Positions 1 to 64,000 of a stretch of 64,000 nt of DNA are shown in pieces. Below the pieces are notes generated by a model, which was given only the letters and a program-made list of their open reading frames with translations, had not been told where the DNA came from and searched no databases. The stretch comes from Peptococcaceae bacterium. Its GTDB lineage: Bacteria; Bacillota; Peptococcia; Peptococcales; Peptococcaceae. Both the position numbers and the translations under genes were made by a program. How positions within the stretch are numbered: the stretch's first letter is position 1; every line of letters starts with the position of its first letter. The DNA lies in contig JAFQEO010000008.1 of NCBI GenBank assembly GCA_017399005.1, forward strand, positions 1 to 64,000, in the 5' to 3' direction.

Positions 1-569
1 CAGTAATCCTGTGGTTCGCCTGCTATACAGTGGTGATGACCTCGGATAAGTTTATTTATCTGTTCGGGCGAATCATTCCGGCACTGTCGCTGGTGTTATC
101 TATGATATTACGGTTTATACCGAGATGTCAGGTGCAGCTGGCGGCCATTCGGGAGGCGCAGAGTTGTATCGGGCGCAGTGTGCACCGTGGTACGGTATGG
201 CAGCGTGTGCGCTGTGCAGTACAGATGGTATCCATTCTGATTACCTGGGCGATGGAACAGGCCATCGAGACGGCGGACAGTATGCGAAGCCGCGGCTATG
301 GCTTGCCGGGGCGGACGGCGTTTTCGATTTACCGGTTTGAAAAGAGAGATAAACTGGCATTATTGTGGCTGGCGGGAGGTGCTGCGGTGATTGCGGCTGG
401 ATGGCGATGCGGTGTACTGGCGTGGAGCTATTATCCGCTGATACAGGGAAGCCTGCTGACGCCGCTGTCTATGATTGTGCAGACGATTTATCTGATGCTG
501 TGCATGACGCCGGTGATTCTAAATCGAAGGGAGGCTCGCCTGTGGATGCGATTACAGTCCAGTCGTTAA
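1..569 (+). CDS. ecfT: ECF transporter transmembrane subunit EcfT (5' partial)
   Basis: C-terminal part of the transmembrane coupling subunit of an energy-coupling factor vitamin/metal transporter. The reading frame (codons from base 3) is open to the window edge, so the start lies outside. Visible are hydrophobic helices and the family's cytoplasmic coupling motif: an RFIP segment, an REAQ segment, then a METADSMRSRGYG-type motif (here IETADSMRSRGYG), which corresponds to the conserved Ala-Arg-Gly helices that dock onto the two ATPases. It overlaps the next gene by 28 bases in another frame, so translation is probably coupled. The neighbour carries both ATPases and the S component, so these two genes would encode a complete transporter. 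The substrate cannot be told from this subunit. Confidence 0.85.
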   Translation, partial: VILWFACYTVVMTSDKFIYLFGRIIPALSLVLSMILRFIPRCQVQLAAIREAQSCIGRSVHRGTVWQRVRCAVQMVSILITWAMEQAIETADSMRSRGYGLPGRTAFSIYRFEKRDKLALLWLAGGAAVIAAGWRCGVLAWSYYPLIQGSLLTPLSMIVQTIYLMLCMTPVILNRREARLWMRLQSSR

Positions 570-2992
570 CATTTACCTATCCGGGGCAGACGAAAAAAGC
601 ACTGGATACTATCAGCCTGACCATTCCGTCCGGTGCATTTGCAGTACTTTGCGGACCGTCAGGATGCGGAAAATCTACATTGCTCCGGCAGCTGAAAACG
701 GTGTTAACGCCGCATGGCCAGCGCAGCGGAGCAATTTTTATTGAAGGTCAGCCGTTAGAGAGCATGGATCAGCGTGCACAGAGCCAGCGCATCGGTTTTG
801 TGCAGCAGTCACCGGACAATCAGATTGTGACCGATAAGGTGTGGCACGAGCTGGCATTTGGGCTGGAGAGCCTTGGTTATGATACGCCGGTGATACGCCG
901 CAGGGTGGCGGAGATGGCCAGCTTTTTCGGGATACAGACATGGTTTTATAAAGATGTGACAGAACTTTCCGGCGGGCAGAAACAGCTGTTAAATTTAGCA
1001 TCGGTGATGGTGATGCAGCCGGATGTGTTAATTTTGGATGAGCCGACCAGCCAGCTGGACCCGATTGCAGCATCAGAATTTTTATCGGTACTGGGAAAAA
1101 TCAATCGGGAACTGGGTATAACCATCCTGTTGACCGAACACCGGCTGGAAGAAGCGTTTGCTCTGGCGACGGATGTGTTTGTGATGGATCATGGCCGGTT
1201 ATTATGTACTGGAACACCGCAGCAGGTGGGAGAACAGCTACAGATGATGGGGCACCGCATGTTTCTGGCTATGCCGGCTGCTATGCGGGTGTGGGCCGCA
1301 GTCACCAGCGATGCTGCCTGTCCGGTTACGGTGCGGGACGGGCGACAGTGGCTGAAGCGTTATACAGTACAGCATGCAATGCAGCTGCTACCGGAAGAAC
1401 CACTGCATGGATATTCAGGTGAATGTGTGTTGTCTGTTCAGGATGTGTGGTTTCGATATGAGCAGAACCAGTCTGATGTTGTAAAAGGAGTTTCGCTGAC
1501 GGTATTGCAGGGAGAACTGGTAGCACTATTGGGCGGCAATGGAACAGGAAAGACCACCAGCCTGAAAATACTGGCGGGACTGATCCATCCGCAGCGGGGG
1601 ACGGTGAAGGCAACTGGAACCATTGCAATGCTGCCGCAGAATCCACAGGCCTTGTTTGTGAAAAAAACGGTTCTGGAAGATTTGACGGAACTGTTTACAG
1701 ACCGGCAAATATCCGATAACGCAAAGGAGGAGAGGCTGGCCCGGGTGATACGGCTGTGTCATCTAGAGCCTTTTTTATATCGCCATCCGTATGATTTATC
1801 CGGGGGCGAACAGCAGCGCTGTGCGCTGGCAAAACTATTACTGCTGCAGCCGCAGATTCTGCTGCTGGATGAACCGACGAAGAGTCTGGATGCCGAGTTT
1901 AAACAGGAACTGGCCATGATTCTGCAGAGTCTGCTGCGCGATGGTGTTGCTATTGTGATGGTCAGCCACGATATTGAATTCTGTGCAGAGTATGCCCATC
2001 GCTGTGCATTGTTTTTTGATGGCGCTCTTGTAGCGGAAGCAATGCCGCGCGCCTTTTTTTCCGGTAACAGTTTTTACACCACAGCAGCAAACAGAATGGC
2101 GCGTGATGTGATTTCGGAGGCGGTTACTGTGGACGATATCATTACTGTTTGTGGTGGCAAGCCGGCAGACAAACCAATATTGCCGGATGATAAGATGCCG
2201 GCAGCGGAATGGCCTGAATGTTCTAATGAAACAGCGCAGTGCACACTGGAATGCAGAGAATCACAACCTCTGTTCAGGCGGACACTAGCCACGATGGCGC
2301 TGATTCTACTGCTGATTCCGCTGACGTTATGGATTGGTGAAGTGTATCTGGCGGGTCGAAACTATTATATGATTTCGCTGCTGATATTGGCGGAATGCAT
2401 GCTGCCCTTTTTTCTGGCTTTTGAAAGACGCAAGCCACAGGCCAGGGAACTGGTTGTTGTAGCGGTGCTTTGCGCCATTGGGGTTGCAGGAAGGGCGGTG
2501 TTTTTTATGCTGCCGGAGTTTAAGCCTGTAACGGCCTTAACTATCATTGCTGGTGTGGCATTCGGCGGTGAAACTGGATTTCTGGTTGGTGCCATAACTA
2601 TGCTGGTATCGAATATGCTGTTTTCACAGGGCCCGTGGACACCCTGGCAGATGTTTGCTATGGGGATTATTGGATTTCTGGCCGGTGTACTGTTTCATAA
2701 ACGTATGTCGGGGCGTGATAAACGTATGCTGGCCCTGTTCGGTGCAGCAGCAGCATTGTTTATCTACGGCGGTATTATGAATCCGGCTTCTGCACTGATG
2801 TGGACTCATACGCTGGATTTAAAAGTGATGCTGGCCTATTATATCTCCGGTTTTCCTGTGGATTGTGTACATGCGGCTGCGACTGCCTTTTTTCTGTGGA
2901 TTGCCGCTGAGTCGATGCTGGAAAAGCTGGATCGCGTAAAAATAAAATACGGGCTGGGGGAAAGTTTGTCTAAAATTGTCGAATCTGATTAA
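542..2992 (+). CDS. ECF transporter fused protein: two ATPases plus S component
   Basis: 816-residue fusion of three transporter subunits. Domain 1 (about 5-240) is an ABC ATPase with Walker A GPSGCGKST near residue 38, signature LSGGQKQ near 141 and Walker B LILDEPT near 163. Domain 2 (about 300-540) is a second ATPase with GGNGTGKTT near 331, LSGGEQQR near 419 and LLLDEPTKSLD. Residues from about 580 to the end are a multi-helix membrane domain resembling an ECF substrate-binding (S) component, with a FKPVTALTIIAG segment and GPWTPWQM. The GTG at 542 is preferred because GGGAGG lies about 7 bases upstream; the open frame extends further left but overlaps ecfT. S components of this look occur in cobalamin-related and other orphan ECF systems in Firmicutes; the substrate is not resolved here. 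Energising uptake from ATP in one polypeptide fixes subunit stoichiometry. Confidence 0.85.
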   Translation: MDAITVQSLTFTYPGQTKKALDTISLTIPSGAFAVLCGPSGCGKSTLLRQLKTVLTPHGQRSGAIFIEGQPLESMDQRAQSQRIGFVQQSPDNQIVTDKVWHELAFGLESLGYDTPVIRRRVAEMASFFGIQTWFYKDVTELSGGQKQLLNLASVMVMQPDVLILDEPTSQLDPIAASEFLSVLGKINRELGITILLTEHRLEEAFALATDVFVMDHGRLLCTGTPQQVGEQLQMMGHRMFLAMPAAMRVWAAVTSDAACPVTVRDGRQWLKRYTVQHAMQLLPEEPLHGYSGECVLSVQDVWFRYEQNQSDVVKGVSLTVLQGELVALLGGNGTGKTTSLKILAGLIHPQRGTVKATGTIAMLPQNPQALFVKKTVLEDLTELFTDRQISDNAKEERLARVIRLCHLEPFLYRHPYDLSGGEQQRCALAKLLLLQPQILLLDEPTKSLDAEFKQELAMILQSLLRDGVAIVMVSHDIEFCAEYAHRCALFFDGALVAEAMPRAFFSGNSFYTTAANRMARDVISEAVTVDDIITVCGGKPADKPILPDDKMPAAEWPECSNETAQCTLECRESQPLFRRTLATMALILLLIPLTLWIGEVYLAGRNYYMISLLILAECMLPFFLAFERRKPQARELVVVAVLCAIGVAGRAVFFMLPEFKPVTALTIIAGVAFGGETGFLVGAITMLVSNMLFSQGPWTPWQMFAMGIIGFLAGVLFHKRMSGRDKRMLALFGAAAALFIYGGIMNPASALMWTHTLDLKVMLAYYISGFPVDCVHAAATAFFLWIAAESMLEKLDRVKIKYGLGESLSKIVESD

Positions 2993-3097
2993 ATAAATTT
3001 ATCAATTGTGGGAAATGCGATGGTTGAGCCATTCTTTGCCTGGATAGATTTGAATTTCCAGATTTTATACAGTTGCTTCAAAAATTATACACCAAAG

Positions 3098-3129
3098 TCC
3101 TGCTTATTTGTTTTTTCTCCTGCTTATTT
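3098..3129. repeat. Two 12-bp direct repeats 20 bp apart
   Basis: TCCTGCTTATTT occurs at 3098-3109 and again at 3118-3129, a spacing of 20 bp, close to two DNA helical turns. The pair sits about 40 bp before the promoter of the phage-type replisome organizer gene. It could be a binding site (iteron-like) but only two units are present, so this is weak. Confidence 0.4.
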
Positions 3130-3145
3130 CAGCTTCGTTATGCAC

Positions 3146-3194
3146 ACAAATGTATATTTGTCTGTTTGACACGCACAAACGTATGTGATATAGT
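3146..3194 (+). promoter_or_regulatory. Promoter with two palindromic operator-like sites
   Basis: A strong sigma-70/A promoter: TTGACA at 3166-3171, 17-base spacer, TATAGT at 3189-3194. A perfect palindrome ACAAATGTATATTTGT (3146-3161) abuts the -35 box, and a related imperfect palindrome CACAAACGTATGTG (3174-3187) fills the spacer up to the -10 box. The two share ACAAAYGTAT, 29 bp apart. The arrangement suggests repression by a dimeric DNA-binding protein at two operators. The cognate regulator is not in the window unless the gene product itself binds. Confidence 0.7.
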
Positions 3195-3229
3195 CCTCAA
3201 AAACAAAACAACCTGGAGGAGAGACCTAT

Positions 3230-4489
3230 ATGACAATTGGATGGATGAAGTTACACAGAAGTTTACTGGAAAAACCGATGTTTCAGGATGCGTACACATT
3301 GCAGGTATTGATTTACTGCCTGCTGCGTGCCACCTACAAAGAAATGTGCGTGAAGGTGGGCAATCAGGCAATTATATTGCAGCCCGGTCAGCTGCTTTAC
3401 GGCAGAAAAAGTGTGAGTGAAAAGCTGGGTATGGGCGAGGGCAAACTGCGAGGCATTATGCATTATCTGGAGCAGAACGGTACAATTGAAATCGAGAGCC
3501 ACAGCCGCTATTCCATTATCACAATCGTAAACTGGGAGCAGTATCAGAACGGTGAAATGCCGGAATTCCCCTTTGACTGTGATTTTATAGAGGAGGAAGA
3601 ACCACCTTATAACCATGCTGAAATACAGTCTGCAAGCGGATTTGCCAAACAGGATGCTGAAATTTCAGCCAGCAGGGAGCCACAATATAATAATATAAAG
3701 AATTATAAAAATAATAATAAAATAAAAGAAAATAAAACAAAAGAATTTCAATGCCGCCCCATTGCGGTGTATGTGCCCGATGAAGATGCACAGCAGGAGG
3801 AGCAGGGTTTGTATTCGCCAATGGAACAGCCATCCGGCGGCGAGGCGATTAAGGGGGAGTGTGTATCTGCGCAGATGCTCGAACCCGCTGATACTGCTGA
3901 TTCCCGTGAGGCAATGGCTGCCCTGTCCATGCTGGACGATGCAGCGCTGAAGGCATACTTTGCACAGTGTGACTATGCCATGTTTGATACGGATGTTGCT
4001 GGTGCCGAAGATTATTATGAATACGATACCGGTTTTGAAATGATTCCGCTGGATGATTCCGACATGCCGGGAGACCTGCCTGTAAATCCCGGTCACGAAT
4101 TTGCAGCGGAAATGGTGTATTCGCTCTCTCAGCAGGATATCGACCAGCTGGAAGCCCTGTTTACAGGCTCCGCCAGTGCCTGCCCTGAAACCGGTTCCCC
4201 GTCTGTTCCGGTAGCCATCGATGAACCTGACCCTTATGAACAGGAATGGATTGCCGCACATAAACTGTTTGATGAACTGTGGGATATGTACCCCGTCAAA
4301 GCAGGCAAAGAGAAAGTCTCCGATGCCCAGATTATGCATCTGTACGAAATCGGTGCCAGACGGATGAAACAGGCCATCTGGCATTATCAGGACAAAAAAC
4401 ACCGTGTGCCGAAAAAATACTGGCAGAACGGCAGCACCTTCTTCAACGGCGGATATGAGGACTACCTGCGGGAACAGCTGGATTTGTGA
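3230..4489 (+). CDS. Phage-type replisome organizer / DnaD-like protein
   Basis: 419 residues. The N-terminal ~110 residues (GWMKLHRSLLEKPMF, then YGRKSVSEKLGMGEGKLR and a QNGTIEIES wing) match the winged-helix domain of phage replisome organizers that bind an origin and recruit the helicase loader. A Lys/Asn-rich linker at about residues 152-172 is encoded by very A-rich DNA. The middle is acidic and low in structure. The last ~80 residues (FDELWDMYPVKAGKEK and the WQNGSTFFNGGYEDYL end) resemble the C-terminal domain common to phage replication proteins. GGAGGA lies 10 bases before the ATG. No other phage genes are adjacent, so it is an orphan, either a domesticated gene or a prophage remnant. 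The family assignment is good; the cellular role is inference. Confidence 0.7.
   Translation: MTIGWMKLHRSLLEKPMFQDAYTLQVLIYCLLRATYKEMCVKVGNQAIILQPGQLLYGRKSVSEKLGMGEGKLRGIMHYLEQNGTIEIESHSRYSIITIVNWEQYQNGEMPEFPFDCDFIEEEEPPYNHAEIQSASGFAKQDAEISASREPQYNNIKNYKNNNKIKENKTKEFQCRPIAVYVPDEDAQQEEQGLYSPMEQPSGGEAIKGECVSAQMLEPADTADSREAMAALSMLDDAALKAYFAQCDYAMFDTDVAGAEDYYEYDTGFEMIPLDDSDMPGDLPVNPGHEFAAEMVYSLSQQDIDQLEALFTGSASACPETGSPSVPVAIDEPDPYEQEWIAAHKLFDELWDMYPVKAGKEKVSDAQIMHLYEIGARRMKQAIWHYQDKKHRVPKKYWQNGSTFFNGGYEDYLREQLDL
3685..3743. other. A-rich low-complexity tract inside the replisome-organizer gene
   Basis: About 60 bases made almost wholly of A and T on the coding strand, encoding an Asn/Lys linker. 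In several Gram-positive phages the replication origin lies inside the replisome-organizer gene next to an AT-rich unwinding region. That makes this a candidate unwinding element, but no clear iteron array is seen beside it. Confidence 0.3.
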
Positions 4490-4695
4490 GCAGTGCAGGG
4501 AAACATTTACGTCAGATAGAGTCTTTGATATAATACATTGCACAAATATTTGAAACAGTAACCGTTTACCACTTATGCACGAAAATCAACCACTTTTGCA
4601 GATGTCATTGAAAAATATGACGGTGTTGATACAATGATGGCATAAGGCGGACAGTAAATGATTTTTTGCAATATCATACAACAAGAGGAAATTGA

Positions 4696-4884
4696 ATGCT
4701 AAAAATATTATCGAAAATGAAAAATAATATCGTCTCTGCCGTAACTGGGATTGGATTGTCTGTTGCAAATATTTTTGCGGGGCGTGATTTTTTGGAATAT
4801 ATCATTTCCATCATTGGTGACATGCTGTCTGTGGTATTTGATTATGACAAAGAAAAAACGAAGAAAACAACAGGGGATGAGTGA
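4696..4884 (+). CDS. Small hypothetical protein (62 aa)
   Basis: I do not recognise this protein. It starts with a basic stretch (MLKILSKMKNN), continues as a mildly hydrophobic segment (VSAVTGIGLSVANIFAG, then a second one, YIISIIGDMLSVVF) and ends in a charged tail rich in Lys/Asp/Glu. AGAGGAA lies about 5 bases before the ATG, which supports translation. There is no Cys, so an AgrD-type thiolactone precursor is unlikely. It lies between an orphan phage-type gene and a decayed histidine-kinase tail, so it may itself be a remnant. The 206 bases before it (4490-4695) hold no other gene I can support. Confidence 0.35.
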   Translation: MLKILSKMKNNIVSAVTGIGLSVANIFAGRDFLEYIISIIGDMLSVVFDYDKEKTKKTTGDE

Positions 4885-4894
4885 TTATGGATAA

Positions 4895-5086
4895 AATGGT
4901 ATTGATTTTGATTATTATGCGCCTGTCTTGAAAAACGGTGTGCCACAGCCATCGCAAGAAAGAGAAGGGCATGGTTATGGTGTACAGAATGTGATACGAT
5001 GTGCAGAAAAATATAATGGCGTATGCAATTTTGATTATGATAACGAAAAGGCGGAGTTTCAGGCAGTGTTGCTGATTCCTGTATAA
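4895..5086 (+). pseudogene. Remnant of a GHKL-type (AgrC-like) sensor histidine kinase, C-terminal end
   Basis: The open frame after the TAA at 4892 has no good start codon but encodes a clear end of a GHKL ATPase domain: an acidic DFDYYAPVLKNGV strand, then REGHGYGVQNVIRCAEKYNG, which is the glycine-rich G2 box and the helix after it, then a terminal beta hairpin ending LLIPV. In intact AgrC/GHKL kinases these are the final ~60 residues of a protein of 400 or more. Nothing upstream supplies the sensor, dimerisation or N-box regions, so this is a truncated relic. Confidence is in the family, not in any function. Confidence 0.6.
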
Positions 5087-5200
5087 AATATTTCCATAAT
5101 AATCAAATTATTTCCAGATTTCAGGAAGGAATTTCCTGCGGAACGACGAATCCTAATCCATATATCCGGATATAAAACTGAATATGTGGAGGCGTAGCAG

Positions 5201-6106
5201 GTGAGTGCAAACCGGGAATATAAAGACAGTGTTTTTTCGTTATATCTGAGTGAGCCGGAGCGGCTGATAGAAGTCTATAACGCAGTGGCGAACACAGACT
5301 ATCCGCCAGATACACCGGTGGAAATCAACACGCTGACAGATGTGCTGTACAAAAACCAGATTAACGATTTATCCTTTGTGCTGGATAATCAGATTGTGGT
5401 GTTAATCGAGCATCAGTCTACCATCAATGAAAATATGGCATTGCGGTTATTTCTGTACAGCGCCAGAGTGTATGAGAAAATCACAAAACAGAAACCGCTC
5501 TATAAGCGCAAACGGGTGAAAATTCCGGTTCCAAGGTTTATCGTGCTGTATAACGGAAACGAGCCGTACCCGGAATATGGGCAACAGAAACTGTCGGATT
5601 CTTTTATTTTCCAGCAGGAAAATCCGCAGCTGGAATTGAAGATAGATATATACAATATTAACTACGAAATGAATGCGGAGATTGTAAAAAAAAGTAAAAG
5701 TCTTGCAGAGTACAGTCGGTTTATCGGGCTGATTAAGGCAAATCTGGCGGATGGTTTAGTGCTGGAGGGAGCCATAAAGCATGCCATAGAATATGGCATG
5801 GAACACGATATAATGAGTGAATTTTTAGAAGCGCATGGAAGTGAGGTGGCGAATATGCTGTTATCAGGCTGGAATATGGACGAGGCGTTAGCCGTATCTA
5901 AAGAAGAAGGTTACGAGGACGGTTTTGAGGATGGCGAACAGAAAAAACAGCAGGAGATGATTCGCAAGTTCAGTAAAATTAATACACCGGAACAGATTGC
6001 GGAAATACTGCAGGTATCAGTAGAATATGTGCTGCATATTCTGAACGGGTCATCGATGGTATGTGAAACAGAAACTCCTTATATTGCACAAACTAAAGAA
6101 AAATAA
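5201..6106 (+). CDS. Rpn-family recombination-promoting nuclease / putative transposase
   Basis: 301 residues of the Rpn/YhgA-like family, PD-(D/E)XK-fold nucleases that cut DNA and have been linked to RecA-independent recombination and, in some cases, phage defence. The core is visible: NREYKDSVFSLYLSEPERL at the start, then a strand with D and VVLIEHQST, where the E-x-Q pair forms part of the nuclease site. Next comes LFLYSARVYEKI, then VPRFIVLYNG and a helical tail with an EEGYEDGFEDGEQKKQQ charged repeat and a short helix-turn-helix-like end (PEQIAEILQVSVEYV). The start is GTG with GGAGG about 10 bases upstream. Such genes vary in copy number and move between strains. It closes the accessory patch and is followed by a strong terminator. 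Confidence 0.85.
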   Translation: MSANREYKDSVFSLYLSEPERLIEVYNAVANTDYPPDTPVEINTLTDVLYKNQINDLSFVLDNQIVVLIEHQSTINENMALRLFLYSARVYEKITKQKPLYKRKRVKIPVPRFIVLYNGNEPYPEYGQQKLSDSFIFQQENPQLELKIDIYNINYEMNAEIVKKSKSLAEYSRFIGLIKANLADGLVLEGAIKHAIEYGMEHDIMSEFLEAHGSEVANMLLSGWNMDEALAVSKEEGYEDGFEDGEQKKQQEMIRKFSKINTPEQIAEILQVSVEYVLHILNGSSMVCETETPYIAQTKEK

Positions 6107-6116
6107 CAGTGTGAAA

Positions 6117-6144
6117 AGCAGCGATAATAATTCGCTGCTTTTTT
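6117..6144 (+). terminator. Intrinsic terminator after the Rpn gene
   Basis: Stem AGCAGCGA (6117-6124) pairs with TCGCTGCT (6132-6139) across a 7-base loop and runs into a T tract. It isolates the Rpn gene from potD. Confidence 0.85.
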
Positions 6145-6149
6145 CTGTA

Positions 6150-6178
6150 TTGTATTTCCTGTCAAACTATGCTATATT
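6150..6178 (+). promoter_or_regulatory. Candidate promoter of potD
   Basis: TTGTAT (6150-6155), 17-base spacer and TATATT (6173-6178), just after the upstream terminator and about 70 bases before the potD start. Both boxes are imperfect; a second pairing (TTGCAT at 6177 with TATATA at 6202) is also possible. Confidence 0.45.
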
Positions 6179-6250
6179 GCATATATTCGATTCTGCCAGT
6201 GTATATAACACAACGGCTGAGCAATTTTATCTGATAAAGGGGTGCTGTGG

Positions 6251-7327
6251 ATGAAAAAAGTAGTTGCAGTATTATTGACCGTTATGCTGCTGTTGACAGG
6301 GTGCGGAGGTTCTTCCGTCAGTTCGGAGGAGGCCATTGCGAAATATGGCTCGGATACGCTGAAGGTTTATAATGTAGGGGAATATATTGATACGATGATT
6401 ATTTCCGACTTTGAACATGAATATGGCGTAAAAATTGTATATGAAGTGTTTGATTCTAATGAAATGATGTATACCAAACTGCAGAGCGGTGATTCCTATG
6501 ACATTCTGGTGCCGTCGGATTATATGATTCAGCGTTTAATCAGCGAGGGTGCTCTGCAGCAGCTGGATTTAAGCTTAATTCCGAATATTGAAAATTTAAC
6601 CGATGAAGTAAAAAATCTGCCGTTTGACCCGGACAATACCTATTCTGTTCCATATTTCTGGGGCAGCGTAGGGATTGTATATAATAAAAATGTGATAGAT
6701 GAGGCCGATCTGGAAGCTGGCTGGGAACTGCTGCGCAATCCAAAATATGCCGGCAAACTCTATATGTACGACTCGGAACGCGATGCGTTTATGGTGGCGT
6801 TTAAAGCGCTGGGCTATTCTATGAACACCCAGAGCGAGGCGGAAATCCAGGCGGCTTATGAATGGCTGATGGAACAGCGCCAGACAATGGAGCCGGTATA
6901 TGTGGCCGATGAGGTTATTGACGGTATGATTAACGGCAATAAAGATATGGCCGTTGTGTACAGCGGTGATGCTGCCACTATCCTGATGGAAAATGAGGAG
7001 ATGGGCTTCTTCATGCCGGAAGAAGGAACCAACATGTGGGTTGACTGTATGGTAATTCCGGCTAATGCGGCAAATCCAAAACTGGCTCATGAATTTATCA
7101 ACTATCTGCTGGATTATGATATTGCCTACACCAACAGTGAATGGGTTGGCTATACTTCTCCGCATAAAGAAGTTCTGACAGATTTAAGCAGCATGGGTGG
7201 CTATTTTGAAGGCAACGAAGCCTATGTACCGCGCCAGGGTTATGAGCTGGACGAAGTATTTGAGGATAATCAGGTATTAAAAGAGCGTCTGACCCAGCTG
7301 TGGATTAAGGTAAAAGCCGGGGCGTAA
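6251..7327 (+). CDS. potD: Spermidine/putrescine-type ABC transporter substrate-binding lipoprotein (PotD/PotF-like)
   Basis: 358 residues. The ATG at 6251 is chosen over the in-frame GTG at 6242 because it begins a clean lipoprotein signal (MKKVVAVLLTVMLLLTGCGG, lipobox LTGC) and has AAAGGGG at the right distance. The mature part follows the PotD pattern: LKVYNVGEYID, FEHEYGVKIVYEVFDSNE, YDILVPSDYMI, an YSVPYFWGSVGIVYN segment and an acidic GDAATIL motif. The family binds polyamines in the periplasm or at the outer face of the membrane and delivers them to PotABC. PotA, PotB and PotC are not adjacent here, so the permease is presumably elsewhere, or this is an orphan receptor. It ends at a bidirectional terminator. 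Confidence 0.9.
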   Translation: MKKVVAVLLTVMLLLTGCGGSSVSSEEAIAKYGSDTLKVYNVGEYIDTMIISDFEHEYGVKIVYEVFDSNEMMYTKLQSGDSYDILVPSDYMIQRLISEGALQQLDLSLIPNIENLTDEVKNLPFDPDNTYSVPYFWGSVGIVYNKNVIDEADLEAGWELLRNPKYAGKLYMYDSERDAFMVAFKALGYSMNTQSEAEIQAAYEWLMEQRQTMEPVYVADEVIDGMINGNKDMAVVYSGDAATILMENEEMGFFMPEEGTNMWVDCMVIPANAANPKLAHEFINYLLDYDIAYTNSEWVGYTSPHKEVLTDLSSMGGYFEGNEAYVPRQGYELDEVFEDNQVLKERLTQLWIKVKAGA

Positions 7328-7358
7328 AAAAACACAATAAAAGCGCATAACAAAAATG

Positions 7359-7392
7359 AACTCCTGTCTGAAAAATCGGACAGGAGTTTTTT
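7359..7392. terminator. Bidirectional terminator between potD and the EamA gene
   Basis: AACTCCTGTC (7359-7368) pairs with GACAGGAGTT (7379-7388), 10 bp, with T tracts usable in both directions between two convergent genes. Confidence 0.9.
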
Positions 7393-7395
7393 GTA

Positions 7396-8265
7396 TTATG
7401 TGATTTTGGAAAAACTGCCGCAAACAGCGCCGCCGATAATCAGAACAGCACCCAAACATTGCTGAAATGTCATAGGTTCCGCAAGCAGCAGAACAGAGAA
7501 CACAACGGCGGAGAGTGGTTCCAGATAACCACAGATAGCCACGGTCTGCACCGGAAGGGTTCCGATGGATGAAAAATAAAGATAACATCCGATACCGGTG
7601 TTTACAAAGCCCAGCAGAAGAATCCATGGCCAGTTTCCGAAAGGAATCCGTATTGTAAATCCTTCTTTCAGCAACAGATATACAGCCACGGTGAGAAAGC
7701 TGATGAACAGCTGCAGAGCTGCATTTTCCATGCCGGTAATCCGGCTGGCTTTTTTATTGCAGATGACCATGGCAGCATACATGAAAGCCGACATGACAGC
7801 GCAGAAAAATCCGAAAAGATTTTCACCGGCACCAATCAGTTTTCCGTTTACCAGAATAACACCGGCAAGAACCAGCAGAAAGCTGAACAGTTTTTGAGGT
7901 GTCAGCATTTCGTGAAACAAAACCGGTGACAGCAGCATTACGATGACAGGGCCGCAGTAATATAAAAGCGAAGACAGGCTGACACCAATCTGCTGGTAGG
8001 CTTCGTACAGAAACATCCAGCTGATTCCCATAGCAATACCGGAAGCACACAGAAATAAAAAATCTGTTTTTTTATTCTGAATAGTAAACCGGCCTCTGGT
8101 TAAAAGAAAAAGTAAAAGTAAAAGAGCACTTCCCAGCATGGTGCGGAGAAATACAATGGTGTAGCTCGACAGTGCAATCCGGCTGGCAACAATGCCGTTG
8201 GAGCCGAATAAAACCAGTGCCAGCAGATAGTGTATAAAAGAGCGGTTTTTCAATATATTCTGCAT
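7396..8265 (-). CDS. EamA/DMT-family drug/metabolite exporter
   Basis: 289 residues with about ten hydrophobic helices in two EamA repeats, the usual size for this family of small-metabolite exporters. The N-terminal half has FGSNGIVASRIALSSYTIVFLR, the typical first-repeat motif, and the second half carries a TLPVQTVAICGYLEPLSAVVFS segment, the conserved Glu-Pro signature of the second repeat. It is divergent from the LysR gene at 8402 with 136 bases between, the classic layout of a LysR regulator controlling an exporter. The substrate is not predictable; amino acids or purine-like compounds are common for relatives. Confidence 0.9.
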   Translation of the reverse strand: MQNILKNRSFIHYLLALVLFGSNGIVASRIALSSYTIVFLRTMLGSALLLLLFLLTRGRFTIQNKKTDFLFLCASGIAMGISWMFLYEAYQQIGVSLSSLLYYCGPVIVMLLSPVLFHEMLTPQKLFSFLLVLAGVILVNGKLIGAGENLFGFFCAVMSAFMYAAMVICNKKASRITGMENAALQLFISFLTVAVYLLLKEGFTIRIPFGNWPWILLLGFVNTGIGCYLYFSSIGTLPVQTVAICGYLEPLSAVVFSVLLLAEPMTFQQCLGAVLIIGGAVCGSFSKIT

Positions 8266-8303
8266 AGCAAATTCCTTTCTTGTCTAAAATGTAAGTTTAC
8301 TGT

Positions 8304-8323
8304 ATCATAAAAAATAATATGAT
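8304..8323. promoter_or_regulatory. Palindromic site in the EamA/LysR divergent promoter region
   Basis: ATCATA (8304-8309) and TATGAT (8318-8323) form a perfect 6-bp inverted repeat, and a further ATCATAA copy starts near 8338. This AT-rich dyad is of the size expected for a LysR binding site. A TATAAT box for the LysR gene lies at 8367-8372 with a poor -35. Confidence 0.45.
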
Positions 8324-8401
8324 AAAAGCAAATAATTATCATAAGAAATATGCAAAATCTTCATAATATAATCTGAGCGAAATACAAAAGGAGGCGTTGT
8401 T

Positions 8402-9268
8402 ATGGATACCGGTATTCAAAAATACATGGCATTTATAAAAACTGTGGAATATGGCAGTTTTACCAGAGCCGCAGAAGTTTTATCCTATTCCCAGTCGGGA
8501 ATCAGTCGCATGATAAAAGATCTGGAAAACGAGTGGCGTGTGTCGCTGCTGGAACGGGGAAAAAACGGTGTAAGACTGACTTCCGACGGTATGAAGCTGC
8601 TGCCGTATGCAAGGCAGGTCTGTGAGGCGTATCAGACGCTGCAGATGAAGGTGGATGCGTTGAACGGGCTGGAAAGCGGCATCATTCGTATTGGAACTTT
8701 TTCCAGTGTGGCAGCGCACTGGCTGCCGAATATCATCAGAGCCTTTCAGCAGGATTATCCCAATATTGATTATGAACTGCTGCTGGGGGATTACACCGAA
8801 ATTGAAAACTGGATTGCGGAAGGAAGAGTAGATTGTGGATTTCTTCGTCTGCCGACCAGGCCGGAGTTTGAGACAGTATTTCTGGAACAGGATGATTTTC
8901 TGGCGGTATTGCCGGAGAACCACCCGCTCGCCGGGTGTGAGCGGTTTCCACTTGATGCTTTTTGTGACGAGCCTTTTCTGCTGCTGGAAAAAGGCGAGAA
9001 CCGTGAAGTATCAGATGTTTTTCGCCGGTATGGCTTATCACCGGATGTTCGCTGTACTCTGTGGGATGATTTTGCGATTATGTCTATGGTAGAGAGCGGG
9101 ATGGGGCTCAGTATTCTGCCCCGCCTGATTCTGAAGCGGATTCCCTACCGTGTGGTGCTAAAAGAACTGGATGTTCCGGCATATCGTAATATTGGTCTGG
9201 CAGTTCGAAAAAAAGAAACCGTATCACTGGCAATGAAACGGTTTATGGATTATCTGGACTGCCGGTAA
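8402..9268 (+). CDS. LysR-family transcriptional regulator (divergent from EamA exporter)
   Basis: 288 residues. The N-terminal winged helix-turn-helix is clear (YGSFTRAAEVLSYSQSGISR, then ENEWRVSLLERGKNGVRLT), followed by a linker helix and a periplasmic-binding-protein-like effector domain beginning at about residue 90 (IRIGTFSSVAAHWLPNII). GGAGG precedes the ATG by about 8 bases. By position it most likely controls the divergent EamA exporter and itself. The effector is unknown. It is followed by 55 bases without a strong terminator before the ferredoxin-like gene. Confidence 0.9.
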   Translation: MDTGIQKYMAFIKTVEYGSFTRAAEVLSYSQSGISRMIKDLENEWRVSLLERGKNGVRLTSDGMKLLPYARQVCEAYQTLQMKVDALNGLESGIIRIGTFSSVAAHWLPNIIRAFQQDYPNIDYELLLGDYTEIENWIAEGRVDCGFLRLPTRPEFETVFLEQDDFLAVLPENHPLAGCERFPLDAFCDEPFLLLEKGENREVSDVFRRYGLSPDVRCTLWDDFAIMSMVESGMGLSILPRLILKRIPYRVVLKELDVPAYRNIGLAVRKKETVSLAMKRFMDYLDCR

Positions 9269-9371
9269 TCTGTAACCGAATACTGATATTTCCGTACAGG
9301 AAATTTTTTCTGTAAAACGGAATATGATAAACAGAACGAAGCTGTATGATTTCAAAAAGGAGAGAGATACT

Positions 9372-9569
9372 ATGACAAAACGATTGGTTGTGGATTTAGA
9401 TAAATGCACAGGGGGCCATCGCTGTCCTGCGGTTCTGGTGTGTCAGATGGATGCGCTGTATCAGGTGGATGTCCATTCTGCACCGGAAGTAAACCGGAAT
9501 CTGTGTGTTGGATGCGGAGCATGTGTGCGCCGTTGTGCAAAACAGGCGCTGCGCGTGATAGAGGGATAG
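9372..9569 (+). CDS. Small ferredoxin-like 4Fe-4S protein
   Basis: 65 residues from the ATG at 9372, chosen because AAGGAG lies 9 bases upstream (an in-frame ATG at 9324 has none). The second cluster motif is canonical, CVGCGACVRRC at residues 45-55. The first is unusual: CTGGHRCPAVLVC (residues 12-24) has Gly where the second Cys of a CxxCxxC motif is expected, so seven rather than eight cysteines are present. It may therefore hold one 4Fe-4S cluster plus a 3Fe-4S or a non-Cys-ligated cluster. The partner enzyme is not evident. It sits 3 bases before the AI-2E family gene, so the two are co-transcribed. Confidence 0.75.
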   Translation: MTKRLVVDLDKCTGGHRCPAVLVCQMDALYQVDVHSAPEVNRNLCVGCGACVRRCAKQALRVIEG

Positions 9570-9572
9570 CCG

Positions 9573-10706
9573 ATGGATAAAAAACTGTTTCGCAGTTATA
9601 TGCTGCTGATTACCTTTGCGGTGGCACTGGTGCTGGCAGTGAGTAAAATTGATTTACTGGCGCAGGGTGCCGGTGTGCTTCTCGGGTTGCTGAAGCCGTT
9701 TTTTATCGGGTTTGCCATTGCCTTTGTGCTGAATATTCCTTATGTGGCAATCGGGAACGGGCTGAACCGGTTTAACACAAAGCTGCCGAAATTAAATAAA
9801 CCGCTGGCCATTGCCGGTGCCTATCTGATTTGTTTTGGTATTTTAGGCGGTGTGATTGCCATTGTGATTCCGGAACTGGGGCGCAGTATCAACATGTTAA
9901 TCAGCAACAGTGAAACCTATAAGCAGAATTTCCAGAATGTGCTTTTGTGGCTAGGAAGTTTTGATTTATCGCCTCTGGCCAGCATGGACTGGAACCAGCT
10001 GTTTGCAACTCTGGAGCAGGAACTGAAGCTGCTTCTGGAACAGGCTATGGATGTGCTGCGGGTGCTGTTTCCGCAGATTTTTGACAAAGCCAGCAGTATT
10101 GTGCACGGGGTAGCCAATGTGTTTATCGGGCTTGTGGTATCGGTGTATCTGTTAAACAGCAAAGACGTGCTGTGCCGTCAGGTAAAACGCATTACCTATG
10201 CCTTTCTGCCGCAGTGGATGGCCGATGAATGTGTGGATATCAGCCGGCTGATTAACCAGAGTTTCAGCAGTTTTATCAGCGGGCAGCTGATGGAGGCCTG
10301 TGTGCTGGGCATGTTGTGTTTTATCGGTATGAATATTTTCGGGTTTGAATATGCGTTTTTAATCAGTCTGATGATTGGGGTCACGGCTATTATACCAATC
10401 GTGGGCGCTTTTATTGGTACGGTGCCGGCTGTGGTGCTGCTGTTTCTGGTGGAGCCGGTACAGGCGCTGTGGTTTTTAGTATTTATCCTGATTCTTCAGC
10501 AGATAGAGGGCCATGTAATTTATCCAAAAGTGGTGGGTGAGTCAGTGGGGCTTCCTGCATTGTGGGTGATGATGGGCATTGTAGTTGGCGGAGGCCTTGG
10601 CGGTGTGCTGGGGATGCTGCTTGGGGTGCCGATGTTTACAGTGCTGTATAAACTGATGAGTCAACTGGTGCAGACCAGGCTGGAACGGAAAAAGATTCGG
10701 ATATGA
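9573..10706 (+). CDS. AI-2E family (PerM/YdiK-type) membrane transporter
   Basis: 377 residues with about eight predicted helices and the family's hallmarks: an N-terminal helix pair with LLKPFFIGFAIAFVLN, a soluble middle region (about 90-170) and a conserved core with SFSSFISGQLMEACVLG, then LIGVTAIIPIVGAFIGTVPA and QQIEGHVIYPKVVGESVGL. Members include autoinducer-2 exporters and Na+/H+ antiporters, so the name does not fix the substrate. Length is typical. It begins 3 bases after the ferredoxin-like gene and ends about 70 bases before the leuA leader promoter. Confidence 0.9.
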   Translation: MDKKLFRSYMLLITFAVALVLAVSKIDLLAQGAGVLLGLLKPFFIGFAIAFVLNIPYVAIGNGLNRFNTKLPKLNKPLAIAGAYLICFGILGGVIAIVIPELGRSINMLISNSETYKQNFQNVLLWLGSFDLSPLASMDWNQLFATLEQELKLLLEQAMDVLRVLFPQIFDKASSIVHGVANVFIGLVVSVYLLNSKDVLCRQVKRITYAFLPQWMADECVDISRLINQSFSSFISGQLMEACVLGMLCFIGMNIFGFEYAFLISLMIGVTAIIPIVGAFIGTVPAVVLLFLVEPVQALWFLVFILILQQIEGHVIYPKVVGESVGLPALWVMMGIVVGGGLGGVLGMLLGVPMFTVLYKLMSQLVQTRLERKKIRI

Positions 10707-10773
10707 GTTAATCGTTCTGACTGGCAGCCTGTATCTGTAAAAATGTATACACAGCAAATACCGTGAAATCCGG

Positions 10774-10802
10774 TTGACATAAACAATTCTTTTGTCTATA
10801 AT
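10774..10802 (+). promoter_or_regulatory. Promoter of the leuA T-box leader
   Basis: Consensus boxes: TTGACA (10774-10779), 17-base spacer, TATAAT (10797-10802). Transcription would start near 10809, which places the whole T-box structure in the leader. Confidence 0.85.
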
Positions 10803-10808
10803 AATTCT

Positions 10809-11092
10809 CAAGTTGCATACGGGAAAAGCAGAGAGAGGGAAGAGTAGTCAGCAGGAGGCTTGCAGAGAGCTGCCGGATGGTGCGAGGCAGCAGCGGAATG
10901 CAGATGAACTGGCCCTGGAGCTGTCTGTCTGAAAGAGCAGTAGGACGGATCGGTGTCTCGCCGTTAAAGGGAGTAAAGTGGGCAGAATGCTGTTTAACAT
11001 ATAACAGGAGAACAGCAGTCTGTCAAATAGAGTGGTACCGCGGAATATGTCCTTTTTCGTCTCTGGCAACGGAGAGAGAAAGGACTTTTTTA
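10809..11092 (+). promoter_or_regulatory. T-box riboswitch, probably leucine-responsive
   Basis: About 280-base leader. The T-box sequence AGAGTGGTACCGCGG is at 11029-11043, carrying the conserved TGGNACCGCG that pairs with the uncharged tRNA acceptor end. It is followed by a terminator: GTCCTTT (11049-11055) pairs with AAAGGAC (11079-11085) and runs into a T tract. Stem I is recognisable from an AGAGAG bulge and a GGATGGTGCGAGG apical motif around 10865-10888. In the 3' side of the putative specifier loop the sequence GATGAACTGG offers CTG (10909-10911), a leucine codon, which fits the leuA gene downstream. The T-box call is firm; the specifier assignment is my reading of the fold. Confidence 0.9.
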
Positions 11093-11153
11093 TTACGGAT
11101 AATTTGATAAAATGCAGAACGACTTAGGAATGTAAACAGGAGGAATGAAACAA

Positions 11154-12827
11154 ATGGAAGGATATCAGAAATACGAAAAATCTTATTTTATGCCGCCGGA
11201 AGCATGTTATGACTGGGTGAAAAAAGAATCTATCGAGAAAGCGCCAATCTGGTGCAGTGTAGACCTGCGTGACGGCAACCAGGCATTAATCGAGCCGATG
11301 AGTCTGGAAGAAAAACTTGAATTTTTCCAGCTGTTATTAGATGTAGGGTTTAAAGAAATCGAGGTTGGGTTCCCGGCTGCATCGGAAACCGAGTATCAGT
11401 TCCTGCGTACTCTGATTGACAACCATATGATTCCCGATGATGTGACCATTCAGGTACTGACACAGGCCCGCGAACATATTATTCGCAAAACCTTTGAAGC
11501 TATTGACGGTGCTCCTCATGCTGTCGTGCATATGTACAACTCTACTTCTGTGAATCAGCGTGAACAGGTATTCCGCAAATCCAAAGAAGAAATCAAACAG
11601 ATTGCCATCAATGGCGCAACGCTGCTGAATGAGCTGGCAAAAGAGGTAAAAGGCGACGTGACCTTTGAATACAGCCCGGAAAGTTTCACCGGCACTGAAG
11701 TGGATTATGCCCTGGAAGTGTGCAATGCAGTGCTGGATATCTGGCAGCCTCGTCCTGACCGTAAAATCATCATCAACCTGCCTGCAACCATTGAAACATC
11801 GCTGCCTCATGTGTATGCAAGCCAGGTGGAATATATGCACAAAAATCTGAAATATCGTGAAAATGTGATTATTTCTCTGCATCCGCACAATGACCGCGGC
11901 TGCGGGGTAGCCGATGCAGAACTGGGTCTGCTGGCTGGTGCTGACCGTATTGAAGGTACTCTGTTTGGTAACGGAGAACGTACCGGGAATGTGGATATCA
12001 TTACACTGGCAATGAATATGTTTGCTCACGGTGTTGACCCTGTGCTGAACTTCCACGATATGAAACGCATTACCGAAGTGTATGAACGCGTAACCCGTAT
12101 GCAGGTACATCCTCGTCAGCCATACGGCGGTGCTCTGGTGTTCAGTGCCTTCTCCGGCTCCCATCAGGATGCTATCGCAAAAGGTATGGCCTATCGTCAG
12201 GAAAAACAGCTGGAAACATGGTCTGTGCCATATCTGCCAATCGACCCGGAAGATGTTGGCCGCACCTACGATTCCGATGTTATCCGCATCAACAGCCAGT
12301 CCGGGAAAGGCGGCGTAAGCTACATCCTGAAACAGAGCTTCGGCATTGCTCTGCCGGATAAGATGAAAGAGGAATTCGGCTATCTGGTAAAAGACGTATC
12401 CGACAAAGAACACAAAGAACTGACACCGGAATGGATTTACTCCATCCTGGAATACAATTATGTGGATGTAAAAGAACATTTCACTGTGGACGAGTTCCAC
12501 TTTATGCAGAAACACGGTGACGGCGGGATTCTGGGTATCGTAACCATGACCTTCCACGGCCAGACACAGACCATTACCGCAGAAGGGAACGGTCGTTTAG
12601 ACGCAGTCAGCAAAGCGCTGAAAAAAGGTCTGGGATTCTCCTACGAACTGACCGATTACAAAGAACACGCATTGTCGAAAGGTTCCTCCTCCAAGGCGAT
12701 GTCCTATGTGGCAATCACTCACATGGGCAGACTGACCTGGGGTATCGGTATTGACGATGACATTATTGAATCGTCTATCGAAGCTCTTTGCGCGGCGATT
12801 AACAGACTCCCTGTCTGGTCTAAATAG
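11154..12827 (+). CDS. leuA: 2-isopropylmalate synthase
   Basis: 557 residues of the long LeuA type. It condenses acetyl-CoA with 3-methyl-2-oxobutanoate, the first committed step of leucine synthesis. Catalytic features are present: WCSVDLRDGNQAL near residue 36, the GFKEIEVGFPAAS segment, and the metal-binding HPHNDRGCGVADAE near 245, with GNGERTGNVD soon after. The last ~120 residues are the leucine-binding regulatory domain (GVSYILKQ linker to GRLDAVSKALKKGL). The ATG at 11154 is preferred over the one at 11145, because AGGAGG ends only one base before the latter. Control is by the T-box leader immediately upstream. No other leu or ilv genes follow. Confidence 0.95.
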   Translation: MEGYQKYEKSYFMPPEACYDWVKKESIEKAPIWCSVDLRDGNQALIEPMSLEEKLEFFQLLLDVGFKEIEVGFPAASETEYQFLRTLIDNHMIPDDVTIQVLTQAREHIIRKTFEAIDGAPHAVVHMYNSTSVNQREQVFRKSKEEIKQIAINGATLLNELAKEVKGDVTFEYSPESFTGTEVDYALEVCNAVLDIWQPRPDRKIIINLPATIETSLPHVYASQVEYMHKNLKYRENVIISLHPHNDRGCGVADAELGLLAGADRIEGTLFGNGERTGNVDIITLAMNMFAHGVDPVLNFHDMKRITEVYERVTRMQVHPRQPYGGALVFSAFSGSHQDAIAKGMAYRQEKQLETWSVPYLPIDPEDVGRTYDSDVIRINSQSGKGGVSYILKQSFGIALPDKMKEEFGYLVKDVSDKEHKELTPEWIYSILEYNYVDVKEHFTVDEFHFMQKHGDGGILGIVTMTFHGQTQTITAEGNGRLDAVSKALKKGLGFSYELTDYKEHALSKGSSSKAMSYVAITHMGRLTWGIGIDDDIIESSIEALCAAINRLPVWSK

Positions 12828-12861
12828 AACGGCTTGTCTTTTTTGACGATAGCGTCGTTGT

Positions 12862-12916
12862 TTTCAGATTTTTTCGCCTTGCGTACCTTAAGTACGCGTC
12901 GCTCAAAAATCTGAAA
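12862..12916. repeat. Large nested hairpin in the leuA-tetR intergenic region
   Basis: Outer arms TTTCAGATTTTT (12862-12873) and AAAAATCTGAAA (12905-12916) are perfectly complementary over 12 bp and enclose a second palindrome GCGTAC/GTACGC (12881-12886 and 12892-12897). The compact nested form resembles dispersed intergenic palindromic elements rather than a terminator, since no T tract follows. Confidence 0.6.
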
Positions 12917-12951
12917 GCCGCCTAGCTCTCGACAAAAAATCCTGCGCCTTT

Positions 12952-12989
12952 GTCATTTCGAGCGTAACGAAGTGAAGTCGAGAAATCTT
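12952..12989. repeat. CATTTCGAG...GAAATCTT dispersed intergenic element
   Basis: A short imperfect dyad, ATTTCGAGCGTAACGAAG then a GTCGAGAAAT end. Closely similar CATTTCGAGCGNAGCGAGAAATCT elements are widespread in intergenic DNA of gut bacteria. Only one copy is seen in this window. Confidence 0.5.
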
Positions 12990-13002
12990 ACAAACAATAA
13001 AG

Positions 13003-13050
13003 AACCCCTTTTCTGAAAACAGTGCCACTGTCTCGGAAAAGGGGTTTGCT
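13003..13050. terminator. Bidirectional terminator downstream of leuA and tetR
   Basis: AACCCCTTTTC (from 13003) pairs with GAAAAGGGGTT (ending 13046). It is flanked by A- and T-rich ends and placed between convergent genes. Confidence 0.85.
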
Positions 13051-13054
13051 GTTT

Positions 13055-13657
13055 TTATAATCGTTTTAAAATGGGGTTGCTGGAATAATTCAGCATGGTT
13101 TTGAATAAATCCGGGTGAATGATAGTCTGGGCAACGGAGGCGATGGTTTCAAACGGAATGTTTTCGGTGTACCATTTAAGCCCCAGGGCCAGAATACCGG
13201 AAACGCATGCTTCGTAGGTCAGCAGTGCCTCCAGATTATTGTCACGGATTTTCAGAAGTGCAAATAGTTTTTTCTGCAGCGTATCTTTGATTTTCTGCTG
13301 AAACGAAGGGTCACCGTTTGGCCCTAAGAGCACAGCAATCTGGCTGCCGTGTTTTTTTTTGAAATCAGAGGCCCATGGTGCCAGCTCAACAAAGGCACCG
13401 CGCAGAAGGATATCTTTATGATCGCTGAAAATATCAGAAATGAGCTGTTCCCAGTCATGCAGAATGTCTTCTTCGATGTATTCCAGAATGGCATATACAT
13501 CGGGAAAATAATAATATAATGTGCTGCGGTAAACACCGGTGGCATCGGTAATTTCTTTTACGGATATCTTTTCGACTGGTTTTGTCAGATACAGTTTCCA
13601 GAACGCATCTACCAGAGCTGCTTTTGTCTGTGCTGCTTTTTCTTCCTGTTTGTTCAT
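13055..13657 (-). CDS. TetR/AcrR-family transcriptional regulator
   Basis: 200 residues. The N-terminal TetR helix-turn-helix is clear: KAALVDAFWKLYLTKPVEK then ISVKEITDATGVYRSTLYYYF. The C-terminal ligand domain is divergent, as usual, with a TetR_C_8-like IAVLLGPNGDPSFQQKIK segment. It is divergent from the giant activase gene with about 270 bases between. TGCGACA (13677-13683) and its inverse TGTCGCA (13749-13755) flank the candidate promoter of that gene, so it probably represses it and itself. The ligand is unknown, but a CoA ester or carboxylic acid would suit the neighbour. Confidence 0.88.
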   Translation of the reverse strand: MNKQEEKAAQTKAALVDAFWKLYLTKPVEKISVKEITDATGVYRSTLYYYFPDVYAILEYIEEDILHDWEQLISDIFSDHKDILLRGAFVELAPWASDFKKKHGSQIAVLLGPNGDPSFQQKIKDTLQKKLFALLKIRDNNLEALLTYEACVSGILALGLKWYTENIPFETIASVAQTIIHPDLFKTMLNYSSNPILKRL

Positions 13658-13676
13658 AAAAAACTCCTTCGTATTT

Positions 13677-13755
13677 TGCGACAGTTTGAGGTAATTTGTC
13701 GGTTGATAGTAGAAAAAGAAATGGTATAAGATATATTATACAACACTGTGTCGCA
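13677..13755. promoter_or_regulatory. Divergent promoter region with inverted TGCGACA sites
   Basis: TGCGACA at 13677-13683 and TGTCGCA at 13749-13755 are inverted copies flanking a candidate plus-strand promoter, TTGATA (13703-13708), 16-base spacer, TATAAG (13725-13730). They are probable operator half-sites for the adjacent TetR regulator. The boxes are imperfect. Confidence 0.45.
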
Positions 13756-13822
13756 TAAGACAAGTAAAGAATCTGCAAAGCCTTACAGGGACTGGATTTG
13801 ACAGTCAATAAACATAAAGAAA

Positions 13823-13852
13823 CTGCTAAGAAAACCACTGATTTCTTAGCAG
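13823..13852 (+). other. Stable 11-bp hairpin in the activase gene leader
   Basis: CTGCTAAGAAA (13823-13833) and TTTCTTAGCAG (13842-13852) are perfectly complementary with an 8-base loop. No T tract follows, so it is not a standard terminator. It lies about 75 bases before the start of the giant gene and inside its presumed 5' untranslated RNA. Confidence 0.6.
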
Positions 13853-13927
13853 AAACATAGTGTGACATATAACTGGATTGACAGTATCATTAGCATCAGT
13901 GGAAAGGAACGAGAGGATGGATTTATT

Positions 13928-16900
13928 ATGACACAGAAAAAAGCGCTGCGGCTCGGGATTGACGTGGGGTCTACAACAGTAAAGACCATCGTTATGGAAG
14001 TGCCGTCAAATAAGGTGCTGTTTACCCGGTATGAGCGTCATCATGCCGAGCAGGGAAAAACGGTACAGCGTCTGCTGCAGGAAGTGGCGAAAGCATTTCC
14101 GGGTGAAACATTCCGTGTGGCCATCTGCGGATCCGGCGGCAAACCGGTAGCAGATCGAATCGGTGCATATTATATTCAGGAAGTAGTAGCCAATGCTGCT
14201 GCAGTACGGGCATTATATCCGCAGACCAGAACCGCAATCGAGCTGGGCGGGCAGGATGCCAAAATTATTTTCTTTAGTTACGATGAAAACGAGGGAAGGC
14301 TGGTAACTTCCGATATGCGTATGAACGGCAGCTGTGCAGGCGGGACCGGTGCATTTATCGATGAAATTGCAGCCATTCTGAAAACACCGGCAGAAGAATT
14401 TGAATCGGTGGCAGCGCAGGGGAAAACGGTGCATAGTATTTCGGGTCGCTGCGGTGTATTTGCCAAAACCGATATTCAGACCATTCTGAATGCGGGCGGC
14501 AGCCGTGAGGATATTGCCTTATCGGCATTTCATGCTATTGCCAAACAGACCATCGGCGGGCTGGCACAGGGGCTGGAACTGAAACCGCCGGTTATTTTTG
14601 AGGGCGGTCCGCTGACCTTTAACCCTACATTAATTAAAGTATTTGCAGAACGTCTGCAGTTAAAAGAAGATGAAATTATTCGTCCGGAACATTCGGATAC
14701 CATTGTGGCTCATGGTGCGGCCATTGCAGTGGATGAACTGTTCCCGGAGGAACAGCAGGAGGATTTCTCGTTAGAACAGGCAATTTCTTTGCTGGATACG
14801 CCGATTCAGACCGAGGAGTATCATGCACAGACAAAACGGTATTTTGAATCGGAAGAAGAATGCACGAAGTGGCGCGAGGCACATGCCATGCCAGATGTTG
14901 TGCCGCTTCCGTTAAAATCAGGTGATGTGCTGCGTGTATATATCGGTGTGGATGCCGGCAGTACCACATCCAAGCTGGTACTGATGGATGAAGAAGAACG
15001 GGTAATTGACCGGTTTTATGCCAACAATCAGGGTGATCCGATTCATGTGGTAAAATGCGGTCTGCTGGAACTGCATCAGAAATACAACAATATGGGTGTT
15101 ACTCTGGAAGTGCTGGGGCTTGGCACCACCGGTTACGGGGAACTGCTTCTGAATGCGGCATTCGGCGGTGACTATCATACTGTAGAAACCGTTGCGCATG
15201 CGGCTGCAGCCTGCCATTATGAGCCGGAGGTATCCTTTATTCTGGATATCGGCGGGCAGGATATGAAAGCAATCTGGGTAGCAGATGGTGTTGTCACCAA
15301 TATTATGTTAAACGAAGCCTGTTCGTCGGGGTGCGGCTCGTTTCTGGAAAAATTCGCAGATTCGCTGCATATTCCAGTAACAGAGATTGCCGATGCGGCT
15401 TTCCGTGCAAAGCGTCCTGCAAGTCTGGGCAGCCGCTGCACCGTATTTATGAACAGCAATATTATTACCGAGCAGAAAAACGGATGCAGCGCCGATGATA
15501 TTATGGCGGGGTTGTGCCGTTCTATTATTGAAAACGTGTTTACCAAGGTTGTACGAATCAGCAATACTTCTGTTCTGGGCAATAACATTATGGTGCAGGG
15601 CGGTACCTTCAAAAACGATGCGGTACTGCGTGCACTGGAACAGTATATCGGCGGCGGCAGTGTGAAGCGTGCGCCCTATGCCGGTGAAATGGGTGCTATC
15701 GGTGCTGCTCTGCTGACGAAGCAGAAACGGGAGCAGGAAGAATTCAGCCATAGCCGCTTTATCGGTTTTGATGCACTGGAAGCATTTACCTATGAACAGA
15801 AAAGTGATATGCCGTGCCCGTTCTGTGTGAATCACTGCAGCCGTACTGTGGTGCAGTTTTCAAACGGCGGCAGCTTTGTAACCGGCAACCGCTGTGAACG
15901 CGGTGAGGTTGTGGGCAATCCGCAGGATGAGGCGGTACGCAATCAGGTAAAACAGATTAAACGGACACAGGATTCGGTGGCCAATCTGTATCAGATTCGC
16001 CAGCAGCTGCTGTTTCAGGAGTATGCATATCCCGATTTGTGTCTGAAACGGAATATGAAAATCGGGCTCCCTCGTGTACTGTTTAACTGGGAGTATATGC
16101 CGTACTGGAAAACCTTCTGGCAGTCTCTCGGTTTTGATGTGGTGCTGTCGGATTTCAGCAACCGTACGATGTATGAAAACGGCCTGAGTGCCGTGTCTTC
16201 TGATACGGTATGTTTTCCAGCCAAACTGGTGCACGGGCATTTGCGTAATCTGGCAGAGAAAAAAGTGGACCGTATCTTTATGCCGTCTATCACAACCATG
16301 CCGTCGGAAAATACTGAAAAAACAAGTGAATCCATGTGTGCTGTGGTAAAAGGCTATCCAATTGTTATCCGCAACTCGGACAATCCGGAACAGCACTGGG
16401 GCATTCCGTTTGATGCACCGCTGTTCCACTGGCATGAATATTCGGACCGTGAACGCCAGCTGACAAGGTTTATGCACGATACATTCGGTATATCTGCCGA
16501 GCTGACAAGAGCGGCTATCAAAGCTGGTGATGAGGCGCAGAATCTGTTTATCACACAGCTGAAAGAGGAAGGGCAGAAGGTTCTGGATGAAGTGGAACGC
16601 ATCGGCCGTTATGCGGTGGTGCTGGCAAGTCGTCCATATCAGAACGATGCCATTGTAAATCATAACCTGCCGGAGATGTTTACCAGCATGGGAATTCCGG
16701 TATTAACGGCCGATTCGCTGCCGGAAGTTAATCAGGTGGATTTGCGGATGAGCCGTCTGGATATCGTGAACAACTTCCATGCCCGTATGCTGTCGTCGGC
16801 CATTCTGGCGGCACGCAGTCCGCATCTGGAATATGCCCAGGTGGTAAGTTTCGGCTGCGGGCATGATGCCTATCTGTCGGATGAAATTATCCGCCTGATG

Positions 16901-18307
16901 AATCATATTTCCGGAAAAAATCCACTGATTCTGAAACTGGATGAAAGCGAGGCAGCCGGGCCGCTGCGTATTCGTGTTCGCTCTTTTGTGGAAACCGCAG
17001 AACAGCGCCACCAGATGCAGGAGAATCTGCAGGTGCAGGCGCTGACCGACCCGTATCCGGTGAAATTTACAAAAGAAATTTCCAGTAAAAAAATTGTGCT
17101 GGTGCCAAATACTTCTCATGCATTCTGCCGTATTATGTCGGCGGCCATGTCTAAACAGGGGCTGCGGGCAGTGCCGCTGGAAATCGGCCGCGAAGAGGCA
17201 ATCCGTCTGGGAAAACAGTATGTGCATAACGATATCTGCTTCCCGGCGCAGATTGTTATCGGGGAGGCGTTAGCAGCTCTGCGCAGCGGCGAATATAATG
17301 TGGATGAAGTTGCCATCGGTATGGGCAAATATATCGGCGACTGCCGGTTGACCCATTATGGTGCATTGCTTCGAAAAGCGCTGGATGATGCCGGGTATCC
17401 GCAGGTGCCGATTATCACCAACGATGATCAGGATTCGCACAATCTGCATCCGGGCTTTAAAATGAGCCTGCCGACTGCTATCAATATCGCATTTGCCATG
17501 CCGGTTATTGATATTCTGGAAGAACTGCTGCGAAAAATGCGGCCGTATGAACTGGTGCCGGGCAGTGCCCAGGCAGCCTTTGACCGCTCTATGGATGCGG
17601 TGGTGGAAGGCCTGGAGCAGGGCGGTATCAATGGCATGAAAAAAGCATTCAGCAAAGCTATTGACTGGATGTGCGAGGTACAATATGACCGTACAAATCT
17701 GCGGCCTACCGTACTGATTGTAGGGGAGTATCTGCTGAACTTCCATCCCGGTGCCAACCACGATATCGAGGATTATCTGGAGGCCAACGGTTTTGAGATT
17801 ATTGAGGCCCGCATGGCCGATGTTATTCGCAAAAGCTATTATTATCTGGATATGCAGATTAAAGATTACCGGATTCAAAAATCCTGGAAAGATAAAATCT
17901 GGCTCTTTACTTCCGATAATATTTTTAATCTGGCGCATAATATGGCCGATAAAATTGCTCAGAAGCATCCGCTGTATAAACCTGCTGCCCGCATTCAGGA
18001 CCTGGCAAAAGGCAGCAACGATATTCTGCATCATACCTTTGATGCAGGGGAAGGTATTCTGATTCCGGGGGAAATTCTGCATCATGCAGCCCACGGGTGC
18101 CGTAACATGATTGTGCTGCAGCCGTTTGGCTGTCTGCCGAATCATGTAGTGGGCAGAGGCTTAATCAAAAAAATGAAGGAACTGTATCCGCATATTCAGA
18201 TTCTGCCGTTAGACTACGACCCCGACGTGAGCTTTGCCAACGTGGAAAACCGTCTGCAGATGATGATTATGAACGAAAAAAGCCGCAGCGCTGTGGCAAA
18301 TGTGTAA
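13928..18307 (+). CDS. Giant 2-hydroxyacyl-CoA dehydratase activase-type fusion protein
   Basis: 1459 residues from ATG 13928; the in-frame GTG at 13862 lacks a ribosome site. Two ASKHA ATPase domains of the HgdC/BcrAD type come first. Domain 1 (about 8-290) has GIDVGSTTVK, GGQDAKI, NGSCAGGTGAF and SGRCGVF. Domain 2 (about 338-600) has GVDAGSTTSK, DIGGQDMKA, NEACSSGCGSF and GSRCTVF. The two cysteines in each domain are those that bridge a 4Fe-4S cluster in HgdC. Then follow a PCPFCVNHC cysteine motif, a DUF2229 activase domain (from about 709) and a C-terminal HgdB-like part. HgdC-type proteins inject one ATP-driven low-potential electron into a dehydratase. This fused family is widespread in anaerobic Firmicutes, but its substrate is unknown. 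A divergent TetR gene likely regulates it. Confidence 0.9.
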   Translation: MTQKKALRLGIDVGSTTVKTIVMEVPSNKVLFTRYERHHAEQGKTVQRLLQEVAKAFPGETFRVAICGSGGKPVADRIGAYYIQEVVANAAAVRALYPQTRTAIELGGQDAKIIFFSYDENEGRLVTSDMRMNGSCAGGTGAFIDEIAAILKTPAEEFESVAAQGKTVHSISGRCGVFAKTDIQTILNAGGSREDIALSAFHAIAKQTIGGLAQGLELKPPVIFEGGPLTFNPTLIKVFAERLQLKEDEIIRPEHSDTIVAHGAAIAVDELFPEEQQEDFSLEQAISLLDTPIQTEEYHAQTKRYFESEEECTKWREAHAMPDVVPLPLKSGDVLRVYIGVDAGSTTSKLVLMDEEERVIDRFYANNQGDPIHVVKCGLLELHQKYNNMGVTLEVLGLGTTGYGELLLNAAFGGDYHTVETVAHAAAACHYEPEVSFILDIGGQDMKAIWVADGVVTNIMLNEACSSGCGSFLEKFADSLHIPVTEIADAAFRAKRPASLGSRCTVFMNSNIITEQKNGCSADDIMAGLCRSIIENVFTKVVRISNTSVLGNNIMVQGGTFKNDAVLRALEQYIGGGSVKRAPYAGEMGAIGAALLTKQKREQEEFSHSRFIGFDALEAFTYEQKSDMPCPFCVNHCSRTVVQFSNGGSFVTGNRCERGEVVGNPQDEAVRNQVKQIKRTQDSVANLYQIRQQLLFQEYAYPDLCLKRNMKIGLPRVLFNWEYMPYWKTFWQSLGFDVVLSDFSNRTMYENGLSAVSSDTVCFPAKLVHGHLRNLAEKKVDRIFMPSITTMPSENTEKTSESMCAVVKGYPIVIRNSDNPEQHWGIPFDAPLFHWHEYSDRERQLTRFMHDTFGISAELTRAAIKAGDEAQNLFITQLKEEGQKVLDEVERIGRYAVVLASRPYQNDAIVNHNLPEMFTSMGIPVLTADSLPEVNQVDLRMSRLDIVNNFHARMLSSAILAARSPHLEYAQVVSFGCGHDAYLSDEIIRLMNHISGKNPLILKLDESEAAGPLRIRVRSFVETAEQRHQMQENLQVQALTDPYPVKFTKEISSKKIVLVPNTSHAFCRIMSAAMSKQGLRAVPLEIGREEAIRLGKQYVHNDICFPAQIVIGEALAALRSGEYNVDEVAIGMGKYIGDCRLTHYGALLRKALDDAGYPQVPIITNDDQDSHNLHPGFKMSLPTAINIAFAMPVIDILEELLRKMRPYELVPGSAQAAFDRSMDAVVEGLEQGGINGMKKAFSKAIDWMCEVQYDRTNLRPTVLIVGEYLLNFHPGANHDIEDYLEANGFEIIEARMADVIRKSYYYLDMQIKDYRIQKSWKDKIWLFTSDNIFNLAHNMADKIAQKHPLYKPAARIQDLAKGSNDILHHTFDAGEGILIPGEILHHAAHGCRNMIVLQPFGCLPNHVVGRGLIKKMKELYPHIQILPLDYDPDVSFANVENRLQMMIMNEKSRSAVANV

Positions 18308-18340
18308 AGAACACATAATAAAACAGTATAAAAACAGGAG

Positions 18341-18375
18341 ATGCTGGCTGGATGACTATCCGGTCAGCATTTTTT
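18341..18375 (+). terminator. Intrinsic terminator after the activase fusion gene
   Basis: ATGCTGGCTGGAT pairs with ATCCGGTCAGCAT (G-U pairs included) across a GACT loop, followed by TTTTTT. Confidence 0.85.
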
Positions 18376-18552
18376 ATGGATTTGCAGCATCGTTTCAATT
18401 ACAAAGTTTTTCAGAATGTTAAGACATATTCGGATTTTTGTGCAGTCTCTTTTTATTTTTGGATAGCTGTGTTAAAATATCCCTGATATTAATTACAAAA
18501 AAGTACTCATGTTTTCAGATTGTATAAATATAGAAAGCGGAGGTGAATTGCG

Positions 18553-20412
18553 TTGAATTTGCAGACAAAACTGGAGAATCTGCCTACCGGTCCCGGTGTG
18601 TATCTGATGAAAAACGATGCGGGTGAAATTATTTATGTGGGCAAGGCAATCAATCTGCGGAATCGGGTGCGGTCTTATTTTCGGGAACTGAAACCGGATC
18701 AGGCAAAAACAAAGGCGCTGGTGAAACATATTGCCGATCTGGAGTATATTCTGGCGGATAATGAACTGGAAGCGCTGGTGCTGGAATGTAATCTGATTAA
18801 AAAGTACCGGCCTAAATATAATATCAACCTGAAAGATGATAAAACCTATCCGTTTTTGAAAATCACAAAAGAGGATTACCCGCAGGTGCTGGTGACTCGC
18901 AAGGTACTGAAGGACGGTGCCCGCTATTTCGGGCCGTATCCCAGTGTAAATGAACTGCGCAATTCACTGGAAATGATACGAAAAATTTTTCCGTTTCGGA
19001 GCTGTAAGCAGAAGGTGTTCACCAATGACCGGCCGTGCCTGAACGCTCATATTCAAATGTGTTATGCGCCGTGTGTGGGTCGTATCAGCAAAGAGGAATA
19101 TAATGAAATGATTGAACAGGTGGCTCTGTTTTTTGAAGGAAAGCAGGATGGCCTTGTAAAACGGCTTCGGCAGGAAATGGAGCAGGCAGCGGAAAATCTG
19201 GAATTTGAACAGGCCGCCCGTCTGCGTGACCAGCTGCAGGGTGTGGAGCAGATTATGACACAGCAGAAAGCGGTGCTGGGCGGTGAGGATGATCAGGATG
19301 TTATTGCCATGGCAAGAGGGCTGAATCAGTGCTGTGTGCAGATTTTCTTTGTGCGCGGCGGCAAAATTGTAGGCCGTGAAAATTATTTTCTGCGCGGCAC
19401 CGATGACAGCAGCCGTGGAGAGGTTCTGGCATCCTTTATGAAACAGTTTTATCTGACCTGTCAGTTTATTCCGCGTAATATTCTGCTGGAAACAGAACTG
19501 GAGGAACAGGCTGTACTGGAACAGTGGCTTTCGGAAAAACGGGAGAGCCGTGTGTATCTGAAAGTGCCAAAGCGGGGGCAGGCGAAGGAACTGGTGGATT
19601 TAGTAGGAAAAAATGCATCGGAGGCGCTTGCAAAACAGGAACTGGAGGAAACAGTCCGGGAGCAGCGGACCGTCAGCGTGCTGGAGCAGCTTCAGCAGCT
19701 GCTTGGGCTGGAAAATCCGCCTGCCCGGATGGAATGTTATGATATTTCCAATACGCAGGGCACAGAGAGCGTAGCGTCTATGGTGGTATTTGTCGATGGA
19801 AAGCCGAAAAAAGACCAGTATCGCCGGTTTAAAATTAAAACCGTGGAAGGTGCCAACGATTATGCCAGCCTGAAAGAAGTGCTGACTAGAAGATTTCGGC
19901 GTGGTCTTGCCGAGCAGAGTGAAGGCGAAAATGGTAAATTTGATGTTTTCCCGGATGTCATCATGATGGATGGCGGCCGCGGGCAGGTGAATATTGCGCT
20001 GGAGGTTCTGCAGGAACTGGGGCTGAAAATTCCGGTGTGCGGCATGGTGAAAGATAACAGGCATCGTACTCGCGGATTATACTATAATAATGTGGAGCTG
20101 CTGATGGAAGAAAACTCGGAACCGTTCCTTCTGATTACCCGCATGCAGGATGAGGCGCACCGGTTTGCAATCACCTATCACCGCAGCCTGCGAGGAAAAC
20201 GCAATCTGGCCAGTGTGCTGGATGATATTCCGGGTGTGGGCGAAAAACGAAAGAAGAATCTGCTGAAACATTTCGGTTCTTTTACAAAAATAAGAGAGGC
20301 TTCTATGGAGGAACTGCTGGAAGTGGAAGGAATTAACCGGACGGTAGCAGAAGAGATATATAGTTATTTAAGGACGCATCAGGATTTGCAGGCAAGACTA
20401 AATAGAAAGTAA
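18553..20412 (+). CDS. uvrC: Excinuclease ABC subunit C
   Basis: 619 residues, normal for UvrC, which makes the 3' and 5' incisions in nucleotide excision repair. The order is a GIY-YIG nuclease (GPGVYLMKNDAGEIIYVGKA at about 14-33), a UVR motif (EQAAENLEFEQAARLRDQLQ near 215), the RNase H-like 5'-incision domain (MECYDISNTQGTESVASMV, later DVIMMDGGRGQV), and two helix-hairpin-helix motifs at the C-terminus (DDIPGVGEKRKKNLLKHFGS). The start is TTG at 18553, with GGAGGT ending 8 bases before; no ATG fits. uvrA and uvrB are not in the window. The next gene starts 20 bases downstream. Confidence 0.97.
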   Translation: MNLQTKLENLPTGPGVYLMKNDAGEIIYVGKAINLRNRVRSYFRELKPDQAKTKALVKHIADLEYILADNELEALVLECNLIKKYRPKYNINLKDDKTYPFLKITKEDYPQVLVTRKVLKDGARYFGPYPSVNELRNSLEMIRKIFPFRSCKQKVFTNDRPCLNAHIQMCYAPCVGRISKEEYNEMIEQVALFFEGKQDGLVKRLRQEMEQAAENLEFEQAARLRDQLQGVEQIMTQQKAVLGGEDDQDVIAMARGLNQCCVQIFFVRGGKIVGRENYFLRGTDDSSRGEVLASFMKQFYLTCQFIPRNILLETELEEQAVLEQWLSEKRESRVYLKVPKRGQAKELVDLVGKNASEALAKQELEETVREQRTVSVLEQLQQLLGLENPPARMECYDISNTQGTESVASMVVFVDGKPKKDQYRRFKIKTVEGANDYASLKEVLTRRFRRGLAEQSEGENGKFDVFPDVIMMDGGRGQVNIALEVLQELGLKIPVCGMVKDNRHRTRGLYYNNVELLMEENSEPFLLITRMQDEAHRFAITYHRSLRGKRNLASVLDDIPGVGEKRKKNLLKHFGSFTKIREASMEELLEVEGINRTVAEEIYSYLRTHQDLQARLNRK

Positions 20413-20432
20413 ATTAGAAAGGTGGTTTTTCC

Positions 20433-20771
20433 ATGAAACATCTGATTGTAAAAATATTAATCAATGCAGCGGCGCTGATGTTTGCATCGAATATGATTGA
20501 CGGCATTTATGTAGACGGCTTTGGGGCGGTTGTGATTGCAGCCATTATTCTGGGGATTGTAAATGCGATTATTCGCCCGTTGCTGATGCTGTTTACTCTG
20601 CCGCTGAATATCATGACATTTGGGCTGCTGACATTTGTTATTAATGGTCTGATGCTGAAAATGGTTTCCACAGTAGTTGGCGGTTTCGAAATCGTGGGGC
20701 TGTGGCCTGCTATTATCGGTTCGATTATTCTGACGGTTGTAAGTACTGTGCTGAGCTGGCTGGTGGAATAG
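20433..20771 (+). CDS. Phage-holin-family / YvlD-type small membrane protein
   Basis: 112 residues with four hydrophobic helices and the conserved family motifs: AALMFASNMIDGIYVDGFGA, an ILGIVNAIIRPLL segment and LPLNIMTFGLLTFVINGLML. This is the PF04020-type family (YvlD-like), common in Firmicutes chromosomes and not a sign of prophage. Its function is unknown; it is thought to act in the cell envelope. AAAGGTGG lies 9 bases before the ATG. It is one base from the next gene, so the two are coupled. Confidence 0.85.
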   Translation: MKHLIVKILINAAALMFASNMIDGIYVDGFGAVVIAAIILGIVNAIIRPLLMLFTLPLNIMTFGLLTFVINGLMLKMVSTVVGGFEIVGLWPAIIGSIILTVVSTVLSWLVE

Positions 20772-20772
20772 T

Positions 20773-21558
20773 ATGGCATATAAATTAATTGCAGCCGATC
20801 TGGACCGCACGCTGCTTCGCAGTGACGGAACGGTATCGGATTTTACAAAAGAGACGATTCGCAGATGTATGGAGGCCGGTGTAGGGTTTACATTTGCAAC
20901 TGGTCGTATGTACTGCTCTGCACTGCCCATTGCCCGGAGGCTTGAGCTGGAACTTCCGCTGATTACTTATCAGGGGGCACTGCTGAAAAAACTGAACGGC
21001 GATGTGATGCATGCGCTGCATCTGCCGGCAGAGATTGCCGGTGAACTGGAAGAAATTCTGCGAAAAAGCGGAATGCATTACAATATTTATTCGGATGAAA
21101 AACTGTACTTTTCGACCTTTGGTCAGAAAGTGATGGACTATGCCCGCCATATTGGAGTGGAACCGCTGGCAGCGCCGAAAGGCCTTGGAAGTATTCATGT
21201 AACGCAGTACGGTGTATTTGATGAGCCGAAACAGATTGCCGAACTTCAGCAGCGTATCGAGGAGCAGTTTGGCAGTCAGGTGCGCACGGTTACCAGCGGC
21301 GGACGTTTTTTAGAAATCTGCCACCCGATGGCGCAGAAAAGTTATGGTCTGGCACAGCTGGCAGAACATCTGGGGATTCATCGTGATGAAATTGTAGCCG
21401 TGGGTGATAATAACAACGACCTGGATATGCTGCAGTATGCAGGGCTGGGTGTAGCTGTGGAAAACGCGGTTCCGGAAGCAAAAGCGGCTGCAAACCGGCT
21501 GACAGCATCCAATGATGATGATGGGGTTGCCAGACTGATTCAGGAACTGGTATTATAA
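20773..21558 (+). CDS. Cof-type HAD-IIB family phosphatase
   Basis: 261 residues. HAD motif I is AADLDRTLLRSDG (nucleophile Asp and acid Asp near residues 8-10), motif II is FATGRMY, and motif IV is AVGDNNNDLDMLQYAG. The IIB cap lies between. Such enzymes dephosphorylate sugar phosphates, flavin or pyridoxal precursors with low specificity, so the substrate is not given. It begins one base after the holin-like gene and is followed by a strong terminator. Confidence 0.92.
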   Translation: MAYKLIAADLDRTLLRSDGTVSDFTKETIRRCMEAGVGFTFATGRMYCSALPIARRLELELPLITYQGALLKKLNGDVMHALHLPAEIAGELEEILRKSGMHYNIYSDEKLYFSTFGQKVMDYARHIGVEPLAAPKGLGSIHVTQYGVFDEPKQIAELQQRIEEQFGSQVRTVTSGGRFLEICHPMAQKSYGLAQLAEHLGIHRDEIVAVGDNNNDLDMLQYAGLGVAVENAVPEAKAAANRLTASNDDDGVARLIQELVL

Positions 21559-21641
21559 ATTAGAAAATGTCCCTGACATGTATACAAAGATATTTGTCAA
21601 AAAGACTAGACGGGGATAATGAAATATTATAAAATAATTGA

Positions 21642-21689
21642 AAGGCAAAGGCGCTACCGCATGGTAACAGGTGCTTTTGCCTTTTTTGC
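21642..21689 (+). terminator. Intrinsic terminator upstream of the ATP-grasp cassette
   Basis: AAGGCAAA.GCGC.ACC pairs with GGT..GG.GC.TTTGCCTT around a short loop, followed by TTTTT. It separates the HAD gene from the ATP-grasp operon. Confidence 0.85.
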
Positions 21690-21756
21690 TACGGACATGA
21701 TTGCAGACAGATGCAATACATATAATTGTAGAAGTTGAAAGGAAAGGGGATATTGT

Positions 21757-23070
21757 ATGTTTGAACTGGTAGAGCATACAGCAGCCATCAATAAACAGCT
21801 GGCTCGCTATGGTGTAAGATTTGGTATCTATAAGAATAACGAATTTCATGAGCAGTTATTTCCGTTTGATACTATTCCCCGGGTGATTCCGGCCGAGGAA
21901 TTTGATTTTCTGGAAAAAGGGCTGATTCAGCGTGTCAACGCACTGAACGCATTTCTTGCAGATATTTATAGTGAGAAAAAAATTATTGCCGATGGAATCG
22001 TTCCGGAAGAATTTGTGTACAGTTCCTCCGGCTATCTGCCGCAGTGTGAGGGAATTGTGCCGCCAAACGGTATTTTCAGCCATATTTCCGGTATTGACCT
22101 GGTGCAGGCGGAAGATGGCGAATGGTATATTTTAGAGGACAATCTGCGGATTCCATCCGGTGCATCCTATCCTTTAATTGCAAGAGAACTGACAAGACGA
22201 GTATGTCCTGATGTTTTTTATGCCAATAAGATTCGGGATAACCGTAATTACGGTGATTTACTGCGGGAAACGATGGAAGCGGTAAACTGCGGCGGGATTC
22301 GTGTGATTCTGACACCGGGCCGGTACAATGCTGCATTTTTTGAACATTCTTATCTGGCGGAAAAAACCGGCTCCATTCTGGCTATGCCGCAGGACTTATA
22401 TGTAGAGGATAATGTGGTGTATTATCGCTCTTACGATGGAAATCCGCAGCGTGTTGGCGTTATTTACCGCCGCATTTCGGATGAGTATCTGGATCCACTG
22501 ACATTCCTGCCGGAATCGCTGATTGGTGTGCCCCATCTGATGGAAGCCTACAAGGCTGGCAATGTGGCGATTATGAATACACCGGGCAATGGTGTAGCCG
22601 ATGATAAAGGGATTTATTACTTTGTACCAAAAATGATTCAGTATTATCTGAAAGAAGAACCGATTCTGAAAAATGCACCGACATATCTTCCAATGTATGA
22701 GGAAGACCGGGTGTATGTGCTGGAGAATCTGGAGAAACTGGTTATCAAGGATGTAGCAGAAGCTGGCGGGTACGGTGTTGTGTTTGGCCGCGATTTAAGT
22801 GCGGAAAAACTGCAGGAAATGAAAAATCTGATTCAGAAAGAACCTCGCCGGTTTATTGCACAGGAAATCATTTATTTTAAAGATTTAACCACAATGGAAG
22901 ATGGCGTTGCAGTAGAACGAAAAGCGGATTTGCGTGCTTTTGTGCTGACTGGCAAGACCACTAGAGTATGGGCAAGCGGGTTAACACGGTTCTCCCGCAA
23001 TCCGGAATCTTTTGTGGTGAATTCTTCGCAGGGAGGAGGCTTTAAAGACACATGGGTGCTATCTCGTTAG
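21757..23070 (+). CDS. Circularly permuted ATP-grasp ligase
   Basis: 437 residues of the circularly permuted ATP-grasp type 2 family (formerly DUF404/DUF407). Visible blocks are NALNAFLADIYSEKKIIADG, GYLPQCEGIVPPNGIFSHISG, then DGEWYILEDNLRIPSGASYP (the acidic metal/ATP site), GNVAIMNTPGNGVADDKGIY and KPxx-like VIKDVAEAGGYGVVFG. ATP-grasp enzymes join a carboxylate to an amine through an acyl phosphate. In published comparative work, members next to alpha-E and transglutaminase genes were proposed to make peptides or amide-linked metabolites. The C-terminus overlaps the alpha-E gene by 19 bases. It heads a five-gene operon and is preceded by AAAGGAAAGGGG. Confidence 0.92.
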   Translation: MFELVEHTAAINKQLARYGVRFGIYKNNEFHEQLFPFDTIPRVIPAEEFDFLEKGLIQRVNALNAFLADIYSEKKIIADGIVPEEFVYSSSGYLPQCEGIVPPNGIFSHISGIDLVQAEDGEWYILEDNLRIPSGASYPLIARELTRRVCPDVFYANKIRDNRNYGDLLRETMEAVNCGGIRVILTPGRYNAAFFEHSYLAEKTGSILAMPQDLYVEDNVVYYRSYDGNPQRVGVIYRRISDEYLDPLTFLPESLIGVPHLMEAYKAGNVAIMNTPGNGVADDKGIYYFVPKMIQYYLKEEPILKNAPTYLPMYEEDRVYVLENLEKLVIKDVAEAGGYGVVFGRDLSAEKLQEMKNLIQKEPRRFIAQEIIYFKDLTTMEDGVAVERKADLRAFVLTGKTTRVWASGLTRFSRNPESFVVNSSQGGGFKDTWVLSR

Positions 23071-23726
23071 AAAAATCTCAGCAGATGTACTGGCTGGGAC
23101 GTTATACAGAGCGTGTGTTTACAACACTGCAGGCATACACGATTTTATTTGATGAAACTGTGGATGAACGGCAGGTATTGTATGATAAATTCTGCCAGAC
23201 AATGGGGATTCCAGATGTATATGGTTCTCAGGCAGTATTTTTCGAAAACTTTTTATTTGACAGCAACGACAGCAGTTCGGTTGTAAGCAGTCTGGACCGG
23301 GCATTTGATAATGCTGTGGTTCTGCGTGATGAAATCAGCAGCGAGTCACTGTCTTATATTCATCTGGCAATGGAACAGCTTCAAATGGCACGCACTTCCA
23401 GAGAACGGCTTCTGGATTTACAGTCGATTCTGGATTATCTTTATGCCTTCTGGGGCAGTGTGGATGACAGAGCCAACAGTGAAGTGTGCCGTAATCTGAT
23501 GAAATGCGGCCGTTATGTGGAACGTATGGACTTATATGTGCGTCTGCACTTTTCGTATGCAGAAGTAGAGCGTTCCTATTATAAACTGCGCAGTCGAATC
23601 GGCAAGGCGGGGATGCCATATCAGGAGGAAATGCTTGACTGCATAGGAGAATGTATTATTTCGGAAGAAGTTCTGAATGAAAATCGTCAGAAAGCACTGA
23701 ATTGTCTGGCGCAGCTGTTCTCCTGA
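23052..23726 (+). CDS. Alpha-E domain protein (DUF403)
   Basis: 224 residues, all-helical. Key features are the N-terminal MYWLGRYTERVFTTLQAY (the Glu-Arg pair that names the family), a repeated LxLxxS-type amphipathic pattern, and CGRYVERMDLYVRLHF in the second half. The biochemical role is unproven; it is nearly always encoded next to the circularly permuted ATP-grasp gene and sometimes fused to it, so it is taken as its obligate partner. The overlap with the preceding gene implies translational coupling. The next gene begins about 40 bases later. Confidence 0.9.
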   Translation: MGAISLEKSQQMYWLGRYTERVFTTLQAYTILFDETVDERQVLYDKFCQTMGIPDVYGSQAVFFENFLFDSNDSSSVVSSLDRAFDNAVVLRDEISSESLSYIHLAMEQLQMARTSRERLLDLQSILDYLYAFWGSVDDRANSEVCRNLMKCGRYVERMDLYVRLHFSYAEVERSYYKLRSRIGKAGMPYQEEMLDCIGECIISEEVLNENRQKALNCLAQLFS

Positions 23727-23763
23727 GAAATGCTGGACAGAAGTTTTATATGAGGTGTTAGGA

Positions 23764-24543
23764 TTGCATAATGTGAAGTTTTCTTATAGGATGGAATTGC
23801 AGTTCAGCCAGCCGGTATGGCAGCATAGTTTCAGCCTGCTTGCTTTTCCTTTGCGCCTGCCGGAACAGCAGATAGATTATTTTAAATGGTCTCTGCAGCC
23901 GGATGTGACATTACAGTTTCAAAAGGATTCGTTTGGCAATACCATTGGTGTCGGGCGTTATGATGCAGCACATACATCGTTCTGTTATGAGATGGAAGGT
24001 GTGGCCCGGCTACATCAGCAGAAACGGGAACCGGAGGCCTGTCTTCCGGTATACCGGTACCCGTCTGCAGCATGTCAGATGACAGATCAGATGCAGAATT
24101 TCTTAAAGCAATGTGGAGCAGCGCAGGACGACAGATTATCATATGCGTCTTATCTGATGAATCAGCTTTATCAAATGTTCCGTTATGAAACAGGGAGCAC
24201 ATCGGTATCCACTACAGCCGGAGAAGCTTTTGCACAAGGCTGCGGTGTATGTCAGGATTATGCACAGATTCTTATTGCTCTGTGCCGTGCCAGTGGCATT
24301 GCTGCACGGTATGTAGCGGGAATAATAGCAGGAGAAGGCGTAACACATGCCTGGGTGGAAGTATATGAGAATGGAATGTGGCATGGAATGGATCCAACGC
24401 AGAACCGGCTGGTGGATGACGGATATTTGAAACTGGCGCAGGGACGCGATTATCTGGACTGTCGGCTGAATCGCGGTGTATTTTGCGGTGCTGCAGTTCA
24501 AGAGCAGCATGTATATGTCAGTCTGGAGGAACAGCAAGTATGA
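23764..24543 (+). CDS. Transglutaminase-like cysteine protease/amidase
   Basis: 259 residues. An N-terminal beta domain (MELQFSQPVWQHSFSLLAFP) precedes a transglutaminase core with a full catalytic triad: Cys in QGCGVCQDYAQILIALCR, His in THAWVEVY and Asp in MDPTQN. The start is TTG at 23764 with GAGG about 9 bases upstream; an in-frame GTG at 23755 is possible. Bacterial members act as peptidases or amidases, and in this gene context are thought to cleave or transfer the amide made by the ATP-grasp enzyme. It ends in an ATGA overlap with the next gene. Confidence 0.88.
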   Translation: MHNVKFSYRMELQFSQPVWQHSFSLLAFPLRLPEQQIDYFKWSLQPDVTLQFQKDSFGNTIGVGRYDAAHTSFCYEMEGVARLHQQKREPEACLPVYRYPSAACQMTDQMQNFLKQCGAAQDDRLSYASYLMNQLYQMFRYETGSTSVSTTAGEAFAQGCGVCQDYAQILIALCRASGIAARYVAGIIAGEGVTHAWVEVYENGMWHGMDPTQNRLVDDGYLKLAQGRDYLDCRLNRGVFCGAAVQEQHVYVSLEEQQV

Positions 24544-25478
24544 TAGAACGTGTAATTGAAGTAGGACTGCCAGTGGATGAGAAACTGGTAATTGTCCGGA
24601 ATCGGCTGCAGCCGGACGAGCTGCGCGGCGATGAAAGACGAATTGCAATTGTGACTGGAACACACGGGGATGAACTGGAAGGGCAGTATGTCTGCTATCT
24701 TTTGAATGATATTATTCAGAAGAATAAAGAACATTTACATGGTATTGTCGATATCTATCCGGCGCTGAATCCGATGGGGATCGATTCCATCACTCGTGGG
24801 ATTCCAATGTTTGATATGGATATGAACCGGATTTTTCCCGGGGATGAACGTGGTGCAACAGCGGAGTATGTTGCGGCAGGGATTATAAAAGATTTGTCCG
24901 GAGCGGATATGTGTATTGACATTCACTCCAGCAATATTTTTCTGCGTGAACTGCCGCAGATTCGTATTAACGAACAGTCGGCTCTGAAGCTTCTGCCGTT
25001 TGCAGAACTGCTGAATATGGACTTTATCTGGGTGCATAGTGCGGCAACGGTACTGGAGGCAACGCTGGCCTACAGTTTAAATCAGATCGGGGTACCAACT
25101 CTGGTAGTGGAAATGGGTGTTGGCATGCGAATTGACCAGCACAATGGACAGCAGCTGGTGGATGGAATTCTGAATCTGATGCAGAGTATGGGTATCTGGA
25201 CAGGCCCTGTGCCCAATGTTCGCTGCCCGATTATTTCCCGTGACGGTCATGTAGGTTATATTAATGCAGAGAAAAGCGGAATTTTTGTGTCGCAGGTAGA
25301 TCATCTGGATACAGTGCGGCAGGGCGATGTGGTGGGTGCAATTGTAAGCCCGCTGACAGGCGAAGTGCTGCATCAGATACAGGCACCTTGCAGCGGTATG
25401 ATTTTTACGCTGCGTGAATATCCTGTTGTAAATGAGGGCTCTTTGATTGCCCGTATACTGGGAGGTAGTGTGCAGTGA
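24540..25478 (+). CDS. M14-type zinc amidohydrolase (AstE/AspA, succinylglutamate desuccinylase/aspartoacylase-like)
   Basis: 312 residues. Zinc ligands and catalytic residues are all visible: GTHGDELEG (His42 and Glu45), CIDIHSS (His129), and Glu191 in LVVEMGVG. The MDMNRIFPGD Asn-Arg motif binds the substrate carboxylate. A C-terminal beta domain carries HVGYINAEKSGIFV. The family removes acyl or amino-acyl groups from amino acids, or a C-terminal residue from peptides. The start at 24540 is chosen from the ATGA overlap with the transglutaminase gene, with GGAGG upstream. It is the presumed active partner of the degenerate paralogue that follows. Confidence 0.9.
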   Translation: MIERVIEVGLPVDEKLVIVRNRLQPDELRGDERRIAIVTGTHGDELEGQYVCYLLNDIIQKNKEHLHGIVDIYPALNPMGIDSITRGIPMFDMDMNRIFPGDERGATAEYVAAGIIKDLSGADMCIDIHSSNIFLRELPQIRINEQSALKLLPFAELLNMDFIWVHSAATVLEATLAYSLNQIGVPTLVVEMGVGMRIDQHNGQQLVDGILNLMQSMGIWTGPVPNVRCPIISRDGHVGYINAEKSGIFVSQVDHLDTVRQGDVVGAIVSPLTGEVLHQIQAPCSGMIFTLREYPVVNEGSLIARILGGSVQ

Positions 25479-26416
25479 GAGAAGAAATTTTATATGAACT
25501 GCATTCACCCTACCGGGAAAGTCTGAAAGTTCATGGATATTATTTTGGGCAGGGAAACAAAACGGCCTGTATTGTTGGCGCTCTGCGCGGCAATGAAGTA
25601 CAGCAGATGTATGTATGCGCCCGCCTGATTGAAGTGCTGAAAAAGCTGGAAGCAGAAGGTGCTATCGTGGAAGGACAGGAGATTCTGGTGATTCCTTCTG
25701 TGAACCATGCATCGATGAATATTGGAAAACGCTTCTGGCCTATTGATGATACCGATATCAACCGGATGTTTCCAGGCTATCATCTGGGGGAAACAACACA
25801 GAGAATTGCATCCGGTTTATTTGAAAAAATCAGGGGATATCAGTACGGGATTCAGCTGACCAGCTTTTATATGATGGGTGAAATTATCCCGCATGTACGT
25901 ATTCTGGACCTGGGTTACCATAACATTGAACTGGCAAAAGCATTTGGTATGCAGTATGTGATGCTGCGCCGCCCTCGTCCATACGACAGTACGACACTGA
26001 ATTACAACTGGCAGGTATGGGAATCTAATGCGTTTTCTTTATATACAACACATACCGATGAGTTTGACACACCGGAAGCCATGCGTATGGTGGATCACAT
26101 TTTAGGCTTTTTAAGCCATTGCGGAGTGATAACATATCGAAAACGGCCGGGATATGCCAGCCATGTTGTAACAGATAAAAATCTGGTAACTGTTCAGACA
26201 GCAACTTCCGGGTTATATCGGTATTTCAGAAATCCGGGTGAAGTGGTACACAAAGGAGATTTACTGGCGCAGGTGCTGGACCCGTTTGAGGCAACCGTTC
26301 AGGAAGAACTGTTTGCACCTGTTGACGGAACGGTATTTTTCCGGCAAAAGAGTCATTTGATTAATCAGAATGCTGTAGCATTCAGATTACTGGAAGAATC
26401 AACTGGAGATATGTAA
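25475..26416 (+). CDS. Degenerate AstE/AspA-like paralogue lacking zinc ligands (likely pseudoenzyme)
   Basis: 313 residues, clearly a paralogue of the preceding protein: same fold order, DTDINRMFPGYH aligned with MDMNRIFPGD, and a similar C-terminal beta domain. The active site is gone. The HxxE motif reads LRGNE (Arg38 in place of His; Glu41 kept), the second His is replaced by Thr129 in IQLTSF, and the region of the catalytic Glu reads FSLYTTHTDE with no aligned Glu. The substrate-binding Asn-Arg is kept. It starts at GTG 25475 by a GTGA overlap. It may be a ligand-binding or regulatory subunit of the active enzyme rather than an enzyme itself. This is the last gene of the operon. Confidence 0.85.
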   Translation: MREEILYELHSPYRESLKVHGYYFGQGNKTACIVGALRGNEVQQMYVCARLIEVLKKLEAEGAIVEGQEILVIPSVNHASMNIGKRFWPIDDTDINRMFPGYHLGETTQRIASGLFEKIRGYQYGIQLTSFYMMGEIIPHVRILDLGYHNIELAKAFGMQYVMLRRPRPYDSTTLNYNWQVWESNAFSLYTTHTDEFDTPEAMRMVDHILGFLSHCGVITYRKRPGYASHVVTDKNLVTVQTATSGLYRYFRNPGEVVHKGDLLAQVLDPFEATVQEELFAPVDGTVFFRQKSHLINQNAVAFRLLEESTGDM

Positions 26417-26427
26417 CAGGAAAAAAG

Positions 26428-26473
26428 AAGAGCTACTCATGCAGAGTCTGATAAGCACGAGTAGCTCTTTTTG
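26428..26473 (+). terminator. Intrinsic terminator of the ATP-grasp operon
   Basis: GAGCTACTC (26430-26438) pairs with GAGTAGCTC (26459-26467), followed by TTTTT. The loop is long (20 bases). Confidence 0.8.
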
Positions 26474-26510
26474 TGTCCTGCTGGACAATCATATAGTATC
26501 TTAATAGAAA

Positions 26511-26539
26511 TTGACTTCTTTCTTGTTACTTTATATAAT
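26511..26539 (+). promoter_or_regulatory. Promoter of the 254-aa membrane protein gene
   Basis: TTGACT (26511-26516), 17-base spacer, TATAAT (26534-26539), about 50 bases before the ATG. Confidence 0.75.
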
Positions 26540-26592
26540 AAAAACAAAAAGAGTACACAAATAAGAATATAGGGAATATAGGAGGGGATACT

Positions 26593-27357
26593 ATGGAAAA
26601 AATCAGAAACTTGAATTTCTATCAGAAAGCGTTCTTAATACTGATGATTATTATGGTGCTGATATTTACAGTAGTTTATCCTGTCACAATTTCAAAAGCT
26701 GGTTTTGAGTATAAAGATACAATTCTTGTCCCGAGACAGGAAAATGGCTGCATGGTTTATTACGGAAAAATCCAGAGGCAGCAGGCAAACTTTATAGTAG
26801 CCGAGGACAAGACGCTTATATTTCAGTATGGCGATAAAACCTATGGGCCTTATACAGCAAAAGAAGATTTTACCGCTATTCCAAAAGACAGCGAAATAAA
26901 AGAATCCATGACCGGTGTGGAACTTCGTCAGGGAGAAGACATTTTGTTTCGTGGCGGCGTTTATGAATCAGGAGATGATTACTGGTTATACAATGAGGAT
27001 GGAACTTTGCATGATATTGGATTCTTCGTTATAGCCGGCGATGGGATTGAACGGGATGAACACGGAAATATAATTGATCCGATGAAACCATCCGCATCAA
27101 CGATACTGAAGCTGATGAATAATCCGGAATTGACCCATAAGGGTGACTGGATTGCCTGGTTTGGAGCTGTAATCATTTGCGTATTTAATGCACTTTCCAT
27201 TTTGTTTGCAGATGAGCTGTTCCGCTGGCATCTGGCATTTCGGATTCGTGATGTGGATCGTGCAGAACCGTCTGACTGGGAACTTGCGGGAAGATATATT
27301 AGCTGGGCGATGCTGACAATCATGGCGCTGGTGCTCTTTATTATGGGACTGCAGTAG
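26593..27357 (+). CDS. Hypothetical membrane protein (254 aa)
   Basis: I recognise no named domain. There is one hydrophobic helix near the N-terminus (FLILMIIMVLIFTVVYPVTI, residues about 14-33), a soluble extracytoplasmic region of about 150 residues with beta-like strands (KTLIFQYGDKTYGPYTAKED, then YNEDGTLHDIGF), and two helices at the C-terminus with a short cytoplasmic loop between (FRIRDVDRAEPSDWE). The layout is that of a small envelope protein with an exported sensor-like or chaperone-like domain. GGAGGGG precedes the ATG, and a consensus promoter lies upstream, so it is a monocistronic, well-expressed gene. The decayed metK fragment begins 16 bases after its stop. Confidence 0.75.
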   Translation: MEKIRNLNFYQKAFLILMIIMVLIFTVVYPVTISKAGFEYKDTILVPRQENGCMVYYGKIQRQQANFIVAEDKTLIFQYGDKTYGPYTAKEDFTAIPKDSEIKESMTGVELRQGEDILFRGGVYESGDDYWLYNEDGTLHDIGFFVIAGDGIERDEHGNIIDPMKPSASTILKLMNNPELTHKGDWIAWFGAVIICVFNALSILFADELFRWHLAFRIRDVDRAEPSDWELAGRYISWAMLTIMALVLFIMGLQ

Positions 27358-27373
27358 CTGCAGAAAGGGCACG

Positions 27374-27472
27374 CTATATGTCATCTGTGTTACACAATCT
27401 GTATCCTCACTTGTAGAAACTTTTGGCACCAGCAAAGTGGAAGTGCTGAAAAAGCAGTTGCTGAATAAATAG
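27374..27472 (+). pseudogene. Decayed C-terminal fragment of metK with an internal deletion
   Basis: The frame reads YVICVTQSVSSLVETFG, then TSKVEVLKKQLLNK and stop. It matches two parts of the intact metK at 37221-38402: the [19 protein letters not shown] block and the very end [11 protein letters not shown]. In metK these blocks are joined by 165 bases that lie between two 13-base direct repeats, AACAAAGTGGAAG at 38199-38211 and 38364-38376; in the fragment exactly that stretch is missing. A second lesion, five instead of six A residues in the last codons, shifts the frame so the original stop is lost. The rest of the gene is absent. Confidence 0.8.
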
Positions 27473-27485
27473 AATATTGAATCAA

Positions 27486-27515
27486 AGGGTGTCAACTTGT
27501 GTTGGCACCTTTTTT
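27486..27515 (+). terminator. Intrinsic terminator after the metK fragment
   Basis: GGTGTCAAC (27488-27496) pairs with GTTGGCACC (27501-27509) over a 4-base loop, followed by TTTTTT. It may be the original terminator of the lost metK copy and now ends transcription from the membrane-protein gene. Confidence 0.8.
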
Positions 27516-27813
27516 GTATGGGTGTGATTCCACAAATGCTTATATATTTATAATATTATAAAACATTTATAATAACATAATTTAAAACATAGTAAAACAT
27601 AAAAAACATGATAAACATGATAAACATAAAACAGGTGGATGCTAAAAAACGAAAATTTTTTACAGGTTGCTTAATCCGATATATGGATGATTATTTGGTG
27701 TATAGATGGTTTATTTCCATCTAAATAAGGGGAAATAAGCCAAATACGGTGTACATTCCGGCAGAGGAAACAGCTTCCTGGAAATTTGATGAGTACAGCG
27801 GAATATAACGCAG
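27516..27813. other. AT-rich intergenic DNA with short repeats and a hairpin
   Basis: No gene is supported here. 27540-27633 is dominated by A and T with repeated AAACAT and ATAAACATG units (a short tandem run at 27603-27630). A hairpin GGTTTATTTCC/GGAAATAAGCC (27708-27718 with 27731-27741) has a 12-base loop. A 27-codon frame ending in TAA at 27806-27808 (reads VYIPAEETASWKFDEYSGI) looks protein-like and sits just before a terminator, so it may be the end of another lost gene. I cannot name it. Confidence 0.5.
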
Positions 27814-27862
27814 AAGCAGGTAATTCGCTGCCGTGTGATGGCGGGAACTGCCTGCTTTTTTT
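27814..27862 (+). terminator. Intrinsic terminator before glcE
   Basis: AGCAGG pairs with CCTGC plus an inner TTC/GAA stem over the intervening bases, followed by a seven-base T tract. It has no intact gene directly upstream, which supports gene loss at 27.4-27.8 kb. Confidence 0.7.
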
Positions 27863-27992
27863 CTGCCCGCTTTTTCTCTGTGAAGACTATCGAAACAGCG
27901 CTGTTTATGCTATAATATTTAGTTACGGAGTATGTGTTAATCAGAACATGTTTATCGTGATGATATAGATATTTGGAACAGGGGATGTTGTA

Positions 27993-29111
27993 ATGACGAC
28001 CTATAAACCTTACGGGGCAAAAGAATTACAGGAAGTGCTGCGGCAGGCGCAGGAACAGAACCTGCCTGTGCTGACCCGGCATCAGAAACAGGAGGGTATC
28101 GGCATCGATTTTGAGGGCTGGAATCAGATTCGGGAAGTAGACCCGGTAAATTTAACGGTGACAGCAGAGCGGGCGGTAACCCTGGGGCAGCTGGAAGATA
28201 CGGTTGCTGCCTATGGGCTGCATATGGCAGCCATGACAGAGGATTTGCGGGATATTACGCTGGGCGATTTTTTTGCGGAGCAGTACACCTGCCTGACTTC
28301 TACACGCTACAATCAGCCGCGCTATCAGGTGCTGGGGCTGGAAGTGATGCTGGCCGACGGCACTTTGCTGCAGGTAGCCGGTAAAACAGTAAAAAATGTA
28401 ACCGGTTATGATATGTGTCGGTTTTATATCAGCAGCCGGGAAACGCTGGCTATTCCGCTGGCATTTACCATTAAGCTGGTTTCCCGGCAGGCGGTACAGG
28501 CTGTGATGGAGGCGCCGGTACAGAACCCGGCTGTGCTGATGGAACTGGTGCGGGGTATGCGGCAGAAGCGGCTGAATCCGGAAGTATGTGTATACTGGAA
28601 CGATGCTGCGGCAGAACAGATGGGACAGACCGGCGGAAAGCTGGTGATGGTATGCAGCGGCAGTGCAGAACGGCTGCAGCGTGATTTGTGGGAAATCTGC
28701 AAGCTGGCGGAACCTCTGGGCATTGGCTTAACGCTCTGTGAGCAGCCGGAACAGGTATGGAGCAGTATTCAGCAGCTGCGCAGCCGTACCGTATGGCATG
28801 ACGGTGTAAAAGTGCCGTCGCTCAAATGTGCGGAAATGCTGCAGACTCTGCAGGATAAAAAGACGGGCTGCTGGTACAGCCTGATGCAGGGAAGTCTGCA
28901 GTTGATGCCGGAAGAGGCAAATGAAGCATTGTATAAAGAGCTGTGCCTTCGGGCGGAAGAACTGGGCGGATGCGGCAACTGGTATTATCAGTATCAGTAT
29001 GGTTTTGCGCCGGCTGGCGAAACCGCTGTATGGCAGCAGCTGAAAAATAAATTTGATGCCGAAGGGCGTCTGAATCCGATAGAGAAAGGCGGTGTGCAGC
29101 ATGGCAATTGA
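27993..29111 (+). CDS. glcE: Glycolate/lactate oxidase FAD-binding subunit GlcE
   Basis: 372 residues of the FAD-binding PCMH fold. Typical GlcE segments are NLTVTAERAVTLGQLED, then VLGLEVMLADGTLLQVAGK and KTVKNVTGYDMCRFYISS, the GlcE signature before the FAD site. The glycine-rich loop that holds the FAD diphosphate is degenerate (TLGDFFAEQYTCL), as is often seen in GlcE, which is the non-catalytic flavin subunit. Together with GlcF and GlcD it oxidises a 2-hydroxy acid such as glycolate or D-lactate and passes electrons to the membrane. It overlaps glcF by 11 bases. Confidence 0.88.
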   Translation: MTTYKPYGAKELQEVLRQAQEQNLPVLTRHQKQEGIGIDFEGWNQIREVDPVNLTVTAERAVTLGQLEDTVAAYGLHMAAMTEDLRDITLGDFFAEQYTCLTSTRYNQPRYQVLGLEVMLADGTLLQVAGKTVKNVTGYDMCRFYISSRETLAIPLAFTIKLVSRQAVQAVMEAPVQNPAVLMELVRGMRQKRLNPEVCVYWNDAAAEQMGQTGGKLVMVCSGSAERLQRDLWEICKLAEPLGIGLTLCEQPEQVWSSIQQLRSRTVWHDGVKVPSLKCAEMLQTLQDKKTGCWYSLMQGSLQLMPEEANEALYKELCLRAEELGGCGNWYYQYQYGFAPAGETAVWQQLKNKFDAEGRLNPIEKGGVQHGN

Positions 29112-30405
29112 ACAGAGCAAAATTGAGCGATGGGAAAAGGAACTGTCTAAATGTATCCGGTGCGGTACCTGCCGTCAGTTCTGCCCTATTCATCAGGTGC
29201 TTGATGATGAGTCTTACACCGCCAGAGGCAAGCTGTATCTGGTAGACCAGTTTATTCACGGCGATTTTCTGCTCAGCGACGGCTTTGTAGAAATGATTGG
29301 CAAGTGTGTGATGTGTAAAGGCTGCACTGCCAACTGTCCGTCGGGTGTAAATACTTATCAGATTTTTATGGAAATGCGCGAGGAGATTGTAAAAGAACGA
29401 GGGTTATCCTTTACCAAACAGTCTATTTTCCGTGCGCTTCACTGGCGTAAATTTTTTGATTTCGGGTTAAGCTGCGGGGCGCTGTTTCAGCGTCTGATTT
29501 TTAAACCGGCACCGGACGGGCATGGCCAGGTGGCTCGTGTGCCGCTGCCGATGGCTGGTTTTAACCAGCGGCGTATTATCCCGAATCTGCCGCGAAAGAG
29601 TCTGAAAAAAATTGTGCCGCTGGAATCGAAAGCCCGTGGTACCGAACGATACCGGGTGGGTTTTTTCACCGGCTGCATGATTAACTATGCCTACCCGCAA
29701 ATCGGGCAGGATTTAATCCATGTGCTGAATCATAACGGTGTGACGGTGCTGACTCCGAAAGAACAGCACTGCTGTGCAACGCCGCTGTTTACTTCCGGCG
29801 AGAAGGAGATTGCATCGGATCTGATTCATAAAAATCTGGAGATTTTTGCAAAGCTGGATATCGATTATATTGTGACAGCCTGCAGTTCGGGCGGGCTTGC
29901 ATGGAAAGAGGAGTTTGCCAAAGTGCTGGGCGAGGACCATCCGGATTATCCGCTGGCACTGGAACTGGGGAAAAAGACAAAAGATATCAGTGAGTTTCTG
30001 GTGATGATTGGTATCGATACCGACGGGCTGCAGCCGCTGCAGCAGAAAATCACCTATCATGACTCCTGCCATCTGAACCGGGGGCAGAAAATTAAACAGC
30101 AGCCTCGTCAGCTGCTGCAGTCCATCCCGGAAAGTACTTTTATTGAGATGGAGAAAGCGGACGGCTGCTGTGGTTCGGGCGGCTCGTTCAATCTGAAATA
30201 TTATGAACTGTCCCGCGATATCAACCGGCAGAAAACGGCGCACATTTCCGATACCGGTGCCGATGTGGTGGCAGTGGGATGCCCTGCCTGCCTGATGCAT
30301 ATTAAAGATGGCCTGGCACAGGACGGTATCCAGGCGGAAACAAAACATGTGGTGGAACTGCTGGCGGAAAGCTACGGGTTTCATCAGAACCGGAAGGGGG
30401 AATAG
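29101..30405 (+). CDS. glcF: Glycolate/lactate oxidase iron-sulfur subunit GlcF
   Basis: 434 residues from ATG 29101; the in-frame GTG at 29092 lacks a better ribosome site. Two 4Fe-4S motifs near the N-terminus (CIRCGTCRQFCP and CVMCKGCTANCPSG) are followed by two cysteine-rich CCG domains: GCMINYAYP...HCCATP and YHDSCHLNRGQ...GCCGSGGSF. These carry electrons from the flavin subunits to the quinone pool. The protein is peripheral, with no membrane helix. It is co-transcribed with glcE and glcD. Confidence 0.95.
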   Translation: MAIEQSKIERWEKELSKCIRCGTCRQFCPIHQVLDDESYTARGKLYLVDQFIHGDFLLSDGFVEMIGKCVMCKGCTANCPSGVNTYQIFMEMREEIVKERGLSFTKQSIFRALHWRKFFDFGLSCGALFQRLIFKPAPDGHGQVARVPLPMAGFNQRRIIPNLPRKSLKKIVPLESKARGTERYRVGFFTGCMINYAYPQIGQDLIHVLNHNGVTVLTPKEQHCCATPLFTSGEKEIASDLIHKNLEIFAKLDIDYIVTACSSGGLAWKEEFAKVLGEDHPDYPLALELGKKTKDISEFLVMIGIDTDGLQPLQQKITYHDSCHLNRGQKIKQQPRQLLQSIPESTFIEMEKADGCCGSGGSFNLKYYELSRDINRQKTAHISDTGADVVAVGCPACLMHIKDGLAQDGIQAETKHVVELLAESYGFHQNRKGE

Positions 30406-30407
30406 CC

Positions 30408-31823
30408 ATGAGCAGTTATCCGGATGTTACAGCAGCGCTTGCAGAACTGCGGGCAGCTGTGGGAGAAAAATATGTGCATACAGCTGTGGAAAAACGAATG
30501 GTTTATTCCTTTGACAGCACCTTCCAGAATCATCTGCCGGATGTGGTGGTAAAACCGCACACGGTGGAGGAAGCAGCAGCTGTGGTAAAAATCGCCAGCA
30601 GGTATCAGATTCCTCTGACGGTGCGCGGTGCCGGGACATGCCTGTCTGGCGGGCCGGTAGCGCTGCAGGGCGGTATCCTGATGGAGATGACCGCTTTTAA
30701 GCGGATTATTGAAGTGAATGCCGATGAACAGTATGCAGTGGTGGAACCGGGGGTTGTCACCAATGAACTGATTGCAGCTGCAGCAAAAAAAGGGCTGTTT
30801 TATCCGCCGGATCCATCCAGCAGTGGTATGTCTACTCTGGGCGGTAATGTGGCGGAATGTGCAGGGGGCGGCCGCGGGGTAAAATACGGTGTTACCCGTG
30901 ACTATGTGCTGGAGCTGGAACTGATTCTGCCTGACGGTGAAATTATCACTGTGGGGAATAAAGTAGACGGCCTGACCGGCTGGCTGGACCTGCCGATGCT
31001 GTTTACCGGCTCGGAAGGTACACTGGCTATTCTGACCCGCATGACTGTGCGCTTACTGCCAAAACCGGAGGCAATCCGCACTGCTCTGGCCCAGTATGAT
31101 GAACTGGATGCAGCGGCACGGACAGTAAGTGCTATTATCAGTGCCGGGGTTGTGCCCACCACCATCGAAATTATGGACCAGATGACCATCCGGGCGGTGG
31201 AAAATTTCCTGCAGATCGGGCTGGATACTTCCAAAGCGGCCTTTGTACTGCTGGAAGTAGACGGTGATGGCTGGGAAGTGGAACAGCAGCTGGAACAGGT
31301 GATTGCAATCTGTAAAGAAAACGGTGCGGTGGAAATTCAGGTAGCCCACAATGAAGCAGAGCGGGCGGCATTGTGGAAAGCCCGCAAGTCTATTTCCGGT
31401 GCCTGCGGAAAAATCAACCCGACAAAAATCGGGGAGGACATTGCAGTACCGCCGGGCAATATTCCAAAAATGATTCAGGCGGTAAAAGAAATCGCTGAGA
31501 AATATAACCTGAATATGGTGGTATTCGGTCATGCCGGTGACGGCAATCTGCATCCGAATATCATGACAGATAAACGTAATACAGAAGAGATGGAACGGGT
31601 AAATCAGGCGATTGATGAACTGTTTGCCAGAGCGCTGGAACTGGGCGGGACGCTTTCCGGCGAACACGGCATCGGGTTTATGAAAGCACCGTATCTGCTG
31701 CAGGAGCTTGGCCGTGACGGTTATCTTGCCCAGAAAGCGGTGAAGGACAGTCTGGACCCTGCCGGATTTTTGAATCCGGGGAAAATCTTTATTGAGAAAG
31801 AGCTGGAGGTGACCCATGGCTGA
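30408..31823 (+). CDS. glcD: Glycolate/D-lactate oxidase catalytic FAD subunit GlcD
   Basis: 471 residues of the VAO-type FAD enzymes. The FAD-binding PCMH domain shows [38 protein letters not shown] and [16 protein letters not shown]. The C-terminal cap carries [14 protein letters not shown] (the metal/substrate His pair) and [14 protein letters not shown]. It oxidises the 2-hydroxy acid to the 2-oxo acid. The closest functional choices are glycolate and D-lactate, which sequence alone cannot separate; no glcG, permease or LldR-type regulator is adjacent. The next gene overlaps by 8 bases. Confidence 0.95.
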
Positions 31824-33855
31824 TAACCTGTTTTTACCGGTAAACCGGAAAGATATGGAGCACAGGGGCTGGGAGGAGCTGGACTTTGTGCTGGTAACCG
31901 GTGATGCCTATGTGGATCACCCGAGTTTTGGCACGGCTCTGGTGGGTCGATTGCTGGAACAGGAAGGTTTTCGGGTGGGTATCATTGCCCAGCCGGATTT
32001 TACCCGCTGTGAAAGCATGAAAACCTTTGGCAGACCCAAATACGCGTTTCTGGTAGCCAGCGGCAACATTGACTCCATGGTGAATCACTATACAGCAGCC
32101 AAAAAACCGCGCAGCAGTGATGCGTATTCGCCGGGCGGGCAGAAGGGCATGCGGCCTGACCGGGCAGTGGATGTGTACTGCCGGCTGGTGAAAGAGGCCT
32201 ATCCCGATGTACCGGTAATGATTGGCGGTGTGGAGGCGAGTCTGCGCCGTTTTGCCCATTATGACTACTGGGATGAGGCGGTGCGTCCGTCCATTCTGGA
32301 AACTTCCGGCGCCGACCTGCTGATGTACGGCATGAGCGAAAATCAGCTGAAAGAGCTGAGCCACGGTTTTGAAAAGGGCTGGCCGCTGCACAAAATGAAA
32401 AACGTGCAGGGTACCTGTTACTGGAGCGATACACTACCCAAAAAAGGGGACTACATTGTATTGCCGGGTTATGAAACCGTAAAAAAAGACAAAAAGAAAT
32501 TTGCAGAGGCATTTGCCATTCAGAATAAAGAACAGAATCCGTTTCTGGGAAAAATCCTGGTGCAGCCTCACGGTGACCGCTATCTGATTCAGCTGCCGCC
32601 GGCAAAACCGCTGAGCCAGGCGGAAATGGACGAGATTTACCGACTGCCGTTTCAGCGCACATATCATCCTCGCTATGAAAAAGCGGGCGGTATTCCGGCA
32701 CTGCTGGAAGTGGAATTCAGTATCACAGACCATCGCGGCTGTTTCGGCGGATGTACTTTCTGTGCCATCAACTTCCATCAGGGGCGTATTATTCAGAACC
32801 GCAGCAAGGAATCCATCGTAGAAGAAGCAAAACTGATGACAACACTGCCGAATTTTAAGGGCTATATCCACGATGTGGGCGGCCCGACCGGTAACTTCCG
32901 CAATATGAGCTGCAAAAAACAGCTGAAAGTCGGGGCATGCAAAGAGCGGCAGTGTCTGTTCCCGGATATCTGCCCGAATCTGGAGGTTGATCATAAAGAT
33001 TATCTGGATATTCTGCGTACAGTGCGCAATCTGGATAAAGTAAAGAAAGTGTTTATTCGTTCCGGTGTGCGCTTTGACTATATCATGGCAGACCCGAACC
33101 CGGCTTTCTTTGATGAAATGTGTGAACATCACATCAGCGGGCTGTTGAAAGTTGCACCGGAGCATGTATCTCCGCATGCACTGCATTATATGGGGAAACC
33201 GCCGCGTCAGGTGTATGATAAATTTGTAAACCGTTATTTTGCGTATAATAAGCGAGTGGGCAAGGAGCAGTATCTGGTGCCGTATTTCATGTCCAGTCAT
33301 CCGGGCTGTACCCTGGAGGATGCGGTGATTCTGGCTGAATATATCCGGGATATTGGATATAATCCGGAGCAGGTGCAGGATTTTATCCCAACACCGGGCA
33401 GTATGGCAACGGCTATGTATTACAGTGGTTACGACCCGCGTACTATGGAGCCGGTTTATGTGCCGCGTGACCCGCATGAAAAAGCAATGCAGCGTGCGCT
33501 GATGCAGTACCGCAACCCGAAAAACTACGATCTGGTTTATGAGGCGCTGGTAAAAGCAAACCGGCAGGATTTAATCGGTCATGGACCGAAATGCCTGATT
33601 CGTCCGACCAGACCGAAAGCAAAACAGGAGGGGAAAACCAGCGGGAAAAATCAGGCCGGAAAGAATCAGACTGGAACTAAAAAGGCCGGGCTGAAACAGG
33701 GCGGTATGAAACAGCCTGCAGCGGCTGCAAAGCATTCCGGAAAATCGGATGAAAAACGGAATCCGGAAAAACGGAATGTAAAAGGCGGTTTCGCTTCCGG
33801 AAGCCGGAATCAGAAAGCCGGGCAGAAACCTGGAAAATCGAAAAAGAAGAAATAA
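31816..33855 (+). CDS. YgiQ-family radical SAM protein
   Basis: 679 residues. The N-terminal third has the YgiQ-specific [22 protein letters not shown] segment and [20 protein letters not shown]. The radical SAM cluster site is [16 protein letters not shown], a Cx3Cx2C form, followed by GPTGNFRNM and CPNLEVDH with more conserved cysteines. The C-terminal ~90 residues are a Lys/Gly-rich disordered tail. The function of YgiQ is not established; it is widespread in anaerobes. It overlaps glcD by 8 bases, so it is in the same transcript, though a functional link to glycolate oxidation is unproven. Confidence 0.93.
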
Positions 33856-33898
33856 TCTTTGAAAGATTGCTTTCTTTTTGTGGCCGGATAGGTTACAA

Positions 33899-33904
33899 TA
33901 TAAT
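33899..33904 (+). promoter_or_regulatory. Candidate -10 box of the yicC operon
   Basis: TATAAT 38 bases before the yicC ATG at 33937. The -35 region (33876-33881, TTTTGT) is poor. Confidence 0.4.
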
Positions 33905-33936
33905 GTGGAAAATTTTTTTCTGGAGGGCAATGAAAC

Positions 33937-34812
33937 ATGAGAAGTATGACAGGATATGGCCGTGGCGAAGGCGATAACGGCGCCCTGAAAATTGTGGTTG
34001 AGGTAAAAGCAGTCAACCATCGTTACAGTGAGATTACCATCAAGCAGCCGAGATTGTTTCTGGCCCTTGAAGATAAAATGAAAAAAGTAATCGGCGAGTA
34101 TATTGAACGCGGTAAAGTGGATGTGTTTGTGCGTACCCAGGAACTGGCCGATGCCGAAAAACCGGTACAGATTGATCAGCAGCGTGCTCTGGCCTATCAT
34201 CAGGCTCTGCAGCAGCTGGCGGCAACGGTGGGCGGCAGCTATACACCGGATCCGTATCGTCTGATGACTCTGCCGGATGTAATCCTCAAAGAGGAAAATG
34301 AACCGGATGTGAAAGCGCTGTGGCCGCTGATGGAGCAGGTACTGCGTCAGGCTATGGAAAATCATGTTGCCATGCGGGAACAGGAAGGTGCTCACATCGG
34401 GGAAAATCTGCGTGAGAAAGTGGCCGGGCTGCAGAAACTGGCAGCACAGGTGACAGAACGCAGTCCGCAGATTCTGGTGGAATACAAGGAAAAACTGGAA
34501 GGCCGTATTGCGGAGCTACTGGCAAATGCAGCAGTAGACCCGGAACGGCTGGCACAGGAAGTGGCTTATTTTGCAGAAAAAAGCTGTATCGATGAAGAAC
34601 TGGTACGCCTGCAGAGCCATTTTGAACAGTTCTATATCATTGCGGACCAGACCGGCAGCATTGGCCGTAAACTGGATTTCCTGATTCAGGAGATGAACCG
34701 GGAAACCAATACCATTGGTTCCAAAGCGAACGACCTGGAAACCGGCCGTCTGGTTGTAGAAATGAAGAGCGAACTGGAAAAAGTAAGAGAACAGGTACAG
34801 AACATCGAATAA
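33937..34812 (+). CDS. yicC: YicC/YloC-family endoribonuclease
   Basis: 291 residues, a family member from end to end: the N-terminus MRSMTGYGRGEG, KAVNHRYSEITIKQPR, and the strongly conserved C-terminal FLIQEMNRETNTIGSKANDL. YicC proteins are oligomeric ribonucleases shown to cleave RNA endonucleolytically in E. coli and B. subtilis. In Firmicutes yicC commonly leads a run with remA, gmk, rpoZ and coaBC, exactly as here. Confidence 0.95.
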   Translation: MRSMTGYGRGEGDNGALKIVVEVKAVNHRYSEITIKQPRLFLALEDKMKKVIGEYIERGKVDVFVRTQELADAEKPVQIDQQRALAYHQALQQLAATVGGSYTPDPYRLMTLPDVILKEENEPDVKALWPLMEQVLRQAMENHVAMREQEGAHIGENLREKVAGLQKLAAQVTERSPQILVEYKEKLEGRIAELLANAAVDPERLAQEVAYFAEKSCIDEELVRLQSHFEQFYIIADQTGSIGRKLDFLIQEMNRETNTIGSKANDLETGRLVVEMKSELEKVREQVQNIE

Positions 34813-34839
34813 TCTCTTGTTATAAGGGAGGCATCTGTA

Positions 34840-35079
34840 ATGCACCAGTTTATGAATATCGGATTTGACAACATGGTGTCGGTAGAGCGTATTGTCGCTA
34901 TTGTTTCGCCGGAAAGCGCACCGGTAAGACGGCTTGTGCAGGAGGCGAAAGATGCGGGGAGAGTGGTGGATGTCACGCACGGCCGCAAGACAAGAGCTGT
35001 AGTTTTTACCGACAGCCAGTATATTCTTCTGTCGGCCATTCAGCCGGAAACACTGACAGGCCGGCTGGAAACCGAATAA
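34840..35079 (+). CDS. remA: Extracellular matrix regulator RemA (DUF370)
   Basis: 79 residues with the whole DUF370 pattern: MNIGFDNMVSVERIVAIVSP, SAPVRRLVQEAKDAGRVVD and THGRKTRAVVFTDSQYILLS. RemA forms rings that wrap DNA and, in B. subtilis, activates matrix and osmoprotection genes. In anaerobes its role is unstudied. GGAGG lies at 34827 before the ATG. It sits between yicC and gmk, the usual neighbours. Confidence 0.93.
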   Translation: MHQFMNIGFDNMVSVERIVAIVSPESAPVRRLVQEAKDAGRVVDVTHGRKTRAVVFTDSQYILLSAIQPETLTGRLETE

Positions 35080-35136
35080 TTGTCCTGCTATGCTGTTAAA
35101 ACAGAACACAGCAGGGAAATACTAGAGGTGAATGCT

Positions 35137-35739
35137 ATGCAGCAGGAAACAAAACGCGGCACACTGGTGGTACTGTCCGGCCCATCCGGCACAGGGAAAG
35201 GCACTGTGTGCGGTGTGGTGCGGAATCATCTGGGGGATGCAGTCCGCTACTCGATTTCGGCAACAACAAGAAAACCGCGTACCGGTGAGGAACACGGCCG
35301 CGAATATTTCTTCTTCACAAAAGAGGAATTTGAGACACTGCGTGACCAGAACGGATTTCTGGAATGGGCGCAGGTATATGATAACTACTATGGCACACCG
35401 CGTGCTTTTGTAGAGGAAGTACTGGCTTCCGGGAAAGACTGCATTCTGGAGATTGACCCGCAGGGGGCACTGCAGGTGCGCAAAGCAACCGATGAGGCTG
35501 TACTGGTGTTTATTGCACCGCCATCGCTGGAAGAACTGCGCAGCCGGTTAACAGGCCGCGGTACGGAATCAGCAGAAGAAGTGGAAAAACGGTTAAGCTG
35601 TGCTGAAAGTGAGCTGGCATACCGGGATAAATATGACTATATCATCATTAACGATGATGTGGAAACCGCAGCTGCGAAAATGGAAGCCATCTTACTGGCG
35701 GAAAAATGCCGCAGTGCACGCAATCTGGATTTAAAATAA
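35137..35739 (+). CDS. gmk: Guanylate kinase
   Basis: 200 residues. P-loop LSGPSGTGKGTV near the start, the GMP-binding SISATTRKPRTGEEHGREYFF, and a LIEIDPQG-like CILEIDPQGALQV segment. It phosphorylates GMP to GDP. The ATG at 35137 has GAGGTG 7 bases upstream; an in-frame GTG or ATG further up lacks one. It is co-transcribed with remA and rpoZ. Confidence 0.96.
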   Translation: MQQETKRGTLVVLSGPSGTGKGTVCGVVRNHLGDAVRYSISATTRKPRTGEEHGREYFFFTKEEFETLRDQNGFLEWAQVYDNYYGTPRAFVEEVLASGKDCILEIDPQGALQVRKATDEAVLVFIAPPSLEELRSRLTGRGTESAEEVEKRLSCAESELAYRDKYDYIIINDDVETAAAKMEAILLAEKCRSARNLDLK

Positions 35740-35767
35740 GTCTGAGAAAACATGGAGGGTCTTAATT

Positions 35768-35974
35768 ATGGTAGAACCGACAATTGACAAATTATTAACA
35801 AAAGCAGACAGCAAATATTCTTTGGTTTGTGCAGCAGCAAAACGCGCAAGAGAAATCGTGGATGGTGCTGAGCCAATGAACAGCGGGGATGCAAAAAAAC
35901 CGGTTACTATGGCACTGCAGGAAATCGGCGAAGATAAAATTTCTTACGAACAGACAACTGAAGGCATTAAATAA
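35768..35974 (+). CDS. rpoZ: DNA-directed RNA polymerase omega subunit
   Basis: 68 residues. The conserved TIDKLLTKADSKYSLVCAAAKRAREI and KPVTMALQEI are the omega fold that chaperones the beta-prime subunit. GGAGGG precedes the ATG. Its stop codon TAA is followed directly by the coaBC ATG. Confidence 0.93.
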   Translation: MVEPTIDKLLTKADSKYSLVCAAAKRAREIVDGAEPMNSGDAKKPVTMALQEIGEDKISYEQTTEGIK

Positions 35975-37171
35975 ATGGCAAATGTAATTGTAGGAGTAAC
36001 CGGCGGAATTGCCGCCTACAAAGCTGCCGAGCTGGTGAGCCTGCTGGGCAAGCAGGGGCATGCGGTGCGCTGCATTATGACCGATGCGGCACAGCAGTTT
36101 ATCACTCCGCTGACCTTGCAGACATTATCCGGCAATCCGGTGTACACCAGTATGTTTCAGATGCAGGAAAATCCCGAGTGGCAGGTAGAGCACATCGGGC
36201 TGGCCCGCTGGGCCGACTGTGTGCTGATTGTTCCTGCAACTGCAGATTTTATCGGAAAAGTGGCTCATGGCCTGGCCGATGATCTGCTGTCTACATGCGT
36301 AATGGCGACAGCAGCACCGGTATTTTTTGCACCTGCTATGAATGATCAGATGTATGCTAATCCGCTGGTACAGCGCAATATAGATATTCTGCGGGAAGCA
36401 GGCTACGGCTTTGTGGACCCGGTGGAAGGGAATCTGGCCTGCGGCACTTCCGGCAAAGGAAAAATGGCCAGTCCGGAAAGAATTGCAGCTGTGCTGGAAA
36501 CTCTGCGGGAGCAGGACATGAAAGGCGTACGGCTTGTGGTAACTGCCGGCCCAACCCGGGAGGTTCTTGACCCTGTCCGTTATCTGACGAATCACAGCAG
36601 CGGGAAAATGGGATATGCCATTGCCCGTCAGGCAGCTAACCGCGGTGCCGATGTGGTACTGGTGAGCGGTCCGTCCAGTCAGGCGGTGCCTGCGAATGTT
36701 ACCCTGGTGCCGGTACAGTCGGCGCGTGATATGTTTGAAGCGGTAAAACAGCAGTATGCACAGGCGGATATTGTTATCAAGGCCGCGGCTGTGGCGGATT
36801 ACCGGCCAAAAACTGTGGCAGCACAGAAAATAAAAAAATCTGACGGCGATATGGTGCTGGAACTGGAGCGTAATCCGGATATTCTGGCATGGCTGGGCGA
36901 GCACAAAAACCATCAGATTCTGATGGGGTTTGCGGCGGAAACCAATGATGTGAAGCAGCATGCACTTGGAAAACTACAGCGCAAGCATCTGGATTTTATC
37001 GCAGCCAATGATGTGACACAGCAGCATAGCGGATTTGGCAAAGACACCAATCAGATTACAGTCTATGGAGCTGATGGCAGTGTGCATGAACTGCCGGTGC
37101 TTTCCAAGGAGGATGCGGCAGACTGCCTGCTGAATCTGGTGCTGGAAGCATATCAGAATAGAAAACCATAG
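35975..37171 (+). CDS. coaBC: Bifunctional phosphopantothenoylcysteine decarboxylase/phosphopantothenate-cysteine ligase
   Basis: 398 residues. The CoaC half (1-180) has the flavin site IVGVTGGIAAYKAAELVSL and the PAMNDQMYANP substrate motif, with the CGTSGKGKMA Cys clamp. The CoaB half (from about 185) has TAGPTREVLDPVRYLTNHSS and a dinucleotide-type KAAAVADYRP site. The two steps take 4'-phosphopantothenate to 4'-phosphopantetheine for CoA. It starts immediately after rpoZ. Confidence 0.96.
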   Translation: MANVIVGVTGGIAAYKAAELVSLLGKQGHAVRCIMTDAAQQFITPLTLQTLSGNPVYTSMFQMQENPEWQVEHIGLARWADCVLIVPATADFIGKVAHGLADDLLSTCVMATAAPVFFAPAMNDQMYANPLVQRNIDILREAGYGFVDPVEGNLACGTSGKGKMASPERIAAVLETLREQDMKGVRLVVTAGPTREVLDPVRYLTNHSSGKMGYAIARQAANRGADVVLVSGPSSQAVPANVTLVPVQSARDMFEAVKQQYAQADIVIKAAAVADYRPKTVAAQKIKKSDGDMVLELERNPDILAWLGEHKNHQILMGFAAETNDVKQHALGKLQRKHLDFIAANDVTQQHSGFGKDTNQITVYGADGSVHELPVLSKEDAADCLLNLVLEAYQNRKP

Positions 37172-37220
37172 TAATTATTCTATAAAAACAAGAAATCATT
37201 TACTCAAGGAGTTGTGACGA

Positions 37221-38402
37221 ATGCGTAAATTATTCACTTCTGAATCTGTAACAGAAGGACATCCGGATAAAATGGCGGACCAGATTTCCGACGCCATTCT
37301 GGACGCGATTATGGAAAAAGACCCGATGGCTCGTGTAGCCTGCGAAACATTCTTAACCACCGGTATGGCTTTAATCGCTGGTGAAATCAGCACCACATGC
37401 TATGTAGACATGCCGAAAATCGTTCGTGAAACCATTAAAGAAATCGGTTACACCAATGCAACCTACGGTTTTGACTGCAACACCAGTGCCGTTCTGACCT
37501 CTATCGATGAACAGTCTCCGGACATTGCAATGGGCGTTGATGCAGCGCTGGAAGCAAGAGAAGGCGATATGGATGAAGCCGATGCAATCGGTGCAGGGGA
37601 CCAGGGGATGATGTTTGGTTATGCAACCAACGAAACCGAAAGCTATATGCCTCTGCCGGTTTATCTGGCACACGGTTTAACCAGAAGACTGACCGAACTG
37701 CGTAAATCCGGTGAAATTTCCTATCTGCTGCCTGATGGCAAATCCCAGGTAACCGTAGAATACGAAAACGAAAAACCGGTTCGTGTAGATGCGGTTGTAA
37801 TCTCCACACAGCATAAAGGAGAGGCAACTCTGGAACAGATTCGTGAAGATGTGATTGAAAAAGTAATCAAACCGGTAATTCCGGCAGAATTCCTGGATGA
37901 AAATACAAAATATTTTATCAACCCGACAGGCCGTTTCGTAATCGGCGGCCCACAGGGCGATACCGGTTTAACCGGTCGTAAAATCATCGTAGATACCTAC
38001 GGTGGTATGGCTCGTCACGGCGGCGGTGCATTCTCCGGGAAAGACTGCACAAAAGTTGACCGTTCCGGTGCTTATGCAGCGCGTTATGTTGCAAAAAATA
38101 TCGTAGCAGCTGGTCTGGCTGACCGTTGTGAAGTACAGCTGGCGTATGCAATCGGTGTTGCACAGCCTGTATCCGTGCTGGTAGATACTTTCGGCACCAA
38201 CAAAGTGGAAGAGGAAAAAATCGCAAAAGCGGTTCTGGAAAACTTCGACCTGCGTCCAGCCGGTATCATTCGTGAACTGGATCTGCGTCGTCCAATCTAT
38301 AAACAGACTGCTGCCTATGGTCACTTTGGTCGCACTGATTTAGACCTGCCATGGGAAAAATTAAACAAAGTGGAAGCGCTGAAAAAAGCAGTTGCTGAAT
38401 AA
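37221..38402 (+). CDS. metK: S-adenosylmethionine synthetase
   Basis: 393 residues, the standard size. Landmarks are [18 protein letters not shown] (ATP), the [17 protein letters not shown] loop, and [18 protein letters not shown] (phosphate and K+ sites). It makes SAM from methionine and ATP. No SAM riboswitch can be seen in the 49 bases upstream. The gene carries two AACAAAGTGGAAG repeats (38199 and 38364); these are the endpoints of the deletion seen in the metK fragment at 27.4 kb. Terminator follows. Confidence 0.97.
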
Positions 38403-38430
38403 GCTGAATAAAACATAACCAGATTATCAG

Positions 38431-38462
38431 GCCGTCATGTGGAAATGCATGGCGGCTTTTTT
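38431..38462 (+). terminator. Intrinsic terminator of the yicC-metK run
   Basis: GCCGTCATG (38431-38439) pairs with CATGGCGGC (38448-38456), one G-T pair, followed by TTTTTT. Confidence 0.88.
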
Positions 38463-38492
38463 GCGCCCTGCAGTAAATTGCATGTGCCGTTT

Positions 38493-38521
38493 TTGCAGTT
38501 TTAAATCAGCTGTGTTATAAT
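38493..38521 (+). promoter_or_regulatory. Promoter of the DUF445-sbcDC operon
   Basis: TTGCAG (38493-38498), 17-base spacer, TATAAT (38516-38521), about 70 bases before the first gene. Confidence 0.75.
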
Positions 38522-38593
38522 AAAATATTAGTGTTTTGCTATGAATGTTTTATAAATAGATTTATCGTAATATGGAAATGGAGATGATTGGTT

Positions 38594-41500
38594 ATGCTGG
38601 CACAGCTGCTGACAGAAACCATATTCGGTGCATTAACCGGTTATATAACCAATGATACAGCGATTCGCAGCCTGTTTCAGCCAGGCGGTGTTATCGAAAA
38701 AACACGGGACGATTTTGCCAGAGAGGCGGGGCTTCTGCTGGAAGAACAGGTACTGACCAGAGCTGTTCTGGAGCAGCAGATGGCTCTGCCGGAAGTGCAG
38801 CAGGCGTTATCGGAAATTCTGCAGGATTTTCTGATGGAACGGCTGCCACAGGCAATGGCGCAGCAGAAGCTCGGTGATTTGCCGGAGTATGATGAAATAA
38901 CTGCGTTTCTGCATGAACTTCTGCTGCAATTTATGGAGCGTGAAGAAGAGCAGCTTCTGCATCTGCTGAAAAAGTATCTGCCGACCGAACAGATTCTGAC
39001 AGAACAGCAGTGTGAAAAACTGAGCACTCGACTTGAGCAGGTACTTCTGGATACTTTGCAGCAGGAAACGTTTATAGGAAGATTATGGAACGGATGGCTG
39101 GCGGAACACGGTGAAAAAACACTGGAACAGCTTGATTTAGGTGTTCTGTGCGATACGGTGATGCATAATGCTGCCGAGATGTGCGGTCAGTGGCCGCAGC
39201 AGATAAAACAGCAGTATGGAGAAGAACTGCGTCAGCTTCTGCTGCAGACAGTGCAGAAAATTGAACTGCGTCCGGTTTTGCTGGAGCTGGATGGTGTTAT
39301 GGCGCAGTATACGCTGCAGCAGTATCTTCGTTGTGATGAAACCGAGCTGGCGGTATTGCTGGAGCATGCGCTTGAATCGGAACAGGGAAAAGCTCTGCTG
39401 GCAATGATAACGGCACAGATGCTGCATGCACTGGAAACCATTGATATGCCGGCGGCAGAAGTTGTGCCGGAAGGGCTGCTGAAACAACTGGCTCCATTAT
39501 TACAGCAGCAGATTCCAGTTGTGATGGAACAGGTGCTGGACTGGCTGCGGGCAAACAGCCAATCGGTAAACAGTATGCTGGAAAGCGCTGTGGATGAAGT
39601 TGCCGAGGAACTGGGCGGCATGAAAGGGATGCTGCTGGAGCAGCTGAAAGAAACCGTGCTGAGCCAGGTGCTGGAACAGAACAGCCTGGTGGATTTGCTG
39701 CAGCAGACGGTTATAAATGAACAGACTACCAGTGAGGCAGCTGAAATATTGATGCAGATGGTTCAGCAACAGCTGACAGAACAGAAACTGGGAGAACTGG
39801 TTTGCAAGTTAAATGAAAAGCAGGCGCTGGAAAAAATTCTACAGGCATTTCTTACGGAAAATCTGCATCGTATGATGAATCGTTCCGGCTCTGCATGGAT
39901 GCAGAAACTGCTGGACTGGAAGCCGGGTTCGCTGCATCTGGCTGACCGGCAGCCGCAGATTGAAACATATCTGGCCGACATAGTGATGCACGGAATCGAC
40001 CGGATTCCTCTGGATGGGTGGATTCTGCAGTGTGGTTCTGCTCTGAAACAGAAAAATATTGCGGAACTGCTGCATTTGGACGAAACACAGATGCAGAACA
40101 TCATGGAACAGGCGGTTCATTATGGGTGCGGCTATCTGGAAAAAACACTGCCTGTATGCAGTGCAGAAGCGTTATACCGGCCTTTATACGATAATCTGCA
40201 GCAGATGCTGAAGCAGAACGGGCAGCGCTGGATTCACAGCCTGATGTCGGAGTGCACCGTAGAAACTCTGCTGGAAGCTGCGCGTAACTGGATGCAGACC
40301 AAACAGCCAGAACTGGTTGCTATGGTGTCGAAAACAGGTCTGGATTATATGCAGGGGCAGCTGAGCAGACTGGCAGAAGATCAGATTCAGCAGCTAAGCA
40401 ACGAGGAAATGCTGAAACTGGTGCAGGATTTAATGGGGCGTGAGCTGAAACCATTGAATTATCTGGGTGCCGGTATGGGTGCTGTTGCCGGGGCTACTGT
40501 AGGAACCGCACTGTCGGCGGCACTGCCGGTAACCGCTGCTGCCGGGCCTGCTATGATGGCAAGTGTACTGGCCGGGAAATCGGCGGTGTTTGGTGCGGTT
40601 GGCTACACCACGAACTGTGCGGCGGTAAAAGGGCTGTTCTGGCCTTATGAACCGGTAGGCGGCGTGGAAATGATTCAGGGGGTTATCCCGAAACAGAAAG
40701 CACGGTTTGCACACAGTATGGGCAATCTGGTAGACCGCTATGTGATTAATGAAGATGTTCTTCGGGAAATGCTGCAGAAACTGGCACCGAATCTGAATCA
40801 TTACGGGGAAAAGCTGGCAGAGCAGGAAAATCTGATGCAGATGGCGGCAGCGGAACTGGCAGTAAACCGTAAAAAACTGGTGCAGCCGATGCTGCAATGG
40901 CTGGAACAGAATGGAGAAACTACCAGCCATAATCTGCTGGAAAAACTGGGCGGAATGCCGTTTGCGTTTTTACGCAGCAGCCTGATGGATGGGCGTATGC
41001 TGGAGCAGCAGATGCTGCCGGTGGCAGAACAGTGGCTGAACCGCCAGCTGAAAAGCGATACTTCCCTAGGGCAGATGGTATCCGGCGAACAGTTCTGGAT
41101 TCTGCTGCAGCAGATGATTGCAAGCGCAGAACTGCCGGATTTCTCAGCACTTGTTTACAGACTGCTGCAAAGTGAAAAAAAAATGCAGCAGATAATTGGT
41201 GACGGGACAAGCCAGAAAATAGTAGATGCGATACAGTGTCATATGGAAGACTGGATGCAGCAGAAAGCGAATCAGGAAAAACTGGCATCGCTGGCAGGAC
41301 GGTTTATATCTGCTGAAAAACTGAAACAGTGGCTGGAGCAAAGCAGCGGCAGCTGGGTTGCAGACAGCCTGTCCAGTTTATTTGGCATCGTGGAGCAGGC
41401 GCTACTGCAGCTTCTGCAGAGCAGACAGGCAGATATTACTGTGGCGGTGCAGTCTGCTATTTTAAACCGGATGGGTCTGATGCAGCAGATGGGGTATGCC

Positions 41501-42454
41501 ATGATGGACGGCGATACCATTGTAGCTAGAGTGGTAGAACGGGTGCTGCAGCAGAAACTGCCAATCTTCCTTTCGTTGAAAAGCACAGAACTGCAGGCAT
41601 TATTCCAGACCTGCTGGGAGGACACACTCTTTCCGGCAGTTCTTCAGGTGCCGATTTACCAGAAAGAACTGGAATATGCTATGGAAATGCTGCTGGAACA
41701 GCCGGTACTGCACCAGTGTATCTGCCGGATAAGTGGAAATGCAGTAGAACAGTTTATCAGTCTTCCGGTAGTTCTCTGGGGTCGTCTGTTACGGCCGGAT
41801 ACTTTGCTGAACCGAATGCAGATTCAGCTTGGATTCCAGTGGCAGCATAACGGGAAAGCTGCTGTGCAGGGCTGGGAACCTGTAGTGCTGGACATTTATA
41901 AACAAAAAATCGGCAATGTAACACTGGAACAGATAACTCGCGGATATATGGAAACTGTTCCGGTACGGCAGATTGTACAGTATAATCAGCTATCGGAACT
42001 GCTGCGGGGATTCCAGCTGCGGCTTCAGGAGAATATGGCTGTCACACGGCCGCAGCACTGGCTGGACTGGCCGGAAATTACGGCCGTTATGGAGCAGAGT
42101 GTTCAAAAACTGCTGCATGAGGAATCTGTCTGGCAGTGGATGCAGTATGAGGCAGAATTTCTGGTATTGCAGCTCGCTGAACAGTGGGAGCGGCTTCTGC
42201 CGCCGGATACGCGCAAGGTACTGATTACACCGGCGCTACAGGCAGTGTTCGCTACTGCTGAGACACACGGCACACAGCTGCTGGGTGCCATGAATCTGGC
42301 CCATCTGGCAGAAGAACAGTTGATTGCGATGGACAGCGCCCATCTGGAACGGGTGGTGCGTGGTTTTGCCGGTCATTATCTGGTGCATATTGAGAACAGA
42401 GGCTGGATGGGCGCGGTATTTGCGCTCCCGGGCATGCTGATTTATTTATTCTAG
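38594..42454 (+). CDS. Giant double-DUF445 membrane-associated protein
   Basis: 1286 residues from ATG 38594 (GGAG 10 bases upstream); single DUF445 proteins are usually ~380-450. The first half opens with the DUF445 signature FGALTGYITNDTAIRSLFQP. A second copy begins near residue 620 with a glycine/alanine-rich hydrophobic stretch and FGAVGYTTNCAAVKGLFWPY, then VIPKQKARFAHSMGNLVDRY. The rest of each half is long amphipathic helix, rich in Gln, Leu and Glu, with many LLQQ/MLEQ runs. The C-terminus ends in a hydrophobic GWMGAVFALPGMLIYLF. Single DUF445 proteins (YheB type) are membrane-anchored and of unknown role. It starts the operon with sbcD 9 bases after it. Confidence 0.82.
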   Translation: MLAQLLTETIFGALTGYITNDTAIRSLFQPGGVIEKTRDDFAREAGLLLEEQVLTRAVLEQQMALPEVQQALSEILQDFLMERLPQAMAQQKLGDLPEYDEITAFLHELLLQFMEREEEQLLHLLKKYLPTEQILTEQQCEKLSTRLEQVLLDTLQQETFIGRLWNGWLAEHGEKTLEQLDLGVLCDTVMHNAAEMCGQWPQQIKQQYGEELRQLLLQTVQKIELRPVLLELDGVMAQYTLQQYLRCDETELAVLLEHALESEQGKALLAMITAQMLHALETIDMPAAEVVPEGLLKQLAPLLQQQIPVVMEQVLDWLRANSQSVNSMLESAVDEVAEELGGMKGMLLEQLKETVLSQVLEQNSLVDLLQQTVINEQTTSEAAEILMQMVQQQLTEQKLGELVCKLNEKQALEKILQAFLTENLHRMMNRSGSAWMQKLLDWKPGSLHLADRQPQIETYLADIVMHGIDRIPLDGWILQCGSALKQKNIAELLHLDETQMQNIMEQAVHYGCGYLEKTLPVCSAEALYRPLYDNLQQMLKQNGQRWIHSLMSECTVETLLEAARNWMQTKQPELVAMVSKTGLDYMQGQLSRLAEDQIQQLSNEEMLKLVQDLMGRELKPLNYLGAGMGAVAGATVGTALSAALPVTAAAGPAMMASVLAGKSAVFGAVGYTTNCAAVKGLFWPYEPVGGVEMIQGVIPKQKARFAHSMGNLVDRYVINEDVLREMLQKLAPNLNHYGEKLAEQENLMQMAAAELAVNRKKLVQPMLQWLEQNGETTSHNLLEKLGGMPFAFLRSSLMDGRMLEQQMLPVAEQWLNRQLKSDTSLGQMVSGEQFWILLQQMIASAELPDFSALVYRLLQSEKKMQQIIGDGTSQKIVDAIQCHMEDWMQQKANQEKLASLAGRFISAEKLKQWLEQSSGSWVADSLSSLFGIVEQALLQLLQSRQADITVAVQSAILNRMGLMQQMGYAMMDGDTIVARVVERVLQQKLPIFLSLKSTELQALFQTCWEDTLFPAVLQVPIYQKELEYAMEMLLEQPVLHQCICRISGNAVEQFISLPVVLWGRLLRPDTLLNRMQIQLGFQWQHNGKAAVQGWEPVVLDIYKQKIGNVTLEQITRGYMETVPVRQIVQYNQLSELLRGFQLRLQENMAVTRPQHWLDWPEITAVMEQSVQKLLHEESVWQWMQYEAEFLVLQLAEQWERLLPPDTRKVLITPALQAVFATAETHGTQLLGAMNLAHLAEEQLIAMDSAHLERVVRGFAGHYLVHIENRGWMGAVFALPGMLIYLF

Positions 42455-42463
42455 GAGGCTGTT

Positions 42464-43621
42464 ATGAAGATTTTTCATATATCGGATTTACACATCGGTA
42501 AACAGCTGCATTATTATAATTTAAAAGACGAACAGGAAGATATTCTGGAAAAAATTATCGAGGCTGCCGAACAGGAGCAGCCCGATGTACTGATTATTGC
42601 CGGTGATATTTATGATAAATCGGCACCATCGGCGGAAGCCTACGAAATTTTCGACCACTTTCTGAACCGGCTGACGGAACTGCCGAAGCAGATTCCGGTT
42701 CTGCTGATTGCAGGAAACCATGACAATGCATCCCGTTTGAGCTATGCCAGTGAGTTCTTGGAAAAAAGCAGCATTTATATTTCTGCAAAAGCACCGGTAC
42801 AGGATGAACATCTGAAAAAACTGACGCTGACCGATGAATACGGCGAAGTAGATTTTTATCTGCTGCCGTTTATCCGGCCGCGCGATGTGCGTCATCTTTT
42901 TGATGAAGGCGTGGTAACCAGTTATGATACTGCGGTTGCTGCGGTGCTGGAACGGGAGCAGATTGATTTCAGCCGCCGCAATGTACTGGTGGCGCATCAG
43001 TTTTTTGTGGCCGGTGCATCGGCACCGGAACAGTGTGATTCGGAGCAGGCATATATTGCGGTTGGCGGCATTGACAGCGTGGATATCCGGCATGTAGAGC
43101 GCTTTGATTATGTAGCGCTGGGGCACATTCATGGTGCGCAGAAAATGGGTGCGGAGCATATCCGTTACAGTGGAACACCGCTGAAATATTCAGTAAGTGA
43201 GGCACATCATAAAAAAGGCATCACTGTTATCAACATACAGGAAAAAGGAACTCCTCTGCAGATTGCACAGCTTCCGCTGGAGCCGCTGCATGATGTTTGC
43301 AGACTGGAAGGTACTCTGGAAGAACTGCTGCGGCTGGAAGATGCTCCTGTGCAGGAATTTGTAAGTATTACGCTGAACGATGAAGACGGGCTGTACCGCC
43401 CGAAAGATCAGCTGGAGGAGCGTTATCTCCGGATTCTGGAGGTACGGCTGGACAATGCCAGGGTGCGTCATAAACTGGAACATACCATGTCCAGCGAGGA
43501 ACAGCTGACACCGTTTGAAGCCTTTCAGGAATTTTATCAGGAAATGAACGGGCAGCCGATGAGTGAAGAGGAACTGCGAGTTATTGCAGATGTTATCGAA
43601 ACAGCAGAGGAGAGGGTGTAA
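42464..43621 (+). CDS. sbcD: SbcD exonuclease subunit (Mre11-like)
   Basis: 385 residues of calcineurin-type nuclease. Metal-site motifs appear in order: FHISDLHIGK, IIAGDIYDKSAPSAE, IAGNHDNASR and LGHIHGAQK. With SbcC it opens hairpins and processes double-strand ends and inverted repeats. Its stop is followed directly by the sbcC ATG. Confidence 0.97.
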   Translation: MKIFHISDLHIGKQLHYYNLKDEQEDILEKIIEAAEQEQPDVLIIAGDIYDKSAPSAEAYEIFDHFLNRLTELPKQIPVLLIAGNHDNASRLSYASEFLEKSSIYISAKAPVQDEHLKKLTLTDEYGEVDFYLLPFIRPRDVRHLFDEGVVTSYDTAVAAVLEREQIDFSRRNVLVAHQFFVAGASAPEQCDSEQAYIAVGGIDSVDIRHVERFDYVALGHIHGAQKMGAEHIRYSGTPLKYSVSEAHHKKGITVINIQEKGTPLQIAQLPLEPLHDVCRLEGTLEELLRLEDAPVQEFVSITLNDEDGLYRPKDQLEERYLRILEVRLDNARVRHKLEHTMSSEEQLTPFEAFQEFYQEMNGQPMSEEELRVIADVIETAEERV

Positions 43622-46600
43622 ATGAAACCGGTTTATCTGAAAATGCAGGCGTTCGGGTCTTACCAGCAGGCATATATCGATTTTACGCAGGTACAGAATG
43701 GTCTGTTTCTGATTACCGGGGATACCGGTGCCGGAAAAACCACCATTTTTGATGCCATTACCTTTGCGTTGTTTGATGCCACCAGCGGTGGGAAACGCAG
43801 CGGCGAAATGATGCGCAGCCAGTATGCCCGACAGGATTTAATTACCGAAGTAGAGTTTCAGTTTTTATATTTTGATAAGATTTATACAGTGATTCGCCGC
43901 CCTCGGCAGGACAAATACAAAGCAAAAACTGATGAGGCTGGCAGAATCGTTTACGAAAAAAATAAAACGCCGCTGGGGCCTGATGTAGAACTGATTCTGC
44001 CTGATGGAACCAGTTATCCCGGCAAAAAAACGGAAACCGACAAAAAAATCCGTGAAATCATCGGTTTGGATGCCGCACAGTTTACCCAGATTGCCATGCT
44101 GGCACAGGGCGATTTTATGAAACTGCTGCAGGCATCTTCGAAAGACCGCATGGAGATTTTTGCAAAAATTTTTGATACACGAATCTATCAGCAAATCGAA
44201 CATGAACTGATGGAACGGGCAAAAGCAAGCAATGCCGGATTAAAACGAAATGAAGAAGCCATACAGATGGAACTGCAGCGGCTGCAGGCAATGGAAGGCA
44301 GCGGGTATGAAGAACTGCTGGAGGAAAATAAGAATTTTCATGCATCGGCCAGAGCAGAAGAGGTAACTCAATTTATTCAGCAACTGATTGCAGAGGCGGA
44401 AGAAACGCAGAATCATCTGACAGAACAGATAAAAAATGACGAAAAACGACAGCTTCAGCTGATAGATGCGAAAAAAACCGCTGAAGCTTTTAACGCGGTC
44501 TGGGAAAAGTATCAGAGCTTTCTGAAAACAAAACAGCAGCTGGATGACCAGAAGAAAGCTATGGAGGAATTACAGAACCGGCTGCAGCTGGCAAAGAAAG
44601 CGGAAGCGGTGCATCAGAAAGAACGTGTTTATCAGGAGCGCCATGAGGAGACAAAACAGTGTCGGGCAGAACTAGAACAGATGCAGACCGCCATTGAAAC
44701 GCTTGAAATATCCCGAAAACAGCAGGAACCGATTGCCTCTGAAACAAAGCGGATGTATGAACAGCAGCAGCCCGAACTGCAGAGCAGCATTGCCCGCATA
44801 GAGGCAACATATCTGCAGTATCAGGAATATGAAGAGGCTGTGCGTCAGCAGAAAGAAACGCAGAAACAGTGCAGCGTTTTGCAAAAACAATGGGATGATG
44901 CTGAAAAAACGCTTGCAGAAAAAACTGCACAAAAGCAGACACTTACAGAACAGAAAACACAACTGGAACAGAAGCAGGAACATGTGGAAGTGCTGGATGC
45001 AGCCATCCGGGAACAAAAAACTCTGGCCGATGAACTGCAGGCTCTGCTGCAGGCGATAGAACAGCTGGAACTTGACCGGGCGGAAGGGCAGAGGCTGCGG
45101 AAACTTGCCAATGATGCGGCTGCAGAAGAAAGAAAGCAGAAAGAAACCTATAACCAGCTGTATCAGCAGTTTCTGGACAGTCAGGCGGCTATTCTGGCAC
45201 AGAGTCTGGAAGATGGCAAGCCATGTCCGGTGTGTGGTTCCGTGCATCATGAACCGGTAGCGCATAAAACCGGCAGCCTGGTAGAAAGCAGTACGCTGAA
45301 AACGGCAAAGGAACAGATGGAAGATGCTGCTGCCAAAGCTCAGAAAGCAAACGAGAAAGTGACAGAGGCAGTCAGCACTTATCTGGCAAAGAAAGCTGAC
45401 GTGGAAAAAAACGGCCAGAAATATTATGATGCCTCGTACAAACTGGATACCGTATCTGGTATGGATGTACAGCGGAAAAAAGAGAATGCAGAGCAGAATC
45501 TGAAGCAGCTGCAGAAACGACGCAGCGAGGCATTAACCAATCAGAAGCTGCTGCAGGAATGTGAGAAACAGCTGCAGGAGCTGGAACAGGAACTAAAACA
45601 GAAAACAGAAGCACAGCAGACGATTGAAAAAGCGCTGCAGGAAAAAAATCTGGAACTGGCTGGACTGCAGACAACGGCTGCTACACTGAAACAGCAGCTG
45701 CAATATGCAACAGAAACAGAAGCCAGACAGGAAGCCGGATTACAGCAGCGCAGACTGGAGCAGCTGAAAAGCAGCATGGAAACTGAAACAGCTGCACTGC
45801 AGAACATTGTATCGCAGCTGCAGGAAAAACAGGGAGCGCTGCAGACACAGCAGAATACATTAATTACTCTGATGGAAAAACAGAACACTGCCTGGCAGCT
45901 GTTTGTGCAGACGCTGCAGGAGCAGGGGTTTGTTACAGAGAACGCCTATCAGGATGCGCAAATGCCGCCAGCCGATATAGAACAGGCGGAAAAAATGCTG
46001 CAGCAGTATCAGCAGCAGGTACGGGATAATAAAACACAACTTGAAACCCTGGAAGACGAAGTGAAGGGCCGGGAGAAAGAAGATATCCAGCAGTATCAGA
46101 ATCAGATTGCCGAAGTGCAGCAACTGCTGGACGACAGACGAAAACTGGCAACCCGGTTATACAGCATTATCCAGACAGATCAGAGTGTTCTCGACAGTGT
46201 GAAAAAACTGTACCAGAACCGTGAAACCATGCTGAAAACCAATAGCATTCTACAGAATCTGGATGCTACAGCCAACGGAAAACTGCGCGGCAAACATCTG
46301 AAATTTCAGACGTATATTCAGCGCAGATATTTTCAGCAGATTGTCGATAATGCCAACAGGCGGCTCTATGTCATGAGCGGCAATCAGTTTATTCTGCAGT
46401 GTCGTGATACAGAGGAACTTTCAAGCCAAGGGTTTGTAGGGCTGGATTTAGATGTGTACAGTATTGTCAACGACCAGAGCCGTGATGTAAAAACGCTGTC
46501 CGGTGGGGAATCGTTTATGGCGGCACTTTCACTGGCGCTGGGCATGGCCGATATGATTCAGAATACAGCCAGCAGTGTACACATTGATACCATGTTTATC

Positions 46601-46789
46601 GACGAGGGGTTCGGTTCGCTGAGTGAGGAGACACGAAACCAGGCTATTGCCATTTTAAATGAGCTGTCTGGCGGGAAACATCTGGTGGGAATTATTTCTC
46701 ATGTGACCGAACTGAAAAATCAGATTGACCGCAAACTAGTGGTTACCAAAACAGAAAAAGGCAGTAAAGCTGCGTGGGAGGTGCTGTAA
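43622..46789 (+). CDS. sbcC: SbcC ATPase subunit (Rad50-like)
   Basis: 1055 residues. Walker A is ITGDTGAGKTTIFDAITFAL (near 33). Two very long Gln/Glu/Lys coiled-coil arms run out to a zinc hook, CPVCGSVHHEPV, near residue 535. The C-terminal lobe has the ABC signature LSGGESFMAALSLALGMAD and Walker B with MFIDEGFGSL. It is the SMC-like partner of SbcD. The stop TAA shares one base with the acyltransferase start (TAATG). Confidence 0.97.
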   Translation: MKPVYLKMQAFGSYQQAYIDFTQVQNGLFLITGDTGAGKTTIFDAITFALFDATSGGKRSGEMMRSQYARQDLITEVEFQFLYFDKIYTVIRRPRQDKYKAKTDEAGRIVYEKNKTPLGPDVELILPDGTSYPGKKTETDKKIREIIGLDAAQFTQIAMLAQGDFMKLLQASSKDRMEIFAKIFDTRIYQQIEHELMERAKASNAGLKRNEEAIQMELQRLQAMEGSGYEELLEENKNFHASARAEEVTQFIQQLIAEAEETQNHLTEQIKNDEKRQLQLIDAKKTAEAFNAVWEKYQSFLKTKQQLDDQKKAMEELQNRLQLAKKAEAVHQKERVYQERHEETKQCRAELEQMQTAIETLEISRKQQEPIASETKRMYEQQQPELQSSIARIEATYLQYQEYEEAVRQQKETQKQCSVLQKQWDDAEKTLAEKTAQKQTLTEQKTQLEQKQEHVEVLDAAIREQKTLADELQALLQAIEQLELDRAEGQRLRKLANDAAAEERKQKETYNQLYQQFLDSQAAILAQSLEDGKPCPVCGSVHHEPVAHKTGSLVESSTLKTAKEQMEDAAAKAQKANEKVTEAVSTYLAKKADVEKNGQKYYDASYKLDTVSGMDVQRKKENAEQNLKQLQKRRSEALTNQKLLQECEKQLQELEQELKQKTEAQQTIEKALQEKNLELAGLQTTAATLKQQLQYATETEARQEAGLQQRRLEQLKSSMETETAALQNIVSQLQEKQGALQTQQNTLITLMEKQNTAWQLFVQTLQEQGFVTENAYQDAQMPPADIEQAEKMLQQYQQQVRDNKTQLETLEDEVKGREKEDIQQYQNQIAEVQQLLDDRRKLATRLYSIIQTDQSVLDSVKKLYQNRETMLKTNSILQNLDATANGKLRGKHLKFQTYIQRRYFQQIVDNANRRLYVMSGNQFILQCRDTEELSSQGFVGLDLDVYSIVNDQSRDVKTLSGGESFMAALSLALGMADMIQNTASSVHIDTMFIDEGFGSLSEETRNQAIAILNELSGGKHLVGIISHVTELKNQIDRKLVVTKTEKGSKAAWEVL

Positions 46790-47895
46790 TGCAGAAAAAA
46801 CGGGATGCCAATATGGATTATCTGAAAGTGCTGTCAATTGTGATGATTGTGTTTTTCCACTACTTCTGGAATGCTGATTATAACTGGGCGGCATTCAATG
46901 CTCCGCAGCAGATTCTGATTGCAGCTGCACACATGTTTGGCGAACTGGGGGTAGACTGTTTTGCGCTGGTATCCGGCTATTATCTAAGTGTATCGAAAAA
47001 ACCGTTCCGTATGGAAAAACTGTGGAACCTGTGGAAACAGATTTTTGTGTATTCGGTGCTTTCCATGCTGGTAATTCATCTGTTTGTGCATAGCTATAAG
47101 CTGAATGCAGCAACGCTGGGCAAACTGTTTTTCCCGGTTACCAGCAAAGTATGGTGGTATGCCACAGCCTATTTCCTGCTGTATATTTTTTCACCATATA
47201 TCAATAAACTGTTGAATGCACTTTCGCAGGAGGAGCACAGAAATCTTATCGGGATTTCACTGCTGGTTTTTGCTGTGATTCCAACGGTGGCAGCGGTGAA
47301 AAACGGTAATACAGAAGGATTTTTATACTATAACCGCTTTATCTGGCTGGTGGTTCTGTATTTTATTGCCGGCTATATCCGCCGGTACGGGCTGAATGTG
47401 CCGTTTGCAAAACAGAATATTACAGCTGGATGGCAGCCATGGCTGAAACTGCACATCATCAGCTGGGCGGTGCTGTTTGCATATGTTATTGCTGTGCGGC
47501 TGATTTGCGGTTCTGATATGATGGATGCGGCTATTTATTTCCGTCGGCCAAACTCCATTCTGATGCTGGCTATGGCGGTTTCCCTGTTTATGGTATTTAA
47601 AGAATGCAGCTTAAACGGCGGCAGAATGATTCCGTTTCTCTCCAGCTGCACGCTGGGTATCTATATGATTCACGGCGGCAGGAGCGGTCAGTTCTGGTGG
47701 AACCGTATCTTCCACAATCCGGCCTATGAAGGCACATGGATGGTGTTTGCCGATGCCTTCTGTGCACTGGTTATCATTCTGTGCGCCGGTGTAGCCGTGG
47801 AAGTTGTACGGCAGAATATTGAAAAATATTTAAAGAATCAGAAAGAAAAACGAAAACAGCTGAAACAGAATCCACAGAACTCTGTTCAGGTATAA
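46789..47895 (+). CDS. Acyltransferase family 3 membrane protein
   Basis: 368 residues, about ten helices. It begins MQKKRDANMDYLKVLSIVMIVFFHYFWN with the catalytic-type His in FFHY, followed by GVDCFALVSGYYLS and the late LGIYMIHGG. Such enzymes transfer acetyl or other acyl groups to sugars of exopolysaccharide, LPS or peptidoglycan. The start at 46789 overlaps the sbcC stop; an in-frame ATG at 46774 would overlap more. The genetic link to sbcDC is probably only transcriptional. It ends at a bidirectional terminator. Confidence 0.85.
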   Translation: MQKKRDANMDYLKVLSIVMIVFFHYFWNADYNWAAFNAPQQILIAAAHMFGELGVDCFALVSGYYLSVSKKPFRMEKLWNLWKQIFVYSVLSMLVIHLFVHSYKLNAATLGKLFFPVTSKVWWYATAYFLLYIFSPYINKLLNALSQEEHRNLIGISLLVFAVIPTVAAVKNGNTEGFLYYNRFIWLVVLYFIAGYIRRYGLNVPFAKQNITAGWQPWLKLHIISWAVLFAYVIAVRLICGSDMMDAAIYFRRPNSILMLAMAVSLFMVFKECSLNGGRMIPFLSSCTLGIYMIHGGRSGQFWWNRIFHNPAYEGTWMVFADAFCALVIILCAGVAVEVVRQNIEKYLKNQKEKRKQLKQNPQNSVQV

Positions 47896-47897
47896 TA

Positions 47898-47937
47898 AAA
47901 CTGCGCTTATCCATAAACGGACGAGCGCAGTTTTTAG
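47898..47937. terminator. Bidirectional terminator between the acyltransferase and rqcH
   Basis: ACTGCGCT (47900-47907) and AGCGCAGT (47924-47931) with A and T tracts on either side, between convergent genes. Confidence 0.88.
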
Positions 47938-47938
47938 A

Positions 47939-49735
47939 TTATTCTTCTGTTTCCGTTTTCTTTCCGCCTTGTGCCAGGATTTCCTGAATGGCCTCTTCGT
48001 CTGGTGTGATGTAGATGGTTTTCTGATTTTCGTAAATCACACGGCCAGGTTTGGCGCCGTTTGGTTTATGCACATGGCGTTTTAAGGTGTAGTCCACCGG
48101 TACCAGTGCGGACTGGCGGCCTTTGCTGAAATATGCGGCAATATGTGCGGCAAAATCTAGCACATCCTGCGAGAGTTCCCGCTGTTCCTGATGGTTACGG
48201 ATGATAACATGAGAGCCCGGGATATCTTTGGCATGGAACCAGACATCGTTGTTGCGTGCCTGTTTTGTGGTAACATAGTCGTTCTGTACGTTGTTTTTGC
48301 CCACTAGTAATTCAATATCATTGTAATGCAGAACCAGAGGCTTGAACTCCGGTTCTTTTTTATTCTTCTTATTCTGTTTTGTCAGCCGGGCTTTTACATA
48401 TTCAGCAGCTTCCAGTTCCAGACGGATATCCTGCAGGTCAGCTGGAGTCTGTGCATTGCGCAGGCTGTTTTTGATGCTGTCCAGATAATTCAGTTCATCC
48501 TGTGTGTGTTCTGCCTGAATGATGGATTGCTGAGCACCGGCTTTGGCTTTGGCGTATTTTTTAAAATATTTCTGAGCGTTTTCATTGGGCGTCAGGTTTG
48601 CCTGCATTGGAATGGTAATCATCTGTTGTTCCGGGTCGTAGTAGTTGATAACTTCCGCAGAATCCCCCTGTTTAATCTGATACAGATTGGCAGTCAGCAG
48701 TTCGCCCCAGATTTTAAAATGTTCGGCATCTTCGCCTTCCTGTACTTTATCCAGCTGCAATGCCAGTTTTTTCTCACAGCGTTCAATTTCCCGGTTGATA
48801 ATGCGTTCTAAATCGCCTACGCGCTGGCTGAAAAGGTTATCCTGTTCCTTTCTTCCTATGAACTGCTCTACCAGCTGGCTCATGGAAGCCAGCTGCTTCT
48901 GGCTGTACTGTTCCAGCTGATGCAATGGGAATGGCGCAAAAGCGATGGCTTTTTTACCGTCTTCCACCAGTGTCGGCTGGTAGGCTTTTTGCTCCAGCAG
49001 ATTGCGAAGCCATAGTATCTGCTGCCAGATGCGGTCGTAATCATACTGTCCCAGAAAATCCACACGGTCATCTGGATTTAAGCCGCTGCGCTGAATAATC
49101 TCGGCAGCGGTCTGCGGACCGAATCCTGCAATGTGATTCAGCAGAATTTTTTTCAGGCTGGCACTGGATGGTGCATTCATAAAGAAGCTGATTAAATCAT
49201 CCTGTGTCAGTTCTGTCAGCGAAACTTTATCCTGCGGAGGCGGTGTAATGTATTTCAGACCGGGCAGTACCTGCCGATACTGGCTCATATCAAAGCCAAG
49301 ACGGCGTGCGCTGTCCAGAATCACACCGGTTTGCGGATTGATGAGAATCAGGTTGCTGTGTTTGCCCATAAATTCGCCGATTAAAATGCGAGTTGCCTTT
49401 TCGCCCATTTCATCGTACCCTTCACATACGATTTCGATGACACGCTCCCACTGGTTCTGGCGGATTTCAAGAATTTTGCTGCCTTCCAGATGTTTGCGAA
49501 GCACCATGCAGAATAATGGCGGCTGCATCGGGTTGGCTTTGCTGGCATTTGTGAGGCCTATACGTGCTGTCTGCGGATTGCAGGACAGCAGAAGTTTATC
49601 GTTACGGCCCGGCTGGCGAACCGACAGCACAATGGTGGTAGAATCCGGCTGTTGAATTTTATCGATTCTGGCACCCGCCAGTTGCTGGTGCAGTTCATCG
49701 GCCAGGGCATGAATGGCAATACCATCAAGAGACAT
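47939..49735 (-). CDS. rqcH: Rqc2 homologue RqcH (NFACT protein)
   Basis: 598 residues. NFACT-N starts MSLDGIAIHALADELHQQLA, with GARIDKIQQPDSTTIVLSVR. Two HhH-type and coiled-coil regions follow, and the NFACT-R domain has VWFHAKDIPGSHVIIRNH near 500. RqcH binds stalled large ribosomal subunits and adds Ala tails to nascent chains (bacterial ribosome quality control). Older annotation calls this a fibronectin-binding protein. It is divergent from the small (p)ppGpp synthetase. Confidence 0.94.
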   Translation of the reverse strand: MSLDGIAIHALADELHQQLAGARIDKIQQPDSTTIVLSVRQPGRNDKLLLSCNPQTARIGLTNASKANPMQPPLFCMVLRKHLEGSKILEIRQNQWERVIEIVCEGYDEMGEKATRILIGEFMGKHSNLILINPQTGVILDSARRLGFDMSQYRQVLPGLKYITPPPQDKVSLTELTQDDLISFFMNAPSSASLKKILLNHIAGFGPQTAAEIIQRSGLNPDDRVDFLGQYDYDRIWQQILWLRNLLEQKAYQPTLVEDGKKAIAFAPFPLHQLEQYSQKQLASMSQLVEQFIGRKEQDNLFSQRVGDLERIINREIERCEKKLALQLDKVQEGEDAEHFKIWGELLTANLYQIKQGDSAEVINYYDPEQQMITIPMQANLTPNENAQKYFKKYAKAKAGAQQSIIQAEHTQDELNYLDSIKNSLRNAQTPADLQDIRLELEAAEYVKARLTKQNKKNKKEPEFKPLVLHYNDIELLVGKNNVQNDYVTTKQARNNDVWFHAKDIPGSHVIIRNHQEQRELSQDVLDFAAHIAAYFSKGRQSALVPVDYTLKRHVHKPNGAKPGRVIYENQKTIYITPDEEAIQEILAQGGKKTETEE

Positions 49736-49770
49736 AAGTATGTACCTCCTCTGGAATAATCATCACAAAG

Positions 49771-49803
49771 ATGATATAATAAATTTATCTGTAATTATAT
49801 CAT
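49771..49803. promoter_or_regulatory. Perfect 10-bp inverted repeat between rqcH and the alarmone synthetase
   Basis: ATGATATAAT (49771-49780) and ATTATATCAT (49794-49803) are perfectly complementary with a 13-base spacer. Each arm contains a TATAAT-like hexamer, TATAAT on the plus strand at 49775-49780 and the same on the minus strand at 49794-49799. The site could be two back-to-back -10 boxes or an operator for both genes. Confidence 0.5.
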
Positions 49804-49895
49804 AAAGTGCAAAGGAAAGAAATTGCTTTCCGTTGAAATAAATGGTGAGGCAATAAGACATAGCATTTTGAACAAAAGCTGAAGGAGTGTCATAA

Positions 49896-50669
49896 ATGTC
49901 AGTAGTAATTGATAACAGTAATGGTAATTTTCTGAGTCAGGTAGATTTACTGCGTGAATTGATTGATGCAGAGGGAGATGCGGAATTAAATGAATGGCGT
50001 TATCTGTTTGTAATTCATAAATTCGGTCTGGAGGAAATTGTAACCAAACTGAATATTCTGAATGAGGAATACGATTTTCTGCATGCGAGTAACCCGATTG
50101 AACATATTGAAACCCGTATCAAAAATCCGAAAAAAACTGTAGAAAAACTGATTCGTCAGGGATATCCGGTTTCGGCACAGAGTGCCCGCGAAAACCTGCA
50201 TGATATCGGCGGTATTCGTGTAGTATGTTCTTTTGTGGAAGATGTGTATGAGATTTATGAAAAACTGGCAGGCCAGTCTGACTTAACCATTAAAGAAGTA
50301 AAAGACTATATCAAATATCCGAAAGATAACGGCTACCGCAGTCTGCATTTGCTGGTGGAAGTGCCGGTATTTATGACTGATAAAACCGAGCGTGTTACCA
50401 TCGAAGTGCAGATTCGTACCATTGCGATGGATTTCTGGGCAAGTCTGGAACATAAACTCTATTACAAAAAAGGTAAAGTGGTGCCTCGTCAGGTTTTAAT
50501 CGGTCTGAACCAGTGTGCGGACCTTGCAGCGCTGCTGGATGAAAAAATGCAGGACATCCGCAATAAAATGACACCGTATCTCAGCGAGGAAGAGCGGGCT
50601 ATGCAGGCAGCCGATATGGCTAAAAATAATGGTCTGGAACTGGTGGAAGTGCCGGAAGCACAGGAATAG
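49896..50669 (+). CDS. Small alarmone synthetase, (p)ppGpp synthetase (RelQ/RelP-type)
   Basis: 257 residues, synthetase domain only, no HD hydrolase or TGS domain. The nucleotide-binding segments are RIKNPKKTVEKLIRQGYP, HDIGGIRVVCSFVEDVYEIY, and KYPKDNGYRSLHLLVEVPVF, followed by VEVQIRTIAMDFWASLEHKL. It transfers pyrophosphate from ATP to GDP/GTP. Length (257) is a little over RelQ (~210). The 5' leader holds a perfect dyad. AAGGAG lies 8 bases before the ATG. Confidence 0.92.
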   Translation: MSVVIDNSNGNFLSQVDLLRELIDAEGDAELNEWRYLFVIHKFGLEEIVTKLNILNEEYDFLHASNPIEHIETRIKNPKKTVEKLIRQGYPVSAQSARENLHDIGGIRVVCSFVEDVYEIYEKLAGQSDLTIKEVKDYIKYPKDNGYRSLHLLVEVPVFMTDKTERVTIEVQIRTIAMDFWASLEHKLYYKKGKVVPRQVLIGLNQCADLAALLDEKMQDIRNKMTPYLSEEERAMQAADMAKNNGLELVEVPEAQE

Positions 50670-50819
50670 TTTATAACAAAAACAATCATCAGAATAATTG
50701 AAATGGTTCTATGTTCGGAAGCATTTCAATTTTCGTATTCTGGAAAAAATCGGGCAGGATAAAACAGCGAAAGCGACAGACACTACAGATAATAGAAAAC
50801 AGAGAGAGGATGGTTCCGT

Positions 50820-50972
50820 ATGGAATTACAGCAGGTCTGCTGGGAATTGTTCTGTCAGAACGGTCAGATTGGCTATTATCTGCTTGGATGTCAGCTGGAA
50901 GAGGAAGAAGTGGAGTCGGGTGGAACAGTATCAGCACGTAAACGGAATTATTTTGCGCAGCAGAGATTATAA
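50820..50972 (+). CDS. yqzL: YqzL-family small protein
   Basis: 50 residues: MELQQVCWELFCQNGQIGYY, then LLGCQLEEEEVESGG. It has the family pattern W-x-LF-x(2)-(T/N)G-x-I-x-x-YLL found in B. subtilis YqzL, a short protein encoded immediately before recO. GAGAGG lies about 10 bases before the ATG. It overlaps the recO start by 53 bases in another frame. The function is unknown. Confidence 0.65.
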   Translation: MELQQVCWELFCQNGQIGYYLLGCQLEEEEVESGGTVSARKRNYFAQQRL

Positions 50973-51660
50973 AGAAGCTGATCAGCTGTTGACGGTATAT
51001 ACTCGTGAACAGGGGAAAATTACGGTGCAGGCACGCGGTGTCAAAAAAACAGCGAGCAGACTGCGCAGTGGTATTCTGCTGTTCAGTCATACCAGCCTGG
51101 TACTGACAGCGGGAAAAGCGTTTCCAATTGTTACCGGGGCATCCACAGAAACAGCGTTTCCGTTGCTGCGCAGTGACTTTACCCGTATGAGTTATGCCAG
51201 CTATGCGGCTGAACTGCTGGATCAGGTTATTGCTGACAGCCAGCCGGATGAGGATTTGTTTGTATTGATTCTGCAGACTATGTATCTTCTGGAGAATATT
51301 AATCCCTGGCTGGCGGTTCGGCATCTGGAGCTTCGCCTGCTGGAGCTGCAGGGCTACGGAATTCAGCTGGAACACTGTCTGCAATGCGGTGCACCATTGC
51401 ATGGAGACCGGTTTTACGGTGTGCAGGGTGGTGTTCTGTGCAGAATCTGTAGTCATGGGCAGCAGGGAGGTTCTGCACTGACGCAGGAGGCACTTGCTGT
51501 GCTGAAAGCTTTTTCTTATATTCCAATGCATCGGCTGGGCTGGGTGCACATCAGCGGAGAAGGGCGTCAGTCACTGGAACAGTATCTGGAGCTGCAGCTG
51601 CAGCAGGTGCTGTCCTGGCGGTTAAAAAGCCGTGATTTTTTGAAAAATATGAACTTGTAA
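50920..51660 (+). CDS. recO: DNA repair protein RecO
   Basis: 246 residues from GTG 50920; the frame is open for another 74 codons upstream, but the RecO fold starts at NGIILRSRDYKEADQLLTVYTREQGK, so the extension is not part of the protein. GGAG ends 5 bases before the GTG. An OB fold is followed by a helical domain and a zinc finger, CLQCGAPL...CRIC. RecO loads RecA on ssDNA with RecR. yqzL overlaps its start. Confidence 0.92.
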   Translation: MEQYQHVNGIILRSRDYKEADQLLTVYTREQGKITVQARGVKKTASRLRSGILLFSHTSLVLTAGKAFPIVTGASTETAFPLLRSDFTRMSYASYAAELLDQVIADSQPDEDLFVLILQTMYLLENINPWLAVRHLELRLLELQGYGIQLEHCLQCGAPLHGDRFYGVQGGVLCRICSHGQQGGSALTQEALAVLKAFSYIPMHRLGWVHISGEGRQSLEQYLELQLQQVLSWRLKSRDFLKNMNL

Positions 51661-51675
51661 AAGGTGTGTTGTATT

Positions 51676-52218
51676 ATGAAAATTATGATAGCATCTGATA
51701 TCCACGGTTCAGCATTATACTGCCGGAAACTGCTGGAAGCCTTCGATGCGGAAAAGGCGGATAAACTGCTTCTTCTGGGTGATCTGCTGTATCATGGTCC
51801 GCGTAATCCTCTGCCGGAGGAGTATGACCCGAAAGCGGTGGTGGCAATGCTGAATGAGCGAAAACAGCAGATTTTATGTGTGCGCGGTAACTGCGACGGA
51901 GAGGTAGACCAGATGATGCTGGAATTTCCGATTCTGGCCGAGTACTGTATTCTATCTGCAGGAAAACGAATGATTTTTGCCACACACGGCCATCATTATA
52001 ATGAAAACAGTCTGCCTATGCTGCAGAAAGGCGATATCCTGCTGCATGGGCACACTCATATTCCGGTACTGGAAGACCGAGGCGACTATATTCTGGCCAA
52101 TCCGGGGTCGGTAACACTGCCGAAACAGAACAGTGTACGCGGTTATCTGCTTCTGGAAGAAGGGGCGTTGACGCTGAAAGATTTGGATAATACGGTGGAA
52201 CAGAAATTGTTTATTTAA
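51676..52218 (+). CDS. yfcE: YfcE-type metallophosphoesterase
   Basis: 180 residues. Metal-site motifs: IASDIHGSALY, LLGDLLYHGPRN, VRGNCD and ILLHGHTHIPV. The family cleaves phosphodiesters in vitro (bis-pNPP) and its cellular substrate is not settled. The ATG at 51676 has AAAGGTG 9 bases upstream. It follows recO by 15 bases. Confidence 0.9.
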   Translation: MKIMIASDIHGSALYCRKLLEAFDAEKADKLLLLGDLLYHGPRNPLPEEYDPKAVVAMLNERKQQILCVRGNCDGEVDQMMLEFPILAEYCILSAGKRMIFATHGHHYNENSLPMLQKGDILLHGHTHIPVLEDRGDYILANPGSVTLPKQNSVRGYLLLEEGALTLKDLDNTVEQKLFI

Positions 52219-52307
52219 AAGAAAAGTAAAAAGTGTGTATTCTATGAGGCAAGGAGCAGGAATCTTTCACTGCCTTTAAGCAATAAACAGAAGAGAAAAC
52301 AAACAAA

Positions 52308-52344
52308 AAGACCAGTAGAGAATGTCTCTACTGGTCTTGCTTTT
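52308..52344. terminator. Bidirectional terminator between yfcE and the LysR pair
   Basis: AAGACCAGTAGAGA (52308-52321) pairs with TCTCTACTGGTCTT (52325-52338), a 14-bp stem, with T-rich 3' side. Confidence 0.92.
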
Positions 52345-52355
52345 TATCAGAATTG

Positions 52356-53267
52356 TTACTGTTCAATGATATGTTCAATTTCATCAGATTTCAGGAAACG
52401 CAGGAATTCTTCGCTTGCCTGTGTTTTAAATTTTTTCTTGTGGTAGATAATGCGGAAGGTGCGGGTAAATTCGTCTTCTTTCAGATTAATGGTATGCAGC
52501 ATACCGGTTTTGGCTTTGTCCTGTACGGCCCATTTGGAAAGAATAGAAATGCCCAGACCGCTTTCTACAGCAGCTTTGATTGCGGAAGAACTGCCCAGTT
52601 CCATGATGATGTTCAGATTATTGGCAGAGAATCCTGCTTTTTTCAGATGCTGTTCGATTTCTACACGGGTACCGGAACCTTTTTCGCGGGAGATAAACGG
52701 GAATTTATCCAGTTCAAATACAGAGATAGTGTCCAGATTAGCCCATGGATGATTTGTGCTGGTTACCAGCTGCAGGTGGTCGGTCAGGAATGGGATGGAT
52801 TCTAAATCTTTACCAATCAGCGGACCTTCAATCAGGCCGATATCCAGAGTGGTGTCATGGATAGAGGCTTCGATGTCTTCCGAGTTGGCAACTTCCAGAC
52901 TCAGTTCTACATCTGGATACATATTTTTGAAAGCACCCAGAATGTATGGTGCAATATATTCACCAATGGTTGTGCTGGCACCGATTTTCAGTTTACCTTT
53001 AATATTGCTGGTTAAATCCTGCATTTCCCTTTCCAGTTCTGCCTGTAAACGATTCATTTCGTTTGCATATTTCAGCAGCAGATGCCCGGCATCGGTCAGA
53101 ATGATGTTACGGCTGACACGATCAAACAGTCTGGTGCCATAGTATTCTTCCAGCATCTGAATCTGGAAACTAACAGCAGGCTGTGTCAGGAATAAAGCTT
53201 TTGCAGCTTTCGAAAAGCTTTTTTTCTCAACGACGGTCAGGAAAACCCGAATACTGTCATTTAACAT
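52356..53267 (-). CDS. LysR-family transcriptional regulator (paralogue 2)
   Basis: 303 residues. N-terminal winged helix MLNDSIRVFLTVVEKKSFSK and AKALFLTQPAVSFQIQMLEE. The effector domain starts near 90 (LKIGASTTIGEYIAPYILGA), which is the CysB/CysL-like ligand-pocket start. It is closely related in sequence to the next gene upstream. The target is not adjacent. It is probably co-transcribed with its paralogue from the upstream promoter. Confidence 0.93.
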   Translation of the reverse strand: MLNDSIRVFLTVVEKKSFSKAAKALFLTQPAVSFQIQMLEEYYGTRLFDRVSRNIILTDAGHLLLKYANEMNRLQAELEREMQDLTSNIKGKLKIGASTTIGEYIAPYILGAFKNMYPDVELSLEVANSEDIEASIHDTTLDIGLIEGPLIGKDLESIPFLTDHLQLVTSTNHPWANLDTISVFELDKFPFISREKGSGTRVEIEQHLKKAGFSANNLNIIMELGSSSAIKAAVESGLGISILSKWAVQDKAKTGMLHTINLKEDEFTRTFRIIYHKKKFKTQASEEFLRFLKSDEIEHIIEQ

Positions 53268-53297
53268 TTATTTCATCTCCTATGTGTCAGTGGAATC

Positions 53298-54212
53298 TTA
53301 ATCTTCCAGAATATTTTTGATGTTTTCAACATCGAGGAAATCCAGGAATTTGCCAGTAGCTTCCGACTGGAATTTATCGTTGTTTAAAATAATATTGAAG
53401 TTACGTGTCAGAGTTAACCCTTCAATGCTTAGAGCCACCACTTTACCGGTTTTTACTAAGTCCTGAATCGCCCATTTGGAAATAGTGGAAATACCTAAAC
53501 CACCCATAATTGCGGATTTGATAGAAGTGGTGCTGCCCAGTTCCATAACAATATTGAGGTCTTCAATATCGAAATCGGCATCAATTAATGCCTGTTCAAA
53601 AATCAGGCGGCTGCCGGAACCAGGTTCTCGTGTAATATATGGCAGAGATTTTAATTCTTCCAGTGTGATAGAGCCTTTTGCTGCCAGCGGATGATCAGCC
53701 GGCATAGCCAGTACCAGTTCGTCTTCCAGGAATTTATGTGTGTCCATTGTTTCCAACTGATCCAGCGGCCCTTCGATAATCCCCAGATCAAAGGTTTTAT
53801 TCGCAACGGCTGCGCCGATGTCTTTTGTGTTCATAATCTGGATGGTTACATTTACATCCGGATAATCCTGTTTGAAACTGCCTACTACATAAGGCAGAAT
53901 ATATTCCCCGATGGTTGTGCTGGCACCGATTAACAGCTCCCCTTTTACATGACCGGTCAGCTGCTGCATATTGCGTTCCAGTTCGGCCTGCAGATTATTC
54001 ATATGGACTGCGTAGTCCAGAAGCAATTCACCAGCAGCAGTTAATTTAACATGACGGTTTACACGGTCAAATAACATGGTCTGATAGTATTGCTCTAATG
54101 TCTGAATCTGAAAGCTGACAGCTGGCTGTGTCAAGGAAAGTGCTTTAGCAGCTTTAGAAAAGTTCTTTTTATCAGCAACAGTGATAAAAACGCGCATGCT
54201 GTCACTTAACAT
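53298..54212 (-). CDS. LysR-family transcriptional regulator (paralogue 1)
   Basis: 304 residues. MLSDSMRVFITVADKKNFSK then AKALSLTQPAVSFQIQTLEQ is nearly identical in pattern to the neighbour, and the effector domain again starts LLIGASTTIGEYILPYVVG. The two genes look like a tandem duplication with divergence of the effector pockets. The same TTIGEY motif in both suggests a similar ligand class (anionic, such as sulfate or acetylserine in CysB-like members). The promoter lies at 54283-54311. Confidence 0.93.
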   Translation of the reverse strand: MLSDSMRVFITVADKKNFSKAAKALSLTQPAVSFQIQTLEQYYQTMLFDRVNRHVKLTAAGELLLDYAVHMNNLQAELERNMQQLTGHVKGELLIGASTTIGEYILPYVVGSFKQDYPDVNVTIQIMNTKDIGAAVANKTFDLGIIEGPLDQLETMDTHKFLEDELVLAMPADHPLAAKGSITLEELKSLPYITREPGSGSRLIFEQALIDADFDIEDLNIVMELGSTTSIKSAIMGGLGISTISKWAIQDLVKTGKVVALSIEGLTLTRNFNIILNNDKFQSEATGKFLDFLDVENIKNILED

Positions 54213-54282
54213 AATATCCCTCCTGTAGAAATCTGAATAAAAATTTCTAATCTAATTTTTCGTTGCAAATCATATCTATAAT

Positions 54283-54311
54283 ACTATACCAAAAAAAATC
54301 TGATTTGTAAA
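54283..54311 (-). promoter_or_regulatory. Promoter of the tandem LysR operon
   Basis: On the minus strand, TTTACA (54306-54311), 17-base spacer, TATAGT (54283-54288), about 70 bases before the ATG at 54212. It sits in AT-rich DNA. The remaining bases of the 403-base gap 54213-54615 hold only a terminator. Confidence 0.65.
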
Positions 54312-54490
54312 TGAAGTCGGGAAAAATATTACTGTTTTTTACAGAAAAATTGCAAAAAAAGGACTTCAAATGCCCGATATGACGATGTTTGCAAAAAAAT
54401 GGCAGAAAAATAAAAAAAGAAAATTACAGTCATATAAAACTGTGTGAAAGATTTATCGATGATAAAGCTTTTTTATTCGCGTCGATAAAT

Positions 54491-54528
54491 AAAAAAGCTG
54501 ACTGGGAAAAATGTATTTCCAGTCAGCT
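54491..54528 (-). terminator. Intrinsic terminator of rluD (minus strand)
   Basis: AGCTGACTGG (54496-54505) and CCAGTCAGCT (54519-54528) form a 10-bp stem; on the minus strand it runs into six T residues (A run at 54491-54496). It lies about 90 bases downstream of the rluD stop. Confidence 0.85.
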
Positions 54529-54615
54529 TATATGTCTGAAAAAAAATAAGCTAAAACAGATTGTTTCTATCGGTTTCTACCGTTCGGATGAATGGTGAGG
54601 CCTGTAAACAGAGCA

Positions 54616-55530
54616 TTATTCATCTGCCAGGGTTTTCAGTACCGTCTGAAAATGTTCCGGAAGCGGAGCTTCGAAATACAGTTCTTCACCGGTGCGCGGA
54701 TGCACAAAACCCAGTGCGTAAGCATGTAGCGCCTGGCCTGGAAAATCCAGATTGTTTTTCCGTGTACCGTACAGCGGGTCTCCAACCAGCGGATGCCCCA
54801 GATAAGCCATGTGTACACGAATCTGGTGGGTACGGCCGGTTTCCAGACGGCATTCAATGAAGGTGGTACGTGCAAAACGCTCTTTTACATAATAATGGGT
54901 GCGTGCTTCTTTACTGTTTTTGAAGGTGACTGCCATTTTTTTGCGGTCTACCTCATGACGCCCGATTGGAGCATCGACCAGACCGGCCGGTTCACTGATT
55001 ACGCCCTGCACCAGTGCGTAATAGGCACGTTTGATGCTGTGTTCTTTCAGTTGTTCTGCCAGATGCTGATGTGCTAAATCATTTTTTGCAATCATCAGCA
55101 GACCGGAGGTGTCTTTATCGATACGATGAACAATACCAGGGCGCATTTTGCCGTTGATGCCGGATAAATCAGTGCAGTGTGCAAGCAGACCATTTACCAG
55201 TGTTCCGCTGTAATGACCGTGGGCCGGATGAACAACCAGGCCAACCGGTTTATTAACTATCAGCAGATCAGAATCTTCATAAACGATGTCAAGATCCATT
55301 GGTTCCGGCTGGATGGCAATCGGCGCGGCTTCCGGAATCTGAACCAGAAGCTGATCACCGGTTTTTATTTTATAATTTGATTTTACAGCTTTCTGGTTCA
55401 CCAGAATCAGCTGGTCTCCAATCAGTTTCTGCAGATAAGAACGGGAGATACCTTCCAGCTGTTCGGCGAGATAGCTGTCCAGGCGGGTGCCATTATCTGC
55501 AGCAGAAATTTCCAGTTCAAAGATATCCAT
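54616..55530 (-). CDS. rluD: 23S rRNA/tRNA pseudouridine synthase RluD-type
   Basis: 304 residues. An S4 domain (LDSYLAEQLEGISRSYLQKLI) is followed by the RluA-family core with the catalytic Asp in HRIDKDTSGLLMIAKND, then GRHEVDRKKMAV and a C-terminal YTHGRTHQIRVHMAYLGHPL-like block. It converts specific uridines in 23S rRNA to pseudouridine. The stop overlaps the lspA end by one base, so the two share a transcript. Confidence 0.93.
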   Translation of the reverse strand: MDIFELEISAADNGTRLDSYLAEQLEGISRSYLQKLIGDQLILVNQKAVKSNYKIKTGDQLLVQIPEAAPIAIQPEPMDLDIVYEDSDLLIVNKPVGLVVHPAHGHYSGTLVNGLLAHCTDLSGINGKMRPGIVHRIDKDTSGLLMIAKNDLAHQHLAEQLKEHSIKRAYYALVQGVISEPAGLVDAPIGRHEVDRKKMAVTFKNSKEARTHYYVKERFARTTFIECRLETGRTHQIRVHMAYLGHPLVGDPLYGTRKNNLDFPGQALHAYALGFVHPRTGEELYFEAPLPEHFQTVLKTLADE

Positions 55531-55970
55531 TAGAGGTCTTCTCCTTTAAAAATAAGTACATAGCATAAAAGTGCAATCCCGACACAGATACAGATGTCGG
55601 CGATATTGAATACAGGCCAGATTTGAAAATCAAACATATCGGTTACTGTGCCGCGCAGAAAGCGGTCGATAAAATTGCCGGCGGCACCGCTGACAACCAG
55701 CCCCAGACTGAATGCAGCCAGCGATTTTTTATTGCGCAGACTCAGATAGAGGTAACACATAATTCCTACAATCACAGCGGTCAGAACAAGAAAGAGTATA
55801 CGGTGATTTGCCAGAATTCCGAACGCAGCGCCCGGATTTTCAATATAGGTGATGTGAAAAATGTCTGGAATCACTGGAATGGACTGACCGATGGTCATGG
55901 AAATACGAATCCAGAATTTCAGTGCCTGATCCACCACCAGGCCGACAAGCAGCGGAAGAAAAAAATACAT
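55530..55970 (-). CDS. lspA: Lipoprotein signal peptidase II
   Basis: 146 residues with four membrane helices. Catalytic aspartates: Asp in GAAGNFIDRFLRG and Asp in VFNIADICICVG. It also has the conserved ENPGAAFGIL. It cleaves signal peptides of lipoproteins such as the PotD in this window. Placed upstream of rluD as in most Firmicutes. Confidence 0.96.
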   Translation of the reverse strand: MYFFLPLLVGLVVDQALKFWIRISMTIGQSIPVIPDIFHITYIENPGAAFGILANHRILFLVLTAVIVGIMCYLYLSLRNKKSLAAFSLGLVVSGAAGNFIDRFLRGTVTDMFDFQIWPVFNIADICICVGIALLCYVLIFKGEDL

Positions 55971-56040
55971 AGCTGTCTGAGAACTCCTTTTTTTAATAAC
56001 ATTGCGTTGTATTAAGCCGTATTTTAACAGATTACAAATA

Positions 56041-56388
56041 CTATTTCAGCATATTGTAGTTGTCCTGAATCATCAGGATAAAATCAGCAATGAAATCGCT
56101 GATGACAGGCAGATTTAACATAATCAGTTCCTGGACTATAAATACAAGAACACCAATTACAAGAGCAAGCCCGATGGTTCCGCCCAGCCCTCGTGCAATA
56201 CCAATCAGAAAATTGGTCCAGATAAGCCGGAATGGATGCTCCAGATAGTCCACATATTCAGCGATACGCGTTTTTTCCATGGTTCTGGTCAGTTCTTCGG
56301 TAATACTGGCCAGCCGGGATAATTCTTCTTCGGTGTAATGGTGAGCCGACGGTACGGCATCTGGTATCTGACGATGAGAATCAGTCAT
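56041..56388 (-). CDS. DUF5665-family membrane protein
   Basis: 115 residues. A cytoplasmic N-terminus with a helical ELTRTMEKTRIAEYVDYLEH segment precedes an amphipathic HPFRLIWTNFLIGIARGLGG hinge and one strong helix (IGLALVIGVLVFIVQELIML). It fits the DUF5665 family of Firmicutes, function unknown. The 70 bases to lspA hold no terminator, so the genes may share a transcript. Confidence 0.8.
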   Translation of the reverse strand: MTDSHRQIPDAVPSAHHYTEEELSRLASITEELTRTMEKTRIAEYVDYLEHPFRLIWTNFLIGIARGLGGTIGLALVIGVLVFIVQELIMLNLPVISDFIADFILMIQDNYNMLK

Positions 56389-56567
56389 AAAATATCCGCC
56401 TTTCTGTTTTCTGCAGCATGACCTATTATAGCATGAATTTTTTTATTGATAAATAGTAAGCGAAAACTTTATTTCTGATATTTGGGAACAATGGGAAACA
56501 CCGATGTAATGAGGTTCCTTTAAAAAGTTACAATTTGGTTACATCGTATAAAGAATAGCGTTTTGTA

Positions 56568-56632
56568 TTGGATTTTCTTGCGAAAGTGGTGTATAGTGGT
56601 ATAAAGTAGCTCAAAGTGGAGCAATGTGGGTA
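56568..56632 (+). promoter_or_regulatory. dcw promoter with five tandem MraZ boxes
   Basis: Five units with 10-bp period begin at 56583, 56593, 56603, 56613 and 56623: AAAGTGGTGT, ATAGTGGTAT, AAAGTAGCTC, AAAGTGGAGC, AATGTGGGTA. Four carry GTGG at the same place, one has GTAG. This matches the MraZ box pattern (GTGG-type cores repeated every 10 bp). A promoter TTGGAT (56568-56573), 18-base spacer, TATAGT (56592-56597) overlaps the first two units, which fits autorepression of the dcw cluster. A second -10 TATAAT lies at 56674-56679, without a good -35. Confidence 0.8.
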
Positions 56633-56732
56633 AAAATACATGCCTTTTATGTAAAACAGGAATAGAATTGCGATATAATACAGGTTTTTCAATGTAACAG
56701 AAATATTTTTTTAGAGAGGAGGTGCCATTTCC

Positions 56733-57167
56733 ATGTTTTTTGGTGAATATGAACATACCATCGATACAAAGGGTCGTCTGATTATACCGGCCAAACTGCG
56801 TGAGGCGCTGGGTGAAACATTCATGATTACCAAAGGGCTGGATGGCTGCCTCTCTGTGTACCCGATGGACCAGTGGGCTGAATTTGAAGCTAAACTGCAG
56901 GCGTTGCCTATGAACCAGCCATCGGCACGTGCGTTTGCCCGTTTCTTTTTTTCCGGCGCAACGGAAGGGGAACTGGACAAGCAGGGGCGTGTAATGCTGC
57001 CTCCAAATATGCGCGAACATGCGAAGCTTACCAAAGATGTGGTGATTGCCGGTGCGGGGAATCGCCTGGAAATCTGGGATAAAACTGTTCGTGATGAATA
57101 TCTGGCAGAAACAGAGTCGCCGGAGGAAATGGCAGCAAAAATGAGCGATATGGGATTCCTCATTTAA
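56733..57167 (+). CDS. mraZ: Transcriptional regulator MraZ
   Basis: 144 residues. Two SpoVT/AbrB-like repeats: GEYEHTIDTKGRLIIPAKLR and then GELDKQGRVMLPPNMREHA, with the DxKGR motif in the first and DKQGR in the second. MraZ binds the repeats upstream of its own gene and regulates the division cluster. GAGGAGGTG lies 9 bases before the ATG. Confidence 0.97.
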   Translation: MFFGEYEHTIDTKGRLIIPAKLREALGETFMITKGLDGCLSVYPMDQWAEFEAKLQALPMNQPSARAFARFFFSGATEGELDKQGRVMLPPNMREHAKLTKDVVIAGAGNRLEIWDKTVRDEYLAETESPEEMAAKMSDMGFLI

Positions 57168-57191
57168 AGTGGCTGAGACGGAGGGTAAATA

Positions 57192-58130
57192 ATGGAATTC
57201 AAGCATATTCCGGTATTATTTCATGAGATTATGGATATTATGGCACCGAAACCGGGTGAAGTGTTTGTAGACTGTACACTGGGCGGCGGCGGCCACAGCA
57301 AAGGGTTTCTCGAACGAATCAGCCCGGATGGGACGCTGATTGGTATTGATCAGGACACGAATGCCCTGGCGGCAGCAAAGCAGAATCTGAGTGATTACGA
57401 TGGGCGTGTGACTTATGTGCACAGCAACTACAGTAATCTGGATGAAATTTTAAGTACTTATGCGCCGGATGGTGTAGATGGGATTTTGTTTGATATTGGA
57501 GTGTCTTCTCATCAGCTGGATGAAAAAGACCGTGGATTCAGTTATATGCAGGATGCACCGTTGGATATGCGTATGGACCAGAGCAGAAGTATGACTGCGC
57601 GAGATGTGGTAAATACTTATTCTGAAGAGGAACTGCATCGCATTTTGAAAGAATACGGGGAAGAACGCTGGGCAAAACGAATTGCCAAATTTATTGTGGA
57701 GTTTCGCAGCAAACAGCCGATTGAGACCACCGGTGAACTGGTGGATATTATCAAACGTGCTATTCCAAAAGGTGCGCGTGAGGAAGGGTCTCATCCGGCA
57801 AAACGAACATTTCAGGCTATCCGTATTGAGGTAAATGATGAACTGGGTGTGCTGGAGCGCACGATTGAAGTAGCAGTAAAACATTTAAAAACAGGCGGTC
57901 GGGTCGGGATAATATCGTTCCACTCACTGGAAGACCGTATAGTAAAAGAAAAATTCCGGTATCTGGCCAGTGATTGTATCTGTCCGCCAGAATTGCCATT
58001 CTGTCAGTGTGATAAAGTGTCGGAAGTAAAAATTCTCACCAGAAAACCGGTGACTGCTTCCAATGAAGAACTGGAGATGAATTCCAGATCAAAAAGTGCA
58101 AAGTTCCGGGCTGTAGAAAAAATTGTCTAA
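57192..58130 (+). CDS. rsmH: 16S rRNA m4C1402 methyltransferase RsmH (MraW)
   Basis: 312 residues. SAM site VFVDCTLGGGGHSKGFL, the GVSSHQLDEKDRGFSY segment and the C-terminal FHSLEDRIVKEKFR. It N4-methylates C1402 of 16S rRNA. Normal second gene of the dcw cluster. GGAGGG lies 7 bases before the ATG. Confidence 0.97.
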   Translation: MEFKHIPVLFHEIMDIMAPKPGEVFVDCTLGGGGHSKGFLERISPDGTLIGIDQDTNALAAAKQNLSDYDGRVTYVHSNYSNLDEILSTYAPDGVDGILFDIGVSSHQLDEKDRGFSYMQDAPLDMRMDQSRSMTARDVVNTYSEEELHRILKEYGEERWAKRIAKFIVEFRSKQPIETTGELVDIIKRAIPKGAREEGSHPAKRTFQAIRIEVNDELGVLERTIEVAVKHLKTGGRVGIISFHSLEDRIVKEKFRYLASDCICPPELPFCQCDKVSEVKILTRKPVTASNEELEMNSRSKSAKFRAVEKIV

Positions 58131-58164
58131 GCCTGCTTCTATTAACAGGAAGGAATGAATAGAA

Positions 58165-58734
58165 ATGAGAAAGGAACTACGACGTTCTGGTTCGCAGGTG
58201 CATTATGCGCAGCGTAATACACTGCAGGGAACACCTTACAGAGATAATTACAACAGTAATAGAAACCGTTATCAGGAACAGTCTTCCGGCTATTATATGT
58301 ATACAGCCAACGCTGTTGCCAGAGACTATATCTATGAGGAAGAACCGCAGAGACAGGTTCAGAAAAAAACATCTGTAAAGCGTCGTCCTGTACTGGCTCA
58401 GCACATTTCCACTCTGCTGGCTGTGTTTTTGCTGGGTATGGTGCTGGTGGTGCAGTATGCCTATATTCAGAATCTGGGCTATGAGGTGAATCAGGCAAAA
58501 ACAGAACTGAAGACTGTTCAGGAACAGAATGAAAAAATGAAAAAGCAGATTGCAACGCTGGGTGAACTTCAGAATGTAGAAGCAGTGGCAATCAATAATA
58601 TGGGAATGCACAAGCCGGAATCCTGGGAAATTATTTATCTGCCGCAGACGGTACAGCAGGTGGAATCAGAAGCATCCGGCACTGCACAGCTGGCGGAACA
58701 GGTGCAGGAGACTTTAGGCACAATGGTGCACTGA
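58165..58734 (+). CDS. ftsL: FtsL-like septum protein
   Basis: 189 residues. A basic cytoplasmic N-terminus (about 90 residues, with VKRRPVLAQHIS) precedes one membrane helix (TLLAVFLLGMVLVVQYAYIQ) and a coiled coil (NQAKTELKTVQEQNEKMKKQ) typical of FtsL/DivIC proteins. Sequence similarity is low, so the name rests on position between rsmH and ftsI. It recruits FtsI/FtsW in the divisome. Confidence 0.8.
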   Translation: MRKELRRSGSQVHYAQRNTLQGTPYRDNYNSNRNRYQEQSSGYYMYTANAVARDYIYEEEPQRQVQKKTSVKRRPVLAQHISTLLAVFLLGMVLVVQYAYIQNLGYEVNQAKTELKTVQEQNEKMKKQIATLGELQNVEAVAINNMGMHKPESWEIIYLPQTVQQVESEASGTAQLAEQVQETLGTMVH

Positions 58735-58762
58735 CACTAGGTGAAGTTGAGATGGTGATGAA

Positions 58763-60946
58763 ATGAAAAACAGAATGCAGGTTGTATTGCTGATATTTTG
58801 TATTGTAATAGTGGGAATCACCGCTAAACTGGGTTATGAGCAGATGTTTCATGCATCTCAGCTGGAAAGTGGCGCGTTAAATGCCCGTCTGCGTGAAATT
58901 GATATTAAACCAAACCGGGGTGCTGTTTATGACCGCAATGGAAATGCGATTGCGATCAGTATTGCTACGGAGTCGGTCTATATAAATCCGCGCACAATTC
59001 GCAGTGCGGATGAAAAAGAAGGCAAAAACAGACAGGACAAAGAAGAAGTTATTCGCAATCTGGCTGCTGTTCTGGAACTGGAAGAAGAGGAAATCGCTGA
59101 AAAGGTCGAGAAAGATGTCAGCTTTGCGTATATTAAACGACATATTACCGATGAACAGGCGGAAGAACTTCATAAGTTGAAGTATAAAGGTGTATATTTT
59201 CTGGAAGAATCACAACGTTCCTATCCAAAAGGGACACTAGCCAGTCAGGTTATCGGGTTTGCCGGGATAGACAATCAGGGGCTGAACGGGATTGAACTGC
59301 AGTATGATAATACATTGCTTGGGAATCCGGGGAAATTCCTGATGGAATATGACGGTGCCGGAAATGAAATCCCGCAGGCGACAGAAAATTATATCCCGTC
59401 GGAACCGGGATGTGATATGTATTTAACACTAGATGAGACTATTCAGTATATTGTAGAGAGAGAGCTAAAACAGGTTGTACAGGAACAGGATGCGGTTGGT
59501 GCAACTGCAATTGTGATGGATGTTAACACCGCTGCCGTGCTGGCCATGGCCAATTATCCCGATTACAATCCGAACGAATATGGAAGTGCAGACAGCAGTT
59601 TATGGACTAACTTTGCGGTAAACGGTCTGTATGAACCTGGCTCCACTTTTAAAATTCTGACTACAGCAATGGCGCTGGAAGAACGAGTTACATCGCTGGG
59701 AGATGGATTTTACTGTGCCGGTTATCAGTATATCGGCAAACTGAAAATGCGCTGCCATAAAGCAGCGGGGCATGGTGCGGAGAGTTTTACACAGGGGGTA
59801 GCTAATTCCTGTAACCCGGTGTTTGTAGAAGTAAGCCGACGTGTGGGTATGGAAAAATTCTACGATTACCTGGAAGGTTTCGGGATGACGCAGCCGACTG
59901 GTATTGATTTACCGGGTGAGGCGTACAGTCTGGTTGTACCGGAAAAAACCGCAGTGCCATATGACCTGGCAGCAATGTCAATCGGTCAGTCCAATGCATT
60001 TACACCGATTCAGATGATTACAGCAATCTCTGCTGTTGCAAATGGCGGAGAACTGATGAAACCATATATTGTAGAAAAAATTGTTGACCCGGACGGAAAT
60101 GTTGTGAAAGAAACAGAACCGGAAGTTGTGCGCCGCGTTATTTCTGAGGAAACTGCGCGAGAGGTGTGGACTGCGCTGGAAAGCGTAGTATCCAGTGGTA
60201 CCGGGAAACAGGGGCAGATTGAAGGGTATACCGTTGCCGGGAAGACCGGGACTGCGGAAAAAGTATCCAACGGGACCTATTCTTCTGCACGTATGGTTTC
60301 GTTTGCCGGATTTGCACCGGCGGATAATCCACAGATTGCATGTCTGGTTATTGTCGATGAACCGCTCGATGCACATGGTGGTTCTACAGCTGGTCCGGTA
60401 TTCCAGAATATTATGGAGGAATCTCTGCGATATCTGGAAGTACCGAAAAATGTAACGGTAAATGAAGGTGTTGCTGTAGATGAAGTTCCTGTTCCAAAAC
60501 TGGAAAATATGCATCCGGTTGAGGCTATCGAGGCAGTAAAAGCTGCTGGCCTGACTCCAATCGTGGAGACACAGGGGGATGTGCTTTACACATATGTTCC
60601 GGCAGAAGGAACGAATGTACAACGTACGGGCAATGTGTATCTGTATTGCGGTTCCTCGGAGAGTACACAAGTTGTGATGCCGGGGCTGTACGGAAGGACC
60701 ATTAAAGAAGTTGACCGGATTCTTGCGGGGCTTGGTTTAAGCGGTACCATGAATGGCAGTGGTCTTTGTACCGGGCAGAGCATTTCGCCGGGTCAGCTGG
60801 TGGAGCGAGGTACTGCACTGATTGTGGATTTCCAGACAACGGCTCAGATAGAGGCCGCTGCACAGGCACAGCTGGAAGCAGAACAGAGTGCACTGGAAAT
60901 TGAGAGTGCTATCGATGAAACAGCCGGAGAAGTGGTATCAAACTAA
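58763..60946 (+). CDS. ftsI: Division penicillin-binding protein (FtsI/SpoVD-type transpeptidase)
   Basis: 727 residues. An N-terminal membrane anchor (VVLLIFCIVIVGITAKLGY) is followed by a dimerisation domain (PNRGAVYDRNGNAIAIS) and the transpeptidase. Active-site motifs: SxxK in EPGSTFKILT (~294), SxN in ANSCNPVF, KTG in VAGKTGTAEK (~495). Two PASTA domains end the protein (VPVPKLENMHPVEAIEAVKA and MPGLYGRTIKEVDRILAGLG). It crosslinks septal peptidoglycan. The PASTA tail and order relative to murE are of the SpoVD type. Confidence 0.95.
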   Translation: MKNRMQVVLLIFCIVIVGITAKLGYEQMFHASQLESGALNARLREIDIKPNRGAVYDRNGNAIAISIATESVYINPRTIRSADEKEGKNRQDKEEVIRNLAAVLELEEEEIAEKVEKDVSFAYIKRHITDEQAEELHKLKYKGVYFLEESQRSYPKGTLASQVIGFAGIDNQGLNGIELQYDNTLLGNPGKFLMEYDGAGNEIPQATENYIPSEPGCDMYLTLDETIQYIVERELKQVVQEQDAVGATAIVMDVNTAAVLAMANYPDYNPNEYGSADSSLWTNFAVNGLYEPGSTFKILTTAMALEERVTSLGDGFYCAGYQYIGKLKMRCHKAAGHGAESFTQGVANSCNPVFVEVSRRVGMEKFYDYLEGFGMTQPTGIDLPGEAYSLVVPEKTAVPYDLAAMSIGQSNAFTPIQMITAISAVANGGELMKPYIVEKIVDPDGNVVKETEPEVVRRVISEETAREVWTALESVVSSGTGKQGQIEGYTVAGKTGTAEKVSNGTYSSARMVSFAGFAPADNPQIACLVIVDEPLDAHGGSTAGPVFQNIMEESLRYLEVPKNVTVNEGVAVDEVPVPKLENMHPVEAIEAVKAAGLTPIVETQGDVLYTYVPAEGTNVQRTGNVYLYCGSSESTQVVMPGLYGRTIKEVDRILAGLGLSGTMNGSGLCTGQSISPGQLVERGTALIVDFQTTAQIEAAAQAQLEAEQSALEIESAIDETAGEVVSN

Positions 60947-60969
60947 GAATGGATAAACGAAACTGATAC

Positions 60970-61001
60970 AAAAGAATGGACCTTTTGCTGTCCATTCTTT
61001 T
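60970..61001 (+). terminator. Hairpin between ftsI and murE (possible attenuator)
   Basis: AAAAGAATGGAC (60970-60981) and GTCCATTCTTTT (60990-61001) form a perfect 12-bp stem with an 8-base loop. The stem itself ends in four T residues, followed by GCTGTCTGTTTT. Full termination here would cut off murE and murF, so partial attenuation is likely. Confidence 0.7.
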
Positions 61002-61068
61002 GCTGTCTGTTTTCAGGGATGAATAATTACATAAAAATCAGAGAAAACGATGGAGAGGGGAATAATTT

Positions 61069-62547
61069 ATGAAAGTTTTGACTGAACTGCTGAAAGAGGT
61101 TACCTGCAAAAAACACTGTATTCTGCAGGGTATGATGATTACAGGAATTCAGTATGACTCCCGAAAGGTGGAACTTGGCAATCTGTTTGTAGCTGTGAAA
61201 GGCTTCCAGAGTGATGGTCATCAGTATATTCGCCAGGCTTTGGATAATGGAGCTATTGCCATTATGATTTCGGATGAATCCTACTGCTCCAATGAATATC
61301 CATGGATTCTGGTAGAAGACAGCCGCCTGGCACTGGCACAGATTAGCAATGCCTACTATGAACATCCAAGTGAAAAATTAAAACTGATTGGTGTTACCGG
61401 TACCAACGGGAAAACCACCACCACCAATCTTATTTGTCATATTATTGAGGCACAGGGTGAAAAAACCGGTCTGATTGGTACCATTCATAACCGCATTGGA
61501 GACCGTGTGCTGGAGGGTTCCCGCACTACACCGGAATCTCTGGAATTGCAGCAGTTGTTTGCACAGATGGTGGAGGAAGGTATCCGGTATGCAGTTATGG
61601 AGGTAAGTTCCCATGCGCTGGAACTGCAGCGTGTAGCCTGCTGTGACTTTGATGTTGCGGTATTTACAAATCTGACACAGGATCATCTGGATTATCATGT
61701 AACGATGGAGAATTATTGCAAGGCAAAAACCATTCTGTTCCATATGCTGGGCGCTAATGGTGAAAAAGCCGGACTTCAGAAAACAGCCGTTATCAATATC
61801 GATGATCCATGGGCAAATCAGTTTATGGTTGCATCCAATGTACCGGTTGTGACATACAGTATGCAGAAAGATGCAAGCTGGAAAGCGGAACAGGTTCAGG
61901 TTGGTGCAGAAGGTGTCAGCTATATTGTAGATGAAATGCCGGTACAGCTGCATTTAACAGGAAATTTCAATGTATATAACTCTCTGGCGGCACTGGCTGC
62001 CGGTGAAGCGTTAGGTTTTCCGGTTGAAGAGGTAATCCGTGCGCTAGAACAGGTGGGCGGTATTGCAGGTCGTTTCCAGACGGTAAAAGAAGCGAAAGAC
62101 TATAGTGTAATTGTAGACTATGCTCATACACCAGATGGTCTGGAAAATGTGATTTCAACAGCACAGGCTTTTGCAAAAGGCCGTGTAATTACTGTGTTTG
62201 GCTGCGGTGGTGACCGTGACCGTACAAAACGTCCGTTGATGGGGGAAATGGCGGCAAAACTGAGCGACTACTGTGTTGTGACATCCGATAATCCTCGTAC
62301 TGAAAATCCGGAGCAGATTCTGCAGGATATTCTGCCAGGGGTAGAAAAACACATGCAGCCGGAAACTTATCATGTAGAGGTTGACCGTCGCAAAGCTATC
62401 CATTACGCTGTGCAGATGGCACAGCCTGGCGATGTGGTTCTGCTGGCAGGGAAAGGACATGAAAATTATCAGGATGTAAATGGTGTAAAACATCATTTTG
62501 ACGATTATGAAGTAGCACAGGAAGCGATTGCTGAAAAACAGAACTGA
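61069..62547 (+). CDS. murE: UDP-MurNAc-L-Ala-D-Glu--meso-DAP ligase
   Basis: 492 residues. ATP site GVTGTNGKTTTTNLICH (~109-125); carbamate Lys region YCKAKTILFHML; and the DNPR motif in TSDNPRTENPEQI (~405), which marks selection of meso-diaminopimelate over lysine. It adds the third residue of the peptidoglycan stem. It overlaps no neighbour and has GGAG 11 bases upstream. Confidence 0.97.
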   Translation: MKVLTELLKEVTCKKHCILQGMMITGIQYDSRKVELGNLFVAVKGFQSDGHQYIRQALDNGAIAIMISDESYCSNEYPWILVEDSRLALAQISNAYYEHPSEKLKLIGVTGTNGKTTTTNLICHIIEAQGEKTGLIGTIHNRIGDRVLEGSRTTPESLELQQLFAQMVEEGIRYAVMEVSSHALELQRVACCDFDVAVFTNLTQDHLDYHVTMENYCKAKTILFHMLGANGEKAGLQKTAVINIDDPWANQFMVASNVPVVTYSMQKDASWKAEQVQVGAEGVSYIVDEMPVQLHLTGNFNVYNSLAALAAGEALGFPVEEVIRALEQVGGIAGRFQTVKEAKDYSVIVDYAHTPDGLENVISTAQAFAKGRVITVFGCGGDRDRTKRPLMGEMAAKLSDYCVVTSDNPRTENPEQILQDILPGVEKHMQPETYHVEVDRRKAIHYAVQMAQPGDVVLLAGKGHENYQDVNGVKHHFDDYEVAQEAIAEKQN

Positions 62548-62608
62548 TAATCTGAAATAGCGGTTTGCAGGAACAAATCAGGACGATGCTGCAGAAATCT
62601 GCAGTAAA

Positions 62609-63991
62609 ATGGAGGTGCAGCAGATGCGGGAACAGATAAAAGAAATTGCCAAGGCACTGGGGTACGAATATAAACAGACAGAAGAACAGATGGTAACAGG
62701 AGTTGCAATAGACAGCCGCGCTGTGAAACCAGGTGATTTGTTTGTTGCAATAGCGGGTGAAAAAACAGACGGTCATCGTTATCTGAAATCAGCTGTAGAA
62801 AATGGTGCAACTGCGGTTGTTATTTCCAGGCCGGAACAGGTGGCAATGGACGAATTTGAAAATTATATTGTAGTGCCTGATGGCATAGAGTTTGTACAGC
62901 AGCTGGCACACTGGCTTCGGACGAAATCGCAGGTGCCGGTAGTGGCAGTGACAGGGAGCACTGGAAAAACTTCCACTAAAGATTTTCTGGCAGCACTGCT
63001 GGAACCACTGGGGGATATTGTTGTTACCAAAGGTAATCATAATAATGAGTTAGGGCTTCCGCTGACAATCTGCGGTCTGGAGGAAACAACAAAAGTTCTG
63101 GTTGTAGAAATGGGAATGCGCGGTCTTGGACAGATTGATTTTCTGTGCCGGATAGCAGAACCGGATTGTGGAATTATCACTAATATTGGAAAAACACACT
63201 GCGAACTGCTTGGGTCGCAGGAAAATATTGCGCAGGCCAAGTGCGAACTGTTGCCATATATCAAAGAAAACGGTATAATTGCTCTGAATAAAAAAGATGA
63301 ACCATTTGTACAGCCATGGCTTTCTACATGTAAAGGAACCGTGTTATGGTACGATGCAGAAGGGGAAAACGGTGATTTATGGGCTGATGCAGTGTGTCAG
63401 AATGATGACGGGCTTCAGTACCAGATGCATTGCGGAGAGCATCAGCAGCCAATCTGTCTTCCGGTACAGGGCATACACAATGTGTCAAACAGTCTGGCGG
63501 CGATTGCGATTGCACATCATCTGGGTGTAAGCTGGGAGCAGATTGGAGAATGTCTGCAAAAAGCAAGACTGACCGGTATGCGACTGGATATTACGGTGTC
63601 GGATACAGGCGTAACTGTAATCAACGATGCCTATAATGCCAATCCGGATTCGATGAAGAGTGCTCTGGCAGTTCTCATGCAGCGAAAGGGCAACCGTAAA
63701 ATTGCAGTACTGGGCGATATGTATGAATTGGGTAAATACGAAGAAGAAAGTCATCGTGAAGTTGGTCGTGCAGCGGCAGAGCAAAAAGTGGATTATCTGA
63801 TTGCGGTTGGAAGTCTTGGCCGTTTGATTGGAGAGTCTGCAAAAGAGGCTGGATGCCGTGTGGCATTAGCGGAAACCAATGAACAGGCAGTTCAGATTCT
63901 GCAGCAGTATGTCGCTTCCGGTGATGTAGTGCTGGTAAAAGGTAGTCGTGGTATGCAGATGGAGCAAATTGTACAGAACTTGATGGGGTGA
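62609..63991 (+). CDS. murF: UDP-MurNAc-tripeptide--D-Ala-D-Ala ligase
   Basis: 460 residues. The ATP loop is AVTGSTGKTSTKDFLAALLE (~110), with KGNHNNELGLPLTICG and DAYNANPDSMKSAL following. It adds D-Ala-D-Ala to the stem tripeptide. The frame has an alternative ATG at 62624 (MREQIKEIAKALGY), which may be the true start; 62609 has GGAGG only 2-3 bases away within its own first codons, so 62624 fits better with that ribosome site. A further ATG at 63996 near the window edge is where mraY would be expected. Confidence 0.95.
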   Translation: MEVQQMREQIKEIAKALGYEYKQTEEQMVTGVAIDSRAVKPGDLFVAIAGEKTDGHRYLKSAVENGATAVVISRPEQVAMDEFENYIVVPDGIEFVQQLAHWLRTKSQVPVVAVTGSTGKTSTKDFLAALLEPLGDIVVTKGNHNNELGLPLTICGLEETTKVLVVEMGMRGLGQIDFLCRIAEPDCGIITNIGKTHCELLGSQENIAQAKCELLPYIKENGIIALNKKDEPFVQPWLSTCKGTVLWYDAEGENGDLWADAVCQNDDGLQYQMHCGEHQQPICLPVQGIHNVSNSLAAIAIAHHLGVSWEQIGECLQKARLTGMRLDITVSDTGVTVINDAYNANPDSMKSALAVLMQRKGNRKIAVLGDMYELGKYEEESHREVGRAAAEQKVDYLIAVGSLGRLIGESAKEAGCRVALAETNEQAVQILQQYVASGDVVLVKGSRGMQMEQIVQNLMG

Positions 63992-64000
63992 AATTATGTG

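Follow-up and report, generated by a model that had tools for sequence, protein, structure and literature searches.

A conserved putative pseudoenzyme of the AstE/AspA family is encoded directly behind its intact paralogue in clostridial genomes

Operons encoding an ATP-grasp protein, an Alpha-E protein and a transglutaminase-like protein have been described with Anbu as their fourth member (PMC5666114, PMC6376114), and in one study Anbu had no peptidase activity (PMC6376114). The cognate genes of this trio are under NtrC/sigma54 control in Burkholderia (PMC5491218) and, in marine metagenomes, the trio goes along with urea metabolism (PMC3597751); on these grounds, an operon that adds amide hydrolases to the trio is likely to both form and break amides within nitrogen metabolism. 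Among the hydrolases of the AstE/AspA type, the N-acetyl-L-2,4-diaminobutyrate deacetylase DoeB/EutE (PDB 6twm/6twl) is reported to act jointly with a partner enzyme, EutD (PMC8739950), while CphZ (PDB 8ein/8eip) hydrolyses the cyanophycin dipeptide beta-Asp-Arg. No pseudoenzyme of the AstE/AspA family was found in our literature search.

The locus presented in this work lies in a window of 64,000 nucleotides, which is the whole stretch of DNA that we analysed (contig JAFQEO010000008.1 of a Peptococcaceae bacterium). Five genes follow each other on its + strand: a circularly permuted ATP-grasp ligase (21757..23070; PF14403 1.8e-141, PF04174 8.8e-131), an Alpha-E protein (23052..23726; PF04168 6.1e-19), a transglutaminase-like protein (23755..24543; PF01841 2.6e-19, PF08379 2.2e-6), an AstE/AspA-type zinc amidohydrolase with an intact site, here M14a (24540..25478; PF24827 5.1e-25), and its altered paralogue M14b (25475..26416; PF24827 2.5e-12), an open reading frame of 313 aa with a GTG start. 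This is also the usual order among relatives; the first-pass annotation had made no mention of M14b being the last of five such genes. The ATP-grasp and Alpha-E genes overlap by 19 nt, and the transglutaminase and M14a genes by 4 nt, as do M14a and M14b, which bears out the overlap reported in the first-pass annotation; the sole gap of the run is the 28 nt between Alpha-E and transglutaminase. A hairpin followed by a T run (26417..26480, + strand; fold -31.2 kcal/mol, z -7.1) resembles a terminator at the end of the operon, and it was missed by a simple terminator scan that permits short loops only. The first three genes are of like kind and order to those of Anbu operons, but the M14a/M14b pair occupies the place of Anbu. 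Anbu was not found in the twelve genomes tested, in the operon or elsewhere. A proteasome-family gene was absent from 10 of these 12, and the genome of the window and a second one from its genus (G001) each carry one of HslV size (about 180 aa), outside the operon.

Both proteins pass the cut-off of 25 bits for the AstE_AspA_cat profile PF24827 (88.6 bits for M14a, 47.2 bits for M14b), and they are 21% identical to each other over 284 aa (E 4e-21). Their AlphaFold2 models have a pLDDT of 87.6 for M14a and 87.3 for M14b, with residues 81-90, before the Asn-Arg motif, as the least certain part of both. The best solved matches were DoeB/EutE, mlr6093, 3cdx and 3na6, joined for M14b by CphZ; in Foldseek, the M14b model reached a TM score of 0.79 with DoeB (6twm) and likewise 0.79 with CphZ (8eip). 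According to these models, the AstE/AspA fold is retained by M14b. With DoeB/EutE, the fold is common to both proteins (TM about 0.8) at about 20% identity, whereas the catalytic site is kept in M14a and gone in M14b; neither is DoeB, since the equivalog TIGR02994 gave 58.8 bits for M14a and 41.1 bits for M14b against a cut-off of 402.7. CphZ has family and fold in common with M14b at 15-17% identity, but cyanophycin genes were not noted in the M14a/M14b operons.

M14b thus has the profile, the fold and the Asn-Arg motif of the family, but lacks the HxxE...H ligands and the catalytic Glu. The site of M14a consists of His42, Glu45, Asn96-Arg97, Asp127, His129 and the catalytic Glu191, and the matching places of M14b hold Arg38, Glu41, Asn96-Arg97, Gln127 and Thr129; Tyr190 of M14b aligns with Glu191. 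The first-pass annotation had placed the gene correctly and had rightly listed Arg38, Thr129 and the lack of a catalytic Glu. M14a is presumably an active zinc deacylase/amidohydrolase, whereas we infer from its residues that M14b cannot be a zinc amidohydrolase by the known mechanism.

This pattern is not a peculiarity of one genome. When one genome per species was scanned, M14b relatives were encoded at 505 places; nearly all of the 80 best came from clostridia, chiefly Lachnospiraceae and Clostridium. In an alignment of 121 clostridial M14b sequences (these best loci plus 40 loci from an evenly drawn sample), Arg38, Gly39, Asn96, Arg97 and Tyr190 are invariant and Glu41 is found in 120/121, so that the retention of this Glu and of the Asn-Arg motif, claimed from the single sequence, extends to this clostridial set. 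Position 127 is Gln in 116/121 and His in 5, position 129 varies between Ala, Thr, Pro, Ser, Val and Arg with His in 0/121, and the metal histidines and the catalytic Glu are absent from all 121 sequences. By contrast, the site is kept in at least 117 of the 120 M14a sequences: His42 in 117/120 (Tyr in 3), and Glu45, Asp127 and His129, like the catalytic Glu191, in 120/120 each. The alignment of orthologues that had been proposed as a check therefore gave the expected answer, the same substitutions in 121/121. Moreover, a second assembly from the genus of the window carries a copy that is 90% identical; this independent assembly and the 121/121 conservation rule out chance or an assembly or sequencing error. 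The five loci with His127 (L096, L098, L099, L101 and L105), four of which also have SHY for SFY just after, form a sub-lineage of M14b with an apparently changed pocket. The Tyr for the zinc ligand His42 occurs in M14a of L039, L092 and L093, all three of them pairs that have no ATP-grasp, Alpha-E and transglutaminase genes close by; M14a is thus possibly altered too in some stand-alone pairs.

Mean column identity in thinned alignments was 73% for M14b and 69% for M14a, and the dN/dS of five close pairs (Nei-Gojobori) was 0.024-0.040 for M14b, similar to or below the 0.031-0.076 of M14a. Given a dN/dS of about 0.03 and the 121/121 conservation, M14b is under purifying selection and not decaying. 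Together with the constant pairing described below and the single deep clade, the conserved loss of the site upholds the proposal of a selected pseudoenzyme, which is strongly supported by these sequence data over recent decay.

The pairing itself was followed in one order-level sample of 393 genomes, where M14b occurs in 65 and M14a in 63, each of the latter also having M14b (63/63). In about 120 clostridial gene clusters, M14b was directly downstream of M14a in all intact loci examined, and the commonest spacing was the 4-nt overlap (63/119 pairs). The sole cases of M14b without M14a were truncated remnants of internal deletions: in L131, L132 and L133, found in the two extra M14b genomes and, as an additional copy, in a third genome, a deletion has fused the start of ATP-grasp with the end of M14b; each time the same two genes were joined, with M14a and the operon middle lost. 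Such decayed operons, and the missing metal and catalytic residues, might suggest that M14b is a duplicate in the course of decay. We consider this highly improbable, as M14a and the operon middle are gone from the remnants too, and as the low dN/dS, the identical substitutions in 121/121 and the intact frames across a deep clade contradict it.

The rest of the operon is less constant. Alpha-E was present in 43 genomes, 42 of which also have the M14a/M14b pair, whereas 23 of the 65 M14b genomes are without Alpha-E; the ATP-grasp/Alpha-E/transglutaminase trio is therefore nearly always accompanied by the pair while the reverse does not hold, and the substrate of the pair need not come from the trio. 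The one exception, G281 (L130), has the three genes without the M14 pair and no proteasome-family gene in its genome. As M14b shares an operon with ATP-grasp and Alpha-E in most genomes, it could also act on its own as a sensor or binding protein, making no contact with M14a, and regulate or feed the ATP-grasp/Alpha-E part. There is only a small chance of this, for many loci have kept the pair where ATP-grasp, Alpha-E and transglutaminase are missing, and the evolutionary distances of M14b follow M14a, not ATP-grasp. Indeed, M14a and M14b distances correlate at 0.83, with a partial correlation of 0.38 given the other three operon proteins, second only to ATP-grasp/Alpha-E (0.53) and to be compared with 0.06 for M14b and ATP-grasp. 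The co-evolution that the first-pass annotation suggested looking for is thus seen in the distances, but its weight is limited because co-inheritance in one operon confounds it.

Within the genus of the window, the pair occurs in 2 of 8 genomes (the window and G001), and none was found among the other genomes of the family sampled. Beyond the sister from the same genus, the nearest relatives of the window M14b are clostridial proteins about 55% identical. This patchy distribution, together with the clostridial relatives, makes it likely that the operon of the window was acquired horizontally. In the plasmid collections, only distant AstE-like proteins and no M14a/M14b pair were found. On the Vibrionaceae plasmids L161, L167 and L171, genes for RimK, an AstE-like hydrolase and a RimK-associated protease stand side by side; an ATP-grasp peptide ligase likewise adjoins an AstE/AspA-type hydrolase there, but the ATP-grasp belongs to another family and the hydrolase is single, without a pseudoenzyme.

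A tree was rooted in context by 18 outgroup members, namely DoeB, RimK-linked, archaeal and other firmicute homologues. It shows one clade each for M14a and M14b, and the two join in a single clade (100/98), with a long-branch warning. New here is the finding, in a phylum-wide search, of a small order with a homologous operon in six of the nine genomes examined, whose M14b keeps the zinc ligands (HGDE, DxH) and has Met at the catalytic Glu in 6/6. These proteins (L176/G782, L177/G760 and L186-L189) carry the motif DINRMFPGYxxGETTQRIA and are placed behind M14a. The small-order M14a groups with the other M14a (100/100), while the best tree places the small-order M14b beside M14a (97/90), and a topology that unites it with the clostridial M14b could not be rejected (p-AU 0.204). 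What speaks for a common origin of the small-order and clostridial M14b is the GYxxGETTQRIA motif, the gene order and the operon that they share. The 83 genomes of the class to which this small order belongs yielded no M14b whose site is complete. According to the first-pass annotation, orthologues with intact His/Glu/His ligands in related genera would point to recent decay; pairs with these ligands do exist, but in a distant order and, in all six, without the catalytic Glu, so that the loss of the site is ancient and apparently stepwise instead of recent. The small-order M14b is a candidate evolutionary intermediate, and the simplest account would be one ancient duplication, after which the general base was lost first, followed in the clostridial line by the metal site.

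The same homologue bears on whether M14b is catalytic by another, metal-independent chemistry in a remodelled pocket. A dense set of polar residues is newly invariant in M14b and not shared by M14a (R38, Q43, Q44, Y132, D171, T174, N176, N178, W179, Q180 and Y190), which speaks for this reading, but the zinc ligands without Glu in the small order suggest that catalysis was lost first. We know of no precedent for such chemistry in the AstE/AspA family and hold it to be unlikely.

We rather favor, as a probable reading, that M14b is an old selected pseudoenzyme, co-translated with M14a and likely part of a hetero-oligomer with it, and that the two together make up the hydrolytic side of a nitrogen-linked amide module. 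It is very likely from the conservation that M14b binds something or supports its partner M14a and is not junk. That M14b is a stoichiometric partner of M14a is suggested by the constant pairing and the overlap, and a hetero-oligomer of the two is plausible, with the correlated distances as further indirect evidence. Within it, M14b would most likely bind substrate or an effector carboxylate and position or regulate M14a. To judge by the aligned positions, the guanidinium of Arg38 would replace a metal ligand, and together with Glu41, Asn96, Arg97, Gln127 and Tyr190 it could form a carboxylate pocket. In most relatives, as in the window, the pair would serve as the hydrolase arm of the amide-forming ATP-grasp/Alpha-E/transglutaminase module, which is probably tied to nitrogen metabolism. 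The mitochondrial processing peptidase is an active/inactive heterodimer of metallopeptidases in which the inactive paralogue supports the active one; the concept is alike, but the fold family is different and the M14a/M14b complex is only putative. More tentatively, and with somewhat less than even confidence, we propose a five-gene clostridial module in which an active AstE-type deacylase works only with a pseudo-deacylase whose lost zinc site was rebuilt as an Arg-based ligand pocket; the pseudoenzyme would have arisen in steps, the general base going first and the metal later, with an intermediate lineage surviving.

The neighbour genes hint at nitrogen or amine metabolism. In Clostridium (L014, L020, L046 and L065), the pair has a GABA aminotransferase and regulators of the PucR family as neighbours, with a PotD-like protein also in L046; a gamma-glutamyl-GABA-hydrolase-like gene is near the pair in five loci, and amino-acid or urea-type transporters are among the neighbours too. 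These genes are too sporadic to name a substrate. Several stand-alone pairs also have PurL next to them, apparently as a matter of shared gene order.

To conclude, our study describes a widely conserved pair of an active and a putatively inactive enzyme in the AstE/AspA family, for which a candidate intermediate makes the order of loss testable. The pair also provides a way to approach the function of the ATP-grasp/Alpha-E/transglutaminase module, which is still unsolved. Many clostridia, including gut ones, carry the pair, and automatic annotation will tend to label both of its genes as enzymes.
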